Assembly: GCA_030457025.1 (NCBI GenBank)
Contig: JAKDSA010000007.1
Span: 1 to 64,000 of the forward strand
Reading direction: 5' to 3'
DNA length: 64,000 nucleotides
Source of the DNA: Brevibacterium sp.
GTDB lineage: Bacteria; Actinomycetota; Actinomycetes; Actinomycetales; Brevibacteriaceae
Made by a program: the position numbers and the translations under genes. The notes below the pieces were generated by a model. That model saw only the letters and a program-made list of their open reading frames with translations, searched no databases and was not told the DNA's origin. Positions 1-64,000 of this stretch are shown here, in pieces. How positions within the stretch are numbered: the first letter of the stretch is position 1; each line of letters starts with the position of its first letter.

Positions 1-339
1 CAACACACCGATGTACTCGTTACTCCTCAGTCACCACACAGAAATCCGAAGAGCCGTATTTCCGGTTGATGATTAAGTCGGTTCTAGATTCGGTAACTGT
101 GGGGAGTCTATACGGTCGAGATTCAACTATGCGTCACTCAGCCCCTAGTGGCAGCGTTTTGGCGGTGTCCAATTGCCTTTCTGCTGCCGAGGACCCGTAT
201 TCTCGAGATCATGGGTTCAAGAGGTCGGAGGTAGTGGGGTAAGAAGGAAGTGTCGCAACGTGTGCGTTCGCGCCCGACTGAAGCGCCCTGGGTCCGTTGA
301 AAGCTCCGGTTTTTGGAAACGAGGGTCTGCGGTGTCGCA
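1..339. other. No recognisable gene (left edge of accessory region)
   Basis: I see no convincing coding region, RNA gene or repeat here. The only open frame is short, compositionally odd and lacks a credible ribosome-binding site. The G+C content is visibly lower than in the core part of the window, and the stretch leads straight into a decayed transposase, so it is probably mobile-element debris. Confidence 0.4.
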
Positions 340-638
340 GAGATTCAGGATCTCAATTCACTTCCATTCGCTACGGTGAACGCCTCGCGGATGTCGGCGC
401 GATTGTCTCGCTCATGACTGTCGGGGATTCGAGTGACAACGCCCTGGCCGAGACGGTCAAGGTCTAGCACAAGACCGAACTCTTCCGTGAACCTGCCAGA
501 TCCGGTACCTGGTGCACGGTCGAGGATTTGGAACTGGTGACCCTCGGGTGGGTGCACTGGTACAACACTCAGCGCTTCAACGGGTATCTCAGCGACGTGC
601 CGCCTGCGGAATTCGAGGAGGCGCTTCATGCTGACTAA
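340..638 (+). pseudogene. IS3-family transposase OrfB, C-terminal remnant
   Basis: The plus-strand frame ending at the TAA at 636-638 reads like the last ~95 residues of an IS3-family DDE transposase. It contains GSQFTS, RYGERLADVGA, VGDSSDNALAET and a C-terminal WYNTQRFNGYLSDVPPAEFE block; the sequence around GSQFTS is where the second catalytic Asp normally lies. A TAG at 465-467 interrupts the frame just after the catalytic-Glu block (ALAET), and everything upstream of about 340 (the first Asp and OrfA) is missing. It is therefore an inactive fragment. I saw no terminal inverted repeat with certainty. Confidence 0.75.
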
Positions 639-725
639 ACAGCGGCCGACTGGCTGTCGGAAATCAATTAACACGAGCCTCCACCAAACTCAGAGCGATT
701 CAAATCTCTTAAACCTTTTGGTTTC

Positions 726-820
726 TGAGACAGGCAGCTCGTTCGGTTTTGGAAACTCTCACTGCCCGACTTCACAGGGCAGAGCGTGTCTCGATAAATT
801 GTCTCACCGTAAACTGTCTT
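726..820. repeat. Repeated TGTCTC/TGAGACA motifs, possible recombinase site
   Basis: TGAGACAG lies at 726-733. Inverted or direct copies follow: TGTCTC at 787, TGTCTC at 800 and TGTCTT at 815. Their spacing (13 and 15 bp) just upstream of a serine recombinase gene resembles the multi-subsite res regions bound by resolvases. The same TGAGACAG octamer forms the ends of the IS at 6395-7657, so this could instead be an IS scar. The function is inferred from position and repetition only. Confidence 0.3.
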
Positions 821-861
821 ACGACCGTGACTATTTGGACTTTGTGAGTCATTCTTGGAGC

Positions 862-1440
862 ATGAGGCTTCTGGGATACACGCGAGTCAGTACTGCCGGA
901 CAAGGTGCGCAGCTCCAACTCGATGCACTCGTCGGTGCGGGAGTCCAGAAGCGAGATGTTTTCTCAGATGTGACCTCTGGGAGTAAGACGGCGAAACAGC
1001 GACCGGGAATGAGGCGGCTCCTCGATTACGCCGAGGACGGAGATACGGTAGTCGTATGGCGTATCGACCGCCCTGGCCGTTCGCTCCTTGATGTTCTGGC
1101 GACCGTGAACCACCTCCGAGACCAAGGCGTGAAAGTCCGATCCGTCTCAGACAACATCGACCCCGAGACATCCTCGGGTCGGATGATGCTGGGAATGCTC
1201 GCCACCCTGGCCGAGTATGAACGAGAACTCGTTACCGAACGGGTCAATGCCGGAATTGCAGCCGCCAAGCAGAACGGGACGAAGTTCGGCAGGCCACCAG
1301 TCGACGCGGACGAGATCGCGACGAAACTCGCGATCGCCGAAGATGCCAGGGCCAAGGGCCGGACTGCCAAGGACGCGGCACGCTTGGTTGGGTGGTCGAG
1401 AGCAACGTTGTATCGCCATCGGCAAGCTGCTGACACTTGA
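862..1440 (+). CDS. Serine recombinase (resolvase/invertase family)
   Basis: This 192-residue protein is a small serine site-specific recombinase, which cuts and rejoins DNA through a 5'-phosphoserine link. The catalytic block YTRVST is at residues 6-11, with nucleophile Ser10 and Arg8. The active-site arginines lie in WRIDRPGRS (residues 66-74); the usual form is RLDRLGRS, so Pro71 is a small deviation. The E-helix arginines follow at about 115-130. A helix-turn-helix of the Hin/resolvase type occupies about 167-187. The length matches Tn3-type resolvases. I chose the ATG at 862 because it places the family N-terminus (MRLLGYTRVS) correctly; the frame is open to 628 but that part is unlike the family. 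It may be the resolvase of a lost transposon. Confidence 0.85.
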   Translation: MRLLGYTRVSTAGQGAQLQLDALVGAGVQKRDVFSDVTSGSKTAKQRPGMRRLLDYAEDGDTVVVWRIDRPGRSLLDVLATVNHLRDQGVKVRSVSDNIDPETSSGRMMLGMLATLAEYERELVTERVNAGIAAAKQNGTKFGRPPVDADEIATKLAIAEDARAKGRTAKDAARLVGWSRATLYRHRQAADT

Positions 1441-1511
1441 AACACTGCGATCGGTTTGAAGACGTTACGCGAGGATCTAGATGCAACGACATGTAATTGA
1501 GACCATGGTGT

Positions 1512-2138
1512 ATGGACATTTTCGCCGCCATTGCCGATGAGCGCCGTCACCTTGCCGATCAACTCGCGGACCTAACGCCAGAACAACAATCGACTCAAAG
1601 CCTGTGCGTAGCCTGGACAGTCCACGATGTGCTTGCACACTTGACGATGCCACTCGATGTGAGTATGCCGCGGTTTGCCTTAGCCATGCTCTTGGCAGGT
1701 GGTAACTTCGATCGAGCGAACCGTCGCCTCACCCGACGACAAGCCGCACGCCCTTTTAACGACGTAGTTGATCTTTTGAGAGACAAAGCTGACTCTCATT
1801 TCACTCCACCCGGAGAAGGCCCGGAAGCCCCCCTCACCGACGTCATCGTGCACGGCCTCGACATTCGCTGGCCCCTCGGCCTCCCTAGCCAACTTCACGA
1901 AGAACGGGCCGATGTTGCGCTCACGGCCGTGATGAAAGCGCCGGCCAGTGTGGTGAAGAAGGGCGTCGTCGACGGGCTCCAATTCGAGGCGACTGACATG
2001 GATTGGAAGCACGGTTCTGGCCCGGCAGTATTTGGACCCGCTCAGGCACTGCTTCTTGGCATTACTGGGCGCGCCGAGGCGGTGAGCTCACTCAGTGGCG
2101 ACGGTGTCGAGCTCTTGAAGCATAGGGTCCTGTCGTGA
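1512..2138 (+). CDS. DinB-like / TIGR03083 (maleylpyruvate isomerase-type) protein
   Basis: The 208-residue product resembles the actinobacterial TIGR03083 group of DinB-fold four-helix proteins, which include mycothiol-dependent maleylpyruvate isomerases. The N-terminal helix (DIFAAIADERRHLADQLADL) is followed by CVAWTVHDVLAHLT, which contains the [SC]-x-W-x-[VI]-x-[DE]-[VL]-[LA]-AH pattern with the family's metal-ligand His. VIVHGLDIRWPLG supplies a second His. The substrate is unknown. I prefer the ATG at 1512; a TTG at 1497 is an in-frame alternative and neither has a strong Shine-Dalgarno sequence. It stands alone between a recombinase and a TfoX-like gene, consistent with accessory cargo. 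Confidence 0.7.
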   Translation: MDIFAAIADERRHLADQLADLTPEQQSTQSLCVAWTVHDVLAHLTMPLDVSMPRFALAMLLAGGNFDRANRRLTRRQAARPFNDVVDLLRDKADSHFTPPGEGPEAPLTDVIVHGLDIRWPLGLPSQLHEERADVALTAVMKAPASVVKKGVVDGLQFEATDMDWKHGSGPAVFGPAQALLLGITGRAEAVSSLSGDGVELLKHRVLS

Positions 2139-2236
2139 AATGTCGCGGACGGGTCTATAACTCGACGCAAGCAGGGGCGGTTAACCAGTGGATTCATCGC
2201 CGGTTCGCCGCAATTGGAGTGCTTTAGAGTAGTCAG

Positions 2237-2554
2237 ATGGCTATAGATCAAGATCTCGCCGAACAAGTTCGTTCGCTTCTCAGAGACGAGGCGACGAGCG
2301 AGAAATACATATTTGGGGGTTTGGCGTTTCTTATCGCGGGTTATATGGCAGTTGCGGTCGGTGACGAGGGCCTGCTCATACGGGTCGCCCCTGACGCCGA
2401 GTGGATCACCGGAGATCCTCGTGCGAGTAACGCGATGCCTGGACGTGCCATGCGAAACTGGCGCTCTTTCAGCATTACCGCCGACAGCACAGAACTGGTT
2501 GAGCTGGTCGCTCACAGTGTCGAGCAAGCTAAAACTCTGCCGCCGAAGAAGTAG
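2237..2554 (+). CDS. TfoX N-terminal domain protein
   Basis: This 105-residue protein matches the stand-alone TfoX/Sxy N-terminal domain family in length and signature. It has an N-terminal helix (DQDLAEQVRSLL), then YIFGGLAFLIAGYMAVAVGDEGLLIRV corresponding to the conserved MFGGL-F-hG-hM core, and a C-terminal WRSFSI-TADS segment. In gamma-proteobacteria full-length TfoX controls competence. The small actinobacterial relatives have no established function, so no role in competence is claimed. The ATG at 2237 is the natural start. It is a single gene in the accessory region. Confidence 0.75.
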   Translation: MAIDQDLAEQVRSLLRDEATSEKYIFGGLAFLIAGYMAVAVGDEGLLIRVAPDAEWITGDPRASNAMPGRAMRNWRSFSITADSTELVELVAHSVEQAKTLPPKK

Positions 2555-3215
2555 CCGGCTTCGTTGCTCAAACCCCGCAACACCATCGGCGAGTCGCGGG
2601 AGGGGCTAGGCCAAATGAAACCGCCCTGTCACAATCAAATATTGATCTCGGAAGCGACTGACCCGACCGCCTTGGAGAGCTGTAAGATGGCCGCCACTTT
2701 TCGGTAAAGCCCACAGCAATGAAAGCAAAGTTGCTTGTTGGTCAAAATCGATCGTGTGCGCACCTATAGGCGCGGTGGGCGTGCGCAATACGGTCAGGCC
2801 CTAGGCCGTGAAGGCAACGTGGCCCGCGTCGACGCCTTCCAGGAAATGGGTGATTTAGGAACCTCCGTCATCGGGAGTCCTCAACTCTCGACCAGCAACC
2901 GACGAGCTCAACCCACTACCCACTCATCTGCAAAAGGCCACGATGACGTATTCAAGGTCGCTAAATCAGCGGGCTGCGGTCAGGCGGGGCTAAATGGAAG
3001 ACTACTGCGGCCCGTCAGGAAATCCGGAATAGGGGGTGAAGTACTGCCATCATCTGAGAGGCCTCGACATCCACTCGACCACCAAGGTCGCTCATTGACG
3101 AACTCATCTGTGAAGTAGCTGAAAAGCTCAGACCCGAAACGCCGGGGAGAAGCTTGAAAGACGGCTGTCCTAAGTGTTACATGAGCTTAAAGGAAGTTGA
3201 GTAGAAGGTGTGAGA
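2555..3215. other. 660 bp without a recognisable gene
   Basis: A plus-strand frame at 2735-3118 (127 codons) is open, but its product resembles no family I know, is rich in Arg/Gly/Ser, lacks a clear Shine-Dalgarno and has poor codon periodicity. I do not call it. Nothing here resembles an RNA gene or transposase. Its position in front of a truncated gene and an IS suggests degraded mobile DNA. Confidence 0.4.
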
Positions 3216-3506
3216 ATGATTCGTGGTGTGTGGTCTCGGTCGGTAGGAATGATACTTGTCATCATTCTTCTTGCAACTCTCGGATCGTTCGACCCGATCA
3301 GCCCACCGGCTGCGGCTGACGAGAAGGTCAAGCAAGTGTCGCCTGAAACGGCTACGAGCACGACAGACCAACCGAAGCCCCTGGCGCCGCTACCAACAAA
3401 AAACGGCGAAGACCCATCTCTGCCCGAAACGCCAGACGAGATGGGGACTGATGCAAAGAAGGGTGACAGCGTGAGTGTCATGCTGCGAGAGCAGCTGGCT
3501 CTATGA
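3216..3506 (+). pseudogene. Secreted/lipid-anchored protein, 5' fragment cut by an IS
   Basis: The genuine part runs from the ATG at 3216 to about 3443 and encodes a signal peptide (VWSRSVG, then a hydrophobic MILVIILLATLG stretch, with a likely cleavage after PAAA near residue 34). A low-complexity Pro/Thr/Ser/Glu linker follows, which is typical of the start of a large secreted protein. From about 3443 the sequence is the end of an IS, and the frame stops inside it at 3504-3506. The rest of the gene is not found on the other side of the IS, so it is deleted or moved. The original family cannot be told from the leader alone. A GTG at 3210 is an alternative start. Confidence 0.5.
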
Positions 3507-4380
3507 TTGCTTCGTACTCTACTGGTGTCAATCGACCCAACCGGGCTTGTCGGCGACGTCGGTGATATGTCCGCTCGATCCAGGTCACGATCGCGATTCT
3601 CAACTGGTCGCGAGTGACCCACCGGCGACGGTCGAGAACGTTCTTCTGCAACAGGGCGAAGAACGATTCCATGGCCGCGTTATCGCCCGCTGCGCCGACT
3701 CGTCCCATCGACCCGATGATGCCGTGACGGGCCAAAGCCCGAGTGAATTTCTTCGATCTGAATTGGCTGCCGCGGTCGCTGTGCGTCACGCATCCGGCCA
3801 CGTCACCGCGCCTGGTCACAGCCATCTCGAGGGCATCAACGGCCAGGCGCGCCTTCATCCTCGAGCTGATCGAATAGCCGACGATGCGTGACGAGTAGGC
3901 GTCCTTGACCGCGCAGAGGTAGAGCTTACCCTCATTCGTATGGTGCTCCGAAATGTCGGTCAACCACAGCTGATTCGGTCCATCAGCTCTAAACTCGTGC
4001 CTGGTCCGTCCGTCGGCATCGACAACCGCGCACAGATCGTCGTGGACCGGTGGTCCCGGCTTCTTCCCGTTCTTGGCCCGGCCCTTGCCGAAGGCGGAGA
4101 ACCAGTCATTGGCCGAACACAACCGCCACGCAGTGCGTGCCGCCATGGGTTGGCCGGCCGCTTCGGCTTCGTCAGCGAGGTATCGGTACCCGAACTCGGG
4201 ATCATCACGGTGGGCATCGAAGAGCGCATTGGCCCGATATGCCTCAACGAGATCGGTATCAGGGACAGGCGCGGCCAGCCACCGGTAGTAGGGCTGGCGG
4301 GAGAGCTTCAAGACCCGGCACGACACCGCCACGGGGATCCCGTCGGCGGCGAGCTCTCTCACGAGCGGGTAGAGCCTTTT
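3478..4380 (-). CDS. IS3-family transposase OrfB (DDE integrase domain)
   Basis: This frame encodes the catalytic half of the transposase. An HTH_21-like start (VKRLYPLVRELAADG) is followed by the integrase core. The DDE residues lie in QLWLTDISEH (Asp), THSDRGSQF (Asp) and NAAMESFF (Glu), so it looks intact. No good start codon lies near its beginning. The frame stays open to 4542, overlapping OrfA out of frame. It is most likely made as an OrfAB fusion by a -1 slip on the AAAAGG stretch at 4375-4380, where OrfA reads TCA-AAA-GGC and OrfB reads GTC-AAA-AGG. This expression mode is the rule in IS3; the exact slip site is my inference. Confidence 0.8.
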   Translation of the reverse strand, partial: KRLYPLVRELAADGIPVAVSCRVLKLSRQPYYRWLAAPVPDTDLVEAYRANALFDAHRDDPEFGYRYLADEAEAAGQPMAARTAWRLCSANDWFSAFGKGRAKNGKKPGPPVHDDLCAVVDADGRTRHEFRADGPNQLWLTDISEHHTNEGKLYLCAVKDAYSSRIVGYSISSRMKARLAVDALEMAVTRRGDVAGCVTHSDRGSQFRSKKFTRALARHGIIGSMGRVGAAGDNAAMESFFALLQKNVLDRRRWVTRDQLRIAIVTWIERTYHRRRRQARLGRLTPVEYEAIIEPAALAA

Positions 4381-4667
4381 GACGGCAGGTTCGCCTGTGA
4401 CAGATAGGCGGCCGCGCGGCGTAGGACCTCGTTCTCCTGCTCCAGCAGACGATTGCGCCGACGCATCTCTCGTAGTTCGGCGGACTCGTCGCTGGTGTTG
4501 CCGGGTTTGTTGCCGGCATCGATTTCTGCTTGGCGCAGCCATTTGTTGATGGTGCCTTCGTGGACTCCGAAGTCCTTGGCGATCTGTCCGATCGTCGTCT
4601 TGGAATCCCTGGTCTGGACGACGCGGATGACGTCGTCGCGGAATTCTTTCGGGTAGGGCTGTGGCAT
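4359..4667 (-). CDS. IS3-family transposase OrfA (HTH)
   Basis: This 102-residue OrfA protein has an N-terminal HTH_Tnp_1 domain (PYPKEFRDDVIRVV, then TIGQIAKDFGVHEGTINKWLRQAE) and a C-terminal leucine-zipper-like helix (LREMRRRNRLLEQENEVLRRA). It binds the IS ends and dimerises. The ATG at 4665-4667 gives the usual OrfA length; an upstream in-frame start at 4700 would add residues unlike the family. Its 3' end overlaps OrfB in the -1 frame, as is usual for this IS family. Confidence 0.8.
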   Translation of the reverse strand: MPQPYPKEFRDDVIRVVQTRDSKTTIGQIAKDFGVHEGTINKWLRQAEIDAGNKPGNTSDESAELREMRRRNRLLEQENEVLRRAAAYLSQANLPSKGSTRS

Positions 4668-4728
4668 GGTGTCTATCCTTCCAGGCTTGCCTATGAACAA
4701 GCCAGATTAGATGTCACCTAACCCTGCA

Positions 4729-5424
4729 TCAGTCCCATTCGTCTGCGGGCCCCAGTCGCAACCAACTGGACAGTAGTGAGCCTGCGATCATGGCTGTTGC
4801 GGCTCCACACATGGTTCCTGCCCAGGCGGCGAGTGTTTTTGTTGAGAGGCCGTGGGTGAAGAACAGCACCGCGGTGAGCACAAGGACGATGCTGACGGTC
4901 GTGTAGAGCAGTGGGGATCCGCCAGTTGAGACCCCGCCGATCAGGAAGGCCCAGATGAACAAGGCTGAGGCCAGGAGGGAGGCGATTGCGCGGATACCTT
5001 TGCCGCCGATGACGAGAAGGACGACGATGATGACGATGATGGTGAAGATGGCAAGTTTGATTGCGCGGTCGTGTGAGTGGAATGTGTACACGGTGTCTGA
5101 GTCGGGGCTATTTGAGGCGTAGAGGATGGCTCGGTCGTCGTTGGAGGCGTGTGAGAGCCAGGCGTCGCGGAAGAGCATCACCTCGACTTGGTGCCCGGTG
5201 TTTAGAGTGCCGGTGGCTTGGCCGCAGGGAACTTCGTCGGTGACGTTCTCGCAGTCGGTGTAGGACACGTCAGAGAGAACAGCAGAGGGGTAAGTCGTAC
5301 CGGTTGTGCTGGGTTGGTGGGGCCACAGTGCGATGACGAGGGGAATGAGGGTCACAGCAATGACCACGACAACCGCTGTGGAGAGGCGGGTGCCGTGGTC
5401 AAGGCGTGAAATGAGCGTTTTCAT
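4729..5424 (-). pseudogene. YibE/F-family membrane protein, 3'-truncated by the IS
   Basis: The 231-residue product begins like actinobacterial YibE/F proteins. It has an N-terminal transmembrane segment (about residues 17-34), an extracytoplasmic domain with two cysteines (SYTDCENV and EVPCGQA), and then closely spaced membrane helices (about 117-137, 144-162, 170-190 and 198-218). Family members are normally near 400 residues, so the last helices are missing. The frame runs into the IS end and stops after EWD within its terminal repeat. Its start overlaps the stop of the redoxin gene upstream (ATGA at 5421-5424), indicating coupled translation. YibE/F function is not established. Confidence 0.7.
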
Positions 5425-5720
5425 GCGCTCAGATCATGGGAATGTGTCGGTGACTGGAGGGTCGGTGATGGTGCTGCAGCGCGTTCGGCTGCGATTGCCT
5501 GGGCGATCTTGTCGGGCCTGAGATCGGACCACGAGTCGGTGGGTGTTTCGACATAGGGTGCTGTGGCGTGGCCTGCGGCTTTGATCTCCTTGAGTTTGTC
5601 GAGGTTTTCGGGAGCGGAGAGGTCCTTCACGGTCGGTGGGAACCCTGCTCGCTTGAAGAAGTCGATCGTGCTTTTACACTTGCTGCATTGTGGAGCCGAC
5701 CACACAGTGATGTTCGACAT
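5421..5720 (-). CDS. nrdH: NrdH/glutaredoxin-like redoxin
   Basis: This 99-residue thioredoxin-fold protein has the active site CSKC at residues 12-15 (SAPQCSKCKSTIDFFKRAG). TAPYVET follows, holding the cis-Pro, and then a NrdH-like WSDLRPDKI segment in place of the glutaredoxin GSH-binding pattern. NrdH proteins reduce class Ib ribonucleotide reductase with electrons from thioredoxin reductase. This copy sits in an accessory region without nrdE/F or nrdI, so it may serve another partner. The start at 5718-5720 follows a strong GAGGAGG Shine-Dalgarno. The longer frame upstream lacks one. The last ~15 residues are an unusual Ser/Pro/His tail. Confidence 0.75.
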   Translation of the reverse strand: MSNITVWSAPQCSKCKSTIDFFKRAGFPPTVKDLSAPENLDKLKEIKAAGHATAPYVETPTDSWSDLRPDKIAQAIAAERAAAPSPTLQSPTHSHDLSA

Positions 5721-5765
5721 TGGTTCCTCCTCGGTTGGGGTGGTCATGATGGTCACCTCGGCTCG

Positions 5766-6347
5766 TCATTCTGTTTCGTTGGGGTTCCAATCGTGGGGGT
5801 TTTCGGCCACGACTCGCTCGCTCTTATCGCGTTTAGCTTCCTGTTCTGCACCGTCAATGACGAGGGTGTAGAACTCTTCCTGCCCGTAGTCGTTGTCCTT
5901 CCGGATCCCGTAGGACAGTGTGTTGGCCCACCATCCGGCCCAGGTCAGTGATTGCGCTGCGGTGAGGACCTCTTCGCGGTTGTCGGGGTACTCAGTGTCG
6001 TCGCCGAGGAGGGTGGAGAGAACGCTGAACCGGTCACGGCGGGCGCTTTCGACGAGACCGGATGAAACCATCCGATCGGTACCTTCAAGTTCCGGTAGGT
6101 CGTGCGTGGTTTCGAAGGCCTCGGTCTCGAGCATCAGTTGGTTAAGGAAGGTCTCGGTGTCGGATTTTCGTTGCTTCTTGAAGCAGTTGGGGCAGATCAT
6201 CCCGTTCTGGTCTTTGCCTGCTTTCGTGGCGTAGAAGTCTGATCGTGCCGCTTGGGCGCGTCTCGAGGGCGGGACTTTTGAGAGGTCGGTGCTGGCGGTG
6301 TGGCCGCATTTGTACTTGACGGGGTAGTGGGTGGGAATTTTGCTCAT
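5766..6347 (-). CDS. Zinc-ribbon-like hypothetical protein
   Basis: I do not recognise this 193-residue protein as a named family. Its N-terminal part has CGH at residues 14-16 and CPNC at 52-55, arranged like a split zinc ribbon. The remainder is acidic and probably helical, with no membrane segment. Proteins of this style occur on actinobacterial plasmids and islands. The ATG at 6345-6347 is preceded by AAGGAACC. It probably heads a leftward unit with the redoxin (46 bp downstream) and the yibE/F fragment. An IS end lies about 47 bp upstream of its start, so its original promoter has probably been displaced. Confidence 0.55.
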   Translation of the reverse strand: MSKIPTHYPVKYKCGHTASTDLSKVPPSRRAQAARSDFYATKAGKDQNGMICPNCFKKQRKSDTETFLNQLMLETEAFETTHDLPELEGTDRMVSSGLVESARRDRFSVLSTLLGDDTEYPDNREEVLTAAQSLTWAGWWANTLSYGIRKDNDYGQEEFYTLVIDGAEQEAKRDKSERVVAENPHDWNPNETE

Positions 6348-6424
6348 CACGGTTCCTTTGTTGGTGTGGACTTGTGTGCGGCCGTATGGTTTTGTGAGAC
6401 AGGTTTTAAGGAGCACTCACAAAC

Positions 6425-6718
6425 ATGACCACCAGGAAGAAGTACACCCGGAAGTTCAAAGACGAGGCCGTTGAGCTCTTCCTCGCCTCCGATCTCCCGA
6501 TCACTCAAGTGGCTGCGAAAGTCGGGGTGAAGGCCGGGACTCTGGGCAACTGGATCAAGAAATACCGCGAAGAGAATCCCGACAAATTCGACACCGGCGA
6601 ACAGGAATCCGTGTCGTTTGCCGAACACCAAAAGGTCGTGGCTGAGAACGCGAAACTCAAACAGGAGATCGAGTTTTTGGGAAAAGTCAGCGCCTTCTTT
6701 GCCGCGAAGCAACAGTAG
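6425..6718 (+). CDS. IS3-family transposase OrfA (HTH)
   Basis: This 97-residue OrfA protein has a helix-turn-helix (KYTRKFKDEAVELF, then ITQVAAKVGVKAGTLGNWIKKY) followed by a coiled segment (EHQKVVAENAKLKQEIEFLGK) that ends in the typical AFFAAKQQ. It starts at an ATG 30 bp inside the left IR and has an AAGGAG sequence upstream (6407-6412). OrfB follows in the -1 frame, so the two are probably also made as a fusion. Confidence 0.85.
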   Translation: MTTRKKYTRKFKDEAVELFLASDLPITQVAAKVGVKAGTLGNWIKKYREENPDKFDTGEQESVSFAEHQKVVAENAKLKQEIEFLGKVSAFFAAKQQ

Positions 6719-6768
6719 ACGACCTCTACGAGTTCATCGAAGCAGAGAAGGCGGCCTACTCCATTGCC

Positions 6769-7632
6769 ATGATGTGCAGGGCTCTCAAGGTCTCAAGGGC
6801 CTCGTTCTACCGGTGGCGGACCCCGACAGGGCCTTCGCCGCGAGCTGCCCGTCACGCGATGCTCGTCGAGGCGGTCACGGCAAAGTATGACGAGTGTGCC
6901 GGTCGTGCCGGCCGGGACCAACTGACTCGACTGCTCAACGCCGACGGCATCGCGGTCTCGGAATCAACCGTCGGGGTGATTCTGCGCGAGTCCAGTCTGC
7001 GCGCGGTCAGGGTCAGGGCTTGGAAGACCACGACTGTCCAGGATCCGCAGGCCAACGTCGCCCATATCGGCAATCACATGCTCGATGAGGAGGGGAATCG
7101 GGACTTCTCCTCGTCGGTGCCCGGGGCCCGGCTGTGCGGCGACATCACCTACTTAAAGACCGAGGAAGGGTGGTTGTATCTGGCCACGGTCATCGATTTG
7201 TGCACCGGCATGGTCATCGGGTGGAACATGGATGATCACATGCGTGCCAGTCTGTGCATCGAGGCTCTCGTCATGGCTCGCGACCACGGATACATGGACT
7301 CTGAACAGGCAATATACCACTCAGACAGAGGGGCACAATACACGTCGGTGCAGTTCCAGAAGTGGTGTGCAGGAAACAATGTCACCCAGTCGATGGGCGC
7401 GGTCGGGGTGTGCTGGGACAACGCGGTCGCGGAGAACTTCTTCTCGCATTTGAAGACGGAGTTCTATCACCATCACAGCTTCGCAACGCGGCTGGCGGCC
7501 AGGACCGCGGTGATGGACTACATCGAGTCTTGGTACAACCGACAGCGCCCGAATGCCAGGGCAGATCATCGTGTCCCGGTGCAGGCCTTGAACGACTACC
7601 GCGAGAGTGGCCAGACCGGCCTGGCGGCGTAA
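6769..7632 (+). CDS. IS3-family transposase OrfB (DDE integrase domain)
   Basis: The 287-residue catalytic protein has the DDE core: LCGDITYLKTEEGWLYL (first Asp), YHSDRGAQYTS (second Asp) and NAVAENFFSHLKTE (Glu), then the family C-terminus WYNRQRPNARADHRVP. An HTH_21 region lies at the start (CAGRAGRDQLTRLLNADGI). The frame stays open upstream through ATVDDLYEFIEAEKAAYSIAM, so the ATG at 6769 may be internal to an OrfA-OrfB frameshift product. No disabling change is visible, so the element may be active. Confidence 0.8.
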   Translation: MMCRALKVSRASFYRWRTPTGPSPRAARHAMLVEAVTAKYDECAGRAGRDQLTRLLNADGIAVSESTVGVILRESSLRAVRVRAWKTTTVQDPQANVAHIGNHMLDEEGNRDFSSSVPGARLCGDITYLKTEEGWLYLATVIDLCTGMVIGWNMDDHMRASLCIEALVMARDHGYMDSEQAIYHSDRGAQYTSVQFQKWCAGNNVTQSMGAVGVCWDNAVAENFFSHLKTEFYHHHSFATRLAARTAVMDYIESWYNRQRPNARADHRVPVQALNDYRESGQTGLAA

Positions 7633-7807
7633 GAGAAATCATCAACGAACTGTCTCAAAAACTTGACGAGCGCAGTGCACGAAGTTCGGGCACACGCGAT
7701 GTCAGTGTTTGTCGCTGGAGACGTGGCGGGGATCATTACGCCAGTGATTAGGGGATTGTTTCGCGCTTGAGTGAGCTTCCCCGCAAGTCGTGGACACGTG
7801 AACCACG

Positions 7808-8716
7808 TCACGCAGCCTGCGTAGACGCTTCCTCCTGAACCGGACCAGCACTCTGGCCAGCCCGGAACTTCTCCTCAAACTCCACCGGCGGAACCATCCC
7901 CAACGCCGAGTGCAACCTCCGCCGGTTATAGACCACCTCGATCCACCGAGCGACTTCCCGCATCACCTCAGCCCGAGTCTGCCAGACTCGCCGCTCGAAG
8001 AACTCAGTCTTCAATGACGACCAGAACGACTCCGACATCGCGTTATCCCAACACACTCCAGTCCGCCCAACAGACTGCTTGAGCCCCAGCTCGATAGACG
8101 CCTGATGCAACTGCGCCGACGTGTACTGCGCTCCTTTGTCGGCATGAAAAATGACGTCACCTGGAACCATTTCGCGCAGCGTATGAGCCATCCTCAACGC
8201 CCGCTCGACGAGGTCGGAATCCTGCCTGGAATCCATCGCCCAACCAAGCACTCGACGTGAGCACCCATCGCGGATCACACACAAATACACGAACCCCTCC
8301 CAGGTGCGCAGATACGTAATATCGCTGATCCACACAGCATCCAACTCGCCTCGATCCCAGACCCGTTTCACGAGGTCAGGAATGTGATGAGTCGCCACTC
8401 CAGGCAGTGTCGTCACCGGCCGGAACCGACGCGGACTGATGCCTTCAAGGCCCTGCCTGCGCAACGATGCCGCGACTGTCTTCTCGTCCGCGCTCACGCC
8501 TTGTCGAGCCAGTTGCGCTGCCACCCGCGGTGCCCCGTAGACACCGTCGGAGTCCGCATGGATCTCTGCGACTTGCCCGTCAAGGCTCCGTTGCGCTCTG
8601 GCTCTCTTCGATGGTCCGGTCTGCCGACGTTTCTTCCATGCGTAGTACCCGGATTTCGTCACCTCGAGGAGCCTGGCCATCCGGCGAATCGCATAGTGGG
8701 CCTTCTCCGAGTCCAT
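7808..8716 (-). CDS. IS3-family transposase OrfB (DDE integrase domain)
   Basis: The 302-residue OrfB protein begins MDSEKAHYAIRRMARLLEV with an HTH_21 region (SDGVYGAPRVAAQLARQG). It has the DDE core in VWISDITYLRTWEGF (Asp), FHADKGAQYTS (Asp; K replaces the usual R) and NAMSESFWSSLKTE (Glu). The C-terminus (VVYNRRRLHSALGMVPP) is standard. The ATG at 8714-8716 overlaps the OrfA stop by one base (TGATG), so coupled initiation can make OrfB as well as or instead of a frameshift product. It appears intact. Confidence 0.85.
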   Translation of the reverse strand: MDSEKAHYAIRRMARLLEVTKSGYYAWKKRRQTGPSKRARAQRSLDGQVAEIHADSDGVYGAPRVAAQLARQGVSADEKTVAASLRRQGLEGISPRRFRPVTTLPGVATHHIPDLVKRVWDRGELDAVWISDITYLRTWEGFVYLCVIRDGCSRRVLGWAMDSRQDSDLVERALRMAHTLREMVPGDVIFHADKGAQYTSAQLHQASIELGLKQSVGRTGVCWDNAMSESFWSSLKTEFFERRVWQTRAEVMREVARWIEVVYNRRRLHSALGMVPPVEFEEKFRAGQSAGPVQEEASTQAA

Positions 8717-9042
8717 CAGTTCGAATTTCTCTTGTTTCGAGGCTTCGACGCGAAGAAGGCGGCTGCTTTTCCCAGGAACTCGTTGTCCTGTTTCAGATCG
8801 AAGTTCTCCCGCCTCAACCGTGCCAGTTCAGCCCGTTCGTCCTCGTTCAACGGGCCCGTGGATTCCCCGTCGACGCGACGTCGGTCTTTCTCAGCTTTGA
8901 CCCAGGTGCCCAGGGTCTGTTCACCGACTCCGATTTCCTTCGCCACCGCGGCGATGGACCTGCCGGTGTCGATGACGAGATTCGCGGCCTCGATCCGGTA
9001 TTGCGGGGTATAAGAGCGACGCTGTCGCTTCTGATCTGACAT
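8716..9042 (-). CDS. IS3-family transposase OrfA (HTH)
   Basis: This 108-residue OrfA protein has a DNA-binding domain (RRSYTPQYRIEAANLV, then SIAAVAKEIGVGEQTLGTWVKAEK) and a heptad-rich C-terminal helix (ERAELARLRRENFDLKQDNEFLGKAAAFFAS). The ATG at 9040-9042 (MSDQKRQRRSYTPQ) matches the family start. The frame continues upstream into the terminal repeat but without family similarity. Confidence 0.85.
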   Translation of the reverse strand: MSDQKRQRRSYTPQYRIEAANLVIDTGRSIAAVAKEIGVGEQTLGTWVKAEKDRRRVDGESTGPLNEDERAELARLRRENFDLKQDNEFLGKAAAFFASKPRNKRNSN

Positions 9043-9076
9043 ATTGAACATCCTTCCAGCAGGACTGCGAATCCCG

Positions 9077-9988
9077 CTAACTTGGGTGTCCACTATTCGA
9101 GGGTAGCCTCATGAGCGCTTGGAGTCTGTCGCGGTGCCCGGGCGGTTCTGGAATGTCGTCAACGAGCTTGCGCAACCGACTGCTGGACGCTTTTGTGTAG
9201 ATCTGCGTCGTAGCAACGGACGCGTGGCCAAGAAGGTCTCGCAGGCCCATGAGGTCGGGGTTGAGCTCGAGGGCGTCGACGCCGAACTTGTGGCGCAGCG
9301 AGTGTGCATTTCTTCCGGGTTGGAAACCAAGAAGATGCCGAACACGTCGACCGATTGAACGGGGCAACATGTGTCCCGAGGGGTTCCGGTCGGAAGGGAA
9401 GAAATATCCGGTTGGGAACTGTGGCAACAGTTCCTGCATGAGGGGGTGGAGGGGGACGAGGCGTTGTTTGTTGCCCTTGCCGAGTACGCGGAGTTCCTTG
9501 GTGGGAAGCATGACGTCGTCGGAGTGGGCTCGAGAGACTTCTCCGGCTCGCATTCCTTGGAGTTCTCCGAAGAGGATCATCAGTACGTCGATGGGGCGTG
9601 TTGCTCGGTCGAGGGCTCGTTGAATGTCATCGGTCGGGCACGGGTTCGGGATTCCGACGCTGTTGCGCATGCTGGGGAGCTTGCGCGCAGGGTTCTTCTT
9701 GATCTTGCCGATCGTTTCGGCCCATTCGTAAAACACACTGAGGGTAGAGCGGGCAGATCGTTTCGTGGAGATTGCTGGACCAACGTCTTTGGAAAGCCAA
9801 GTGTGGAAATCTTCGAGGGTGAGTCTGAGGACAGAACCATGCTCGGTGGTGTCCTGAGCCCATGTCATGAGCCGTTGGAGATAGTAGCCGCGTAGCTCGA
9901 CTGTGTATGGAGAGCGGTAGGTCGATAGGGCTGTCGTGAACGCGTCGTGGAGCGCCTGGTGTGGTTTCGACAGCTGGTGGTCTGACAT
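9077..9988 (-). CDS. Tyrosine recombinase / integrase
   Basis: This 303-residue phage-type integrase has an N-terminal SAM-like core-binding domain (about residues 10-95) and a C-terminal catalytic domain. The catalytic residues are visible: Arg147 (LQGMRAGEV), the beta-hairpin Lys in LGKGNKQR (about 172), His229/Arg232 (HSLRH), His255 (LLGHAS) and nucleophile Tyr264 (TQIYTKA). The last four to five codons lie inside the terminal repeat of the neighbouring IS, so the native C-terminus has been replaced after about residue 298. The catalytic core is unaffected. It lies 760 bp from a tRNA-like fragment and is the likely integrase of the island. Confidence 0.9.
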   Translation of the reverse strand: MSDHQLSKPHQALHDAFTTALSTYRSPYTVELRGYYLQRLMTWAQDTTEHGSVLRLTLEDFHTWLSKDVGPAISTKRSARSTLSVFYEWAETIGKIKKNPARKLPSMRNSVGIPNPCPTDDIQRALDRATRPIDVLMILFGELQGMRAGEVSRAHSDDVMLPTKELRVLGKGNKQRLVPLHPLMQELLPQFPTGYFFPSDRNPSGHMLPRSIGRRVRHLLGFQPGRNAHSLRHKFGVDALELNPDLMGLRDLLGHASVATTQIYTKASSSRLRKLVDDIPEPPGHRDRLQALMRLPSNSGHPS

Positions 9989-10050
9989 GGGATCTCACTT
10001 TCGAATAGGGGAAGTGAGATTGTTTTTAGCATGTTCTAACTTGTTCGGCT

Positions 10051-10272
10051 TTACCGAGGCCTGCCGAGGAGTGCTCCGAAGAGGAAGAATCCGATCGTTC
10101 CGCCGATGGCAGCTAGCCAAAGTGGACCCGATGATTCGACCAGGAAAATTTGGAGGAAAGATGCTGCTGCTAATGCGGCACAGGCGAAGAAGGCAAGCCT
10201 GACAGCTATGCCGAGGACGCCGACCAGTATGAAGCCTCCGATTACTAGCGCAACGATGACTCCGAAGTCCAT
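10051..10272 (-). CDS. Small membrane protein, two to three helices
   Basis: The 73-residue product is almost entirely hydrophobic, with segments at about residues 4-28 (VIVALVIGGFILVGVLGIAV), 29-47 and 50-70 separated by short loops, and it ends GALLGRPR. No family is recognised. The ATG is preceded by AAGGAG with 8 bp spacing, a strong Shine-Dalgarno, which supports it as a real gene. It is probably co-transcribed with the gene at 10341-10625 and belongs to the island cargo next to the integrase. Confidence 0.55.
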   Translation of the reverse strand: MDFGVIVALVIGGFILVGVLGIAVRLAFFACAALAAASFLQIFLVESSGPLWLAAIGGTIGFFLFGALLGRPR

Positions 10273-10340
10273 GGTGACTTCTCCTTAGACTTGAGGTGCG
10301 GTTTGTATCCAGCAGGCTATTGCACGGTGCTGACGCGGAG

Positions 10341-10625
10341 TTATCCATGGGCAGGTATCGTAACGGAGCCGCGGCTCCAATCGTCATGGTTCGGCATGGG
10401 TGCTACTTCTAGGCCGCGTTCACCGAGAATCGCGCGCACTGTCCTGCGGCTGTCTGGTTGGCCGGCAATCCGAACGTCAAATTGTTCGACACGCTGCCCG
10501 GTGTAGCGGCCGCCCATATGAGAGCCAGACCGGTTGATGATCGTGAAACTGAGCTCTGAATAGTCGAACCCTGCACGCTTGAGGATTGCCTTCACGGACC
10601 GGATGGTGAGGTGATTCGTTTTCAT
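10341..10625 (-). CDS. Hypothetical island protein (94 aa)
   Basis: This small soluble protein (MKTNHLTIRSVKAILKRAGFDYSE at its start) has a predicted helix, a strand-rich middle (LSFTIINRSGSHMGG) and a C-terminal half with ERGLEVAPM. Proteins of this type, with a short helix and then a beta hairpin, are common on phages and plasmids of actinobacteria, but I cannot name a family. It begins about 120 bp from the tRNA-like fragment that ends the island and reads away from it. Confidence 0.45.
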   Translation of the reverse strand: MKTNHLTIRSVKAILKRAGFDYSELSFTIINRSGSHMGGRYTGQRVEQFDVRIAGQPDSRRTVRAILGERGLEVAPMPNHDDWSRGSVTIPAHG

Positions 10626-10744
10626 TGGTCGTCAGCGCCTTCGATCACCAGGTTACGGAGTGCGACAACCCACGATGCGGCAAGTAGTTGCCCAGTGCCA
10701 CTAGATTGCGAAGCGAGTTCACGTCGTAGTCGAAGCATGTCTGC

Positions 10745-10793
10745 TTGGAATCTGTTAATCGTGAGGTCGGGGGATCGAGTCCCCCTCCCGCTA
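10745..10793 (+). other. 3' tRNA-gene fragment, probable attachment site (att)
   Basis: The sequence has a T-arm (GGGGG at 10769-10773, loop ATCGAGT, CCCCC at 10781-10785), then TCCCGCT and a discriminator A at 10793, like the 3' half of a tRNA without an encoded CCA. Upstream, CTGTTAA at 10750-10757 could be an anticodon loop, but its 5' stem strand does not pair, and no AGCGGGA acceptor strand is present. So the 5' half is missing. A partial 3' tRNA end close to a tyrosine integrase, with chromosomal genes beyond it, is the classic distal att junction. The tRNA identity is not certain. Confidence 0.55.
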
Positions 10794-10802
10794 CTTCGAC
10801 GA

Positions 10803-10838
10803 AAAGGACCTCCACTGTCCGGGTGGGGGTCCTTTCTG
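10803..10838 (+). terminator. Intrinsic terminator after the tRNA-like fragment
   Basis: AAAGGACC at 10803-10810 pairs with GGTCCTTT at 10828-10835, with additional pairing of CCAC and GTGG inside. Its position directly after the tRNA 3' end fits the native terminator of the interrupted tRNA gene. Confidence 0.6.
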
Positions 10839-10879
10839 ATTCACGACCCAGGATGCTCACGACTCAGCGTCCGTACGGC

Positions 10880-11125
10880 TTAATTCCGCAGCCTCGGCGA
10901 GACATCCTCCGCATCCGGCCTACAGTCCGCAAGCTTGCGAAATGCAGTGGCGAGCAACCAGTAGATCGCCGCGGACACGGGGGCGACCAGAATGACCTGC
11001 CACCAGGACAGATCCTGTGAGCCCCAGCCCAGGAGCTTGAAGCAGGAGTGGACGCACAGGACGAGGGCCATCAGGATGAGCGCTTCTCGCCGGTTGCGCC
11101 GGCGGTCGGAGGTTGGCTCCTTCAT
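10880..11125 (-). CDS. Small membrane protein (two helices)
   Basis: This 81-residue protein has a basic N-terminus (SDRRRNRREAL), a hydrophobic helix ILMALVLCVHSCFKLLGW, a short loop with WGSQDLSWW and a second helix VILVAPVSAAIYWLLATAF, then a short acidic tail. The topology is probably both ends in the cytoplasm. No family is recognised. The ATG at 11123-11125 is preferred; a TTG at 11134 is possible. No strong Shine-Dalgarno is visible, so it may be leaderless. It is the first chromosomal gene beyond the island boundary. Confidence 0.55.
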   Translation of the reverse strand: MKEPTSDRRRNRREALILMALVLCVHSCFKLLGWGSQDLSWWQVILVAPVSAAIYWLLATAFRKLADCRPDAEDVSPRLRN

Positions 11126-11240
11126 AAAAAACAAGGCTACCTGAATAATTGAAACTTCAGTGTGTCTATTTTCGATGGACCCGGGGTAGGTGCGGGACTA
11201 GGATGATCGTTGCTCAGCCAGTTGACCGATGGAGCCTAAG

Positions 11241-11330
11241 ATGAACGACCTCTTCCCTCACCGGCACGAAGCGCACGATCTCGGTTGTCGGCCCTCGTGC
11301 GGTCGCGTCCTGAAGACGGTGACGCTGTGA
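11241..11330 (+). CDS. Putative 29-aa upstream peptide coupled to the SGNH gene
   Basis: An ATG at 11241, preceded by GGAG, opens a 29-codon frame (starting MNDLFPHRHEAHDL and ending in VLKTVTL). Its TGA at 11328-11330 overlaps the GTG start of the hydrolase (GTGA). The arrangement looks like a translationally coupled leader. It could equally be chance; the peptide has no known relatives that I can name. Confidence 0.3.
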   Translation: MNDLFPHRHEAHDLGCRPSCGRVLKTVTL

Positions 11331-12112
11331 GCGGCGATCCCAGCCTGCCGTTGCGCTATGTTGCCATCGGCGACAGTCTCTCCGAGGGGGTGGGTGACGA
11401 GCCCTGGCCCGATGGCAGCCCGCGCGGCTGGACCGATCGCCTGGCATCTCTGCTGACTGCGCACTACGGACAGCACCGGGCCATCCACTATGCGAATCTT
11501 GCCGTGCGCGGTTACAAGACGGCCCAGGTCGTCGACACGCAGATCCAGACGGCCATCGCGCTGCGGCCCGACTTCGTGACGCTGACCGCGGGGATGAATG
11601 ACATCATGCGACCCCGTGTCGACTTCGGCGCGCTGAAGTCCGCCCTCATCGGGATCGTCGAGCCACTGACGGCTGCTGGCACCAAGGTCTACGTCGTCCC
11701 CATCCCCAATATCGCCGGAGTCTCGCCAGCTGGGCCGCTGATCAACACCCGTCGACTGCGTCTCAATGCGATCTATCAGCACCTCGTCGATTCCCACGGA
11801 GTCCTGCCGCTGACCAACACCACCAATTCGGTGTTCGAAGATCCCCGTGCATGGGACGAAGATCGCCTTCACCTTGCCGCGCTGGGCCACGAGCGGCTCG
11901 CCTGTGCCGCGGCAGCGAGCTTCGGCGTCCCGATCGACTTCGATTTCCTCAGCCCTCCTGAGGGTCCGGCGCCGGTGCGCACAGCCAGCATCGAGGCACA
12001 ATGGTGGTGGAAGCACGTCAGGCCGTGGATCTATCGACGGCTGACGGGCAAGTCCTCAGGGGACGGACGAGTGGCCAAGCGCCCTGAACTGGGCCCGATC
12101 GTCGACGAATAG
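11327..12112 (+). CDS. SGNH/GDSL-family hydrolase
   Basis: This 261-residue cytoplasmic esterase/lipase-type enzyme of the SGNH fold has all four blocks. Block I is GDSLSEG, with nucleophile Ser17. Block II is the Gly in NLAVRGYKTAQV, block III is the Asn in TAGMNDIMRP, and block V is DRLHLAALGHE with the catalytic Asp and His. A GxxxxxP-type loop (PIPNIAGVSP) lies between. No signal peptide is present, so it probably acts inside the cell; the substrate is unknown. I chose the GTG at 11327, which overlaps the stop of a short upstream frame. A TTG at 11285 would add 14 residues of poor quality. Confidence 0.85.
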   Translation: MSGDPSLPLRYVAIGDSLSEGVGDEPWPDGSPRGWTDRLASLLTAHYGQHRAIHYANLAVRGYKTAQVVDTQIQTAIALRPDFVTLTAGMNDIMRPRVDFGALKSALIGIVEPLTAAGTKVYVVPIPNIAGVSPAGPLINTRRLRLNAIYQHLVDSHGVLPLTNTTNSVFEDPRAWDEDRLHLAALGHERLACAAAASFGVPIDFDFLSPPEGPAPVRTASIEAQWWWKHVRPWIYRRLTGKSSGDGRVAKRPELGPIVDE

Positions 12113-12228
12113 TAGTCGTCACCGACGAGTAGTAAGGGGCTGCCTGCCGGGATCTCGACTCATCACCACGACGGTTGCTCCGGACGTAGACTCGGTTTCA
12201 CACATTTGCCCACCGTAGGGAATCAACG

Positions 12229-13191
12229 ATGATTGACACTCGGCTCAGCAACTGGCTCCTCGACTCCGACCCGGCACTGCGCTGGCAGGTCGAACGCGAC
12301 CTGTTGGACCGTGACGAAGACATCTGGCAGGCGACTCGGGCGAAGGTGCCGAGCGAGGGGTTCGGCCGTGAGCTTCTGCGTCTCCAGGACGTGGACGGGC
12401 AGTGGGCTGGAGGCGCATACTTTCCGTCGGACTTCAGGGGCGAAGGTCCGCAGCCGTGGACGGCCACCACATGGGCGCTCAACCAGCTTCGAGACTGGGG
12501 AGCTCCCGCCTCGGCGCTGGAGGGTACCGCTGAGAAGCTGATCCCGGTGCGCTGGGAATACGAGGACATGCCCTATTGGGGCGGGGAAGTCGACGTGTGC
12601 ATCAACGCGATGACGCTGTCGAACGGCCTGTGGCTCGGTGCCGACGTCGACGCGATCGTCGACTGGTTCCTCGACCATCAGCTCGACGACGGGGGCTGGA
12701 ACTGCGAATGGGTGGAAGGGTCGACGGTGGCCTCCTTCCATTCCACGCTCAACGCACTGATCGGCCTCCTCGATTATCAGGTGCGCACCGGCGACACGGA
12801 GCGGGTTGCGGACGCTCGCGCCCGCGGAGAGGAATACCTGCTGCGTCGCGACCTCTTCCGCAGGCTGTCGACAGGGGAGCCCTTCTATGACCGCGTATTC
12901 AGCCTCGCCCATCCTCGGCAGGCCTATTACAACGTCCTCGCCGCAGCCGACTACTTCTGGGAGGCCGACAACACCACCCCAGATCCGCGCATGGGCGAGG
13001 CGATCGAGGTCATCAGGTCTCAGGGTCAGAGCGACGGAACCTGGCTGCAGGGACACCGACTGGACGGTGATGTCTGGTTCCACATCGACGCGCCGACCGG
13101 TGAACCGTCGAAATGGGTGACCCTCCAGGCAACCCGAGTTCTGCAGTGGTGGGACGCGGCGCAGTCTGCGCCGCGCGACCGGCAGGTCTGA
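12229..13191 (+). CDS. Squalene-cyclase-like (alpha/alpha toroid) protein
   Basis: The 320-residue product has repeats resembling prenyltransferase/squalene-oxidase repeats. It has QDVDGQWAGGAYFP, then TTWALNQLRDWG, then DHQLDDGGWNCEW and a C-terminal SQGQSDGTWLQG, each placing a Q/D-G-W motif before a helix. No DxDD catalytic motif of class II cyclases is visible and it is about half the length of a true squalene-hopene cyclase. It is therefore probably a toroid-fold protein of other function rather than a hopanoid enzyme. The ATG at 12229 starts a family-like N-terminus (TRLSNWLLDSDPALRWQV). It stands alone, upstream of the Tat cassette by 112 bp. Confidence 0.6.
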   Translation: MIDTRLSNWLLDSDPALRWQVERDLLDRDEDIWQATRAKVPSEGFGRELLRLQDVDGQWAGGAYFPSDFRGEGPQPWTATTWALNQLRDWGAPASALEGTAEKLIPVRWEYEDMPYWGGEVDVCINAMTLSNGLWLGADVDAIVDWFLDHQLDDGGWNCEWVEGSTVASFHSTLNALIGLLDYQVRTGDTERVADARARGEEYLLRRDLFRRLSTGEPFYDRVFSLAHPRQAYYNVLAAADYFWEADNTTPDPRMGEAIEVIRSQGQSDGTWLQGHRLDGDVWFHIDAPTGEPSKWVTLQATRVLQWWDAAQSAPRDRQV

Positions 13192-13303
13192 TCGATCCAC
13201 AGGCCCGAGCGATCCACAGGCCTGACATAGGAATGCCACAGTTCGTGGCCAGAGCCGGTCCGCACGATGGAGTCATCAACATCCACCGAATGAAGGACAC
13301 ACC

Positions 13304-14278
13304 ATGGCTCGAGTACCAGAACCAGAGGAGACCCCCGACGGACCGACCTATGAAGGGCGGCTCCTCGATCACCCCGACGAGGAGGTCGTCGACCAGGGCG
13401 CGGCGTTCGACATTCGCACCCTCTTCAGCCGTCGCAGCGTCCTCGGGGTCGTCGGCGCCGGCATCGGAACGGTGGCGCTGGCCGCCTGCGGAATGAACTC
13501 TGCCTCCGGCAGCGACAGCTTAGTGACGGAGATCCCCGATGAGACCGCCGGCCCCTACCCGGCTGATGGCTCAAACGGTCCGGACATCCTCGAACAATCG
13601 GGAATCGTGCGCTCCGACATCCGGTCGAACATCGACGGCAGTGAAACGGTCGAGGGCGTGGCACTGACCTTCACCCTCAAGGTCACCGACATGGCCAATG
13701 ACAACAAGGCATTCGAAGGGGTGGCCGTCTACGCCTGGCACTGCGATGCACAGGGCCGCTACTCCATGTACTCCGAGGGCGTCGAGGATGCGACCTGGCT
13801 GCGCGGTGTCCAAGTCGCCGACGAGAAGGGGGAAGTCACCTTCACCTCGGTCTTCCCCGCCTGCTACACCGGAAGATGGACCCACATCCACTTCGAGATC
13901 TACCCGGACGTCGACTCCATCACCGATGCCGACAACGCCATTGCCACCTCACAGATGGCTCTGCCCGAGGACGCCTGCAACGCGGTCTTCGAACTCTCCG
14001 CCTACGACGGATCGGCCGAGAATCTGTCCAACGTCAGCCTCGACGATGACAATGTCTTCGGCGATGACGGGGGAGAGCACCAGATGGCGACGATCAGCGG
14101 CGACACTGACAAGGGCTACGTAGCCTCGCTGGACGTGCCCGTCGACACAGGCACAGAGCCGACCGGAGGAGCCGAACCCGGAGGCGGCGGCGGGGAAGGC
14201 GGCGAACCTCCGGAAGGCGGAGCCCCACCCGAGGGCGGCACGCCTGCGGAAGGTGGAGCTGCCTCGGCGGAGAAATAG
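13304..14278 (+). CDS. Tat-exported lipoprotein, intradiol ring-cleavage dioxygenase family
   Basis: The 324-residue protein has a late twin-arginine signal (SRRSVLG, Arg43-Arg44) followed by a hydrophobic stretch and a lipobox LAAC with Cys62, so it is expected to be exported folded and lipid-anchored. The mature part is an intradiol dioxygenase beta-sandwich. Likely Fe(III) ligands are Tyr153 (QGRYS), Tyr188, His194 and His196 (CYTGRWTHIHFEIY), so the site appears complete. About 40 C-terminal residues are a Gly/Glu/Pro-rich tail that could lie in the wall. The substrate is unknown; protocatechuate is only the family prototype. The tatA start is 26 bp downstream, implying a shared transcript with its own export machinery. 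Confidence 0.85.
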   Translation: MARVPEPEETPDGPTYEGRLLDHPDEEVVDQGAAFDIRTLFSRRSVLGVVGAGIGTVALAACGMNSASGSDSLVTEIPDETAGPYPADGSNGPDILEQSGIVRSDIRSNIDGSETVEGVALTFTLKVTDMANDNKAFEGVAVYAWHCDAQGRYSMYSEGVEDATWLRGVQVADEKGEVTFTSVFPACYTGRWTHIHFEIYPDVDSITDADNAIATSQMALPEDACNAVFELSAYDGSAENLSNVSLDDDNVFGDDGGEHQMATISGDTDKGYVASLDVPVDTGTEPTGGAEPGGGGGEGGEPPEGGAPPEGGTPAEGGAASAEK

Positions 14279-14304
14279 ACGAGCAACCGAAAGGACTTCA
14301 GATC

Positions 14305-14556
14305 ATGCTGCACAATCTCACGGGCTGGCACGCCCTCATCGTTTTGGCCATCATCATCCTCGTCTTCGGCGCCGCCAAACTCCCGGCCCTGGCCAAGAGC
14401 CTCGGCCAATCGATGCGCATCCTCAAGGACGAAGCATCCGATCCGAGAGGCGACGACAAGAAAGACAATGACAAGAAAGACAACAGCAAGACGGCAGACC
14501 AGTCGGCCAACCCACATGAAGCGGTGACCGACCCCATCGCGCAGCGGCACTCATGA
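14305..14556 (+). CDS. tatA: Sec-independent translocase TatA
   Basis: This 83-residue protein has the TatA/E layout: a single N-terminal membrane helix (WHALIVLAIIILVFG, about residues 8-22), the FGAAKLPALAKSLGQSMR hinge and amphipathic helix, and a charged Lys/Asp-rich tail. TatA oligomers form the variable pore for folded Tat substrates. Its stop overlaps the tatC start (ATGA at 14553-14556). A GAAAGGA-type Shine-Dalgarno lies upstream of the ATG. Confidence 0.88.
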   Translation: MLHNLTGWHALIVLAIIILVFGAAKLPALAKSLGQSMRILKDEASDPRGDDKKDNDKKDNSKTADQSANPHEAVTDPIAQRHS

Positions 14557-15332
14557 GCACCGCCACCGCCGCACACGCGCCCTCGCCTGCTGAGCAGAAG
14601 ATGCCGCTGGCCGCGCACCTGAAGGAGGCCCGCACCCGGGCGATGCGTGCGGCGGTGGCACTGCTGGTGGGCACCATCATCGGCTATGTGCTCTCGGAAT
14701 CTGTCCTCGACGTGCTCCGGGCACCGATCACAGAACTGGCCGAATCTCGCAGCGCATCCTTAAACTATGACAGCGTCACGAGCGCATTCGATCTGCGGCT
14801 GCGCATCGCCCTGTATTCGGGAGTCATCCTCTCCAGCCCGGTCTGGCTGACGGAGCTCTTCGGCTTCCTCACACCGGGACTGACAGCCAAGGAGAGGCGC
14901 TATGGTCTCGGCTTTCTCGCGGCCGCTCTGCCTCTGTTCGCCTCCGGGTGTGCGACCGGCTTCCTCATCTTCCCGCGCATGGTCGAGGTGCTCACCTCAT
15001 TCGCCTCGGCCGAAGACAGCACCATCCTGCAGGCCGCCTACTATTTCGACTTCGTCATGAAGACCGTTCTGGCCAGCGGAGTAGCCTTCGTCCTGCCGGT
15101 CTTCCTCGTCGTCCTCAACCTCATGGGCATACTTTCGGCGTCTGCCATCGCGAAGAGCTGGCGACTCAGCGTCGTCGCCATCGTGGTCTTCGCTGCCTTA
15201 GTGACTCCGGCGGCTGACGTACTCTCGATGGTCTTCGTCGCCGCGCCCATGGTGCTGCTCTTTCTCACCGCCCTCGCGATCACCTGGATCCACGATCGGA
15301 AAGGAACAGATCATGCTCGGTCTCAGCTTTGA
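14553..15332 (+). CDS. tatC: Sec-independent translocase TatC
   Basis: This 259-residue polytopic protein has the TatC signatures: the N-terminal MPLAAHLKEARTRAMRAA (the usual form is HL-EL-R-R), a first helix, the periplasmic AFDLRLRIALYSG loop, SSPVWLTELFGFLTPGLTAKERRYG and six predicted helices, with FVLPVFLVVLNLMGIL near the C-terminus. TatC recognises the twin-arginine signal with TatB. Its gene overlaps tatA by 4 bp and the following tatB-like gene by 20 bp, which indicates a tightly coupled unit. Confidence 0.9.
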   Translation: MSTATAAHAPSPAEQKMPLAAHLKEARTRAMRAAVALLVGTIIGYVLSESVLDVLRAPITELAESRSASLNYDSVTSAFDLRLRIALYSGVILSSPVWLTELFGFLTPGLTAKERRYGLGFLAAALPLFASGCATGFLIFPRMVEVLTSFASAEDSTILQAAYYFDFVMKTVLASGVAFVLPVFLVVLNLMGILSASAIAKSWRLSVVAIVVFAALVTPAADVLSMVFVAAPMVLLFLTALAITWIHDRKGTDHARSQL

Positions 15333-15633
15333 GAAGATGCTGATCGCCGGCCTCATCGCCGTCATCGTCATCGGCCCCCGACGCCTGCCCCACTATGCCC
15401 AGAAACTGGGTGAGCTGATCCGCATGTTTCGGGCCCAACTGACAACTGCGCAGACTCGGGCGGCCCAGTCGGTGGGGGCCGAGGACTGGGAGTCACTCGA
15501 TCCCAGACGCTACGACCCACGGCGAATCGTGAGGGAGGCGCTGCACGAGCCCGCACCCGATCCCGCGCCTGCGCCCGATCCCGCCGAGGCAGGGGATCGC
15601 GGCTCATCCGGTCATCCCAGCAGGAAGGCTTAG
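15313..15633 (+). CDS. tatB: TatB-like (TatA/B family) protein
   Basis: This 106-residue protein has an N-terminal helix containing the conserved Glu (SFEKMLIAGLIAVIVIGPRRLP), a GPRRLPHYAQKLG hinge, and an amphipathic helix (ELIRMFRAQLTTAQ), then a Pro/Asp-rich tail. GP-[RK]-x-LP with a polar residue early in the helix is typical of TatB, so with tatA and tatC it completes a three-part translocase. The ATG at 15313 lies inside tatC. The gene converges on the lipoprotein gene and overlaps its end by 4 bp. Confidence 0.8.
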   Translation: MLGLSFEKMLIAGLIAVIVIGPRRLPHYAQKLGELIRMFRAQLTTAQTRAAQSVGAEDWESLDPRRYDPRRIVREALHEPAPDPAPAPDPAEAGDRGSSGHPSRKA

Positions 15634-16208
15634 AAGTCGACTTCCTTCTTGTCGAGACCGGGGAACTTGACCTCATACTTGATCATGTTGTCCTTGTGGT
15701 CGACGAGTTTGACCGTTCCGAAGTAGGTCTTCTTCTTCGTCTGAACTTCACAGCTGGTCAGTCCCCACCAGTCCATGACCTTCATATCGTCTCTGCACTC
15801 GACAGCATCGACGTCCATCTTGAACTTGTTCTTGAACAGGTCGTCGATATCGGCCTGAAGTGATGCCTTCGGGACTGTTCCGTCACCCTCTTTGTTGACC
15901 TTGATCCCGTCATCGCTGGCCCACGAGGTGGTTCGGGGAGCGTCGGCGAAGAGATCTTTCGACTTGCTCGGCTCAGGCTCGGCAGATTTGCTGGGGTCCG
16001 GGGCCGATGCACTCTCCGACTCGCCTGGGGCCGCCTTGCCCTGCATGCCACCGCCGTCATCGGCCTTCTCGGTCTGCGCCGCCTCATCGGTCTTCTTCTG
16101 GGATTCGTCCTTGTCACCGCCGCAGCCAGTCAGCGCCAGGGCGAGAGCGACACCGACCGCGGCGGTGATCGTCCGGGGTGAGAATGCTGCCTTGGTCATC
16201 GGTTTCAT
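15630..16208 (-). CDS. DUF4333-like lipoprotein
   Basis: The product (about 192 residues) has a lipoprotein signal with the lipobox ALTGC. A low-complexity Asp/Glu/Lys/Ser/Pro linker of about 70 residues follows, and then a C-terminal domain with two cysteines (AVECRDDMKV and GLTSCEVQTKKKTYFGTV) like DUF4333 domains of actinobacterial cell-envelope lipoproteins. The function is unknown. The ATG at 16206-16208 has GAGGAG at good spacing; the first ATG at 16214 is only 2 bp from that Shine-Dalgarno and is less likely. It is convergent with the Tat genes. Confidence 0.7.
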   Translation of the reverse strand: MKPMTKAAFSPRTITAAVGVALALALTGCGGDKDESQKKTDEAAQTEKADDGGGMQGKAAPGESESASAPDPSKSAEPEPSKSKDLFADAPRTTSWASDDGIKVNKEGDGTVPKASLQADIDDLFKNKFKMDVDAVECRDDMKVMDWWGLTSCEVQTKKKTYFGTVKLVDHKDNMIKYEVKFPGLDKKEVDF

Positions 16209-16394
16209 CGTCATACTCCTCGTGGAACATCGCTGTCGCCCGGTGAATGATCATCTGGCAATCACGGGCGTCGTTCGTACACAGACGATTCTGCCATCAC
16301 CGGGCCCCGATCCGGCCGCTGAGCGTGTGCACATCCGGAGACACATGTGTCGATCCGGGCACATGAGGCATGGAGCCTCGACTAATATGACCGA

Positions 16395-17222
16395 ATGATC
16401 CCGACGACGACACTGGCCGATGGCACAAAACTCCCACTTCTGGGGCAAGGTACGTGGCACATCGGTGATGATCCTGGGCGACGTCGAGCCGAGATCTCAG
16501 CATTGCGCCTCGGCATCGAAGCCGGAATGACCCTCGTCGACACTGCGGAGATGTACGGATCCGGCCGCTCCGAGAACCTCGTCGGAGAAGCGATCGCACC
16601 GGTGCGTGATGAGGTGTACCTCGTTGACAAGGTCCTGCCCACGAATGCTTCGGAATCCGGGACCATCGCGGCCTGTGAACGATCCCTGGCCGTCCTCGGA
16701 ACCGACCACATCGACCTCTACCTCCTCCACTGGCCCGGCCCATACCCCGTCGAAGAGACGATTGCTGCCTTCGAATCACTCCGTGCCCGAGGCCTCATCG
16801 GCGGCTGGGGCGTGAGCAACTTCGACCCGGCCGAGATCGCGGAACTGCCCGCGACGCCGCTGGTCAACCAGGTCCTGCTCAACCCGTCCCGCCGCGGTCC
16901 GGAGTTCGATCTCCTGCCCGCCCACCGCGATCGTCGCCCCCACATCACGACGATGGCCTACTCGCCGATCGAACAGGGCCGACTGCTTGAGGACCCCACC
17001 CTCGCCGAGGTGGCCCGCCGTCACGAAGTGAGCACCGCCCAGATCCTGTTGGCCTGGGCAATGCGCTCCGGTGATGTCATTGCGATACCCAAGGCCTCGA
17101 CACCCGACCACGTGAAGGCCAATGCCGAGGCAGTCGACATCGCACTGACGAGTGATGACCTCGCCGACATCGATCGTGCATTCCCCGCCCCGACATCGCC
17201 GATGCCACTGGAAGTGATCTGA
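16395..17222 (+). CDS. Aldo/keto reductase
   Basis: This 275-residue NADPH-dependent oxidoreductase has a (beta/alpha)8 barrel. The catalytic tetrad is complete: Asp49 and Tyr54 (DTAEMYGSGRSE), Lys79 (LVDKVLP) and His112 (LLHWPG). GVSNFDPAEI and the C-terminal IPKASTPDHVKAN block (nucleotide 2'-phosphate binding) follow. The natural substrate is unknown. The next gene starts immediately after the stop (TGA-ATG), so the two are co-transcribed. The GxxNxR-type C-terminal motif is less perfect than in classical AKRs. Confidence 0.88.
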   Translation: MIPTTTLADGTKLPLLGQGTWHIGDDPGRRRAEISALRLGIEAGMTLVDTAEMYGSGRSENLVGEAIAPVRDEVYLVDKVLPTNASESGTIAACERSLAVLGTDHIDLYLLHWPGPYPVEETIAAFESLRARGLIGGWGVSNFDPAEIAELPATPLVNQVLLNPSRRGPEFDLLPAHRDRRPHITTMAYSPIEQGRLLEDPTLAEVARRHEVSTAQILLAWAMRSGDVIAIPKASTPDHVKANAEAVDIALTSDDLADIDRAFPAPTSPMPLEVI

Positions 17223-17966
17223 ATGCCCCTGCCATCGATCGGTCTCATCTCCCACGGCACCTCGTCGGCAGAAGGGCGCCGGGTCATCGAGGCACTCGCC
17301 GCCGCCGTCACCGAGCACCTGGTCTCACGTGGGCTGGCCGCCGAGGTGATGCTGGGACACGTCGATGTTCAGCATCCCGATGTCGCCGAGGTGCTTTCGA
17401 CCCTTCCGTCTGATTCCCCGGTTGTCCTTGTGCCGCTGCTGCTCTCCCCGGGCTATCACGTGCATGTCGACCTGGCTGAAGCCGTCCGTGCCGCGGGAGG
17501 TGCTGATGGAAGCAAAGCGCAGGGAACAGAGACTCGTGACATCCGACTGACGCCGACGCTGGGACCGGATCCTCGTCTGGCCCAGATTCTGGCCGAGCGT
17601 CTGCCGGATCTGGGAGACGAGGACCACGTGGTGCTCGCGGCCGCCGGATCAAGTGACGAACGGGCCAATGATGCCTGTCGGGACATGGCTGAATCTCTGG
17701 CTCATGAGCTCTCAAAGCCCGTCGTTGCAGGGTTTCATGCCGGTGGGGGAGACCGCTTGAGCGATATTGTTGAGCAGAAACGAAGGGCAGGTGGACGGGT
17801 AGTGCTCTCGAGCTACCTTTTGGCCCCGGGCTTCTTCCAGGATCTCGCCTCGGCTCTCATTTCTGACTCCAGCGACATCCTTGCTCCACCGCTGCTCCAT
17901 GACGGCGCGAAAACCCCGCCATTGCTGGTCGACGTCGTCCGCGACCGCATAATCTCAGCACTCTGA
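17223..17966 (+). CDS. Sirohydrochlorin chelatase-like protein (CbiX/SirB family)
   Basis: This 247-residue two-domain protein starts with the chelatase signature ISHGTSSAEGRRVIEAL. LLLSPGYHVHVDLAEAV follows with the second metal-binding His pair, and a degenerate second half has GFHAGGGDRL and LAPGFFQDL. Such enzymes insert Fe2+ into sirohydrochlorin to make siroheme. Its place just before the sulfite-reductase operon, which needs siroheme and also encodes the methyltransferase, supports this role. It lies 154 bp upstream of the operon in the same direction but probably under a separate promoter. Confidence 0.8.
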   Translation: MPLPSIGLISHGTSSAEGRRVIEALAAAVTEHLVSRGLAAEVMLGHVDVQHPDVAEVLSTLPSDSPVVLVPLLLSPGYHVHVDLAEAVRAAGGADGSKAQGTETRDIRLTPTLGPDPRLAQILAERLPDLGDEDHVVLAAAGSSDERANDACRDMAESLAHELSKPVVAGFHAGGGDRLSDIVEQKRRAGGRVVLSSYLLAPGFFQDLASALISDSSDILAPPLLHDGAKTPPLLVDVVRDRIISAL

Positions 17967-18009
17967 CCGGGCGTCAATTTTCTCGACTCGCAGCGTCATC
18001 GTCTGACTT

Positions 18010-18026
18010 ATGACGTCGTGCGTCAT
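18010..18026. promoter_or_regulatory. Palindrome upstream of the sulfate-assimilation operon
   Basis: ATGACG-TCGTG-CGTCAT is a perfect 6-bp inverted repeat with a 5-bp spacer, about 95 bp before the sulfite reductase start. Further CGTCAT-like hexamers lie just upstream (17994-17999). It is a reasonable operator for a sulfur regulator; the binding protein is unknown. Confidence 0.4.
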
Positions 18027-18120
18027 GAAACGACATGATTGGACACCCTAATGTGTTGAGCAATCTATTTCTCTTGTAGCGTGACTCACCAAAGGTTCAC
18101 CGCAGCGTTTGGAGACGATC

Positions 18121-19845
18121 GTGTCCGCACAGGTAGATGAAATCAAGAAAGGCCCGAATGCGCGGGCCTCCGCGAAGTCCACCAGGCCGAAGAAGCCCAA
18201 TGGCCAGTGGAAGGTCGACGGTCAGGAACCGTTGAACAAAAACGAGATCGACAAGGCCGAGGACAACGGCCTCAACGTCCGCACCCGGATCGAAGAGGTG
18301 TACTCGAAGGGCGGCTTCGCCTCGATCGACCCGGACGACCTGCATGGGCGTTTCCGCTGGTGGGGACTGTACACACAGCGCAAACCCGGCATCGATGGCG
18401 GCCGTACCGCCAAGCTCGAACCCCACGAGCTTGAGGACGAATACTTCATGCTGCGCATCCGCACCGACGGCGGCGCGCTCAACCTCGAGCAGCTGCGCAC
18501 AGTCGCCCAGATCGCCGAAGAGTTCGCCTGTGGCAGCGCGGACCTCACCGACCGCCAGAACATCCAGCTGCACTGGGTCGAAATCGAGAACGTGCCCGAG
18601 ATCTGGCGCCGCCTGGAGGCCGTGGGTATGCAGACGACCGAGGCCTGCGGAGACGTTCCGCGTGGCTTCCTCGGCTCACCGGTGGCCGGGATCGCCGCCG
18701 ATGAGCTTATCGACCCCACTCCCGCGATCGAGGAGATCACCCGTCGCTACATCGGCGACCCGAGCCTGTCGAACCTGCCGCGCAAGTACAAGACCGCGAT
18801 CACCGGCCACCCCAGCCAGGACGTCGTCCACGAGATCAACGACTGCTCCTTCGTCGCCGTCGAGCACCCCGAACACGGCATCGGCTACGACCTGTGGGTC
18901 GGCGGTGCCCTGTCCGTCGTCCCCCGCTTCGCCGAACGCCTCGGCGCCTGGGTCGCCCCGGACCAGGTCGTCGATGTCTGGCTCGGCGTCACGGAGATCT
19001 TCCGCGACTACGGCTATCGGCGCCTGCGCAACAAAGCACGCATGAAATTCCTGCTTGCCGATTGGGGTCCCGAGAAGCTGCGCGACGTCCTCGAAACCGA
19101 GTATCTCGGCTACCGACTCGCCGACGGCCCGCCTCCGCCGAAGCCCATGGTCTCCGGAGACCACGTGGGCGTCCACCGGCAGAAGGACGGAAGGTACTTC
19201 ATCGGCACCAGCCTGGTCGCAGGGCGCGCCTCGGGCACTCTGTTCCACCAGATCGCTGACCTGATCGAAGAGTACGGGATCGACCGTATCCGGTTGACCC
19301 CGATGCAGAAGATCCTCGTGCTCGACGTCGACGAGGCCGATCTCGATGATGTCGTCGCCCGCCTCGATGGCCTGGGGATGTCCAGCCGCAAAGATCTCTT
19401 CCGGCGTTCGGTCATGGCGTGCACGGGCATCGAATACTGCAAACTCGCGATCGTCGAGACGAAGCAGACAGCCATCGACGCCGTCACCAAGCTCGAAGAG
19501 CGTCTCGCCGACATCGACCTGCCCCACCCGATCAGCCTCCATCTCAATGGCTGCCCGAACTCCTGCGCCCGCATCCAGACGGCCGATATCGGACTCAAGG
19601 GCCAGATCGTGACCACCGACGAAGGCGAGCAGGTCCCCGGTTTCCAAGTTCACGTCGGCGGAGGTCTGGCCTCGAAGGACCGTGACGAAGCCGGTCTGGG
19701 GCGCACCGTGCGTGGGCTCAAGGTCACCGTCGACGGTCTTGAGGAATACGTCGAGAAGATGGTTCGCCGCTTCCTCGACGGACGCTCCGATGCCGAGACC
19801 TTCTCCCAATGGGCCCTCCGCGTCGAAGAAGAGGAGCTGGTATGA
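18121..19845 (+). CDS. sir: Ferredoxin-dependent assimilatory sulfite reductase
   Basis: The 574-residue protein is a siroheme/[4Fe-4S] reductase that takes sulfite to sulfide with six electrons. The cluster cysteines are in CTGIEYCKLA (about residues 434 and 440) and NGCPNSCAR (about 478 and 482). Siroheme-binding regions include TDRQNIQLHWV and DVPRGFLGSPVAGI. Length and motifs match actinobacterial NirA/Sir. The GTG at 18121 is preceded by GGAG at good spacing; an upstream in-frame TTG at 18109 is less likely. The stop overlaps cysH (ATGA). The operon carries its own ferredoxin and ferredoxin reductase, which would supply the electrons. Confidence 0.92.
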   Translation: MSAQVDEIKKGPNARASAKSTRPKKPNGQWKVDGQEPLNKNEIDKAEDNGLNVRTRIEEVYSKGGFASIDPDDLHGRFRWWGLYTQRKPGIDGGRTAKLEPHELEDEYFMLRIRTDGGALNLEQLRTVAQIAEEFACGSADLTDRQNIQLHWVEIENVPEIWRRLEAVGMQTTEACGDVPRGFLGSPVAGIAADELIDPTPAIEEITRRYIGDPSLSNLPRKYKTAITGHPSQDVVHEINDCSFVAVEHPEHGIGYDLWVGGALSVVPRFAERLGAWVAPDQVVDVWLGVTEIFRDYGYRRLRNKARMKFLLADWGPEKLRDVLETEYLGYRLADGPPPPKPMVSGDHVGVHRQKDGRYFIGTSLVAGRASGTLFHQIADLIEEYGIDRIRLTPMQKILVLDVDEADLDDVVARLDGLGMSSRKDLFRRSVMACTGIEYCKLAIVETKQTAIDAVTKLEERLADIDLPHPISLHLNGCPNSCARIQTADIGLKGQIVTTDEGEQVPGFQVHVGGGLASKDRDEAGLGRTVRGLKVTVDGLEEYVEKMVRRFLDGRSDAETFSQWALRVEEEELV

Positions 19846-20615
19846 GCACCACGGAAACCCGTACCGCAGCACCACGGCCCACGCCCACCCGCCACCGTCG
19901 CAGTGTCGAGGAACTCAAGGCCCTCGCCGAGGCCGGAGCGAAAGAACTCGCAGGTGATCCCGACAACGGTGTGGCCGAGGCAACCCCGGCCGACGTCATC
20001 AGGTGGGTGTCGCAGAACTTCGACACTGACGCCTGCGCCGTGGCCTGCTCGATGGCCGATGCCGCCTTGCCGCACTACGTCGCCCAGTACCAGCCCGGCG
20101 TCGACGTGCTCTTCCTCGACACCGGTTATCACTTCCCGGAGACCTACACCACCCGCGACGAGGTGGCCCGGAAGGTCGACGTCACCATCGTCGACGTCCT
20201 CCCGGAACAGACAGTGGAACAGCAGGACGCCGAATTCGGAGCCGAACTGTTCAACCGTGATCCCGGCCTCTGCTGTGCCCGCCGCAAGGTCGCACCCCTG
20301 CAGAAGTCCTTAGCCGGCTACGAACTCTGGTTCACCGGAGTCCGCCGTGACGAAGCACCGACACGGGCGAACACACCGCTGGTGACCTTCGACGAGAAGA
20401 ACGGACTGGTCAAGATCAACCCCGTCGCAGCATGGTCATTCGACGACCTCCTCGACTACTCCGGCGCCTTCGACGTGCCGGTCAATCCACTGCTGTCGCA
20501 GGGCTACCCATCTATCGGATGCCAGCCCTGCACCCAACCCGTGGCCGAGGGCGAGGACCCTCGAGCCGGCCGCTGGGCGGGCACCAACAAAACAGAATGC
20601 GGGCTCCACGTATGA
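19842..20615 (+). CDS. cysH: Adenylyl-sulfate (APS) reductase
   Basis: The 257-residue enzyme reduces APS to sulfite. It has the PP-loop-type core (VACSMADAALPHYVA, then LFLDTGYHFPETYTTRD). The CC pair in DPGLCCARRKVAP and the CQPC pair in SIGCQPCTQPV together mark the [4Fe-4S]-containing APS-type reductases rather than the cluster-free PAPS type of enterics. The C-terminal TECGLH provides the catalytic cysteine. No cysC kinase is present in the operon, which fits direct use of APS. The start and stop overlap both neighbours by 4 bp. Confidence 0.92.
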   Translation: MSTTETRTAAPRPTPTRHRRSVEELKALAEAGAKELAGDPDNGVAEATPADVIRWVSQNFDTDACAVACSMADAALPHYVAQYQPGVDVLFLDTGYHFPETYTTRDEVARKVDVTIVDVLPEQTVEQQDAEFGAELFNRDPGLCCARRKVAPLQKSLAGYELWFTGVRRDEAPTRANTPLVTFDEKNGLVKINPVAAWSFDDLLDYSGAFDVPVNPLLSQGYPSIGCQPCTQPVAEGEDPRAGRWAGTNKTECGLHV

Positions 20616-21538
20616 GTATCGATCACGCACCCCTGTCCACCAACGAACCCCTGTCCACCCTCGACGTCCTCGAATCCGAAGCGATCCACATCATCCGGGA
20701 GGTCGCCGCCGAATTCGAGAAGCCCGTGCTGCTGTTCTCCGGCGGCAAGGACTCCGTCACCGTCCTCCACCTGGCGGCCAAGGCCTTCTGGCCGGCGAAG
20801 ATCCCTTTCGGGCTGCTCCACGTCGACACCGGCCACAACTTCCCCGAGATCCTGAAGTTCCGCGATGAGACCGCGGCTCGCTACGACATCGAGCTGTCTG
20901 TGGCCAAGGTCCAGGACTACATCGACGACGGCCGCCTGCGCGAACGCGCCGATGGCACCCGCAACACCCTGCAGACCCAGCCGCTCATCGACGCCATCGC
21001 AGACGGGGGCTACGATGCGGTGTTCGGTGGAGCCCGCAGAGACGAGGACAAGGCGCGTGCCAAGGAACGCATCCTGTCCCTGCGCGATGAATTCGGACAG
21101 TGGGATCCGAGCAACCAGCGGCCCGAACTGTGGAACATCTACAACGGTCGGCATACAGTCGGCGAACACGTCCGCGTGTTTCCGATCTCGAACTTCACCG
21201 AACTCGACGTGTGGAGCTACATCGAACGCGAGAACATCGCCCTGCCGCACCTCTACTATGCCCACGAGCGCGAGGTCTTCAACCGCGACGGAATGTGGTG
21301 GTCTACGGGCGAGTTCTCGACCCCACGCGCCGGCGAAGACGTCGTCCGCAAGTCGGTGCGCTACCGCACCGTCGGCGATATGAGCTGCACCGGCGCCGTG
21401 GAATCGGACGCGAGCGACATCGCCTCCGTCCTCGCCGAGGTGGCCGTGACCACCGTGACAGAACGCGGAGCCACCCGCGCCGACGACCGAATCTCGGCGG
21501 CCGCGATGGAAGACCGAAAGAAGGACGGATACTTCTGA
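20612..21538 (+). CDS. cysD: Sulfate adenylyltransferase subunit 2
   Basis: This 308-residue small subunit of ATP sulfurylase makes APS from sulfate and ATP with CysN. The ATP-pyrophosphatase PP-loop is LLFSGGKDSVTVLHLA, followed by LLHVDTGHNFPEILKFRD, GGARRDEDKARAKERI and the C-terminal RYRTVGDMSCTGAVESDA signature. Length and motifs match CysD. The ATG at 20612 overlaps the cysH stop, and the stop codon shares a base with the cysN start (TGATG). Confidence 0.95.
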   Translation: MSIDHAPLSTNEPLSTLDVLESEAIHIIREVAAEFEKPVLLFSGGKDSVTVLHLAAKAFWPAKIPFGLLHVDTGHNFPEILKFRDETAARYDIELSVAKVQDYIDDGRLRERADGTRNTLQTQPLIDAIADGGYDAVFGGARRDEDKARAKERILSLRDEFGQWDPSNQRPELWNIYNGRHTVGEHVRVFPISNFTELDVWSYIERENIALPHLYYAHEREVFNRDGMWWSTGEFSTPRAGEDVVRKSVRYRTVGDMSCTGAVESDASDIASVLAEVAVTTVTERGATRADDRISAAAMEDRKKDGYF

Positions 21539-22869
21539 TGACGACGACACCCGACACCACCGCTGCGACGCAGACGACGACCCTGCTGCGCTTCGCCACT
21601 GCCGGATCCGTCGACGACGGAAAATCGACGCTCGTGGGCCGCCTGCTCCACGACGCGAAGGCCATCCTGGCCGACCAGCTCGAAGCCGTGACCCGCACCA
21701 GCGAAGAACGTGGCTTCGTCGGCGGCGCGTTCGACTTCGCCCTGCTCACCGACGGCCTGCGGGCCGAACGCGAACAGGGCATCACGATCGACGTCGCCTA
21801 CCGCTACTTCGCGACCGACAAACGGTCATTCATCCTCGCCGACTGCCCCGGCCACGTCCAATACACCCGCAACATGGTCACCGGGGCCACGACCGCCGAT
21901 GCCGTGGTCGTTCTCATCGACGCCCGCACCGGAGCGACGGAACAGACCCGCCGGCACCTCACCGTCGTCCAACGTCTGGGGATCCGGCACGTCATCGTCG
22001 CGATCAACAAGATCGACCTCCTCGACTACGATCAGGTCGCCTATGCCAAGGTCGAGCACGAGGTCGAGGAACTGGCCGAAGAGATCGGGCTCGACACCGC
22101 CCACCTCATTCCTGTCTCGGCGCTGGCCGGGGACAACGTGGCAGCCGCCTCGGCGAACACTCCCTGGTATTCGGGTCCGTCCCTTCTCGAACTGCTCGAA
22201 ACCCTCCCCAGCAAGGAGGAGGACACCGCCGATCTCGAGCCCTTCCGCCTCGATGTGCAGTCCGTCCTGCGCCCGCAGGGTGGCCTGGCACCGGGACTCG
22301 ACCCGGAACAGTTCCGGGACTACCGGGCGGTGACCGGGCAGGTCACCTCAGGGCGGGTCCACCTCGGCGATGAGATCGATGTTCATCCCGCCGGGGTGAG
22401 GACGACGGTCATCGGCATCGACACAGCCGATGGGCCACTGGAGTCGGCGGGTGCGCCGCTGTCGGTGGCACTGCGACTGGCAGATGACATCGACACCGCA
22501 CGCGGCACCGTCCTGGCCGCGGCCGGCACCCTGCCTCAGCCGCGGAAGATCGTGCGTGCCGAGGTCTTCCCCTTCACGGCACAGGGCCTGCATTCGGGTG
22601 ACCGGGTGCTCGTCAAGGCCGGGACGACGACGGTCAAGGCCCTCGTGAGAATCGAATCGAAGCGGAACCTCACGACCTCTGTGTCCGAACCCGCCGAGGT
22701 GCTCGCCGGCAATGACATCGGCGTCGCCGAGGTGAAGCTGGCCTCCGCGTTGCCGTTGGCGGATTTCCGCGAGCATGGTCGATCCGGTGGCTTCCTCATC
22801 ATCGACCCGCAGACCGGAGCCACGGTGGCAGCGGGCATCCACACCCCTGCGGAAGAAGGAACAGCATGA
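21538..22869 (+). CDS. cysN: Sulfate adenylyltransferase subunit 1 (GTPase)
   Basis: The 443-residue product is the GTPase subunit that drives sulfate activation. The G motifs are AGSVDDGKSTL (G1), DCPGH (G3) and NKIDLLDY (G4), preceded by the switch-I region ERGFVGGAFDFALLTDGL and EREQGITIDVAYRYF. An EF-Tu-like beta-barrel half follows. It is CysN only; no CysC kinase domain is fused to the C-terminus. It overlaps the SUMT gene by 4 bp. Confidence 0.95.
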   Translation: MTTTPDTTAATQTTTLLRFATAGSVDDGKSTLVGRLLHDAKAILADQLEAVTRTSEERGFVGGAFDFALLTDGLRAEREQGITIDVAYRYFATDKRSFILADCPGHVQYTRNMVTGATTADAVVVLIDARTGATEQTRRHLTVVQRLGIRHVIVAINKIDLLDYDQVAYAKVEHEVEELAEEIGLDTAHLIPVSALAGDNVAAASANTPWYSGPSLLELLETLPSKEEDTADLEPFRLDVQSVLRPQGGLAPGLDPEQFRDYRAVTGQVTSGRVHLGDEIDVHPAGVRTTVIGIDTADGPLESAGAPLSVALRLADDIDTARGTVLAAAGTLPQPRKIVRAEVFPFTAQGLHSGDRVLVKAGTTTVKALVRIESKRNLTTSVSEPAEVLAGNDIGVAEVKLASALPLADFREHGRSGGFLIIDPQTGATVAAGIHTPAEEGTA

Positions 22870-23666
22870 GTCTCTTCACCCGCCAAGTCCCCGGCAGCGT
22901 CCTCCTCATCGGGGCGGGCCCCGGCGAGCTGGGACTGCTGACCGTCAAGGGGCTGCGTGCCTTGGAATCGGCCGAGGTCATCGTCGCCGACCGCCTCGGC
23001 GCCCGCACGGTCATCGACCAGCTCGAGGCCGAACGGGGCGAAGCACTCGCGGCGCAGATCATCGACGTCGGCAAACACCCCGGTCACCATCCGGTGCCGC
23101 AGGCCCGGATCAACGAGATTCTCGTCGAACAGGCTCAGCTGGGCAGACGGGTGGTCCGCCTCAAGGGAGGAGACCCGTTCGTCTTCGGGCGCGGCGGTGA
23201 GGAGGCTGCCCATTGCATCACCGCCGGCGTTGAGGTGCAGGTCGTCCCCGGTGTGACGAGTGCGAACTCGGTTCCCGCCGTCGCCGGGATACCACTGACA
23301 CATCGGGGCCTGGCCACCGCCTACACGGTCATCACCGGGCATGATCAGCTGTCCGAACTCGGGGGAGGACGTGACCACACGGTCGTCGTGCTCATGGGCA
23401 TCGGCACACTGGCCCACTCGGCGATGATCCTGGCCCGCGGGGTCCGCGGAGGCGACTGCCCCATCGCGATCATCGAGGACGGCTTCGGTGAGAACCAGCG
23501 GGTGACGATCGGGACGCTGAACACGATCGCGGGCCAAGCCGCCCGCCGAGGTGTGCGCTCGCCCGCCATCGTCGTTGCCGGCGATGTCGTGACATTGAGC
23601 CCCTACGCCGTCGGTGCCTTCGCACAGGCAGAGGCCACCGAACCGGAACTCATGAGGAACCCATGA
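22866..23666 (+). CDS. cobA: Uroporphyrinogen-III C-methyltransferase (SUMT)
   Basis: This 266-residue SAM-dependent methyltransferase makes precorrin-2 for siroheme. Motifs are [56 protein letters not shown] and [19 protein letters not shown], all canonical for SUMT. It is the single-domain CobA form, without the CysG dehydrogenase/ferrochelatase part. With the CbiX-like gene at 17223-17966 it covers two of the three siroheme steps; a precorrin-2 dehydrogenase is not in the window. It is coupled on both sides by overlapping start/stop codons. Confidence 0.92.
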
Positions 23667-23992
23667 CCTACATCATCGCCCAGCCCTGCGTCGATCTGAA
23701 GGACCGAGCCTGCATCGACGAATGCCCGGTCGACTGCATCTACGAGGGCACCCGATCCCTCTACATCCATCCCGAGGAATGCGTCGACTGCGGCGCCTGC
23801 GAACCGGTCTGCCCCGTGGAGGCGATCTTCTACGAAGACGACGTCCCCGACGAATGGGAAGCCTACTTCTCTGCGAACGTCGACTTCTTCGACGACATCG
23901 GGTCCCCGGGCGGAGCCGCGGCCCACGGTGTCATCGACGGCGACCATCCCCTCATCGCGGCACTGCCGCCCCAGAACACAGGAGAACTATGA
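23663..23992 (+). CDS. fdxA: 7Fe ferredoxin (3Fe-4S/4Fe-4S)
   Basis: This 109-residue ferredoxin starts [24 protein letters not shown], a cysteine pattern consistent with a [3Fe-4S] cluster plus the crossing ligand. It continues with CVDCGACEPVCPVEAI for the [4Fe-4S] cluster. The C-terminal extension (YFSANVDFFDDIGSPGGAA) is typical of the FdxA-type actinobacterial proteins. By position it passes electrons from the reductase encoded next to the sulfite reductase at the head of the operon. It overlaps both neighbours by 4 bp. Confidence 0.9.
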   Translation: MTYIIAQPCVDLKDRACIDECPVDCIYEGTRSLYIHPEECVDCGACEPVCPVEAIFYEDDVPDEWEAYFSANVDFFDDIGSPGGAAAHGVIDGDHPLIAALPPQNTGEL

Positions 23993-25398
23993 CTACGAAT
24001 CCATTCCGGGTGGCCATCATCGGCGCCGGGCCCGCAGGCATCTACGCGGCCGATCTGCTGACCAAGGCTGAGCGTGACTTCGAGATCAGCATCGATCTCT
24101 TCGAACGTCTGCCGTCTCCATTCGGGTTGGTCCGCTACGGGGTCGCCCCCGACCATCCGCGGATCAAGGGCATCATCAATGCCCTCATCAAGGTCCTCGA
24201 CCGCGGAGACATCCGCCTGTTCTCCAACGTGGAATACGGCGCCGACATCAGCTTGGGGGAGCTGACCGATCGCTACGATGCGGTGATCTTCTCCACCGGC
24301 TGCTTCGTCGACGCCCCGCTCGAACTGCCCGGGGTCGACCTGCCCGGCTCCTACGGTGCTGCTGACTTCGTCAACTGGTACGACTCGCACCCGGACGTGG
24401 CTCAGATCTGGCCGCTGGATGCGCAGAAGGTTGCGGTCATCGGCAATGGCAACGTCGCTCTCGACGTGGCCCGGGTGCTGGCCAAACAGGCCGACGACCT
24501 GCACACGACGGAGATTCCCGAGCACGTCTATGAGGGTCTGAAGTCCTCGCGCGTTACGGACGTGCACGTGTTCGGCCGTCGTGGCCCCGCCCAGGCGAAG
24601 TTCACGCCTCTTGAGCTGCGCGAGCTCGGCCAAGTCAAAGACGTCGACGTCATCGTCTACCCCGAGGACTACGAGTTCGATGAGGGTTCTCTGGCGGCGA
24701 TCGAGTCGAACAATCAGACCAAACAGGTCGCGAAGACACTGACCGACTTCACGATGCGTGAACCCACAGGAGCCAAGCGTCGCCTGCACCTGCACTTTCT
24801 GCACGCGCCGGTCGCCATCCTCGGCGAGGATCACGTCACGGGCCTGCGCACGGAGCGGATGGAACTCGACGGCTCCGCAGGCGTGATCGGGACAGGGACC
24901 TTCACCGACTGGGATTTCGGTGCAGTCTACCGGGCGGTGGGCTACGCGGGAACAGCCCTGCCGCAGCTGCCATTCGACTCGGGCAAGCGAGTCATCCCGA
25001 ACCATGAGGGCCGTGTCGTCGACGCCGCTGACCAGGCGAGTGCCGCCGAGGCGGATGTGGTGCAGGGCGTATACGCGACCGGGTGGATCAAGCGTGGACC
25101 CGTCGGGCTGATCGGGCACACGAAGGGTGATGCCCTGGAGACGATCGGTCACATCCTCGATGATCGGGCGGCTGGTGTGCTGACCGAGCCGGTGCACCCG
25201 GAAGACAGTGCGATCGTTGAGCTGCTCGAATCCAAGGGCGTCGACTACGTGGACTGGGAGGGCTACCACCGGCTGGAGGTCGCAGAGAAGTCACTCGGCG
25301 AGGCCGAAGGACGTGAGCGCGTGAAGATCGCGACCCGCGAGGCCATGCTGGCCGAGGCGCGCGGGCAGGTGAGGAGCGCAACAGGCTCACACAGCTGA
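23989..25398 (+). CDS. fprA: Ferredoxin-NADP+ reductase (FprA type)
   Basis: This 469-residue flavoprotein is of the adrenodoxin-reductase/FprA class. It has an FAD dinucleotide motif (VAIIGAGPAGIYAADLL), PFGLVRYGVAPDHPRIKGI, a NADPH domain (VAVIGNGNVALDVARVL), VFGRRGPAQAKFT and the C-terminal GWIKRGPVGLIGHTKGDA. It oxidises NADPH and reduces the adjacent ferredoxin. It is the last gene of the seven-gene operon. The ATG at 23989 overlaps the ferredoxin stop. Confidence 0.93.
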   Translation: MTTNPFRVAIIGAGPAGIYAADLLTKAERDFEISIDLFERLPSPFGLVRYGVAPDHPRIKGIINALIKVLDRGDIRLFSNVEYGADISLGELTDRYDAVIFSTGCFVDAPLELPGVDLPGSYGAADFVNWYDSHPDVAQIWPLDAQKVAVIGNGNVALDVARVLAKQADDLHTTEIPEHVYEGLKSSRVTDVHVFGRRGPAQAKFTPLELRELGQVKDVDVIVYPEDYEFDEGSLAAIESNNQTKQVAKTLTDFTMREPTGAKRRLHLHFLHAPVAILGEDHVTGLRTERMELDGSAGVIGTGTFTDWDFGAVYRAVGYAGTALPQLPFDSGKRVIPNHEGRVVDAADQASAAEADVVQGVYATGWIKRGPVGLIGHTKGDALETIGHILDDRAAGVLTEPVHPEDSAIVELLESKGVDYVDWEGYHRLEVAEKSLGEAEGRERVKIATREAMLAEARGQVRSATGSHS

Positions 25399-25489
25399 GT
25401 GCGTTCACATCGATTGCCAATGGTCGTAGGCTCGTGGGTGATAACAGTCTTCGTGCAACGATTGCACTCGTCAGAGGAGATGCACTGCC

Positions 25490-26614
25490 GTGATTGACAC
25501 ATCAGCCCGGGTTGCCGTCATCGGCGGCGGGATCGCGGGTGCCTCGGTCGCCTTCGGTCTGGCCTCACGCGATGTCAGTGTCACCGTCTTCGACGACGCC
25601 ATGGCTGGTCAGGCGACCGCCGCCAGCGCCGGAATCATCGCCCCCTGGGTCTCGACGAGCACCGGTGCCTACTATGAGACCTATGCGGCCGGCGGCAGCT
25701 TCTATCCCGACTTCCTCAAGCGCCTGAGTGACCTGGGCATCCCCGAGCTGGGGTACCGCAGGTCCGGTGCCCTCGTGGTCAACCAGAACCCGGATGCGCT
25801 CGCCGAGGCGGCCCGGCTCATCCGCGAGCGTGCCGCAGCCGCAGGCCCGGTCGCGGGCGAGGTCCACGACATGGACGCCGCGAATCTGACGGAGATCTTC
25901 CCACCGATCGCCCCGGACATGACCGGGTTATTCATCACCGGCGGCGGCAGAGTCGATGGGCGCACCCTGCGCGACGCCATACTGACCGGTGGAAAGGCCC
26001 ACGGCGCCCGTCTTGTGAACGACTCGGCGAGAATCATCAGCAATTCCACCAGCGGCACCGCCACATGGACGGTGGGGACCACCTCGGCGATGGAGGACTT
26101 CGACGTCGTTGTCGTCGCAGGTGGGGCCCGCAGTGCCGAGGTGCTCGAACGGCTCGGCCATACCGCGGCGATCACCGCACAGCGCGGGCAGCTGATCCAT
26201 CTGGGTCTTCACGGGACCAACACCTCACCATGGCCGACGGTGCATCCGCTCGACCACCACTACATCACCCCGTTCGACGGAGGCAGAGTCGTCGTCGGTG
26301 CCACTCGCGAGGACGGCGTGGGATTCGACGTCCGCACGACGGCGGCTGGGCAGAGGCAGGTCCTCGACGATGCGCTGAGAATCGCTCCCGGACTCGCCGA
26401 GGCAACAGTCCTCGAGACGAGAGTCGGGGTCAGGCCCATGTCCGCACGTGCGAGCGGACTGCCCTATGCCGGTGCCGTCCCCGGCACCAGCGGTCTGTGG
26501 TTGGCCTCCGGATTCGGTGCGGGCGGGCTCACGATGGGTCCGCTCATCGGCGACGGACTTGCCAGAGCGATCCTGGGTCAAGCGGCACCCGAAATCGCGC
26601 ATTTGGCGTTGTGA
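25490..26614 (+). CDS. FAD-dependent amino-acid oxidase/dehydrogenase (DadA-like)
   Basis: This 374-residue DAO-family flavoenzyme has a GxGxxG Rossmann motif at the N-terminus (VAVIGGGIAGASVAFGLA), then AGIIAPW, a substrate domain and a C-terminal FAD segment (RPMSARASGLPYAGAVPG, then GLWLASGFGAGGLTMGP). The family oxidises D-amino acids or glycine-like amines; the actual substrate cannot be read from the sequence. The GTG start at 25490 follows AGAGGAGATG at a workable distance. It is a single gene after the sulfate operon. Confidence 0.82.
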   Translation: MIDTSARVAVIGGGIAGASVAFGLASRDVSVTVFDDAMAGQATAASAGIIAPWVSTSTGAYYETYAAGGSFYPDFLKRLSDLGIPELGYRRSGALVVNQNPDALAEAARLIRERAAAAGPVAGEVHDMDAANLTEIFPPIAPDMTGLFITGGGRVDGRTLRDAILTGGKAHGARLVNDSARIISNSTSGTATWTVGTTSAMEDFDVVVVAGGARSAEVLERLGHTAAITAQRGQLIHLGLHGTNTSPWPTVHPLDHHYITPFDGGRVVVGATREDGVGFDVRTTAAGQRQVLDDALRIAPGLAEATVLETRVGVRPMSARASGLPYAGAVPGTSGLWLASGFGAGGLTMGPLIGDGLARAILGQAAPEIAHLAL

Positions 26615-26776
26615 CCCGGACAGACCATGCAGTGCCAGCCAGGACGAATCCGACGATGCGGTCGATGAACCGCGCCGTGATCTTCGCGCTGGCAGCGGTC
26701 GGGCTGTGGTTCTCGCCGGTTCGCAGCGTGCGGTTCCGGCTCTAGCGGCTGCGCTGCCGCGCCCAGCGGGTGGGCA

Positions 26777-26824
26777 ATCGCCGCAGACTCAGTCGACGGC
26801 ATCGCCGCAGACTCAGCCGACGAC
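26777..26824 (+). repeat. Two tandem 24-bp repeats
   Basis: Two nearly identical 24-bp units (26777-26800 and 26801-26824, containing TCGCCGCAGACTCAG) lie between the FAD oxidase and the end of the serine hydrolase gene. The second runs into that gene's stop region. No role is evident; copy number may vary between strains. Confidence 0.6.
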
Positions 26825-28036
26825 GGTGGTGCTGACCGCCTTCGCCAGTGCGTCGAAGGCCCGGATCGTGGGGAACAGCTTGCCCGCATCCTGCGGCAGG
26901 CCCCAGCTGGAGAGCTTGACGCCGACGAAGTTGGCCCCCGGGTTCATGTAGATCATCTGCCCGTGGATGCCCAGCGCGAGGAAGGCGTGCGAATCGGGAA
27001 ATGGGAACCAGAACTGGTTGCGATACATTCCGCCGGGCATTCGATTGTCATCGGGGCCGTCGGCGAAGGCCTGCCTGGAGTCCGCATCGCCGGTGAGCGT
27101 GTCTCCGATCCACGAAGTCGGTGCCACCTGCTCGCCGGTCAGCGAGACTCCCCGGTTCGCATACAGGTAGCCGAAGCGAGCGAGGTCGCGCAGAGTGGTG
27201 TTGATGCCACCGTCGAACATGCCCACACCGTACTGGTCGGTGGCGATGAGCGCATCGCGTTCGGCTCCGATCCGCGACCACAGCACGCGCGACATGAGGG
27301 CCTGCATGCTCTCACCGGCGACCTTCTCGCACACCCAGCCCAGAACATCGGACTCACACGAACGGTATTCGTAGACCCCGCCGTGCTCGGACTTCGCCTC
27401 CAGCGTAGTCAGGAACTCATACATTCCGCGCGGCCGACCCTCGGACGACGTCTCCGACCATCCGATCGCTTCCTCGATCTGCCTGACCTCGGACTTCGGG
27501 TCGAGGTAGTTCTCCGAGAACCTGATTCCCGAGCGCATGTCGAGGATGTGACGCACTGTGGCCCCGGCATATCCGGAGGATGCGAGCTGGGGGACGTAGT
27601 CGGTGACCAGACGGTTCGGATCGAGATCCCCGGCGCCGACGAGCACACCGGCCACCGTGCCCACGAGTGATTTGCTCACCGACATCAGCAGGTGTTCGGT
27701 CTCCGGAGCCATCGTGGAGAAGTACTCCTCGGTGAGCACCGTGCCGTTGTGCATGACCATCCACGCATCTGTGCCGCTGGTCTCGATGACGCTGCGGACG
27801 CTGCGCGCCGCGGAGAACTCGGTCTTCGGCACCTCGACCTGGCCGAGATCCTGCAGAGCCACGGGCAGCTCGGCCACAGGACCGGCCCCGCGAGAGATCG
27901 ACGTGGTGGGCAGCACCTGATCGATGTGCTGGAACGACCAGCGGACATTGTCGGCATCCTGCCAGTTGTCCTTGTCGATGACCGGCTCGACGGGCATGAC
28001 CTGATCCGGCGGCGTCTCAGTCACTCTCCACCTCAT
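26813..28036 (-). CDS. Serine hydrolase, class C beta-lactamase / NylB-like
   Basis: This 407-residue protein has the penicillin-binding-protein-like fold. The active site is Ser119-x-x-Lys122 (LLMSVSKSLVG), and a Tyr-x-Ser motif is around 224 (VYEYRSCESD) in place of Tyr-x-Asn. DMRSGIRFSENY and FGYLYANRG are typical of the 6-aminohexanoate-dimer hydrolase/esterase branch. No signal peptide is present, so it probably acts in the cytoplasm on an amide or ester, and resistance is unlikely. It lies 82 bp downstream of an ATP-grasp gene on the same strand, so the two probably form an operon that makes and breaks related bonds. Confidence 0.8.
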   Translation of the reverse strand: MRWRVTETPPDQVMPVEPVIDKDNWQDADNVRWSFQHIDQVLPTTSISRGAGPVAELPVALQDLGQVEVPKTEFSAARSVRSVIETSGTDAWMVMHNGTVLTEEYFSTMAPETEHLLMSVSKSLVGTVAGVLVGAGDLDPNRLVTDYVPQLASSGYAGATVRHILDMRSGIRFSENYLDPKSEVRQIEEAIGWSETSSEGRPRGMYEFLTTLEAKSEHGGVYEYRSCESDVLGWVCEKVAGESMQALMSRVLWSRIGAERDALIATDQYGVGMFDGGINTTLRDLARFGYLYANRGVSLTGEQVAPTSWIGDTLTGDADSRQAFADGPDDNRMPGGMYRNQFWFPFPDSHAFLALGIHGQMIYMNPGANFVGVKLSSWGLPQDAGKLFPTIRAFDALAKAVSTTVVG

Positions 28037-28118
28037 GTTCTCTCATTGTCGGATCCCAGAGCACCGGTGTGGTCCAGGGGGCTTGTGCAGGTCCGTGATG
28101 AGATTATCACCGCGGCTG

Positions 28119-29828
28119 TCAATCGCCCTTCGCACCCGGCCCTCCCAGAGCCGGCGAGGGATCTTCCACAGCAACCGGCACACCGGCGTACATCGCACGG
28201 ACCGAATCGATGAAGTGCTTGGCCCGGATGCTCAGGGCGCTCGGACCCCCGGCCTTGGTCTGCAGCGGGTTCTTGGTCACGAGCACACCGAGGTCAGCTC
28301 CCTTCCACCGATATTCGCCGGCCCCGAAGATGCGCAGGAAGAACACCTCATTGCCGTTCTGCAGGGGATGCCAATCAAGAGCGGCGCGCTTGTAGGTCAG
28401 AGTCCCGTACTGATCGAGGTAGTACTGCCCGGTCAGCGGTGAGTGAGTGATGTACTCGGTGATATCAGCGGTCTCCTTGATCACCATCTGAGACCATTCA
28501 TCAGCACCGGAGAGCTCTTCCCACCGCTCATTGATCTCATCGACGTCGAGATCGAATTCGACGTCGAGGTATTCGAGCAGGTGGAACAGGAACAGCGGGA
28601 CGTCGGCATAGGCACCGGCGGTGACGTTCGTGATCGCCGAAGCTCCGGAGATGCGCGGGTTGAGCTCGCCCAGATACACGTCATCGGAGTCCAGATCAAC
28701 GAGCACATCGACCTCGAAGAAGCCGCGGTAGCCGCGCTTGCGCAGCCCTTCGCCCATACGCCGCACCAGTTCCCTGGCGCGTGTGCGCTGGTCTGCTGTG
28801 AGCACATCGGGGGTCATCTCATTGCCGCACCAGCCGCCCTTGTACGGGGTCAGTTCGGCGAAGCCGGCCAGTTCGGTGAGGAATGGGCCGACGACGACTC
28901 CGCTGCTGGTGATCACGGCCTCCACCGCCACGGGCGTGTTGTTGATGCGCTTCATGATCTTCAGCTGCTCGCCGATGATGTCGTGCTTGTGCCGGTTCCA
29001 GTCCTCCTCGGCGGCGATGAAGAACGTCGTCTTCCCCGAATCCCCGTAGGGCGTCTGAACGACGAGGTCGGTGCCCAGGTTCTCCTTCTTCGCCTCACTG
29101 TTCAGCTGCGTATAGGTGTCGGCGGTGGTGAGCACATTGGGCACGGAGAAGGCCCCGGCCTCATTGCCGAGCTTCGTCGTCTCGATCTTCGAATCGAGCT
29201 GGTTGCGCAGCGTCGCCGAGGGCAGGATGAGGTCGTAGCCGAGTTCACGGCAGATGCGCTCGGTCTCCTCATCGAAGAAGACCATGGCGACCTTGGGACG
29301 TTCACCGTGGGGCACGTTGTTCGTCATATGGGCGCGCACCTCGGCGTTGAGGAGGAGCCAGTTGTTGATCGCCTCCCCGCTGTCGAATTCGACGAACGGC
29401 TTGTACCGGGGGGAGAAGACGCGGGGATGCCCGCCGTCCCACCCGTCGTAGTACGTGATGTAGGAGAAGTTCCGAACCCACCTGTCGAGGCCGAGTAGGT
29501 TGAATGGGGTTGCGCCGATGAAGTAGATGGGGGTGATGTTGGTGCGGAAGAAATGACGGACCTCGGAGATGTTGCGCAGGGGCCGCTGGATCTGGACCCG
29601 TTCGGCCTCCTCACCTGCGTAGACGGCGTCGGTGCCGACATGGACTTCGACATCTGCTGGGTCCGGCGCCGAGGCGGGGGCCGGGACTGGGGCGGGCGGC
29701 GGCACTGCTGTGGGAGCGCTGGCATCGGGAGCGCGAGCTTCGGCCGAATTCGCTGGTCGGCCGGTGCTCGGCACCGCCACCGCGTCCTTGACCATGTGCC
29801 TGTTCGAGCCTGCAGGATTGTTCGTCAT
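28119..29828 (-). CDS. ATP-grasp domain protein (biotin-carboxylase-like ligase)
   Basis: This 569-residue enzyme is unlike the stand-alone AccC. The N-terminal ~60 residues are Pro/Ala-rich. A pre-ATP-grasp domain (FFRTNITPIYFIGATPFN) and the ATP-grasp fold follow: DLVVQTPYGDSGKTTFF (a P-loop-like lid), then FFEVDVLVDLDSDDVYLGELNPRISG with the metal-binding Glu and Asn. The family forms acyl-phosphates and ligates amines or thiols; the substrate is unknown, and biotin carboxylase is only a fold name. The ATG at 29826-29828 has AAGGAG upstream. The long open frame beyond it to 30452 is antisense to hadA and is rejected. Confidence 0.75.
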   Translation of the reverse strand: MTNNPAGSNRHMVKDAVAVPSTGRPANSAEARAPDASAPTAVPPPAPVPAPASAPDPADVEVHVGTDAVYAGEEAERVQIQRPLRNISEVRHFFRTNITPIYFIGATPFNLLGLDRWVRNFSYITYYDGWDGGHPRVFSPRYKPFVEFDSGEAINNWLLLNAEVRAHMTNNVPHGERPKVAMVFFDEETERICRELGYDLILPSATLRNQLDSKIETTKLGNEAGAFSVPNVLTTADTYTQLNSEAKKENLGTDLVVQTPYGDSGKTTFFIAAEEDWNRHKHDIIGEQLKIMKRINNTPVAVEAVITSSGVVVGPFLTELAGFAELTPYKGGWCGNEMTPDVLTADQRTRARELVRRMGEGLRKRGYRGFFEVDVLVDLDSDDVYLGELNPRISGASAITNVTAGAYADVPLFLFHLLEYLDVEFDLDVDEINERWEELSGADEWSQMVIKETADITEYITHSPLTGQYYLDQYGTLTYKRAALDWHPLQNGNEVFFLRIFGAGEYRWKGADLGVLVTKNPLQTKAGGPSALSIRAKHFIDSVRAMYAGVPVAVEDPSPALGGPGAKGD

Positions 29829-30128
29829 CGCACTACTCCTTGTGAAGACATATGGCGTTGCTGCTCGCAGCCACGTGGGCCGTTCGTCCTCGTCTCCGAC
29901 ACAGGAGGTTCGAACGCTGAACGTCAAACGTGATGTGGACAACATATACCAGTTTTCGGTGGCTGAGGACGATGGTGCACCAGTTGGGTGAACCCGATGC
30001 GAATTCGCGGTCAGATCCGTGGCTGGGCCCACCGCTTCCGTGCCGGGACCCATCGCTCGGTGAATTCCCCTTGCATGGTGGCGGGCCGCTAGGCTGGGAT
30101 CACGACGTCTTTTCGAAAGAGAGCCACT

Positions 30129-30578
30129 ATGCCGGTGAATACCGATCAGCAGGGAGCCGCCTACTCCCTGCCACGACCCTATGAGGTGTCGCGGGAGGCA
30201 GTCGCGGAATTCGCGCTGGCCACCAATGCGAAAGCCGACTACCACTTCGACGCTGAGGCAGCGACCGCCCTGGGGTATCGCGACGTCGTGGCACCGACCA
30301 CCTTCGCCGTCATCATCGCGCAGAAGTCCGAAGCGGCCTACATCAGCGACCCCGACTCCGGCATCGACTTCTCCAAGGTCGTCCACGGTTCGGAGCAGTT
30401 CAGCATCACCCGGCCCATCGTCGCCGGTGACAGCCTGGGCGCCACCACACACGTCGACGGCGTGCGCGGCGCCGGCAGCAACGCCATGATCACCACCCGA
30501 ACGGAGATCACCGACACCGCCGAGCAGCCCGTTGTCACCGTTGTCTCGACCATCGTCGTGAGAGGAGACGCAGAATGA
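30129..30578 (+). CDS. hadA: (3R)-hydroxyacyl-ACP dehydratase subunit HadA
   Basis: The 149-residue MaoC/FAS1-dehydratase N-domain protein starts PVNTDQQGAAYSLPRPYEVSREAVAEFA. GYRDVVAPTTFAVIIAQ and VVHGSEQFSITRPIVAGDSL then match HadA of mycobacteria. This subunit provides substrate binding, while the catalytic residues are in HadB. In actinobacteria HadAB dehydrates intermediates of fatty-acid elongation. It overlaps hadB by 4 bp. No hadC follows; murB comes instead. Confidence 0.85.
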   Translation: MPVNTDQQGAAYSLPRPYEVSREAVAEFALATNAKADYHFDAEAATALGYRDVVAPTTFAVIIAQKSEAAYISDPDSGIDFSKVVHGSEQFSITRPIVAGDSLGATTHVDGVRGAGSNAMITTRTEITDTAEQPVVTVVSTIVVRGDAE

Positions 30579-31018
30579 GCGTCACCGACTTCTCCCAGCT
30601 GACCATCGGCGAGACCGTCGTCGAGGCCGAGATCCCCCTGTCGAGGGCCTCACTCATCGACTACGCCGGCGCCTCGGGAGACCACAACCCGATCCACTGG
30701 TCCGAACGCTTCGCCACCGAGGTGGGACTCGACGGAGTCATCGCCCACGGCATGCTCTCGATGGCCGTCGTCATCGCTCCCGTCGTCGAATGGATCGGCG
30801 ACCCGGGCGCGATCGTCGACTACCGGACGCGATTCTCCGCCCCCGTCCTCGTCCCCGACGCAGAGTCCGGCACACCGGCCACCCCCACCGCCGCCCTGTC
30901 GATGACCGCAGTCGTCGGCGCCGTCGACGGAGCAGTGGGCACAGCACGCATCGACGTCACGGTGAAGTCCGGAGACCAGGATGTGCTCAGCCGCACCCAG
31001 ATCCGAGTCTCACGGTGA
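30575..31018 (+). CDS. hadB: (3R)-hydroxyacyl-ACP dehydratase subunit HadB
   Basis: This 147-residue hot-dog-fold dehydratase has the hydratase-2 motif YAGASGDHNPIHWSERFA, with the catalytic Asp/His, then GVIAHGMLSMA. It pairs with HadA to form the active heterodimer. Its start overlaps the hadA stop and its stop overlaps the murB GTG (GTGA). Coupling of lipid and peptidoglycan genes in this order is common in this phylum. Confidence 0.87.
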   Translation: MSVTDFSQLTIGETVVEAEIPLSRASLIDYAGASGDHNPIHWSERFATEVGLDGVIAHGMLSMAVVIAPVVEWIGDPGAIVDYRTRFSAPVLVPDAESGTPATPTAALSMTAVVGAVDGAVGTARIDVTVKSGDQDVLSRTQIRVSR

Positions 31019-32091
31019 CGGACCTGGCAGGCTTCACGACATTCCACCTCGGCGGTCCGGCAGGGAATCTGAGAATCGCTGGCACCCGCGACGAGCTCGT
31101 CGAATTCTGCCGTGAACACCCCCTGAGCCTGTCCGCTCGTGCCGATGCCGATGTCCTCTTCATCGGGGGAGGCTCGAATCTGCTCATCTCCGACACAGGA
31201 TTCGACGCCGACGTGTGCGTGGTCGCGACCACAGGTGTGACGATGACCGAGACCTCTGACGTCGAAACCCGAGTCACCGCCGAGGCGGGGGAGGACTGGG
31301 ATGAATTCGTCGCCTTCACCCTCGGCTGCGGTCTTTCGGGCCTCGAGGCCCTATCCGGTATTCCGGGCTCCGTGGGGGCGACCCCGATCCAGAATGTGGG
31401 AGCCTACGGCACCGAGGTCGCCGAACTCATCACCTCTGTCGAGGTCTTCGACCGTCTCGCCGGACAGGTCCGCCACCTCAGCGCCGTCGAGCTCGAATTC
31501 GGCTACCGCACCTCGGCGCTCAAGCGGGCGCAGCAGAGAACGGGCGCAGCCCAGTACCTGGTGCTGTCGGTGACCTTCGACCTCCAGCGCAGCTCAGAGT
31601 CCCTGCCGGTGCGCTACGCACAGCTGGCCTCGGCACTGGACGTCGAGATCGGGGACACGGTGCCGGCTTCGCTGGTGCGCACCAGCGTGATCTTCCTGCG
31701 CCGGTCCAAAGGCATGGTCCTCGACGTCGACGACCACGACACCTGGTCAGCGGGCTCGTTCTTCACGAACCCGATCCTCGACGACCCCGCCAAGCTGCCC
31801 GACGAGGCTCCCCGCTACCCGGTCACCGACCCGCTGAGCGGAGCGACGCTCGAAGGGCGGACGAAGACCTCGGCCGCCTGGCTGATCGAACACGCCGGAT
31901 TCACCAAGGGATTTCGCATCGGAGAAGGCCGGGCGAGCCTGTCGACCAAACACACCCTGGCTCTGACGAACCGGGGCCAGGCGGCGACGGAGGACGTGCT
32001 CGAACTCGCACGCACCGTGGTCGACGGGGTCAAGGAGAGGTTCGGCATCGCCCTCGAGCCCGAGCCCACATTCATCGCCTGCTCTCTTTGA
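31015..32091 (+). CDS. murB: UDP-N-acetylenolpyruvoylglucosamine reductase
   Basis: This 358-residue FAD enzyme carries out the second step of UDP-MurNAc synthesis. The motifs are FTTFHLGGPAGNL, VLFIGGGSNLLISD, LSGLEALSGIPGSVGATPIQNVGAYG (FAD/substrate), FGYRTSALK, SKGMVLD and AGSFFTNPIL with the catalytic Ser, and GRASLSTKHTLALTNRG near the end. It is the longer actinobacterial type. The GTG at 31015 overlaps the hadB stop; the frame further upstream is a shadow of hadB. Confidence 0.93.
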   Translation: MTDLAGFTTFHLGGPAGNLRIAGTRDELVEFCREHPLSLSARADADVLFIGGGSNLLISDTGFDADVCVVATTGVTMTETSDVETRVTAEAGEDWDEFVAFTLGCGLSGLEALSGIPGSVGATPIQNVGAYGTEVAELITSVEVFDRLAGQVRHLSAVELEFGYRTSALKRAQQRTGAAQYLVLSVTFDLQRSSESLPVRYAQLASALDVEIGDTVPASLVRTSVIFLRRSKGMVLDVDDHDTWSAGSFFTNPILDDPAKLPDEAPRYPVTDPLSGATLEGRTKTSAAWLIEHAGFTKGFRIGEGRASLSTKHTLALTNRGQAATEDVLELARTVVDGVKERFGIALEPEPTFIACSL

Positions 32092-32104
32092 GACTGCTCC
32101 TGGA

Positions 32105-33781
32105 ATGATGCCAGTGTCGGCCCGTCGCAGAACCTCAGCTCTGCTCATCCTCATGGCAGTGGTGGCAGTTGTGACCCTGCCGTGGGCACTGTTCTCTGCA
32201 CGCGCGGAACTCAGCTTCGGTCCGCACGAGGCCCGCTATCAGATCACGGCCGACTCTCGGCTGACCGTCGACTTCGGCCCTCTGGGCAAACTGCTCGTCC
32301 CAGCGGATGAGTATCTGCCACTGGGTCTCGGGCTCACCGTTGACATCGGAGAGATCCCGGTCTCGGGAGTCGAAGAGGACGAAGGACGAGCAGGTGCCTC
32401 CGAACGGAGATCTGACAGAGATCCTCCTGCCTCCGCCTCTTCTCCAGAATCGGTCGGGGGAGGCGCGGTCGATGCCCTGGGCGGCGACGTCGCCTCCTAC
32501 GCTGCCCTGTTCTCGGCCCCGCAGGCGCAGGTCGACGAGGTCGTTGACGGCATGACCACGGAGATCCTGGCCCGGTGGGCCCTGGCCGTCTGCATCATCA
32601 GCGGTGCGGCTGTGGCCATGGCGTTCATCCTCGGGCCCGTCCGGCTGGCCGGAATCGGGAGAGCACTTGTCGGGAAGGAACTCATCGGCATCGGCCTGGT
32701 CACGGTCCTCGTCCTGGCGAGTGTGGGAACAGCAGTTCTCACGCGCCCCACGCCGCTCGTTGCCGATCCCGCCTTCGAAGGGACCCCGCTGGCGGGCGCA
32801 CAGGTCACGGGCCGCCTCGGCGGGGTCATCGATGCCGCGTTCACAGCGGTCAAGGACTTCTCCGACGACAACGACGCCTTCTACGACCAGGTGCTGGCCA
32901 ACCTGCGCAGCCAATGGAACGCACGCCCCATGACGGGCAACTGGTCGGATCAGGGGATGGTGCCCCCTCCCCATGGGGCCGATCAGGGCGTGAGCGCTGA
33001 CGTGTCGACCTTCGTCTTCGGCTCGGATCTGCACTGCAACATCGGAATGGCCCGGGTGGTCGGCGCGGTGGCGCGGATGAGCGACGCTGATGCCTACATC
33101 GACGGGGGAGACGTGACCATGACGGGCACCTCGGCGGAGAACTACTGCCTCGACGTACTCGACGACGAACTGCCGGAGAAGCTGCCGCGGATGATCGTCA
33201 AGGGCAACCACGACTCGACCGAGACCACGAGTCATGCGCGAACTCAGGGCTGGAAAGTCCTCGAGGACTCGAGTGCTCAGATGAGCGGGGTGACGTTCTT
33301 CGGCGGACCCGACCCCAGGCGCACCGTGTTCGGATCCGGGCCGCAGCTCGAAACCGATCTCACCGCCGATCAGTACGCACAGAATCTGAGAACCGAGGCC
33401 TGCGCGAGCGACTTCGACATCATGGTCATTCATGATCCGCGGATCGGGGCGCCGTCCCTGCGATCCGGATGTGCGACGTACAGCCTCAGCGGCCACTGGC
33501 ACAAACGGGTCGGCCCCGAGACTCTGGGCAGCGGCGTGCGCTATGTGAGTTCGACGACAGGTGGTGCCCTGGCGAATGCCCTGACCCCGGGACCGTTGAA
33601 GATGGACGCGGAACTGAGCATCCTGCGTGTGGACAATCGGACCAAGCGGCCCATCGACGTCCAGATCGTCACGGTCAGCCCGGACAAGACTGTCACGATC
33701 GATCCCTGGAGGACCTTCCCCCGGCCGGTGCCGCTCATCGCTCAGCCGCCGCAGACGGAGCCCTCGACCGGGGGCGGATGA
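32105..33781 (+). CDS. Membrane-anchored metallophosphoesterase
   Basis: This 558-residue protein has an N-terminal membrane segment (about residues 10-31), an extracytoplasmic region, a second pair of hydrophobic segments near 155-215, and a C-terminal calcineurin-like phosphoesterase domain. Its motifs are SDLH (about 307), DGGD (about 333), GNHD (about 366), a His in VIHDPRIG and GHWH (about 462). The topology places the catalytic domain outside the cell. The substrate is unknown. It begins 13 bp after murB; two adjacent ATGs (32105 and 32108) are possible. A tRNA-Trp gene follows. Confidence 0.8.
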   Translation: MMPVSARRRTSALLILMAVVAVVTLPWALFSARAELSFGPHEARYQITADSRLTVDFGPLGKLLVPADEYLPLGLGLTVDIGEIPVSGVEEDEGRAGASERRSDRDPPASASSPESVGGGAVDALGGDVASYAALFSAPQAQVDEVVDGMTTEILARWALAVCIISGAAVAMAFILGPVRLAGIGRALVGKELIGIGLVTVLVLASVGTAVLTRPTPLVADPAFEGTPLAGAQVTGRLGGVIDAAFTAVKDFSDDNDAFYDQVLANLRSQWNARPMTGNWSDQGMVPPPHGADQGVSADVSTFVFGSDLHCNIGMARVVGAVARMSDADAYIDGGDVTMTGTSAENYCLDVLDDELPEKLPRMIVKGNHDSTETTSHARTQGWKVLEDSSAQMSGVTFFGGPDPRRTVFGSGPQLETDLTADQYAQNLRTEACASDFDIMVIHDPRIGAPSLRSGCATYSLSGHWHKRVGPETLGSGVRYVSSTTGGALANALTPGPLKMDAELSILRVDNRTKRPIDVQIVTVSPDKTVTIDPWRTFPRPVPLIAQPPQTEPSTGGG

Positions 33782-33907
33782 CAGCTGGGAGAGTCGAATT
33801 TCGGCAGGCCCCGGCGGTCGGTTCGACTAACGGAGGTCACAGACGGTATGCTCGATTCTCGTGGTTGGACGCGACTCGGGCAACACGAAACGAGAGTGTC
33901 GAACCGA

Positions 33908-33980
33908 AGGGGTGTGGCGCAATTGGTAGCGCAACGGTCTCCAAAACCGTAGGTTGCAGGTTCGAGTCCTGTCACCCCTG
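33908..33980 (+). tRNA. trpT: tRNA-Trp (CCA anticodon)
   Basis: A complete cloverleaf is present: acceptor AGGGGTG paired with CACCCCT, D-arm GCGC-AATTGGTA-GCGC, anticodon arm ACGGT-CTCCAAA-ACCGT with anticodon CCA, and T-arm GCAGG-TTCGAGT-CCTGT. The discriminator is G and no CCA is encoded. Its place directly before secE-nusG is conserved in actinobacteria. Confidence 0.95.
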
Positions 33981-34077
33981 CGCAGTTGATATCTGCTTGA
34001 GTCATATCGGCGAAATGCCGTCCTCGACGGGCTTGAACAATTGTGCTGTCCCAATGGAACCGACCGAGTGAGGACGT

Positions 34078-34353
34078 GTGAGCGACACACCGGCAAAGAA
34101 GACTGGAGATGCGCCCAAGGGCACCAGTCGTAAGCAGCTCGGGTTCTTCGGACGAATCCTGCAGTTCTTCCGTGAAGTCATTGCTGAGCTGAAGAAGGTC
34201 GTCACCCCGACACGTAAGCAACTGGTCAATTACACCCTGGTTGTGCTGGGCTTCATTCTCTTCATGATTCTGTTCGTGATGGCCCTCGACCTCGTGTTCG
34301 GCAAGCTCGTCGGATTCGTCTTCGGCGGAACTCCGCTGTGGCCATTGTGGTGA
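34078..34353 (+). CDS. secE: Preprotein translocase subunit SecE
   Basis: This 91-residue protein has a short charged N-terminus, the conserved amphipathic helix (FFGRILQFFREVIAELKKVVTPTRKQL) and one membrane helix (YTLVVLGFILFMILFVMALDLVF). It stabilises SecY in the Sec channel. The GTG at 34078 follows GAGGAC. The length fits the single-helix SecE of Gram-positive bacteria. nusG follows after 94 bp. Confidence 0.93.
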   Translation: MSDTPAKKTGDAPKGTSRKQLGFFGRILQFFREVIAELKKVVTPTRKQLVNYTLVVLGFILFMILFVMALDLVFGKLVGFVFGGTPLWPLW

Positions 34354-34447
34354 ACCGTCCCCAGCGGTGATCACTTGGATGTCAAGCACGTTGCAGACCC
34401 TTCACTCCCAAACGGGAATCACTACACGCGAAGCGAGGAATTGATCG

Positions 34448-35347
34448 GTGTCGGATACCAGTTCACCTGAGCAGGAGACCCCTGAGACACAGAGCGCCAC
34501 TCCAGAGGAGTCGAGCGCTGCACCAGTCGTGGAAGACGTGGACAACGAAACCTCCGCTGTGAGCGGCGACGACGCACCGGTTGGGGATGTTCCTGCTGAG
34601 GAGTCGCCAGCCGGCGACGCCGCAGCCGAAGAGGGCGGCTCGGACGAAGACAGTGCCTCGGACGAAGAAGGCGCTGAAGATGCGTCGGCCTCCGATGAAT
34701 CGGCTGAGGAATCGGCTGAGGACGAGGTCGACCCGGCCGAAGAATTCAAGTCGGAGCTGCGCATGCAGGAAGGTGACTGGTACGTCATCCACTCCTACGC
34801 AGGCTACGAGAACCGCGTCAAGCAGAACCTTGAGAACCGTTCCATCAGCCTCAACCTCGAAGAGTTCATCTTCGAGTCCCAGGTGCCGATGGAAGACGTC
34901 GTCGAGATCAAGAACGGCCAGCGCAAGCAGGTCCGTCGAGTCCGCATCCCGGGCTACGTGCTCGTTCGCATGGAACTCACCGATGAGTCTTGGGGCGCGG
35001 TCCGTCACACCCCGGGTGTGACCGGATTCGTGGGCAACGCCTACGACCCGACTCCTCTGTCCATCGACGAGGTCTTCACGATGCTCGCTCCGATCTTCGA
35101 AGAGCGACAGGCCGAGGCGGCTGCCGCTGAAGGCGTGCAGGCCGAGCAGGCAGCGAAATCCGCACCCATCACCGAGGTCGAATACGAAGTCGGCGAGTCT
35201 GTGCTCGTCAAGGAGGGCTCCTTCGAGGGCCACCCCGCAACGATCCAGGAGATTCGGCCGGAATCGCAGAAACTCACCGTGCTGCTGTCGATCTTCGAAC
35301 GCGACGTTCCCGTCGAGCTCAGCTTCGACCAGGTCTCCAAGCTCTGA
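34448..35347 (+). CDS. nusG: Transcription elongation/termination factor NusG
   Basis: The 299-residue protein has an unusually long acidic Ser/Glu/Asp/Ala-rich N-terminal extension (about residues 1-100). The canonical part follows: the NGN domain ([22 protein letters not shown], then [27 protein letters not shown]) and a C-terminal KOW domain ([22 protein letters not shown]). NusG binds RNA polymerase and Rho or S10. E. coli NusG is about 180 residues, and actinobacterial ones are often longer. The start is a GTG at 34448. Confidence 0.92.
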
Positions 35348-35553
35348 TCTGGTTCTCAGCATCCGAAGGGGTCCGGTGAATACCGGGCCCCTTCCGCCAT
35401 TCACCACCAGTGACGCCTGTCACCGACATTTGCTCCGGGATGTGCAGGCATGGAATACTGGTGTGGTTTGATCGCGGCTCTCATCGGAAGTCGTTGTCAA
35501 ACGATGCGCCGTATTTCTCTGGTGCATCGAAACTTCAAGATTAAGGACCGAAT

Positions 35554-35991
35554 ATGCCTCCCAAGAAAAAGGTAGCCGGCCTCGTCAAGCTCCAGATTCA
35601 GGCAGGTGCCGCTAATCCGGCACCTCCGATTGGTCCGGCGCTTGCCCAGCACGGCGTCAACATCATGGAATTCTGCAAGGCCTACAACGCCGCAACTGAA
35701 TCCCAGCGCGGGAACGTCATTCCCGTTGAGATCACTGTGTTCGAAGACCGTTCGTTCACCTTCGTCCTCAAGACCCCACCGGCTGCAGAACTCATCAAGA
35801 AGGCTGCTGGCGTGAAATCGGGTTCAGCTACTCCTCACACCGACAAGGTTGCTCACCTGAGCGCCGACCAGGTTCGTGAAATTGCGAGTGTGAAGATGCC
35901 CGACCTCAACGCCAATGACCTGGATCAGGCTGACCGCATCGTCGCCGGCACCGCCCGCTCTATGGGCGTGACCACCGACATCAAGCTCTGA
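35554..35991 (+). CDS. rplK: 50S ribosomal protein L11
   Basis: The 145-residue L11 protein has [32 protein letters not shown] at its N-terminus (the thiostrepton-site proline region), [17 protein letters not shown], and the C-terminal RNA-binding domain ending in [10 protein letters not shown]. The length is typical. It is followed after 64 bp by rplA. The 206-bp gap before it holds the nusG downstream sequence and probably the rplK promoter; I did not assign a -10/-35 pair. Confidence 0.96.
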
Positions 35992-36055
35992 GACCAGACA
36001 TTTCACTGTGGTAGGGCTCGCGCAGCCCGGACCACGACTGCAAGGAGAGAAGCAG

Positions 36056-36754
36056 ATGGCAAAGCGTTCAAAGGCCTACGAGGCCGCGGCAGAGAAGATC
36101 GCCGCAGATGTGACATACGAACCGGCTCAGGCGATCGCCCTGGCCAAAGAGACCACGGTGGCAAAGTACGATGCCACCGTCGAGGTCGCCCTCCGCCTGG
36201 GTGTCGACCCACGTAAGGCGGACCAGATGGTGCGCGGCACCGTCAACCTTCCGCATGGTACCGGTAAGACCGCTCGGGTCCTGGTGTTCGCTGCCGGCGA
36301 CCGTGCAGAAGCTGCCCGTGAAGCAGGTGCCGACTTCGTCGGCTCCGATGACCTGCTGGAGAAGGTGGCCAACGGCTTCACCGACTTCGACTCGGCTGTT
36401 GCGACCCCTGACATGATGGGCAAGGTCGGACGTCTGGGCAAGGTGCTGGGTCCCCGTGGCCTGATGCCGAACCCCAAGACGGGGACCGTGACCATGGATG
36501 TCGCCAAGGCCGTGACCGAGATCAAGGGCGGAAAGATCGAGTTCCGCGTCGACAAGCACTCGAACCTGCACTTCATCATCGGGAAGGTCTCCTTCTCCGA
36601 GAAGGCACTGCAGGAGAACTTCGATGCGGCCATCGACGAGATCGTGCGTCTGAAGCCGAGTGCCTCGAAGGGCCGCTACATCTCGAAGGCAACCGTGACC
36701 ACCTCGAACGGCCCCGCCGTTCCGATCGACGGTTCCTCGATGCGCGTCGTCTGA
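36056..36754 (+). CDS. rplA: 50S ribosomal protein L1
   Basis: The 232-residue L1 protein has [13 protein letters not shown] at the start, [21 protein letters not shown], and the hallmark [24 protein letters not shown]1 binds 23S rRNA at the stalk and can repress its own operon. The ATG at 36056 follows AAGGAGAGAAGC. The frame is open to a GTG at 36008, but that part is not L1. A strong terminator follows, so rplKA is a bicistronic unit separate from rplJL here. Confidence 0.96.
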
Positions 36755-36789
36755 TCCCCTCGGGGGTTCGAACCGCAGACAGCAGTTCT

Positions 36790-36825
36790 GGGCGGGAAGT
36801 GATGATCTCACTTCCCGCCCTTTCT
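36790..36825 (+). terminator. Intrinsic terminator after rplA
   Basis: A 13-bp perfect stem (GGGCGGGAAGTGA at 36790-36802 with TCACTTCCCGCCC at 36808-36820) with a 5-bp loop is followed by TTTCT. Confidence 0.9.
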
Positions 36826-36934
36826 GATTGCGAGAGCGCGGTTGGCGGTCTTGCCCGGACGCGATATCGCGGATAGATTGTGAGCACCGAAGACCACTGT
36901 GTGACAACCGCCGATGGGGGTGGGCAGCTCCGCC

Positions 36935-38206
36935 ATGCATTCGACTCCTCTGCTGCGCGACGACTATCAGCGCATTGTTCGCCGGGCGCATGACAATCTG
37001 GCTTCGCTGAGTGCGCCCGAAATTTCTGGGCCAGGCGTCCGCCCTGCCGTCCTCGAATCATGGAACCGGTCCTTGGGCCGTCTCCGTGACCCGGCAGGTG
37101 TGCGTGTGCGGATGGCCTATGAGGCCGATCAGCTCGCCGAGGTGAGGCGTCGGCATCCGTTCCACTCCATCATGGGGCTGCTGCGCTCACACCTGATCGA
37201 ACCTGCCAAGCAGGCGGGGCTGCTCGTGGCCCTCGGCGATGAGCAGGGGCGCCTGCTGTGGGTCGAAGGCGAGCGTGCAGTCCGCAATCGCGCCGAGTCC
37301 ATGGGCTTCGTACCGGGAACCGACTGGTCGGAAGATGTGATGGGCACCTCGGCACCCGGACTCGCCCTGCGCTCGCGCAGTGCCGTGCAGATCAGCCAGG
37401 CTGAGCACTTCTCCGCCGAAGTGCACTCGTGGAGCTGCAGCGCGGTCCCTGTCACGCACCCCCTGACAGGCCAGGTCCTGGGCATCATCGATGTCACCGG
37501 CGGTGATGACGCAGTGTCCTCCATCGTTCTGCCGTTGTTGAACTCAACAGCGCAGGCTGCCGGGGCGGGGCTGTCGAAGCTGTACACGCCGGAGTCCGAC
37601 GCGCCGTCTCCTGCCGGAATCGGTCAGGGCGCATATCTTGAGGTCACCGGAACGAACCCTCGGCTGACCGCCGCAGACGGAAGCAGGATCAAGCTGTCGG
37701 GGCGCCACGCTGAGATCGTGCTGCTCCTGCAGCGAAACCCCGGTGGAATCAGCGGTGCCGGCCTCGTCGAGCGACTCTGGTCGCTGGGAGGAAGTGAGGT
37801 CACGGTTCGGGCGGAGATCGCGCGTCTGCGCAGAACCATCGATCACCTCGGCGATCTGCGCGTCGATGCTCGTCCCTACGTTCTGCTCGGAGGCATCGAC
37901 AGTGATGTCGAGCGAGTGCATCGGGCCTTGGACCAGGGTGACGTGGAGACGGCGCTCAGTCTCTATCAAGGGCAGGTGTTGCCTGGTTCGGATGCCCCCG
38001 GTGTGCGGGAGATCGGTGCCGAACTCGAAGCGCTGATGCGGGAGAATCTGTTGCAGAACGGCACCTGGCAGCAGCTGTGGCGATATGGGGGACTTGTCGA
38101 CGCGCGAGACGATGCCGAAGTGCTGATGTCGGTGCTGCGGCTTGCCCCACCCGAGGCCCCCGAACGCAATGCCGCCGTGGTTCGACTCGAGGCTCTCGGC
38201 TACTAG
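36935..38206 (+). CDS. GAF-domain transcriptional regulator (AcoR-like, actinobacterial type)
   Basis: The 423-residue protein has an N-terminal helical region (RPAVLESWNRSLGR), a GAF domain (about 75-215; GLLVALGDEQGRLLWVEGE, GTSAPGLALRSRSAVQISQAEHF, and VTHPLTGQVLGIIDVTGGDD) and a C-terminal winged-helix-like region (LSGRHAEIVLLLQ, LVERLWSLGGSEVTVRAEIARLRR). It lacks the AAA+ domain of true AcoR activators. Such regulators often sit next to aldehyde/alcohol dehydrogenase genes. Two such genes follow in the same direction, so it probably controls them in response to a small ligand. An upstream ATG at 36914 is an alternative start. Confidence 0.78.
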   Translation: MHSTPLLRDDYQRIVRRAHDNLASLSAPEISGPGVRPAVLESWNRSLGRLRDPAGVRVRMAYEADQLAEVRRRHPFHSIMGLLRSHLIEPAKQAGLLVALGDEQGRLLWVEGERAVRNRAESMGFVPGTDWSEDVMGTSAPGLALRSRSAVQISQAEHFSAEVHSWSCSAVPVTHPLTGQVLGIIDVTGGDDAVSSIVLPLLNSTAQAAGAGLSKLYTPESDAPSPAGIGQGAYLEVTGTNPRLTAADGSRIKLSGRHAEIVLLLQRNPGGISGAGLVERLWSLGGSEVTVRAEIARLRRTIDHLGDLRVDARPYVLLGGIDSDVERVHRALDQGDVETALSLYQGQVLPGSDAPGVREIGAELEALMRENLLQNGTWQQLWRYGGLVDARDDAEVLMSVLRLAPPEAPERNAAVVRLEALGY

Positions 38207-38255
38207 GGCCGTGCGAGGCTACGAGGGCCGTGCGAGGCTACTATGGCCGTGCGAG
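38200..38255 (+). repeat. Three 19-bp tandem repeats over the regulator stop codon
   Basis: A unit of 19 bp (CTAC, two to three variable bases, then GGCCGTGCGAGG) repeats at 38200, 38219 and 38238, the last copy being slightly shorter and diverged. The first unit contains the TAG of the GAF regulator gene. The repeats could arise by slippage; no role is evident. Confidence 0.75.
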
Positions 38256-38291
38256 TCCGGGCTGCCGGTGGCTCCGCCGGTCGGCATGTGC

Positions 38292-38332
38292 TGCAACCTG
38301 CCTGGTGTGATGCAACGCACATGCAACGTTGC
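38292..38332. promoter_or_regulatory. TGCAAC boxes upstream of the aldehyde dehydrogenase gene
   Basis: TGCAAC occurs at 38292-38297, 38311-38316 and 38322-38327; the last forms a palindrome GCAACGTTGC at 38323-38332. They lie 70-110 bp before the aldehyde dehydrogenase start, between it and the GAF regulator gene. They look like a regulator operator. The binding protein is presumably the GAF regulator, by position only. Confidence 0.5.
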
Positions 38333-38399
38333 TCTGCGTAGCGTGTGAAGCAATCGGAGACAGCCCTCCGAGTGCCGCATACGCATCAAAGGAGTTGCA

Positions 38400-39923
38400 A
38401 TGACTGTTTACGCTCAGCCAGGTCAAGACGGAGCGCTCGTCACCTTCAAGTCTCGCTACGAGAACTTCATCGGCGGACAGTGGGTGCCACCGAAGAACGG
38501 CAACTACTTCGAGAACCCCACTCCCATCACGGGTCAGACCTTCTGCGAGATCCCCGCCAGCACGGCGGAGGACATCGAGGTTGCACTCGACGCCGCTCAT
38601 GCGGCCGCACCGGCCTGGGGCAAGACCTCACCGGCAGAGCGGGCAGTGATCCTGAACAAGATCGCCGACCGGATCGAGGAGAACCTCGAAAAGCTCGCGG
38701 TCGCAGAGACCTGGGACAACGGCAAGGCCGTGCGCGAATGCCTCAACGCCGACCTGCCGCTGGCCGTCGATCACTTCCGCTACTTCGCCGGGGCCATCCG
38801 GGCCCAGGAAGGCGGCTTGTCCCAGATCGACGAGGACACCGTGGCTTACCACTTCCACGAACCGCTGGGCGTCGTCGGTCAGATCATTCCCTGGAACTTC
38901 CCGATCCTCATGGGAGTCTGGAAGATCGCGCCGGCACTCGCGGCCGGGAACGCCATCGTCCTCAAACCCGCCGAACAGACCCCCGCCTCGATGCTTGTCC
39001 TGGCGGAGCTCATCGCAGATATCCTCCCCGACGGCGTCCTCAACATCGTCAACGGGTTCGGCCTCGAAGCCGGCAAACCCTTAGCGTCGAACAAGCGGAT
39101 CTCGAAGATTGCGTTCACGGGTGAGACGACGACGGGCCGCCTCATCATGCAGTACGCCTCGCAGAACATCATCCCGGTGACCCTGGAACTGGGCGGCAAG
39201 TCGCCGAACATCTTCTTCGAGGATGTTCTGGCCAAAGACGATGCCTACTGGGACAAGGCCCAGGAAGGCTTCACGATGTTCGCCCTCAATCAGGGCGAGG
39301 TCTGCACCTGCCCGTCCCGTGCCCTTGTGCAGGAATCGATCGCCGATCCCTTCCTCGAAGCAGCGGTCGCACGCACGAAGAAGATCGTCCAGGGCAACCC
39401 GCTCGACACCGACACCATGATGGGGGCGCAGGCCTCGAACGACCAGCTCGAGAAGATCCTGTCCTACTTCGACATCGGAAAGCAGGAGGGTGCTGAGGTG
39501 CTCATGGGCGGCGCCCGGGCCGACCTCGGCGGGGACCTCTCCGGGGGCTATTACGTGCAGCCGACCATCTTCAAGGGCAACAACAAGATGCGGATCTTCC
39601 AGGAGGAGATCTTCGGGCCAGTCGTCTCCGTCGCCACATTCAGTGACTACGACGATGCGATGACGACCGCCAACGACACCCTCTACGGGCTGGGAGCCGG
39701 CGTCTGGTCACGCGACGGCAACACCGCTTACCGGGCCGGCCGCGACATCCAGGCAGGCCGCGTGTGGGTCAACAACTACCATGCCTACCCGGCACACGCC
39801 GCCTTCGGTGGATACAAGGCCTCGGGCATCGGTCGTGAGAATCACCTGATGATGCTCGACCACTACCAGCAGACGAAGAATCTGCTGGTCAGCTATTCGG
39901 AGAGTGCCCAGGGCTTCTTCTGA
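38400..39923 (+). CDS. NAD-dependent aldehyde dehydrogenase
   Basis: This 507-residue enzyme of the ALDH superfamily is closest in style to acetaldehyde dehydrogenase II (AldB/ExaC type). It has [10 protein letters not shown] at the N-terminus, [34 protein letters not shown], the catalytic-Glu motif [13 protein letters not shown] and the nucleophile Cys in [17 protein letters not shown], then [13 protein letters not shown]. It oxidises aldehydes to acids, probably acetaldehyde made by the adjacent alcohol dehydrogenase. AAGGAG lies before the ATG. The next gene, the dehydrogenase at 40009, is 85 bp downstream. Confidence 0.92.
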
Positions 39924-40008
39924 ACCAGTTCGGCCGCGCAGCACCAGAACCACAGTGATGCCAGCGACCACCACAGAGATGGAAGACATCGTCACAAAGG
40001 AGCGATCT

Positions 40009-41028
40009 ATGTCAGACATGAAAGCAGCAGTCGTCGAAGACTTCAACCAAGACCTCGTCGTCGGGAGCAGCGAGATCCCGGAGCCCGGTCCGGGCCAGGC
40101 ACTCGTCAAGCTCATTTCCTCGGGCGTGTGCCACACCGACCTGCACGCGATGCAGGGAGACTGGCCGGTCAAGCCTAAGCTGCCTCTCATCCCCGGACAC
40201 GAGGGAGTGGGAACCGTGGAGAAGCTGGGCCCAGGCAACACGGATTTCGAGGTCGGCCAGCTGGTCGGAAATGCTTGGCTGGGCAGTGCCTGCGGAGTCT
40301 GCGAACACTGTCGCCAGGGGTGGGAGACCCTCTGCGAACAGCAGGTCAACGGCGGCTACGGGATGGACGGTTCGTTCGGTGAGTACATGCTCGTCGACAC
40401 GAAGTACGCCGCGACCATTCCGGAAGGCTCAGACCCCTACGAGATCGCACCGGTGCTGTGTGCCGGAGTCACCGTCTACAAGGGGCTCAAGCGCACCGAG
40501 GTGAAGCCTGGCCAATGGGTCGTCATCTCCGGCATCGGCGGACTCGGCCACATCGCCGTGCAGTACGCGGTGGCAATGGGGATGCGCGTCATCGCCGTCG
40601 ACGTCGCCGATGACAAGCTCGCCCTGGCGACGAAGCACGGTGCGGAAATCACCGTCAACGCCTTCGCAGAAGAGCCTTCCGAGATCATCCAGGAAAAGGT
40701 CGGCGGCTCGCACGGCGTCCTCGTCACCGCAGTGCATCCGAAGGCGTTCGGCCAGGCGATCTCGATGACCCGCCGAGGTGGAACCATCGTCTTCAACGGT
40801 CTTCCCCCAGGCGATTTTCCAGCACCGATCTTCGACATCGTCCTCAAAGGCCTGACGATCCGCGGTTCCATCGTCGGCACCCGCCAAGATCTGGTGGAGG
40901 CGCTCGAGTTCTATGCGGCGGGCAAGATCCACCCGACGTACAGTAAGCGTCCGCTCGAGGACATCAATGCGATCTTCGACGAGATGAAGCACGCGAAGAT
41001 CGACGGCCGAGTGGTCATCGAATACTGA
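40009..41028 (+). CDS. Zinc-dependent alcohol dehydrogenase (AdhP/AdhA type)
   Basis: This 339-residue medium-chain dehydrogenase has the catalytic zinc site (SSGVCHTDLHAMQGDWP, then IPGHEGVG), structural zinc cysteines (CGVCEHCRQGWETLC) and the NAD-binding SGIGGLGHIAVQYA. It resembles bacterial propanol-preferring ADHs (AdhP). The ATG at 40009 is preceded by AAAGGAG; an upstream in-frame extension overlapping the spacer is unlikely. With the aldehyde dehydrogenase it makes an alcohol-to-acid module under the GAF regulator. Confidence 0.92.
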   Translation: MSDMKAAVVEDFNQDLVVGSSEIPEPGPGQALVKLISSGVCHTDLHAMQGDWPVKPKLPLIPGHEGVGTVEKLGPGNTDFEVGQLVGNAWLGSACGVCEHCRQGWETLCEQQVNGGYGMDGSFGEYMLVDTKYAATIPEGSDPYEIAPVLCAGVTVYKGLKRTEVKPGQWVVISGIGGLGHIAVQYAVAMGMRVIAVDVADDKLALATKHGAEITVNAFAEEPSEIIQEKVGGSHGVLVTAVHPKAFGQAISMTRRGGTIVFNGLPPGDFPAPIFDIVLKGLTIRGSIVGTRQDLVEALEFYAAGKIHPTYSKRPLEDINAIFDEMKHAKIDGRVVIEY

Positions 41029-41044
41029 CCCGTTCGCCGACGCA

Positions 41045-41102
41045 GCAACCTTCCGGGCGCTGAGCAACCTGTCTGCAGGTTGCGCAGCGCCCGGAAGGTT
41101 GC
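41045..41102 (+). repeat. Nested inverted repeat / long hairpin after the adh gene
   Basis: An 18-bp perfect inverted repeat (GCAACCTTCCGGGCGCTG at 41045-41062 and its complement at 41085-41102) encloses a second hairpin (GCAACCT, six bases, then AGGTTGC). No T-tract follows. It may stop transcription from the adh operon or be a mobile-type repeat. The repeated GCAACCT also resembles the boxes upstream of the aldehyde dehydrogenase gene. Confidence 0.75.
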
Positions 41103-41205
41103 CGGCGCAGCTGCGGCGAGAGTGGCAGGCAGCAGCGAAGTGTGTCAGGCATCTCCGCCATCGATTGGACTTGGTGGGAACACCTTCGATAGACTTCAAA
41201 CACCC

Positions 41206-41374
41206 AAGACCGTCGGTCTTTTCGGAATCAGCAGAATTCACAATCGGATGCTGTTGGCCGGAAACGAAGACTCCATCGGAGTGACCTGCGCAGGTGAGCA
41301 CGAGATACTTCGATGAGTTGCTATGATCTCATCATCCGAAGCGTTTCACGCATACCTGCGTGGAGCGCTTTTTT
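41206..41374 (+). promoter_or_regulatory. rplJ leader with attenuator (L10 leader-like)
   Basis: The stretch before rplJ contains a small hairpin (AAGACC-GTC-GGTCTT, 41206-41220, followed by TT). Just before the gene there is a terminator-like hairpin (AGCG/CGCT closing CACGCA-TACC-TGCGTG, about 41340-41368) followed by six Ts (41369-41374). It sits 42 bp before the rplJ ATG. Ribosomal protein L10-L7/L12 complexes regulate their operon through such leaders, so an attenuator role is likely. Confidence 0.55.
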
Positions 41375-41415
41375 GGCGTTGGGGCATGACCGGCGACTGT
41401 ACGAAAGGAACTACC

Positions 41416-41949
41416 ATGGCGAGGCCAGACAAGGCAGCCGCAGTAAAGGAGATCAAACAGCAGTTTGAGAACTCCGATGCTGTGTTGCTGACCGAGTACC
41501 GCGGTCTCACCGTTGCGCAGATGCACGAACTGCGCGTTTCACTCGGTGAGAACGTCAGCTACGCCGTGGTAAAGAATACGCTCACTGCTATTGCAGCCAA
41601 AGAAGCCGGAATCAACGATCTCGATGAGTTCCTCAACGGACCCACCGCGATTGCATTCGTCAACGGTGAACCTCCAGAGGCTGCAAAGGCATTGCGTAAC
41701 TTTGCCAAGGCGAATTCTCAGCTCGTATTGAAGGGCGGCTACTGGGATGGTGCCGTCCTCAGTGCTGAGAATGTCAACAAACTCGCCGACCTCGAACCTC
41801 GCGAAGTGCTGCTTGCAAAGGCAGCTGGTGCAATGAAGGCAAGCCTCCACCAGGCGGCTTACCTGTTCACCGCTCCGATGGTCAAGGCCGTGCGCACCGT
41901 CGACGCTCTCCGCGAGAAGCAGGACGACGCTCCTGCCTCAGACGCCTGA
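41416..41949 (+). CDS. rplJ: 50S ribosomal protein L10
   Basis: The 177-residue L10 protein has ARPDKAAAVKEIKQQFENSDAVLLTEYRGLTVAQMHELR, VVKNTLTAIAAKEAG, LKGGYWDGAVLSAENVNKLADL and the C-terminal stalk helix that carries L7/L12 dimers. The ATG at 41416 follows AAAGGAACTACC; the frame continues upstream into the leader but that is not L10. rplL follows 57 bp downstream with its own Shine-Dalgarno (AAGGA). Confidence 0.96.
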   Translation: MARPDKAAAVKEIKQQFENSDAVLLTEYRGLTVAQMHELRVSLGENVSYAVVKNTLTAIAAKEAGINDLDEFLNGPTAIAFVNGEPPEAAKALRNFAKANSQLVLKGGYWDGAVLSAENVNKLADLEPREVLLAKAAGAMKASLHQAAYLFTAPMVKAVRTVDALREKQDDAPASDA

Positions 41950-42006
41950 GCATCACCCCATAAACCCGGTCACTCAACGTGACCACCAAAGGAAGGACTG
42001 GCCACC

Positions 42007-42387
42007 ATGGCTAAGCTCACCCCCGAAGAGCTCATCGAAGGTTTCAAAGAGCTCACCCTGATCGAACTCTCGGACTTCGTCAAGAAGTTCGAAGAGGTCT
42101 TCGAAGTTGAAGCTGCTGCACCTGCTGCCGCAGTTGCTGCTGCTCCTGCTGCCGCTGAAGAAGCTGCTGAAGAGCAGACCGAATTCGACGTCATCCTCGA
42201 ATCGGCCGGCGAGAAGAAGGTTCCTGTCATCAAGGAAGTTCGTGGGCTCACCTCCCTCGGACTCAAGGAAGCCAAAGACCTCGTCGATGGCGCTCCTAAG
42301 GCAGTTGTCGAAGGCGTGTCCCAGGACGCAGCCGAGAAGGCCAAGGAAACCCTCGAGGCCGCTGGCGCAACCGTCACCCTCAAGTGA
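42007..42387 (+). CDS. rplL: 50S ribosomal protein L7/L12
   Basis: The 126-residue stalk protein has an N-terminal dimerisation domain ([30 protein letters not shown]), an Ala-rich hinge and the C-terminal factor-binding domain ([39 protein letters not shown]). It recruits translation GTPases. The terminator after it separates rplJL from the unusual membrane-protein genes that follow. Confidence 0.96.
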
Positions 42388-42419
42388 TTTCGCTGGCAGC
42401 AGCTTGACTGCTGCCGCAG

Positions 42420-42455
42420 CGAAGAACCCCACAGCTGATGCTGTGGGGTTCTTCG
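42420..42455 (+). terminator. Intrinsic terminator after rplL
   Basis: A perfect 16-bp stem (CGAAGAACCCCACAGC at 42420-42435 with its complement at 42440-42455) and a TGAT loop form a very stable hairpin. The downstream T-tract is weak (GTCTCC); the internal GGTTCTTC may serve instead. Confidence 0.8.
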
Positions 42456-42589
42456 CGTCTCCGGTGGTCTCGATCCGCATGTTCGCGAGTGTGCCGGAGA
42501 CCATCTCGCTGGGCATATCGGCGGGGTTGTTTCCGAATCGAAACATCGCACCGCGATGGACTGAGTGCCGACTGCATTAACCTTGTCAG

Positions 42590-43825
42590 GTGACCGAGAG
42601 TGGCGCCCAGGCCAAACTGCTGGAAAGACTGAGTTCCCGGATCCGGGATGCCTGGCGAAGCGACCCCCTCTACATCGATCCGATCATCGTTCCCGGTCTC
42701 ACTGACAGTCAGAAGGCGGCGGTCGAGCGCGCCTCCGAGCAGGCTGCGCGATCGGGTCTTGCGCATTTCATCGCCATTATGCCTCCTATGCCGAATTCGG
42801 AGGAGGCCACATGGTCCCGTTTCACCTCGGAACTGGCATATGCGATGCACCAGAACAACAGCGAAGAGCAGACGGTCGTCCTCTTCAGCCAGGCAGATGA
42901 TGCTGCCCGATCATATGCCTACCTCGTGGATGCGAACGGTCCGGCGGCGCCCCCAGGATCAGACTTTCTCGCCCGTTCGTCCAGTGACGACTTTCTGCCG
43001 GTCGAATTGGCCGTGCCCTATCAGATGCAGATTCTCATCGCGGCAGCAAACGGAACCGAGCCTCCGGCGCCGCCGGACTTCGACACTCGTGAGCCCGGCG
43101 ATTCCGGAGGAGACTACATCGACGCCCTCGGCCTGGAGAAGGGCAACCCGGACCTCGTCGTCTTCGGAACCACGGCAGCTGCTGCCCTGGGACTGAGCGT
43201 CTGGCTGCTGCGGCGCCGGACGAAGTACTCCTGGCGGAACTCCCTGACCTCGAAGCGCGATCCCGTGCGAAGCGAACAGCTGCCCGACCGGGTGGTCAGC
43301 GCGCTCGAGCCACTTCCGGAGCCGCACCACCCCAGCGAGGAGATGTGGACGCTGCGCGATCGCGGCCGTCGAGCGCAGGAGGCGATCAGGGTGCTCATCG
43401 AGGCTCATCCCGATTGGGCGGTCAGCGCCGACTTCTCTCACCGCTACGGCATCGAGAATCTGGTGTCCACGCATAAATGGATACGGGCTCGGCTGCGCGG
43501 ATCGAGCAAGGCCGACCCCGAGGTGCCTCGATTCTGCTTTCTCTTTCCCCACCATCGGGGCAAGATCGAGAAGTTCGCACTCAAGCAACAGGGAACCACG
43601 CTGTCAGTCGATATGTGTGAGAGCTGCCGTGACGAAATCAACGCAGGACACGAGCCGGAGCGTCTCATGGTGCCCAAGCGTCCCGGTTCGAAGAAACCGA
43701 TTCCCTATTATCAGCGCACCGATGTCTACGCACTGTCCGGCTTCGGCAGCTTCCAGCCCCTCGAAGACGCCGTGCTCGAATCCATGGGCTCACCGTCGAC
43801 GTCCTCGAGAGGCGGACAGGGATGA
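42590..43825 (+). CDS. DPxYID membrane protein A (N-domain, one helix, zinc-type C-domain)
   Basis: This 411-residue protein is of no family I recognise. Its N-terminal domain (about 1-165) contains SDPLYIDPIIVPGL at 24-37 and IAIMPP at 61-66, a layout loosely like TPM domains. One membrane segment lies at about 187-207 (DLVVFGTTAAAALGLSVWLL), followed by RRR, so the N-domain is predicted outside the membrane and the rest in the cytoplasm. There is no N-terminal signal. The cytoplasmic part has Cys316-x5-His322-x20-Cys343-x2-Cys346, a probable zinc site. The start is GTG at 42590, 135 bp after the rplL terminator. It overlaps protein B (ATGA). Confidence 0.6.
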   Translation: MTESGAQAKLLERLSSRIRDAWRSDPLYIDPIIVPGLTDSQKAAVERASEQAARSGLAHFIAIMPPMPNSEEATWSRFTSELAYAMHQNNSEEQTVVLFSQADDAARSYAYLVDANGPAAPPGSDFLARSSSDDFLPVELAVPYQMQILIAAANGTEPPAPPDFDTREPGDSGGDYIDALGLEKGNPDLVVFGTTAAAALGLSVWLLRRRTKYSWRNSLTSKRDPVRSEQLPDRVVSALEPLPEPHHPSEEMWTLRDRGRRAQEAIRVLIEAHPDWAVSADFSHRYGIENLVSTHKWIRARLRGSSKADPEVPRFCFLFPHHRGKIEKFALKQQGTTLSVDMCESCRDEINAGHEPERLMVPKRPGSKKPIPYYQRTDVYALSGFGSFQPLEDAVLESMGSPSTSSRGGQG

Positions 43826-44610
43826 ACCCGGTGGCGAAATTCGGCGCGGCGGTCGTCATCTTCGGTGCAGTGGCAACGGGCTCGGCGATCTACAGCAGCT
43901 CCGAATTCGACGAAGCCAAACAGGCACGCATTGCCGCGGCTAACGACGGCACGGTCGTGGTCGACTCGATCTATGGCGATCGCATCGAAGGCCGATACGA
44001 CCCGAACTATGACCCGAGCCGCTATCAGGCGATTGCGAAGTCGTTGCAGTCCGACCCGATATACATCGACGCATATCGGGCATTTGACGTCGACGATGAG
44101 AGCCTCGCGACGATCCGCGACGAGGTCGAGAGCCTCGAGATGCCGATCTACGTCGCGATCCTGGCCACCTCGCAGGTCGACGACGCCGACGGGAATCCTG
44201 ACCTGCTTGCGGCTCGGGTTGCACAGGAGCTGCCTGACGAGCGTGCCACCGTGGTTGTCGTCGGTGATGTCACCGAAGGGATTGCCGACAAGGGAGCCGT
44301 CCGGGACTTGGATACCTATGATGTGGAGACCGACGTCGACGACAATGATTCTGCCGTGGCGCTCGACTATGTGCGAGCGCTCAAAGGGGCCGAAGTCGAG
44401 GACTGGCAGCACAGTATGTCGCGAAGTCTCGACGATGAGGGGCAGCCGATCGTCGTCGACGAGGACGCCCCTGACGATCCGGCGACCCTCGCCTATCCGG
44501 TCGGAGCAGCGGTCTGGAGCACGGTACTCGGCCTCATCGTCGGGGGAAGCTTGGGAATCGGCGGCCTCCTCGGGTGGAGAGCGTTCAAGAAAAGGAGGCG
44601 AAATTCGTGA
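43822..44610 (+). CDS. DPxYID membrane protein B (two helices, extracytoplasmic domain)
   Basis: This 262-residue protein has an N-terminal membrane anchor (about 5-23; VAKFGAAVVIFGAVATGSAIY), an acidic domain of about 200 residues and a second helix at about 229-252 followed by FKKRRR. The acidic domain carries SDPIYIDAYRAFDV at 77-90, MPIYVAILATSQV at 107-119 and ATVVVVGDVTEG. The domain is therefore predicted outside the membrane. The DP-[IL]-YID and the following strand-forming motif match protein A, but the zinc-type C-domain is absent. It is coupled at both ends by 4-bp overlaps (ATGA, GTGA). Function unknown. Confidence 0.6.
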   Translation: MNPVAKFGAAVVIFGAVATGSAIYSSSEFDEAKQARIAAANDGTVVVDSIYGDRIEGRYDPNYDPSRYQAIAKSLQSDPIYIDAYRAFDVDDESLATIRDEVESLEMPIYVAILATSQVDDADGNPDLLAARVAQELPDERATVVVVGDVTEGIADKGAVRDLDTYDVETDVDDNDSAVALDYVRALKGAEVEDWQHSMSRSLDDEGQPIVVDEDAPDDPATLAYPVGAAVWSTVLGLIVGGSLGIGGLLGWRAFKKRRRNS

Positions 44611-45761
44611 CAACTGATGGACAGCAGATTGCCGAGGCACTCGACGACGATCCATTTCACATCGACGGAGCGCTCGAAGGCACCCTCAATGCGGATCTCC
44701 TCAACCAGGCGCAGGAGACGGTCAAGAGCCTGGACTATGACGTCTACGTCATCGCCGTCGATGAGCAGTCCCTCGACCGGGATCTGCTGGAGCAGATCAA
44801 GGTATCCAATGGAAGCGAAGGGGCGTTCATCATGATCAACGGCGATAACCAGATCGCTGTCGATGTGAACTTCGAGGACGACCACGATCTCAAGATGCAG
44901 GTGGTGGACCAGATGTCGGTTGCCCGTGATGAGTGGAATCACAACTCCCCGTCGACGACCAAGCTCAACATCCTCCTCGACCTCTATGCGCAGCCGCAGG
45001 AGTACAAGAACGACGATGCCGGCACCGGGCAGGAAGCACCCGGCAGCGAGGTTCAGACCGTTGACGGCTCGGGGTCCTTCGCTCCGATGTTCCTCGGCGG
45101 GGCAGTGCTCGTACTCGCCCTCGTCATCGCAGGCGTATTCCTCACGCGTTCGCTGCGAGAGCGGGCTGGCCACCGTCGCACTCAGAAGCAGTTCGAACTG
45201 CCCAACCGCCTCCTCGACCGTGTCGATTACCTGCAGCTGCGATCGCTGCGAGAGGACATCAACGCAGATACGACCCAGCTCGCCGAGCAGATCGATCATC
45301 TGCACACCCAGACGCTCGACGCGGAGAATGTGGCCCGGGTCGAGCGGGCACTCGATGCCTATCAGACGGCCCGCAGAATCGTCGATGACGAGGGGTCTGA
45401 ACGGGTCGACCTGGCAGGGGCAATGGTCCTCCTCCGGCAGGCCGGCCGCGAGATCTCGACGGTGGAATCCGGTAAGAAGAACCATGCCATCCGCTCCGAC
45501 AGCCGACTCCCGCAGAGTCTGTGCACGATCAACCCGCTGCACGGCGAGGCCCAGATGCGGGTCCGAATCGAGACGAATTCGACGAATGTCCGCGTCCCCG
45601 TGTGCCGCAGCTGCCAAGCGGACCTGCGTTCAGACAATCAACTGCAGTGGATCTTCGACGGCGACCGCCCCTATGTCGAAGGCGACAGCGTCTGGGCGCA
45701 GACACTGTTCGGTGCCATCGGCTCGGATCTCGTCACTGCCCTGCACAGGCAGGGCAGATGA
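44607..45761 (+). CDS. DPxYID membrane protein C (N-domain, one helix, zinc-type C-domain)
   Basis: The 384-residue protein repeats the layout of protein A. An N-domain carries DDDPFHIDGALEGTL at 13-27 and SLDYDVYVIAVDEQSL at 41-56. One helix lies at about 158-179 (FAPMFLGGAVLVLALVIAGVFL) with SLRERAGHRR after it, then a helical cytoplasmic region and Cys306-x5-His312-x20-Cys333-x2-Cys336. The cysteine/histidine spacing is identical to protein A, so the C-domains are homologous. The GTG at 44607 overlaps the stop of protein B. Its 3' end overlaps the convergent MBL gene by 29 bp. Function unknown. Confidence 0.6.
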   Translation: MTTDGQQIAEALDDDPFHIDGALEGTLNADLLNQAQETVKSLDYDVYVIAVDEQSLDRDLLEQIKVSNGSEGAFIMINGDNQIAVDVNFEDDHDLKMQVVDQMSVARDEWNHNSPSTTKLNILLDLYAQPQEYKNDDAGTGQEAPGSEVQTVDGSGSFAPMFLGGAVLVLALVIAGVFLTRSLRERAGHRRTQKQFELPNRLLDRVDYLQLRSLREDINADTTQLAEQIDHLHTQTLDAENVARVERALDAYQTARRIVDDEGSERVDLAGAMVLLRQAGREISTVESGKKNHAIRSDSRLPQSLCTINPLHGEAQMRVRIETNSTNVRVPVCRSCQADLRSDNQLQWIFDGDRPYVEGDSVWAQTLFGAIGSDLVTALHRQGR

Positions 45762-46545
45762 CCTGCTCGCGGGGGAGCGATCGGTCATGGTCGCCGGGCA
45801 TGACACGGGCGGGCAGAGCCACCTCGGCGTCGGCCTGGTCCATCCGCAGGCCGTCGATGTCCGCGAGCTGATGTTCGAGGAAGTCCCGGTCCACGGGCAC
45901 CCCATGCCCGGGCACGAACACGGTGGCCTCGGAAAACGACAGCAGGATTCGGAGGCTGGCCACCCATTCGCTCAGTGACGCATCGGTCCCGACCTGCGGG
46001 GGAGCACCCTCCTCGACGAGGTCACCGGTGAATACGATGCCATCATCGACCAAGCGCACGACGAGGTCTGCCGTGGAGTGTCCGCCCAGAACATGGAACT
46101 CGACGCGGCAGTCACCAAGGTCGATCATGGCCCCTGACTCCGGCGCAGCGACGGGGGAGACCTTGACGAGGAGCTCGTTCGGGTCCTCGGGGAGCTCGGA
46201 TGCGAACTCGGCGGTCTCGGGCGCAGTGCGGACGGCGTCGAGGGCGATCCACGCGGTCGCCTCCTGGTCTCCGGCGAACGATTCGGACACATGGAAGATC
46301 TCCACGCCCGCTCCGGCCAGGGTGGCACTGCCGAAGAAATGGTCCCAATGGTCGTGGGTGATCACGGCTTCGATGGGATTTTCGCGACCTGCCACCTCGA
46401 GGCTCAGCTGCTGGGCTCTGCGGACCAACCGGTCCGCGGCGCTGGGCCCAGGACCCGAATCGATGATGAGGGTGCGATGGGATCCGGTGATGATCCCGCA
46501 GTTGACCGCGGCCGGATTCTGACTGAGAACGCTGACATTGACCAT
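45733..46545 (-). CDS. MBL-fold metallo-hydrolase
   Basis: This 270-residue metallo-beta-lactamase-fold enzyme has the dinuclear zinc motif ITHDHWDHFFGSATL (HxHxDH). The downstream metal ligands are in LGGHSTADLVV (His), IVFTGDLVEEG (Asp) and VPGHGVPVD (His). The fold covers thioesterases, lactonases and others; the substrate is unknown. There is no signal peptide. The ATG at 46543-46545 faces the GNAT gene, whose ATG is only 24 bp away, so the two promoters must overlap the opposite genes. The 3' end overlaps membrane protein C. Confidence 0.85.
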   Translation of the reverse strand: MVNVSVLSQNPAAVNCGIITGSHRTLIIDSGPGPSAADRLVRRAQQLSLEVAGRENPIEAVITHDHWDHFFGSATLAGAGVEIFHVSESFAGDQEATAWIALDAVRTAPETAEFASELPEDPNELLVKVSPVAAPESGAMIDLGDCRVEFHVLGGHSTADLVVRLVDDGIVFTGDLVEEGAPPQVGTDASLSEWVASLRILLSFSEATVFVPGHGVPVDRDFLEHQLADIDGLRMDQADAEVALPARVMPGDHDRSLPREQVICPACAGQ

Positions 46546-46569
46546 GGCTGCAGTCTAGAATGTCCGCTC

Positions 46570-47471
46570 ATGGAGATCACTCACATCCCCGCCGGATCTC
46601 GCACGAGCGATGCCATGGATGAGATCCTCGCCGAGGTGGTCGCCTTCGACACGATCATCAACGAAGCCTCGGGTCTCGGCGTCGATTTCGATCCCCGGTC
46701 CGAGGAGGTGCGGCAGGAACTGATGTCGGACAATGACTACGTCACTCACCAGACGTGGATCGGTCGCCTCGACGGAGCCATCGTGGCAAAGGGCATCGCC
46801 TATCTGAGGCTTCAGGACAATCTCGATCTGGCCGACGTCTGGTGCTCGGTCCACCCCCGGGTGCGCAGACAGGGGGTGGGAACCGAACTGCTCGCCGCAA
46901 TGGAGGCGAGCTTGGCCGGACAGGTCCGCACGCAGCTGACTAGCTACTGCGAGATTCCGGCGGCGGCTCTCGACGCCGACCTGCGCAGGCCCCACCTCGC
47001 AGCCGAATCCGGAGAGGGCCGACGCCCGAGCACCGGCTCGAGCAGATCGCCTTCCTGCACCAGCGGATGTCGACGGACACCCCCGGCGCCGAAGAATTCG
47101 GTGAGGAGGAGAAGTGGGGTGCCGCGCGGGTACGCGCCCTTGATGAGAGGCGGACGGAAGGCCGGGAGATGGTGAGTACTGTGCTGGCACTCAAGGGGGA
47201 GGCCGGCGCCGGGTTCACCGAGGTCGCACACTTCGACGAACGCCCACAGGTGGGCTGGCAGGGGTCGACTCTCGTGGCGCGAGAACACCGCGGTCACAGA
47301 CTCGGGGCGGCGCTGAAGATCGCCAACCACGTGGTGTTGAGGGAGCACACCGCAGTGGAGCGGATCTATACCTGGAATGCGGTGGAGAACTCGTGGATGC
47401 GTCTCATCAATGAGCGGGCGGGGTTCGCAATCTGGGCGCGGGTCGGCCTGTGGAAAAAGCGTCTTGCATGA
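46570..47471 (+). pseudogene. Two-domain GNAT N-acetyltransferase, frameshifted
   Basis: The first frame encodes a GNAT domain (DVWCSVHPRVRRQGVGTELLAAM, the acetyl-CoA loop). It loses family character near 47018. From there the good reading continues in another frame as PEHRLEQIAFLHQRM, an acidic linker and a second GNAT domain (TLVAREHRGHRLGAALKIANHV, NAVENSWMRLINERAGF). One G seems to be missing from the G-run at 47016-47018. Restoring it gives about 300 residues with a two-GNAT layout known in actinobacteria. It is either a true frameshift mutation or a sequencing error. Confidence 0.65.
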
Positions 47472-47472
47472 C

Positions 47473-47501
47473 TTGACCGATTGCTATAGGCTTGATATTT
47501 G
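47473..47501 (+). promoter_or_regulatory. Candidate sigma-A promoter of rpoBC
   Basis: TTGACC at 47473-47478 and TATTTG at 47496-47501 are separated by 17 bp. They lie about 165 bp before the rpoB start and just after the GNAT stop. This fits a housekeeping promoter with a long leader; no experimental support. Confidence 0.5.
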
Positions 47502-47667
47502 CGTTGATCTGCCTGTGGCGTGCCTTCATATAGCGGGGGGCACCTCATTTCCACTCAAGTGAACCACGTTGTCGCCCGGTGTCGAAATCTGACACACCAA
47601 GGGTTGTCGATGTGACTTCGGGTGGGCAGTCGACCTATCAATTGGTGAAGCACTCGGAAGGATCCCA

Positions 47668-51147
<3,480 letters not shown>

Positions 51148-51215
51148 GGACTTCCACTTCAACCGACACAACTTCGCGATGAACGAGACGTTTATCGCCA
51201 GGAAAGAGGATTTAC

Positions 51216-55088
<3,873 letters not shown>

Positions 55089-55149
55089 AGCGCGACGTCT
55101 GAGTCGACGCCCTGCCGCTGAGCCATCCGGCTGAGCCGACAGGCATAGC

Positions 55150-55187
55150 AAGAGGGGCATCCACCACCAGGTGGATGCCCCTCTTCG
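55150..55187 (+). terminator. Intrinsic terminator after rpoC
   Basis: AAGAGGGGCATCCAC (55150-55164) pairs perfectly with GTGGATGCCCCTCTT (55171-55185) around a 6-base loop. The rest of the stretch to the pfkA end (55186-55390) holds no gene I can support. Confidence 0.88.
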
Positions 55188-55390
55188 TCATTCACTTGCA
55201 GCCTCTTCGAATGCTCGAGCAAACACATTGGGGCAGAAGTTCCTCGGACTATGGCACCGAGCCCCGTCAGAAGAGCAGACGGTTGGCAAGTCCTGGTCGA
55301 GAATCTCGACTTGGGTCGACCGCCAGTTACCGACCGTCTGCCTGCGGCCGCTTCTGTGAAGCTCGTTTTAGTCGGCGGCCCCGTGTGTGT

Positions 55391-56416
55391 CTAGCCGAAG
55401 AGAACCTGGGCCTCTTCCCATCGGTGGAGGGGCACGTATTTGAGACTGTCGACCGCTGAGGCCATTTCGACCGAGACGATGTCGGTGCCCTTGAGGCTGG
55501 CCATCTTCCCCCATTGTTCGTTCTGTGCCAGGTCCGCCGAGGCCATTCCCAGCCGGGTCGACAGGACACGGTCGTAGGCGGTGGGGGAGCCGCCTCGCTG
55601 CAGGTGCCCGAGGGTCGTGGCACGGGATTCGATTCCGGTGATCTCTTCGATCTTCGGAGCCAGGAAGTCCGCGATTCCGCCGAGGCGGGTCCGTCCTTTG
55701 TTGTCGACACCGCGGTCTGCGACCTGTTCGTCGAGCCCCTCTGGGATGAAGCCTTCGGCCACGACGACGATGGGAGCGCGACCGCGGTCCCTGGCCGATG
55801 TCACCCATTCCTCGATCTGGTCGAAGGAGACCGGGAACTCGGGCATGAGGATCGCGTGGGCACCGGCGGCCATGCCGGAATGCAGTGCGATCCAGCCGAC
55901 GTTGCGGCCCATCACTTCGATGACCATGCAGCGATGGTGGGACTCGGCCGTGGTGCGCAGACGGTCGATCGACTCGGTGGCGATGGCGTGGGCGCTGTCG
56001 AAGCCGAAGGTGTAGTCGGTGTTGCCCAGGTCGTTGTCGATGGTCTTGGGTACGCCGATGATGTTGAGGCCCTCTTCGTCCACGAGCCGGGAGGCACCGG
56101 CAAGAGTGCCTTCACCGCCGATGGCGATGATCGCGTCCATCCCGTGCGCGGCCATGACTTCCTTCATGCGCTCGGGTCCTCCGCTCTCATAAGGGTGGGT
56201 GCGCGAGGTGCCGAGGATCGTGCCGCCTCGACCGGACAAGCCGCGGACGTCGAGCATCGTCATGTCGAACATGTCGTCCTCGAGCAGTCCGCGCCAACCG
56301 TCGCGGATCCCGACGAACGTATTGTCGTGGGAGCGAATGCCCTTGCGGACGATTCCGCGGATGACTGCGTTGAGTCCGGGGCAGTCGCCGCCGGAGGTCA
56401 GTACACCTATCTTCAT
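55391..56416 (-). CDS. pfkA: 6-phosphofructokinase
   Basis: This 341-residue group A PFK makes fructose-1,6-bisphosphate. It has GVLTSGGDCPGLNAVIRG at the N-terminus, AIGGEGTLAGASRL (Mg2+/phosphate-donor site), GVPKTIDNDLGNTDYTFGFDSA (catalytic Asp), EVMGRNVGWIALHSGMAAG and LGHLQRGGSPTAYDRVL. PKTIDND with Lys instead of Gly occurs in both PPi-dependent and actinobacterial ATP-dependent enzymes, so the donor cannot be fixed from the sequence. Its ATG overlaps the stop of the upstream membrane-stress-like gene. Confidence 0.92.
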   Translation of the reverse strand: MKIGVLTSGGDCPGLNAVIRGIVRKGIRSHDNTFVGIRDGWRGLLEDDMFDMTMLDVRGLSGRGGTILGTSRTHPYESGGPERMKEVMAAHGMDAIIAIGGEGTLAGASRLVDEEGLNIIGVPKTIDNDLGNTDYTFGFDSAHAIATESIDRLRTTAESHHRCMVIEVMGRNVGWIALHSGMAAGAHAILMPEFPVSFDQIEEWVTSARDRGRAPIVVVAEGFIPEGLDEQVADRGVDNKGRTRLGGIADFLAPKIEEITGIESRATTLGHLQRGGSPTAYDRVLSTRLGMASADLAQNEQWGKMASLKGTDIVSVEMASAVDSLKYVPLHRWEEAQVLFG

Positions 56417-57099
56417 TCCAATTGCCCCTGATCCTTTGCTCGATAGCCTTTGGCCAAATGCACTTCGTGGCCCGCCATGAGGGAAACTCCCTTGAGAATC
56501 AGCGTCCCGTTGGAGCCGTCGCCTTTGGCGGATCCCCGGATCTCATTGCCGGCCATGATGTTGATCGTGTCGTCGCGGACTCTCACGCCCGGGGGGACGT
56601 AGATGTCGTGACCGGCCCACATCGAATACGAAGTCAGCGAGACTGTCACCCCGGGGCCCATGACATCGCAGAGGTCGACGTTGTCGCCGCCCATCAGCGC
56701 ATAAGTGGTGATGTCCGAGGTTCCTGCGGGGACATCGAGCTCGCGGCCCGACATGATCGCGACGGAATTCAGCGGTCTCTCGGAACCGGGTTCGGCCACC
56801 GGCGCCAAAGGCATCGGGCCGTTGTGCCGTGCGAGCGTGGTGGCTGCGGTCGCGCCCCCGCCGGTCTGTCTCAGTAGGGACCTATAGAGCTCGTGGCCTT
56901 CGGGAAGATCCACGATGAGAGGCAGAAGCTCATCGAGGTATTTGGCGGATATCGCCTCGTCCTGACGTTCGGCGGTTTCGTTCGGGTCGAGCCGACCACT
57001 GCTGACGGCCTCGGCGATGACGCCGAGAACCGCATCCCGGTCCTTGTCTGAGGCCCGTATACGTGGCGCCGGCGAGTTCGGGGAATCATCTTTGGCCAT
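56413..57099 (-). CDS. DUF1707-domain protein with LiaF-like C-terminus
   Basis: This 228-residue protein starts with a DUF1707-like SHOCT-type segment (RIRASDKDRDAVLGVIAEAVSSGRLDPNETAERQDEAISAKYLDEL). The C-terminal half is strand-rich and repeats IMSGRELDVP, LMGGDNVDLCDV, MWAGHDIYVPPGVRVRDD and LMAGHEVHLAKG, as in cell-wall-active-antibiotic response (LiaF/DUF1707) proteins. No membrane segment is seen. Its function is not established. It is translated ahead of pfkA with a 4-bp overlap, a curious partnership. The ATG at 57097-57099 is preferred because the longer frame is not DUF1707-like. Confidence 0.7.
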   Translation of the reverse strand: MAKDDSPNSPAPRIRASDKDRDAVLGVIAEAVSSGRLDPNETAERQDEAISAKYLDELLPLIVDLPEGHELYRSLLRQTGGGATAATTLARHNGPMPLAPVAEPGSERPLNSVAIMSGRELDVPAGTSDITTYALMGGDNVDLCDVMGPGVTVSLTSYSMWAGHDIYVPPGVRVRDDTINIMAGNEIRGSAKGDGSNGTLILKGVSLMAGHEVHLAKGYRAKDQGQLE

Positions 57100-57498
57100 G
57101 GTGACCAGTGTAGCGGGGCCACACTTCGACAGCTGAGAGAAGGAATCGACAAGCCCCACAGGCCGGCCACAGCTTCGACCGATGGTGGGCATCAGCCGGA
57201 GCGGATCTGTTGTCTGCATGAGAGAGCACAGCATCCCTTGGGGCCAAGCCGATCCCCACGCCCACCCACACACTCAGACCACTCTCGCCCGAACACCCAC
57301 GACCGTCATCGGTGACAATGCCAGCGACTAGGCCTCCACCCTCGCCGAGGCGGTCCCGCCGAGTCCCGCTGACGGGGCGGTACCGACCGTTGTTGCCGAA
57401 GGACAGCCGTCGAGGACGCTCGTGCCCGCGGTGCTGGCCGGGGTGGCTCGGTTCCTCATCGGTGTCTGGCCAGAGGTGCGATCGGCGCTTCGGCGGTC

Positions 57499-57639
57499 AT
57501 GATGTCGAATGAGAGTGGGATGAGTCGGGGTCAGTTCGTTCCCGGCGGCCAGTCGTCAGACGGCCAGGTCGCGGCCGCGAATGGGTCCACGGGCGCGGGC
57601 ACGGATGATGACGAAGCGGAGAACGTCGCCGACGGCTGA
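57499..57639 (+). CDS. Possible 46-aa acidic peptide in a decayed region
   Basis: This stretch lies in the 620-bp gap between the DUF1707 gene and katG. ATGATGTCG at 57499 opens a 46-codon frame, acidic and Gly/Ser/Asp-rich (starting SNESGMSRGQFVPG). Its ATG overlaps the TGA of an upstream frame that has coding-like composition (VPAVLAGVARFLIGVWPEVRSALR) but carries a TAG and lacks a start. The picture is of a degraded gene pair. The rest of 57100-57660 holds nothing I recognise. Confidence 0.2.
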   Translation: MMSNESGMSRGQFVPGGQSSDGQVAAANGSTGAGTDDDEAENVADG

Positions 57640-57668
57640 CGCCGACTTCTTTTTGAGACGCAGACATG

Positions 57669-57707
57669 ATGACTGTGCCCCCACCGATTCGGTGGGGGCA
57701 CAGTCAT
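57669..57707 (-). terminator. Intrinsic terminator after katG
   Basis: An 18-bp stem (57669-57686 with 57690-57707) closes a 3-base loop: ATGACTGTGCCCCCACCG paired with its complement. It lies 16 bp beyond the katG stop. The tail on the katG side is not T-rich. Confidence 0.8.
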
Positions 57708-57722
57708 CTGTCGTCAGGCCGC

Positions 57723-59933
57723 TCAGCGGTGCAGATCGAAACGGTCGGCTTCGACGAGCTTGCTCCAGGCTTTGACGAAGTCGTTGACGAACTTCTCCTG
57801 AGCATCATCGGAGGCGTACACCTCGGCGATGGCGCGCAGTTCGGAGTTGGCGCCGAACAGCAGGTCGATCCGACTTCCGGTCCACAGCTTCTCTCCGGCG
57901 GGGGAGAAGCACTCGTAGACGGTGGCGGACTCGGACGGCCCAACCGGCTTCCACACGTTGCCGAGTTCGAGCAGATTGACGAAGAAGTCGTTCGTCAGCT
58001 CGCCCGGACGATCGGTGAAAACACCCAGATCGGAGTCTTCGTAGTTGGCGCCGAGGACGCGCAGGCCGCCGATGAGCACGGTCAGCTCCGAAGGAGTCAG
58101 ACCGAGGAGGCTGGCCCTGTCGAGGAGGAGATGCTCTGCCGACAGTGGGAGACCCTCGGTCAGGTAGTTGCGGAAACCGTCATGAGTCGGCTCCAGGAAG
58201 GAGAACGAATCGACGTCAGTCTGCTCCTGGGTGGCGTCTCCGCGGCCCGTGGTGACTGGAACGGTGACATCATGGCCGGCCGCTTGTGCTGCGGTCTCGA
58301 TGCCGACGGCGCCGGCAATTGCCAGAACATCGGCGAACGAGGCGCCCGTATCGGTTGCGATGACCTCGAGGACGCTGATGACCTCGGCCAGTTTTGCCGG
58401 TTCGTTGACTTCCCAGTTCTTCTGCGGCTCGAGGCGCAGACGACCGCCGTTGACGCCGCCTCGGAAGTCCGAGCGGCGATGCGAAGACGCTGCGGCCCAG
58501 GTGGTCGAGACCAGCTGAGACACACTCAGACCGGAGGCGGCGATGGCAGCCTTGACCGCATCGAGCGCAGCGCCATTGAGCGGGGCGCCTTCTGGGACCG
58601 GATCCTGCCAGATCAGCTCTTCGGTGGGAACCTCGGGTCCGAGGTATCGCGTAGCCGGGCCCATGTCACGGTGGGTGAGCTTGAACCAGGCACGGGCGAA
58701 GGCATCTTCGAAGGCCTTCTGATCATCCTTGAAGCGCCGCGAGATCTCGCCGTAGATGGGATCGAAGCGCAGGGACAGGTCGGTCGTGAGCATACGGGGC
58801 TCGCGGCGGCCGTCACCCTGTGCCATGGGGACCATGTCGTCTCCACCGCCGTCGATTGGGCGCCACTGCAAGTGCCCGCCGTCGTTTTCAAAGACCTCCC
58901 ACTCATAGGCGAAGAGGATGTGGAAGAACTCGTTGTCCCAGCGGGTCGGGTGGTAGGTCCAGGTGACCTCGATGCCGCTGCCGACGGTGTCGTTGCCCTG
59001 ACCTGTGCCGAAATCGCTCTTCCAACCCAATCCCTGCTCTTCGATCGGAGCGGCTTCGGGGTCGCCGCCTTTGTGGGACTCGGGGGCCGCACCGTGGGTC
59101 TTGCCGAAGGTGTGTCCGCCGGCGATGAGTGCGACAGTCTCCTCGTCGTTCATTGCCATCCGGGCGAAGGTTTCGCGAATGTCGATCGCCGCCGCCAGCG
59201 GATCGGGCTTGCCCTCCGGCCCCTCAGGGTTGACGTAGATGAGGCCCATGGTCGTCGCGGCCAGCGGTTTCTGCAGTTCGCGGTTGCCCACATAGCGCTT
59301 GTCGGTGCCCAGCCATTCGGTCTCCGAACCCCAGTAGACGTCGTTGTCGGGCTCCCATACGTCCTTTCGCCCGCCCGCGTAGCCGAAGGTCTCGAAGCCC
59401 ATCGACTCCAATCCCACGTTGCCGGCGAGGATGAACAGGTCGGCCCAGGAGATCTTCTTGCCGTACTTCTTCTTGACCGGCCAGAGCAGGCGACGAGCCT
59501 TGTCCAGCCCCACGTTGTCGGGCCAGGAATTCAGTGGTGCGAAGCGCTGCTGTCCCTCGCCTCCACCGCCGCGTCCGTCCTGGACGCGATAGGTGCCGGC
59601 GGAGTGCCAGGCCATGCGGATCATGAATGGGCCATAGTGTCCGAAGTCGGCCGACCACCAGTCGGAGTTCGTCTTCTGGAGCTCTTCGATGTCGGCCTTG
59701 AGCGCGTAGTAGTCGAGGCTGGTGAACTCGGCGTCGTAGTCGAAGCCTTCGTCCATGGGGTCACGGGCCGGCTGGTTCTTTGCCAGGATCTTGAGGTTCA
59801 GGCGATTCGGCCACCAATGGGAGTTGGCGTCGCCCTGACTGGGGCGGGCCAGCGCCTCGGCCGCGGGCGCGGGCGGCGCTGCGGAAGTGGTATGGGCGAC
59901 TGGGCAGCCGCCGGTTGTGGAAGTTTCGGTCAT
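57723..59933 (-). CDS. katG: Catalase-peroxidase KatG
   Basis: The 736-residue bifunctional haem enzyme removes H2O2 and organic peroxides. The distal pocket [11 protein letters not shown] gives Arg about 106, Trp 109 and His 110. A Tyr in [11 protein letters not shown] (about 232) and a downstream Met supply the Met-Tyr-Trp adduct with that Trp. The proximal His is in [14 protein letters not shown] (about 272). The C-terminal degenerate peroxidase repeat is present. The ATG at 59931-59933 follows AAAGGAACACC. It is the second gene of a furA-katG unit 93 bp downstream of furA. A long plus-strand frame over it is an antisense shadow. Confidence 0.96.
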
Positions 59934-59950
59934 GGTGTTCCTTTCACTTT

Positions 59951-60006
59951 CGAGCCCAAAAAGGCTCGGTCGAAGACAAAGGTGTGGCTTGACAAAGGTG
60001 TGGCTT
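59951..60006 (-). repeat. furA-katG intergenic hairpin and 16-bp tandem repeat
   Basis: Two perfect 16-bp copies of GACAAAGGTGTGGCTT lie at 59975-59990 and 59991-60006. A hairpin CGAGCC-CAAAAA-GGCTCG at 59951-59968 lies between them and the katG ribosome-binding site. The hairpin could be a processing or stabilising element for the katG message. Confidence 0.6.
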
Positions 60007-60025
60007 TGCTCAGAGATGATTTGGC

Positions 60026-60496
60026 TCAGACTGCCGAGGCAGGTGCGAGGCGTCCCGGAGACGACGCAGCGCATTCAGGGCACAATCCCCAGAAGGTCAC
60101 CTCAGCCTGCTCGATGACGAATCCTGCATCGTGGGACGGTGTCAAGCAGGGTGCCTGCCCGACCGTGCAGTCGACATCGACGATGAGATTGCACGAGCGG
60201 CACACGAGGTGGTGATGGTTGTCCCCGATGCGCCTTTCGTAACGGGCGACGGACCCAGACGGCTGAATGCACCGTACGAGACCGACCTCGGTGAGTGTGT
60301 GCAGCGAGTCGTAGACCGCCTGATGTGACACCTCGGGGAGGTTCTCTCGGACTGCGCAGATGACGGTTTCAGTGTCTGCGTGCTGGTGATCGCAGACAGC
60401 CTCGAGAACTGCGATCCTCTGCTTCGTCACGCGAAGGGAGCTGTTGCGCAATGCTGCGGTCGGCTCAGATTCGTGTCCCTGCTTGTTCTCAGTCAC
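60026..60496 (-). CDS. furA: Fur-family peroxide/iron regulator FurA
   Basis: This 156-residue Fur/PerR-type repressor has a winged helix ([58 protein letters not shown]) and a metal-binding/dimerisation domain ([25 protein letters not shown], with HHHLVCRSC), then a second Cys pair LCPEC. It normally represses itself and katG until oxidised. The GTG at 60494-60496 has no Shine-Dalgarno and lies at the expected transcription start, so the message is likely leaderless, as known for mycobacterial furA. Confidence 0.9.
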
Positions 60497-60502
60497 AGCT
60501 TC

Positions 60503-60533
60503 AGCTTGCCCCGTTTTCTTGAATGAGTCAAGG
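60503..60533 (-). promoter_or_regulatory. furA promoter and FurA operator
   Basis: On the minus strand CTTGA-CTCAT-TCAAG (60518-60532) is a perfect inverted repeat followed by AAAACGGGG. It corresponds to the TTGACT-n-ATTCCAGAAAAG FurA box known upstream of mycobacterial and streptomycete furA. TTGACT (60526-60531) also serves as -35 and CAAGCT (60503-60508) as a -10 at 17 bp spacing. Confidence 0.75.
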
Positions 60534-60539
60534 AAGCGA

Positions 60540-60974
60540 AAGGGTCAGATGTGGCCGCGATCAGCCGTCGTCGACGACGTATTTCGGTTCGCCAAGCATA
60601 TCCGCGCGGAGAGGCGGAGAAGGTGTCATGCAGCCCACAGGCGCTGGTTTTGACCAGACGTACAGGACCGCGATATTCTGAGTCAGACTGATTGTGTTAT
60701 CTGCGTCGTCGAGTGACCATACCGGGTGTTTTGTGAGACCCGGAACCATTGTGAGAGTTCGTCAGAAGCAGGCCGCCACCGTGTCATTCTGCATAGGTTG
60801 TGTGTCATTGCGACACACCCGAGTGCAGGGTACACAGCATCGCGCGGATACTGACATCGGGGGCGAAGCTTCACCCGGTGTTCAGTCGGATATGTCCCAC
60901 GGTTCACAAACATGGCTGACGTCATGGCCAACGTTGGGAATTAGGTCTATCGAGAAGCAAATGGAGAACGCTTA
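60540..60974 (+). promoter_or_regulatory. rpsL upstream region with candidate promoter
   Basis: This 435-bp stretch has no supportable gene. TTGACC at 60650-60655 and TATTCT at 60674-60679 are 18 bp apart and form a good sigma-A-like promoter for the str operon, implying a leader of about 290 bases. An inverted repeat GTGTGTC-ATTGC-GACACAC lies at 60800-60818. Its role is unknown. Confidence 0.5.
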
Positions 60975-61349
60975 GTGCCAACAATCCAGCAGCTCGTCCG
61001 CAAGGGACGACATGTCAATCCCGCAGGATCCGACGCTCCTGCTCTGAGGGGCAGTCCGCAGCGTCGTGGAGTGTGCACCCGTGTGTACACCACTACCCCT
61101 AAGAAGCCGAACTCGGCGCTTCGCAAGGTCGCTCGTGTCAAGCTGTCGAGCCAGATCGAAGTGACTGCCTACATCCCGGGCGAAGGACACAACCTGCAGG
61201 AGCACTCGATCGTGCTCGTGCGCGGTGGTCGTGTCAAGGACCTGCCAGGTGTGCGCTACCGAATCGTTCGCGGTTCGCTTGACACCCAGGGCGTCAAGGG
61301 CCGCCGGCAGGCACGCAGCAAGTACGGTGCGAAGAGGGAGAAGAAGTAA
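60975..61349 (+). CDS. rpsL: 30S ribosomal protein S12
   Basis: This 124-residue protein opens [13 protein letters not shown] and has [27 protein letters not shown], with the streptomycin-region lysine (KPNSALRK) unchanged. [34 protein letters not shown] follows, with the second lysine also unchanged. The GTG at 60975 is the family start. Its stop shares a base with the rpsG ATG (TAATG). Confidence 0.96.
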
Positions 61350-61819
61350 TGCCACGTAAAGGTCCTGCACCCAAGCGACCAATCGTCATTGACCCGGTCT
61401 TCAGTTCGCCGATCGTCACGCAGCTGATCAACAAGATCCTGCTCGACGGAAAGCGTTCGACGGCTGAGCGCATCGTCTACGGTGCTCTCGAAGGCACCCG
61501 TGAGAAGAACGGCAATGACCCGGTTGTCAACCTGAAGAAGGCTCTCGACAACATCCGTCCGTCCCTCGAGGTTCGCTCACGCCGTGTCGGTGGCGCGACC
61601 TACCAGGTTCCGGTTGATGTTCGTCCGGTTCGTTCGACGACTTTGGCACTGCGCTGGCTCGTGGGTTATTCCCGCCAGCGTCGTGAGAAGACGATGACCG
61701 ATCGCCTCATGAATGAGATTCTCGATGCGGGCAACGGCCTCGGCGCTGCTGTCAAGAAGCGCGAGGATACCCACAAGATGGCCGAGTCGAACAAGGCCTT
61801 CGCCCACTACCGCTGGTAA
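61349..61819 (+). CDS. rpsG: 30S ribosomal protein S7
   Basis: This 156-residue S7 protein starts [46 protein letters not shown] and ends in the [20 protein letters not shown] tail normal for S7. It nucleates assembly of the 30S head and contacts the E site. It is coupled to rpsL by overlapping TAATG. fusA follows 97 bp later; the gap contains a GCCGGC-type inverted repeat (61837-61870). Confidence 0.96.
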
Positions 61820-61916
61820 TCGTTCCTCCCACCGCTCCGGCCGGCAAGCTTCAGTCGAAGTTCGCCGGCCTGGCAGCGGGGGAGTCGATCACATCATCGA
61901 TTGAGAGAGAGACACC

Positions 61917-64000
61917 GTGGCACTTGACGTGCTCACCGACCTGAACAAGGTCCGAAACATCGGCATCATGGCCCACATCGATGCCGGTAAGACAACCACG
62001 ACCGAACGCATCCTCTACTACACCGGTGTGAACTACAAGATCGGCGAGACCCACGACGGTGCTTCGACGATGGACTGGATGGATCAGGAGCAGGAGCGCG
62101 GCATCACGATCACGTCGGCCGCCACGACCTGCTACTGGCACGACAACCAGATCAACATCATCGACACCCCGGGCCACGTCGACTTCACCGTCGAGGTCGA
62201 GCGCTCCCTGCGCGTCCTCGATGGCGCCGTTGCCGTCTTCGACGGCAAGGAAGGCGTTGAACCTCAGTCCGAGACCGTCTGGCGTCAGGCCGACAAGTAC
62301 GACGTGCCACGTGTGTGCTTCGTCAACAAGATGGACAAGCTCGGTGCTGACTTCTACTTCACCGTTGACACCATCCGGGAACGTCTGGGAGCCAAGCCGC
62401 TGGTCATCCAGCTGCCGATCGGCTCAGAGTCGGAGTTCGCCGGCATCGTCGATCTTCTTGAGATGAAGGCCTACATCTGGCCTGATGAGTCCAAGAAGGG
62501 TCAGGACATGACCGAGATCGAGATCCCTGACGATCTCAAAGACAAGGCCGTCGAATACCGTGCTCAGCTCGTCGAAGACGTCGCTGATGCCACTGATGAG
62601 CTGATGGAGAAGTACCTTGAGGGCGAAGAGCTCTCGATCGACGAGATCAAGGGCGGCATCCGCTCCCTCGTCGTCAACTCCACTGCATTCCCGGTCATGT
62701 GCGGTTCGGCGTACAAGAACAAGGGCGTCCAGCCCATGCTCAACGCCGTCATCGACTACCTGCCTTCGCCTCTCGAGGTCCCTCCCATGGTCGGAGAGAA
62801 CCCTCGTGACGAGGACGAGAAGCTGACCCGCAGGCCTACTGTCGACGAGCCCTTCTCGGCTCTCGCGTTCAAGGTCGCCACCCACGCGTTCTTCGGCACG
62901 CTGACATATGTTCGTGTGTACTCCGGGCAGGTGAAGTCGGGCGAGCAGGTTCTCAACTCGACGAGCGGGAAGAAGGAGCGCGTCGGCAAGCTCTTCCAGA
63001 TGCACTCCAACAAGGAGAACCCTGTCGAAGAGGCCATTGCCGGCCACATCTACGCGTTCATCGGCCTCAAGGAGACAACGACCGGTGACACTCTGTGCGC
63101 CCCCAGCGCCCCGATCGCGCTTGAGTCGATGACCTTCCCCGAGCCGGTCATCTCTGTGGCCATCGAGCCCAAGACCAAGAGTGACCAGGAGAAGCTGTCG
63201 GCGGCCATTCAGAAGTTCGTCAGGGAAGACCCAACCTACCGGGTCGAGCTCGATGCGGAGACCGGTCAGACCGTCATCCGCGGAATGGGCGAACTTCACC
63301 TCGACATCCTCGTCGACCGCATGCGTCGCGAGTTCAAGGTCGAGGCGAATGTCGGCAAGCCACAGGTTGCCTACCGCGAGACCATTCGTCGCACTGTCGA
63401 GAAGTACGATTTCACCCACAAGAAGCAGACGGGTGGATCGGGACAGTTCGCGAAGGTTCAGGTCACCTTCGAGCCTCTCGAGGTCGAAGGCGATACGATC
63501 TACGAGTTTGAGAATGCCATCACGGGCGGACGCATTCCGCGCGAGTACATTCCTAGCGTCGACGCCGGTATTCAGGACGCCATGCAGCTTGGTGTCCTCG
63601 CCGGCTACCCGCTGGTGGGTGTCAAGGCCACACTGGTCGACGGCGCCTACCACGACGTCGACTCCTCGGAGATGGCATTCAAGATCGCCGGTTCGATGGT
63701 CTTCAAGGAGGCCGTTCAGAAGGCGAAGCCGGTTCTGCTCGAACCGGTCATGGACGTCGAGGTGCGCACCCCCGAGGAATACATGGGTGACGTGATCGGC
63801 GACCTGAATTCCAGACGTGGCCAGATCCAGTCCATGGACGATGCTTCCGGTGTGAAGGTCGTCAAGGCTGTGGTCCCGTTGTCGGAGATGTTCGGTTACA
63901 TCGGTGATCTGCGGTCGAAGACCCAGGGCCGTGCGGTGTACACGATGACTTTCTCCAGCTATGCGGAGGTCCCTAAGGCAGTTGCCGAAGAGATCGTCCA
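61917..64000 (+). CDS. fusA: Elongation factor G (3' end outside the window)
   Basis: The frame starts at GTG 61917, preceded by GAGAGAGAGAC, and is open to the window edge (694 codons), so only the last few residues of a ~700-residue protein are missing. The G domain has [18 protein letters not shown] (G1), [12 protein letters not shown] (G2), DTPGHVDF (G3) and [12 protein letters not shown] (G4). Domains II-V follow, including [14 protein letters not shown] and the domain [25 protein letters not shown] drives translocation and ribosome recycling. It completes the rpsL-rpsG-fusA order. Confidence 0.97.

Follow-up and report, generated by a model that had tools for sequence, protein, structure and literature searches.

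Three coupled genes of Brevibacterium encode a derived, probably multi-subunit variant of a Rv1476-related family with a predicted TPM fold

Introduction

The stretch of Brevibacterium DNA analyzed here (64,000 nucleotides of contig JAKDSA010000007.1; referred to as the window) carries three coupled genes between rplL (42007-42387) and rpoB (starting at 47668), referred to as A, B, and C, or together as ABC. None of the three proteins gave a match above the cut-off in Pfam or NCBIfam, and none was found in PHROGs. To which family do these proteins belong, and what may they do at the membrane? An earlier note, made by a model from the letters of the window, took them for a duplicated family of membrane proteins, in which outer domains are connected through a helix with inner metal-binding domains.

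Results

Gene coupling, genomic setting, and selection

42421..42454, + strand: perfect hairpin with 15-bp arms and a 4-base loop, 3' of rplL (read from the sequence)
42590..43825, + strand: gene A, 411 aa (N-domain, transmembrane helix, helical part, tail)
43822..44610, + strand: gene B, 262 aa (transmembrane helix, N-type domain, transmembrane helix; without tail)
44607..45761, + strand: gene C, 384 aa (N-domain, transmembrane helix, helical bundle, tail)

The coordinates and the 4-bp overlaps between A and B and between B and C, as first described in the earlier note, were borne out by the window sequence. Overlaps were counted in the window and 22 of the 32 named loci. B had an in-frame start overlapping the stop of A in 23/23 (in L105, L108, and L116, it was taken from the printed ATGA, which the open frame of B covers), and the 4-bp overlap between B and C was found in 19/23, the remaining four having gaps of 3-7 bp. 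The hairpin, which is not followed by a T run and was absent from the terminator scan list, possibly separates the transcription of ABC from that of the ribosomal genes; the promoter scan gave no site 5' of A.

The neighbors of ABC were rplJ, rplL, an MBL-fold gene, and rpoB, which suggest no client, and no regulator gene was recognized adjoining the set. The nearest named relatives were from Brevibacterium, C being 79% identical to that of B. sandarakinum. In the 24 closest of the 32 named loci, rplJ and rplL preceded the set and the MBL-fold gene followed it; rpoB lay further on in 23. In another four, the set was upstream of rplJ-rplL, the MBL gene, and rpoB, so that it stood in the rpl-rpoB region in 28/32; in the remaining four, these genes were not found within the available stretch. 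The dN/dS values against B. sandarakinum were 0.13/0.57, 0.17/0.73, and 0.13/0.65 for A, B, and C, respectively, and dN was lower than dS in 15/15 comparisons (five relatives for each gene). All three are genuine genes, subject to purifying selection.

Relatedness and membrane topology

44023..44301, + strand: domain of B (about aa 68-160), homologous to the N-domain of C (hhalign, 97.1%)
43154..43210, + strand: membrane helix of A (aa 189-207) with a positive C-terminal flank (hydropathy and charge)
45087..45143, + strand: membrane helix of C (aa 161-179; hydropathy)
45201..45479, + strand: cytoplasmic helical bundle of C (aa 199-291; AF2)

Profile comparisons indicated that A, B, and C are one homologous family, linked mainly via C: hhalign gave 96.9% for C and A (E 1.6e-10, nearly full length) and 97.1% for C and B (E 5.7e-11, N-domain), and a weak direct match for A and B (36%, E 3.7e-4). 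The duplication proposed earlier was supported by these two matches, which exceed chance. The motifs from which it had been read, DPLYID in A, DPIYID in B, and DPFHID in C, were all found in the translations. The earlier note had named the conservation of DPxYID and of the Cys and His positions as a test: the tail Cys and His were invariant in A and C, whereas DPxYID was looser, its last D being kept in 22/31 C rows, 21/23 A rows, and 23/23 B rows.

Hydropathy gave two membrane helices in B and one each in A and C, in agreement with the tail-less, two-helix B described before. The charges flanking the helices placed the tails inside and the domains outside. A and B were fused in several other Brevibacterium, in the order domain, transmembrane helix, tail, transmembrane helix, domain, transmembrane helix, with C next; the fused B part was recognized by sequence in L036/L123 and L022, and the corresponding protein of L033 and L034 had two later helices and no recognizable B domain. 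These natural fusions fit a tail-inside topology and, together with the charge bias, support the earlier arrangement of outer domain, helix, and inner metal-site-like domain. No signal peptide was seen in A, and an in-frame stop was present just 5' of its start; because both A and C are without a signal peptide, the export of their N-domains is what we infer. Several genomes had a second set, the C-type proteins of which have leader-like N-termini. A two-gene relative in Streptomyces (L032, on a plasmid of Streptomyces sp. NBC_01237; also L079) likewise has a tailed protein with two N-domains adjoining a tailed protein with one, but differed from the Brevibacterium A-B fusion in domain order and in having N-terminal hydrophobic leaders. 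A search of plasmids with C gave one Streptomyces record, and that of viral contigs gave none.

Cytoplasmic tail

43526..43786, + strand: tail domain of A, with C316, H322, C343, and C346 (23/23 rows)
45519..45758, + strand: tail domain of C, with C306, H312, C333, and C336, then PY and W-x2-T-x2-G (four ligands in 31/31 rows)

The Cys, Pro, His, Cys, and Cys of the tail and the later PY were invariant in 31/31 C rows and 23/23 A rows. C-x5-H-x20-C-x2-C, previously reported with exactly the same spacing in A and C, was present in both, whereas an identical H-x20-C spacing was found only in some pairs and varied among relatives. This small Cys-His-Cys-Cys domain of A and C probably binds zinc. 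The four-ligand set, although strictly conserved in A and C, was not kept in every paralogue: in second sets, the A-type proteins (L033 1-1995, L037, and L040) had lost most of the tail ligands and kept the first Cys with its surrounding pattern, and the fourth ligand was Asp in 9/13 rows of the parent family (see below) reaching that position, so that a metal would not be needed in every member. The tail was matched above the cut-off by no Pfam or NCBIfam model, and no title or abstract found in the open-licence literature on Rv1476 (DUF6676/PF20381), PspA/PspAA, and TPM proteins dealt with this domain.

Predicted fold of the outer domain

42611..43075, + strand: TPM-fold outer domain of A (aa 8-162; AF2 model, rows 1-8 of VIA-align being TPM proteins)
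44607..45005, + strand: TPM-fold outer domain of C (aa 1-133; AF2 model, top VIA-align matches being TPM proteins)

TPM domains can bind calcium. Models predict that the outer domain of A and C has the TPM fold. The AlphaFold2 model of C, made with 31 natural sequences, had a mean pLDDT of 76, and each ten-residue block of residues 1-130 was at 81-93. The best VIA-align match of its N-domain was Cg2496 (Z 11.1; 3.2 A, 113 residues), followed by BA41 (10.6), PG_0361 (10.3), Psb32 (10.3), TLP18.3 (10.2), and 7tbr (9.7), and a chain of the mycobacterial supercomplex, 6adq_J, had Z 8.7; matches of similar Z to residues 195-297 were helical bundles from many unrelated proteins. In the case of A (pLDDT 70.5), rows 1-8 were TPM proteins with Z 9.1-6.0 (three at 8 or above), and the first unrelated chain had Z 5.8. 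Foldseek alone was weak for C (best E 0.055, BA41) and gave unrelated top rows for A, BA41 being at rank 45 (E 2.2).

No PF04536 match above the cut-off was obtained by sequence for A, B, or C, and the best relative, L079, was below it (E 0.24). Comparisons of the N-domains with 12 TPM domains by hhalign were not significant (6% and 1%). In the PDB sequence search, the best E was 0.12 with the C profile; the top match of the parent-family profile was a TPM protein, 2kpt (E 0.02, not significant alone), which was not found with the N-domain profile alone. Sequence profiles give no significant TPM link, so that the fold is assigned from the predicted structures. The earlier judgment of TPM-like identity as a weak resemblance was correct for sequence and too cautious for the fold. 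The likeness of ABC to TPM proteins (TLP18.3, Psb32, BA41, Cg2496, Msmeg_4692/CcoZ, and YdjH) lies in the predicted N-domain fold of C and A; ABC differs from them in having no significant PF04536 match and in the tail, which is an addition.

Parent family and linkage to pspA

Deep-branching, full-length relatives of C were found across Actinomycetota (referred to as the parent family), and typically consist of a signal peptide, N-domain, transmembrane helix, helical part, and tail, often with a Gly-rich end. Matches to the C profile were present in 28/396 Actinomycetota genomes, and those to the profile of the deep-branching relatives in 56/396, some of them weak. The parent family was matched by C over nearly the full length (99.7%, E 1.4e-26) and by A over the tail (97.7%, E 2.3e-12). 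A Pfam scan of 16 C-type proteins gave no consistent family.

PF20381, the model of the Rv1476 family, was passed by 4/17 parent-family proteins scanned (L089, L171, L177, and L182), all of which adjoin pspA, and was missed by 13/17 (L183 below the cut-off and 12 without a match), some of which also adjoin pspA; A, B, and C had no match above the cut-off. As judged from these sequence matches, ABC is connected to PF20381 through intermediate relatives. The likeness is to the N-domain and first transmembrane helix of the four proteins, whereas the 156-position model covers no tail. The searches did not place A, B, and C in one characterized family: no Pfam or NCBIfam model was matched, and the connected PF20381 is poorly characterized.

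A parent-family gene was directly adjoined by pspA in 15/34 deep-branching genomes examined, but in 0/11 Streptomyces-like loci (f21/g26). Pfam verified PspA in 6/6 and PspAA in 2/2 of the neighboring genes tested. ABC itself does not adjoin pspA.

Distribution in Brevibacterium

The genus survey covered 59 genomes: 37 of Brevibacterium and 22 others. PspA was found in 37/37 and 13/22, respectively, and PF04536 in 0/37 and 13/22. A tail-only relative, consisting of a transmembrane helix, helical part, tail, and Gly-rich end, was present in 37/37 genomes of the genus and 0/22 of the others, and its gene was 2.0-3.6 kb from pspA in 36/37; in the genome of the window, the two genes were on different contigs. 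The four loci read had the order pspA, pspAA, a peptidase gene, and the PspAB gene, then the convergent tail-only gene, and Pfam confirmed the M48 peptidase, PspAB, and PspAA in L246. Likeness to actinobacterial PSP loci (pspA, pspAA, M48 peptidase, and PspAB) is through relatives there, the parent family and the tail-only gene, whereas ABC has another genomic location. The tail of the ABC family is not mentioned in the passages available from PMC11237479.

A match to C was found in 29/37 genomes of the genus, two of which were decayed: that of B. iodinum (locus L118, genome G008) and that of G028, where remnants of A and C persist after a deletion. There was no match to C in 8/37, one of which is only 86% complete. 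In G022, the interval from rplL to the MBL gene had no match to any of the three, and in G007 there was a match to residues 2-186 of A only. ABC is dispensable, being missing or decayed in some genomes of the genus.

Discussion

ABC is a derived, probably multi-subunit variant of a Rv1476-related family with a predicted TPM fold, the tail of which is tied to pspA in relatives. Given the gene coupling and the A-B fusion of some relatives, one A-B-C hetero-oligomer is most likely, and because relatives adjoin a membrane-stress gene, the care of membrane protein complexes is probable. With confidence that is about evenly balanced, we favor ABC as an accessory or assembly factor of membrane complexes that is itself a hetero-oligomer and has its origin in the PspA-linked, Rv1476-related TPM-fold family. 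A, B, and C would each present a TPM-type domain outside, and A and C would carry a helical part and the Cys-His-Cys-Cys domain inside. The outer domains may act on a membrane protein complex, holding or surveying it while it is assembled, repaired, or under stress, and a cytosolic partner may be recruited through the inner tails; that of the parent family would probably be the PspA machinery encoded alongside. For ABC, we infer complex formation, the bound metal, the partner, the client, and the assembly role.

This assignment draws on the TPM fold, homology with the parent family, the pspA linkage, gene coupling and fusion, the chains of the mycobacterial supercomplex that also match the C model, and published roles of TPM proteins. 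In the passages available from these sources, TPM proteins assist membrane complexes: YdjH is a TPM-domain partner of PspA, proposed to be chaperone-like (PMC11237479); a CcoZ mutant had reduced cbb3 oxidase activity, and CcoZ is similar to Msmeg_4692, found in the oxidase supercomplex of mycobacteria (PMC8267372); and TLP18.3 is located at photosystem II with a rubredoxin-type protein on the opposite face (PMC13089150), for ABC no more than an analogy. Competing functions have also been proposed for TPM domains (PMC11237479). Counted against an assembly factor are the position of ABC away from pspA, the Streptomyces-like loci that do not adjoin pspA either, the dispensability of ABC, its neighbors, which suggest no client, the loss of tail ligands in some paralogues, and the missing signal peptides of A and C, as well as the failure of TPM membership by sequence, the weak Foldseek matches, and the 13/17 parent-family proteins that miss PF20381.

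The same layout across the membrane, with its conserved metal-site-like domain inside, and the same link of relatives to PspA would suit an envelope-stress sensor, the outer TPM-fold domains of which sense a ligand or damage and alter the zinc-like domains inside, thereby acting on a cytosolic regulator (such as PspA or a transcription factor). In PMC10888442, overexpression of Rv1476, which is cited there as essential, lowered tolerance to SDS, lysozyme, and peroxide, in line with such a sensor. On the other hand, no regulator gene was recognized adjoining ABC, and we regard a sensor with putative ligand-binding outer domains as possible, if rather unlikely. An accessory or assembly factor suits the pspA linkage of relatives and the TPM roles at least as well.

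Uneven occurrence, pseudogenes, and a second paralogous set, as seen in several Brevibacterium, would be expected of a lineage-specific module for conflict, defence, or surface variation, repeatedly duplicated, fused, and lost, without a housekeeping role. PADLOC gave two weak matches to the helical part of C, including JetD1 (E 0.0022), but no match for A or B, and PHROGs gave none; anti-phage defence was considered and ranked low. Purifying selection and the constant rpl-rpoB placement also argue against such a module, which appears improbable. Least likely is an enzyme in which the TPM domain has phosphatase activity, as suggested by the name given to it in Pfam: the fold in the models would allow it, and the hypothesis is mentioned in PMC11237479, but conservation at the DPxYID residues is not strict, and the passages of that source support a chaperone-like function of TPM domains linked to PspA.

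As a tentative extension of the assembly factor, doubtful as it stands, the tail may be an undescribed metal-dependent domain for docking or regulating PspA from the membrane in many Actinomycetota, and ABC its three-subunit, trans-acting version joined to an outer TPM-fold clamp, which would make it a transmembrane PSP component of a new class. To our knowledge, the attachment of PspA to the membrane in actinobacteria outside mycobacteria is poorly understood. A family without database models gains a predicted outer-domain fold, conserved inner metal-site-like residues, and a genomic link to PspA, and the pairing of an outer TPM fold with an inner metal site may provide a handle both on PspA-membrane attachment and on TPM function.

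Conservation of the site and decay of the ABC genes

The gene that follows ABC encodes a protein with an MBL fold:

45736-46545, minus strand, MBL-fold gene (PF00753), convergent with C

This gene adjoined rplJL-rpoB in 28 of the 32 named loci, and was also found there in six of eight genomes in which ABC is missing or decayed. Several forms of decay or loss were observed: A and C were both interrupted by stops in B. iodinum (L118), A was split at L102 and truncated at L258, a deletion remnant occupied the ABC site at L265, and the site was empty at L259.

Paralogous sets and the relative near pspA

Second paralogous sets or C-type genes were present in several Brevibacterium (L033, L037, and L040, and also L039 and L044). 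The A-type tails of L033 (1-1995), L037, and L040 had lost most of the Cys/His ligands and retained the first Cys together with the surrounding pattern. All 37 genomes of the genus, the window's own and 36 further ones, contained a tail-only relative whose end is Gly-rich. It lay 2.0-3.6 kb from pspA in 36 of them; in those loci read, the fourth ligand was Asp.

L093:2339-3172 (G000:C109, the window's own genome), tail-only relative with Gly-rich end

Within the same order, a different family has a classical TPM protein encoded next to a pspA gene.

L043:1698-4019 and 912-1643, classical TPM protein (PF04536) and adjoining pspA gene

N-termini of A and C

Leader-like N-termini were found in the PspA-linked relatives, the Streptomyces form, and the C-type proteins of the second sets. 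A signal peptide was absent from A (window 42590) and C (window 44607); approximately 160-190 residues preceding a single helix would therefore need export.
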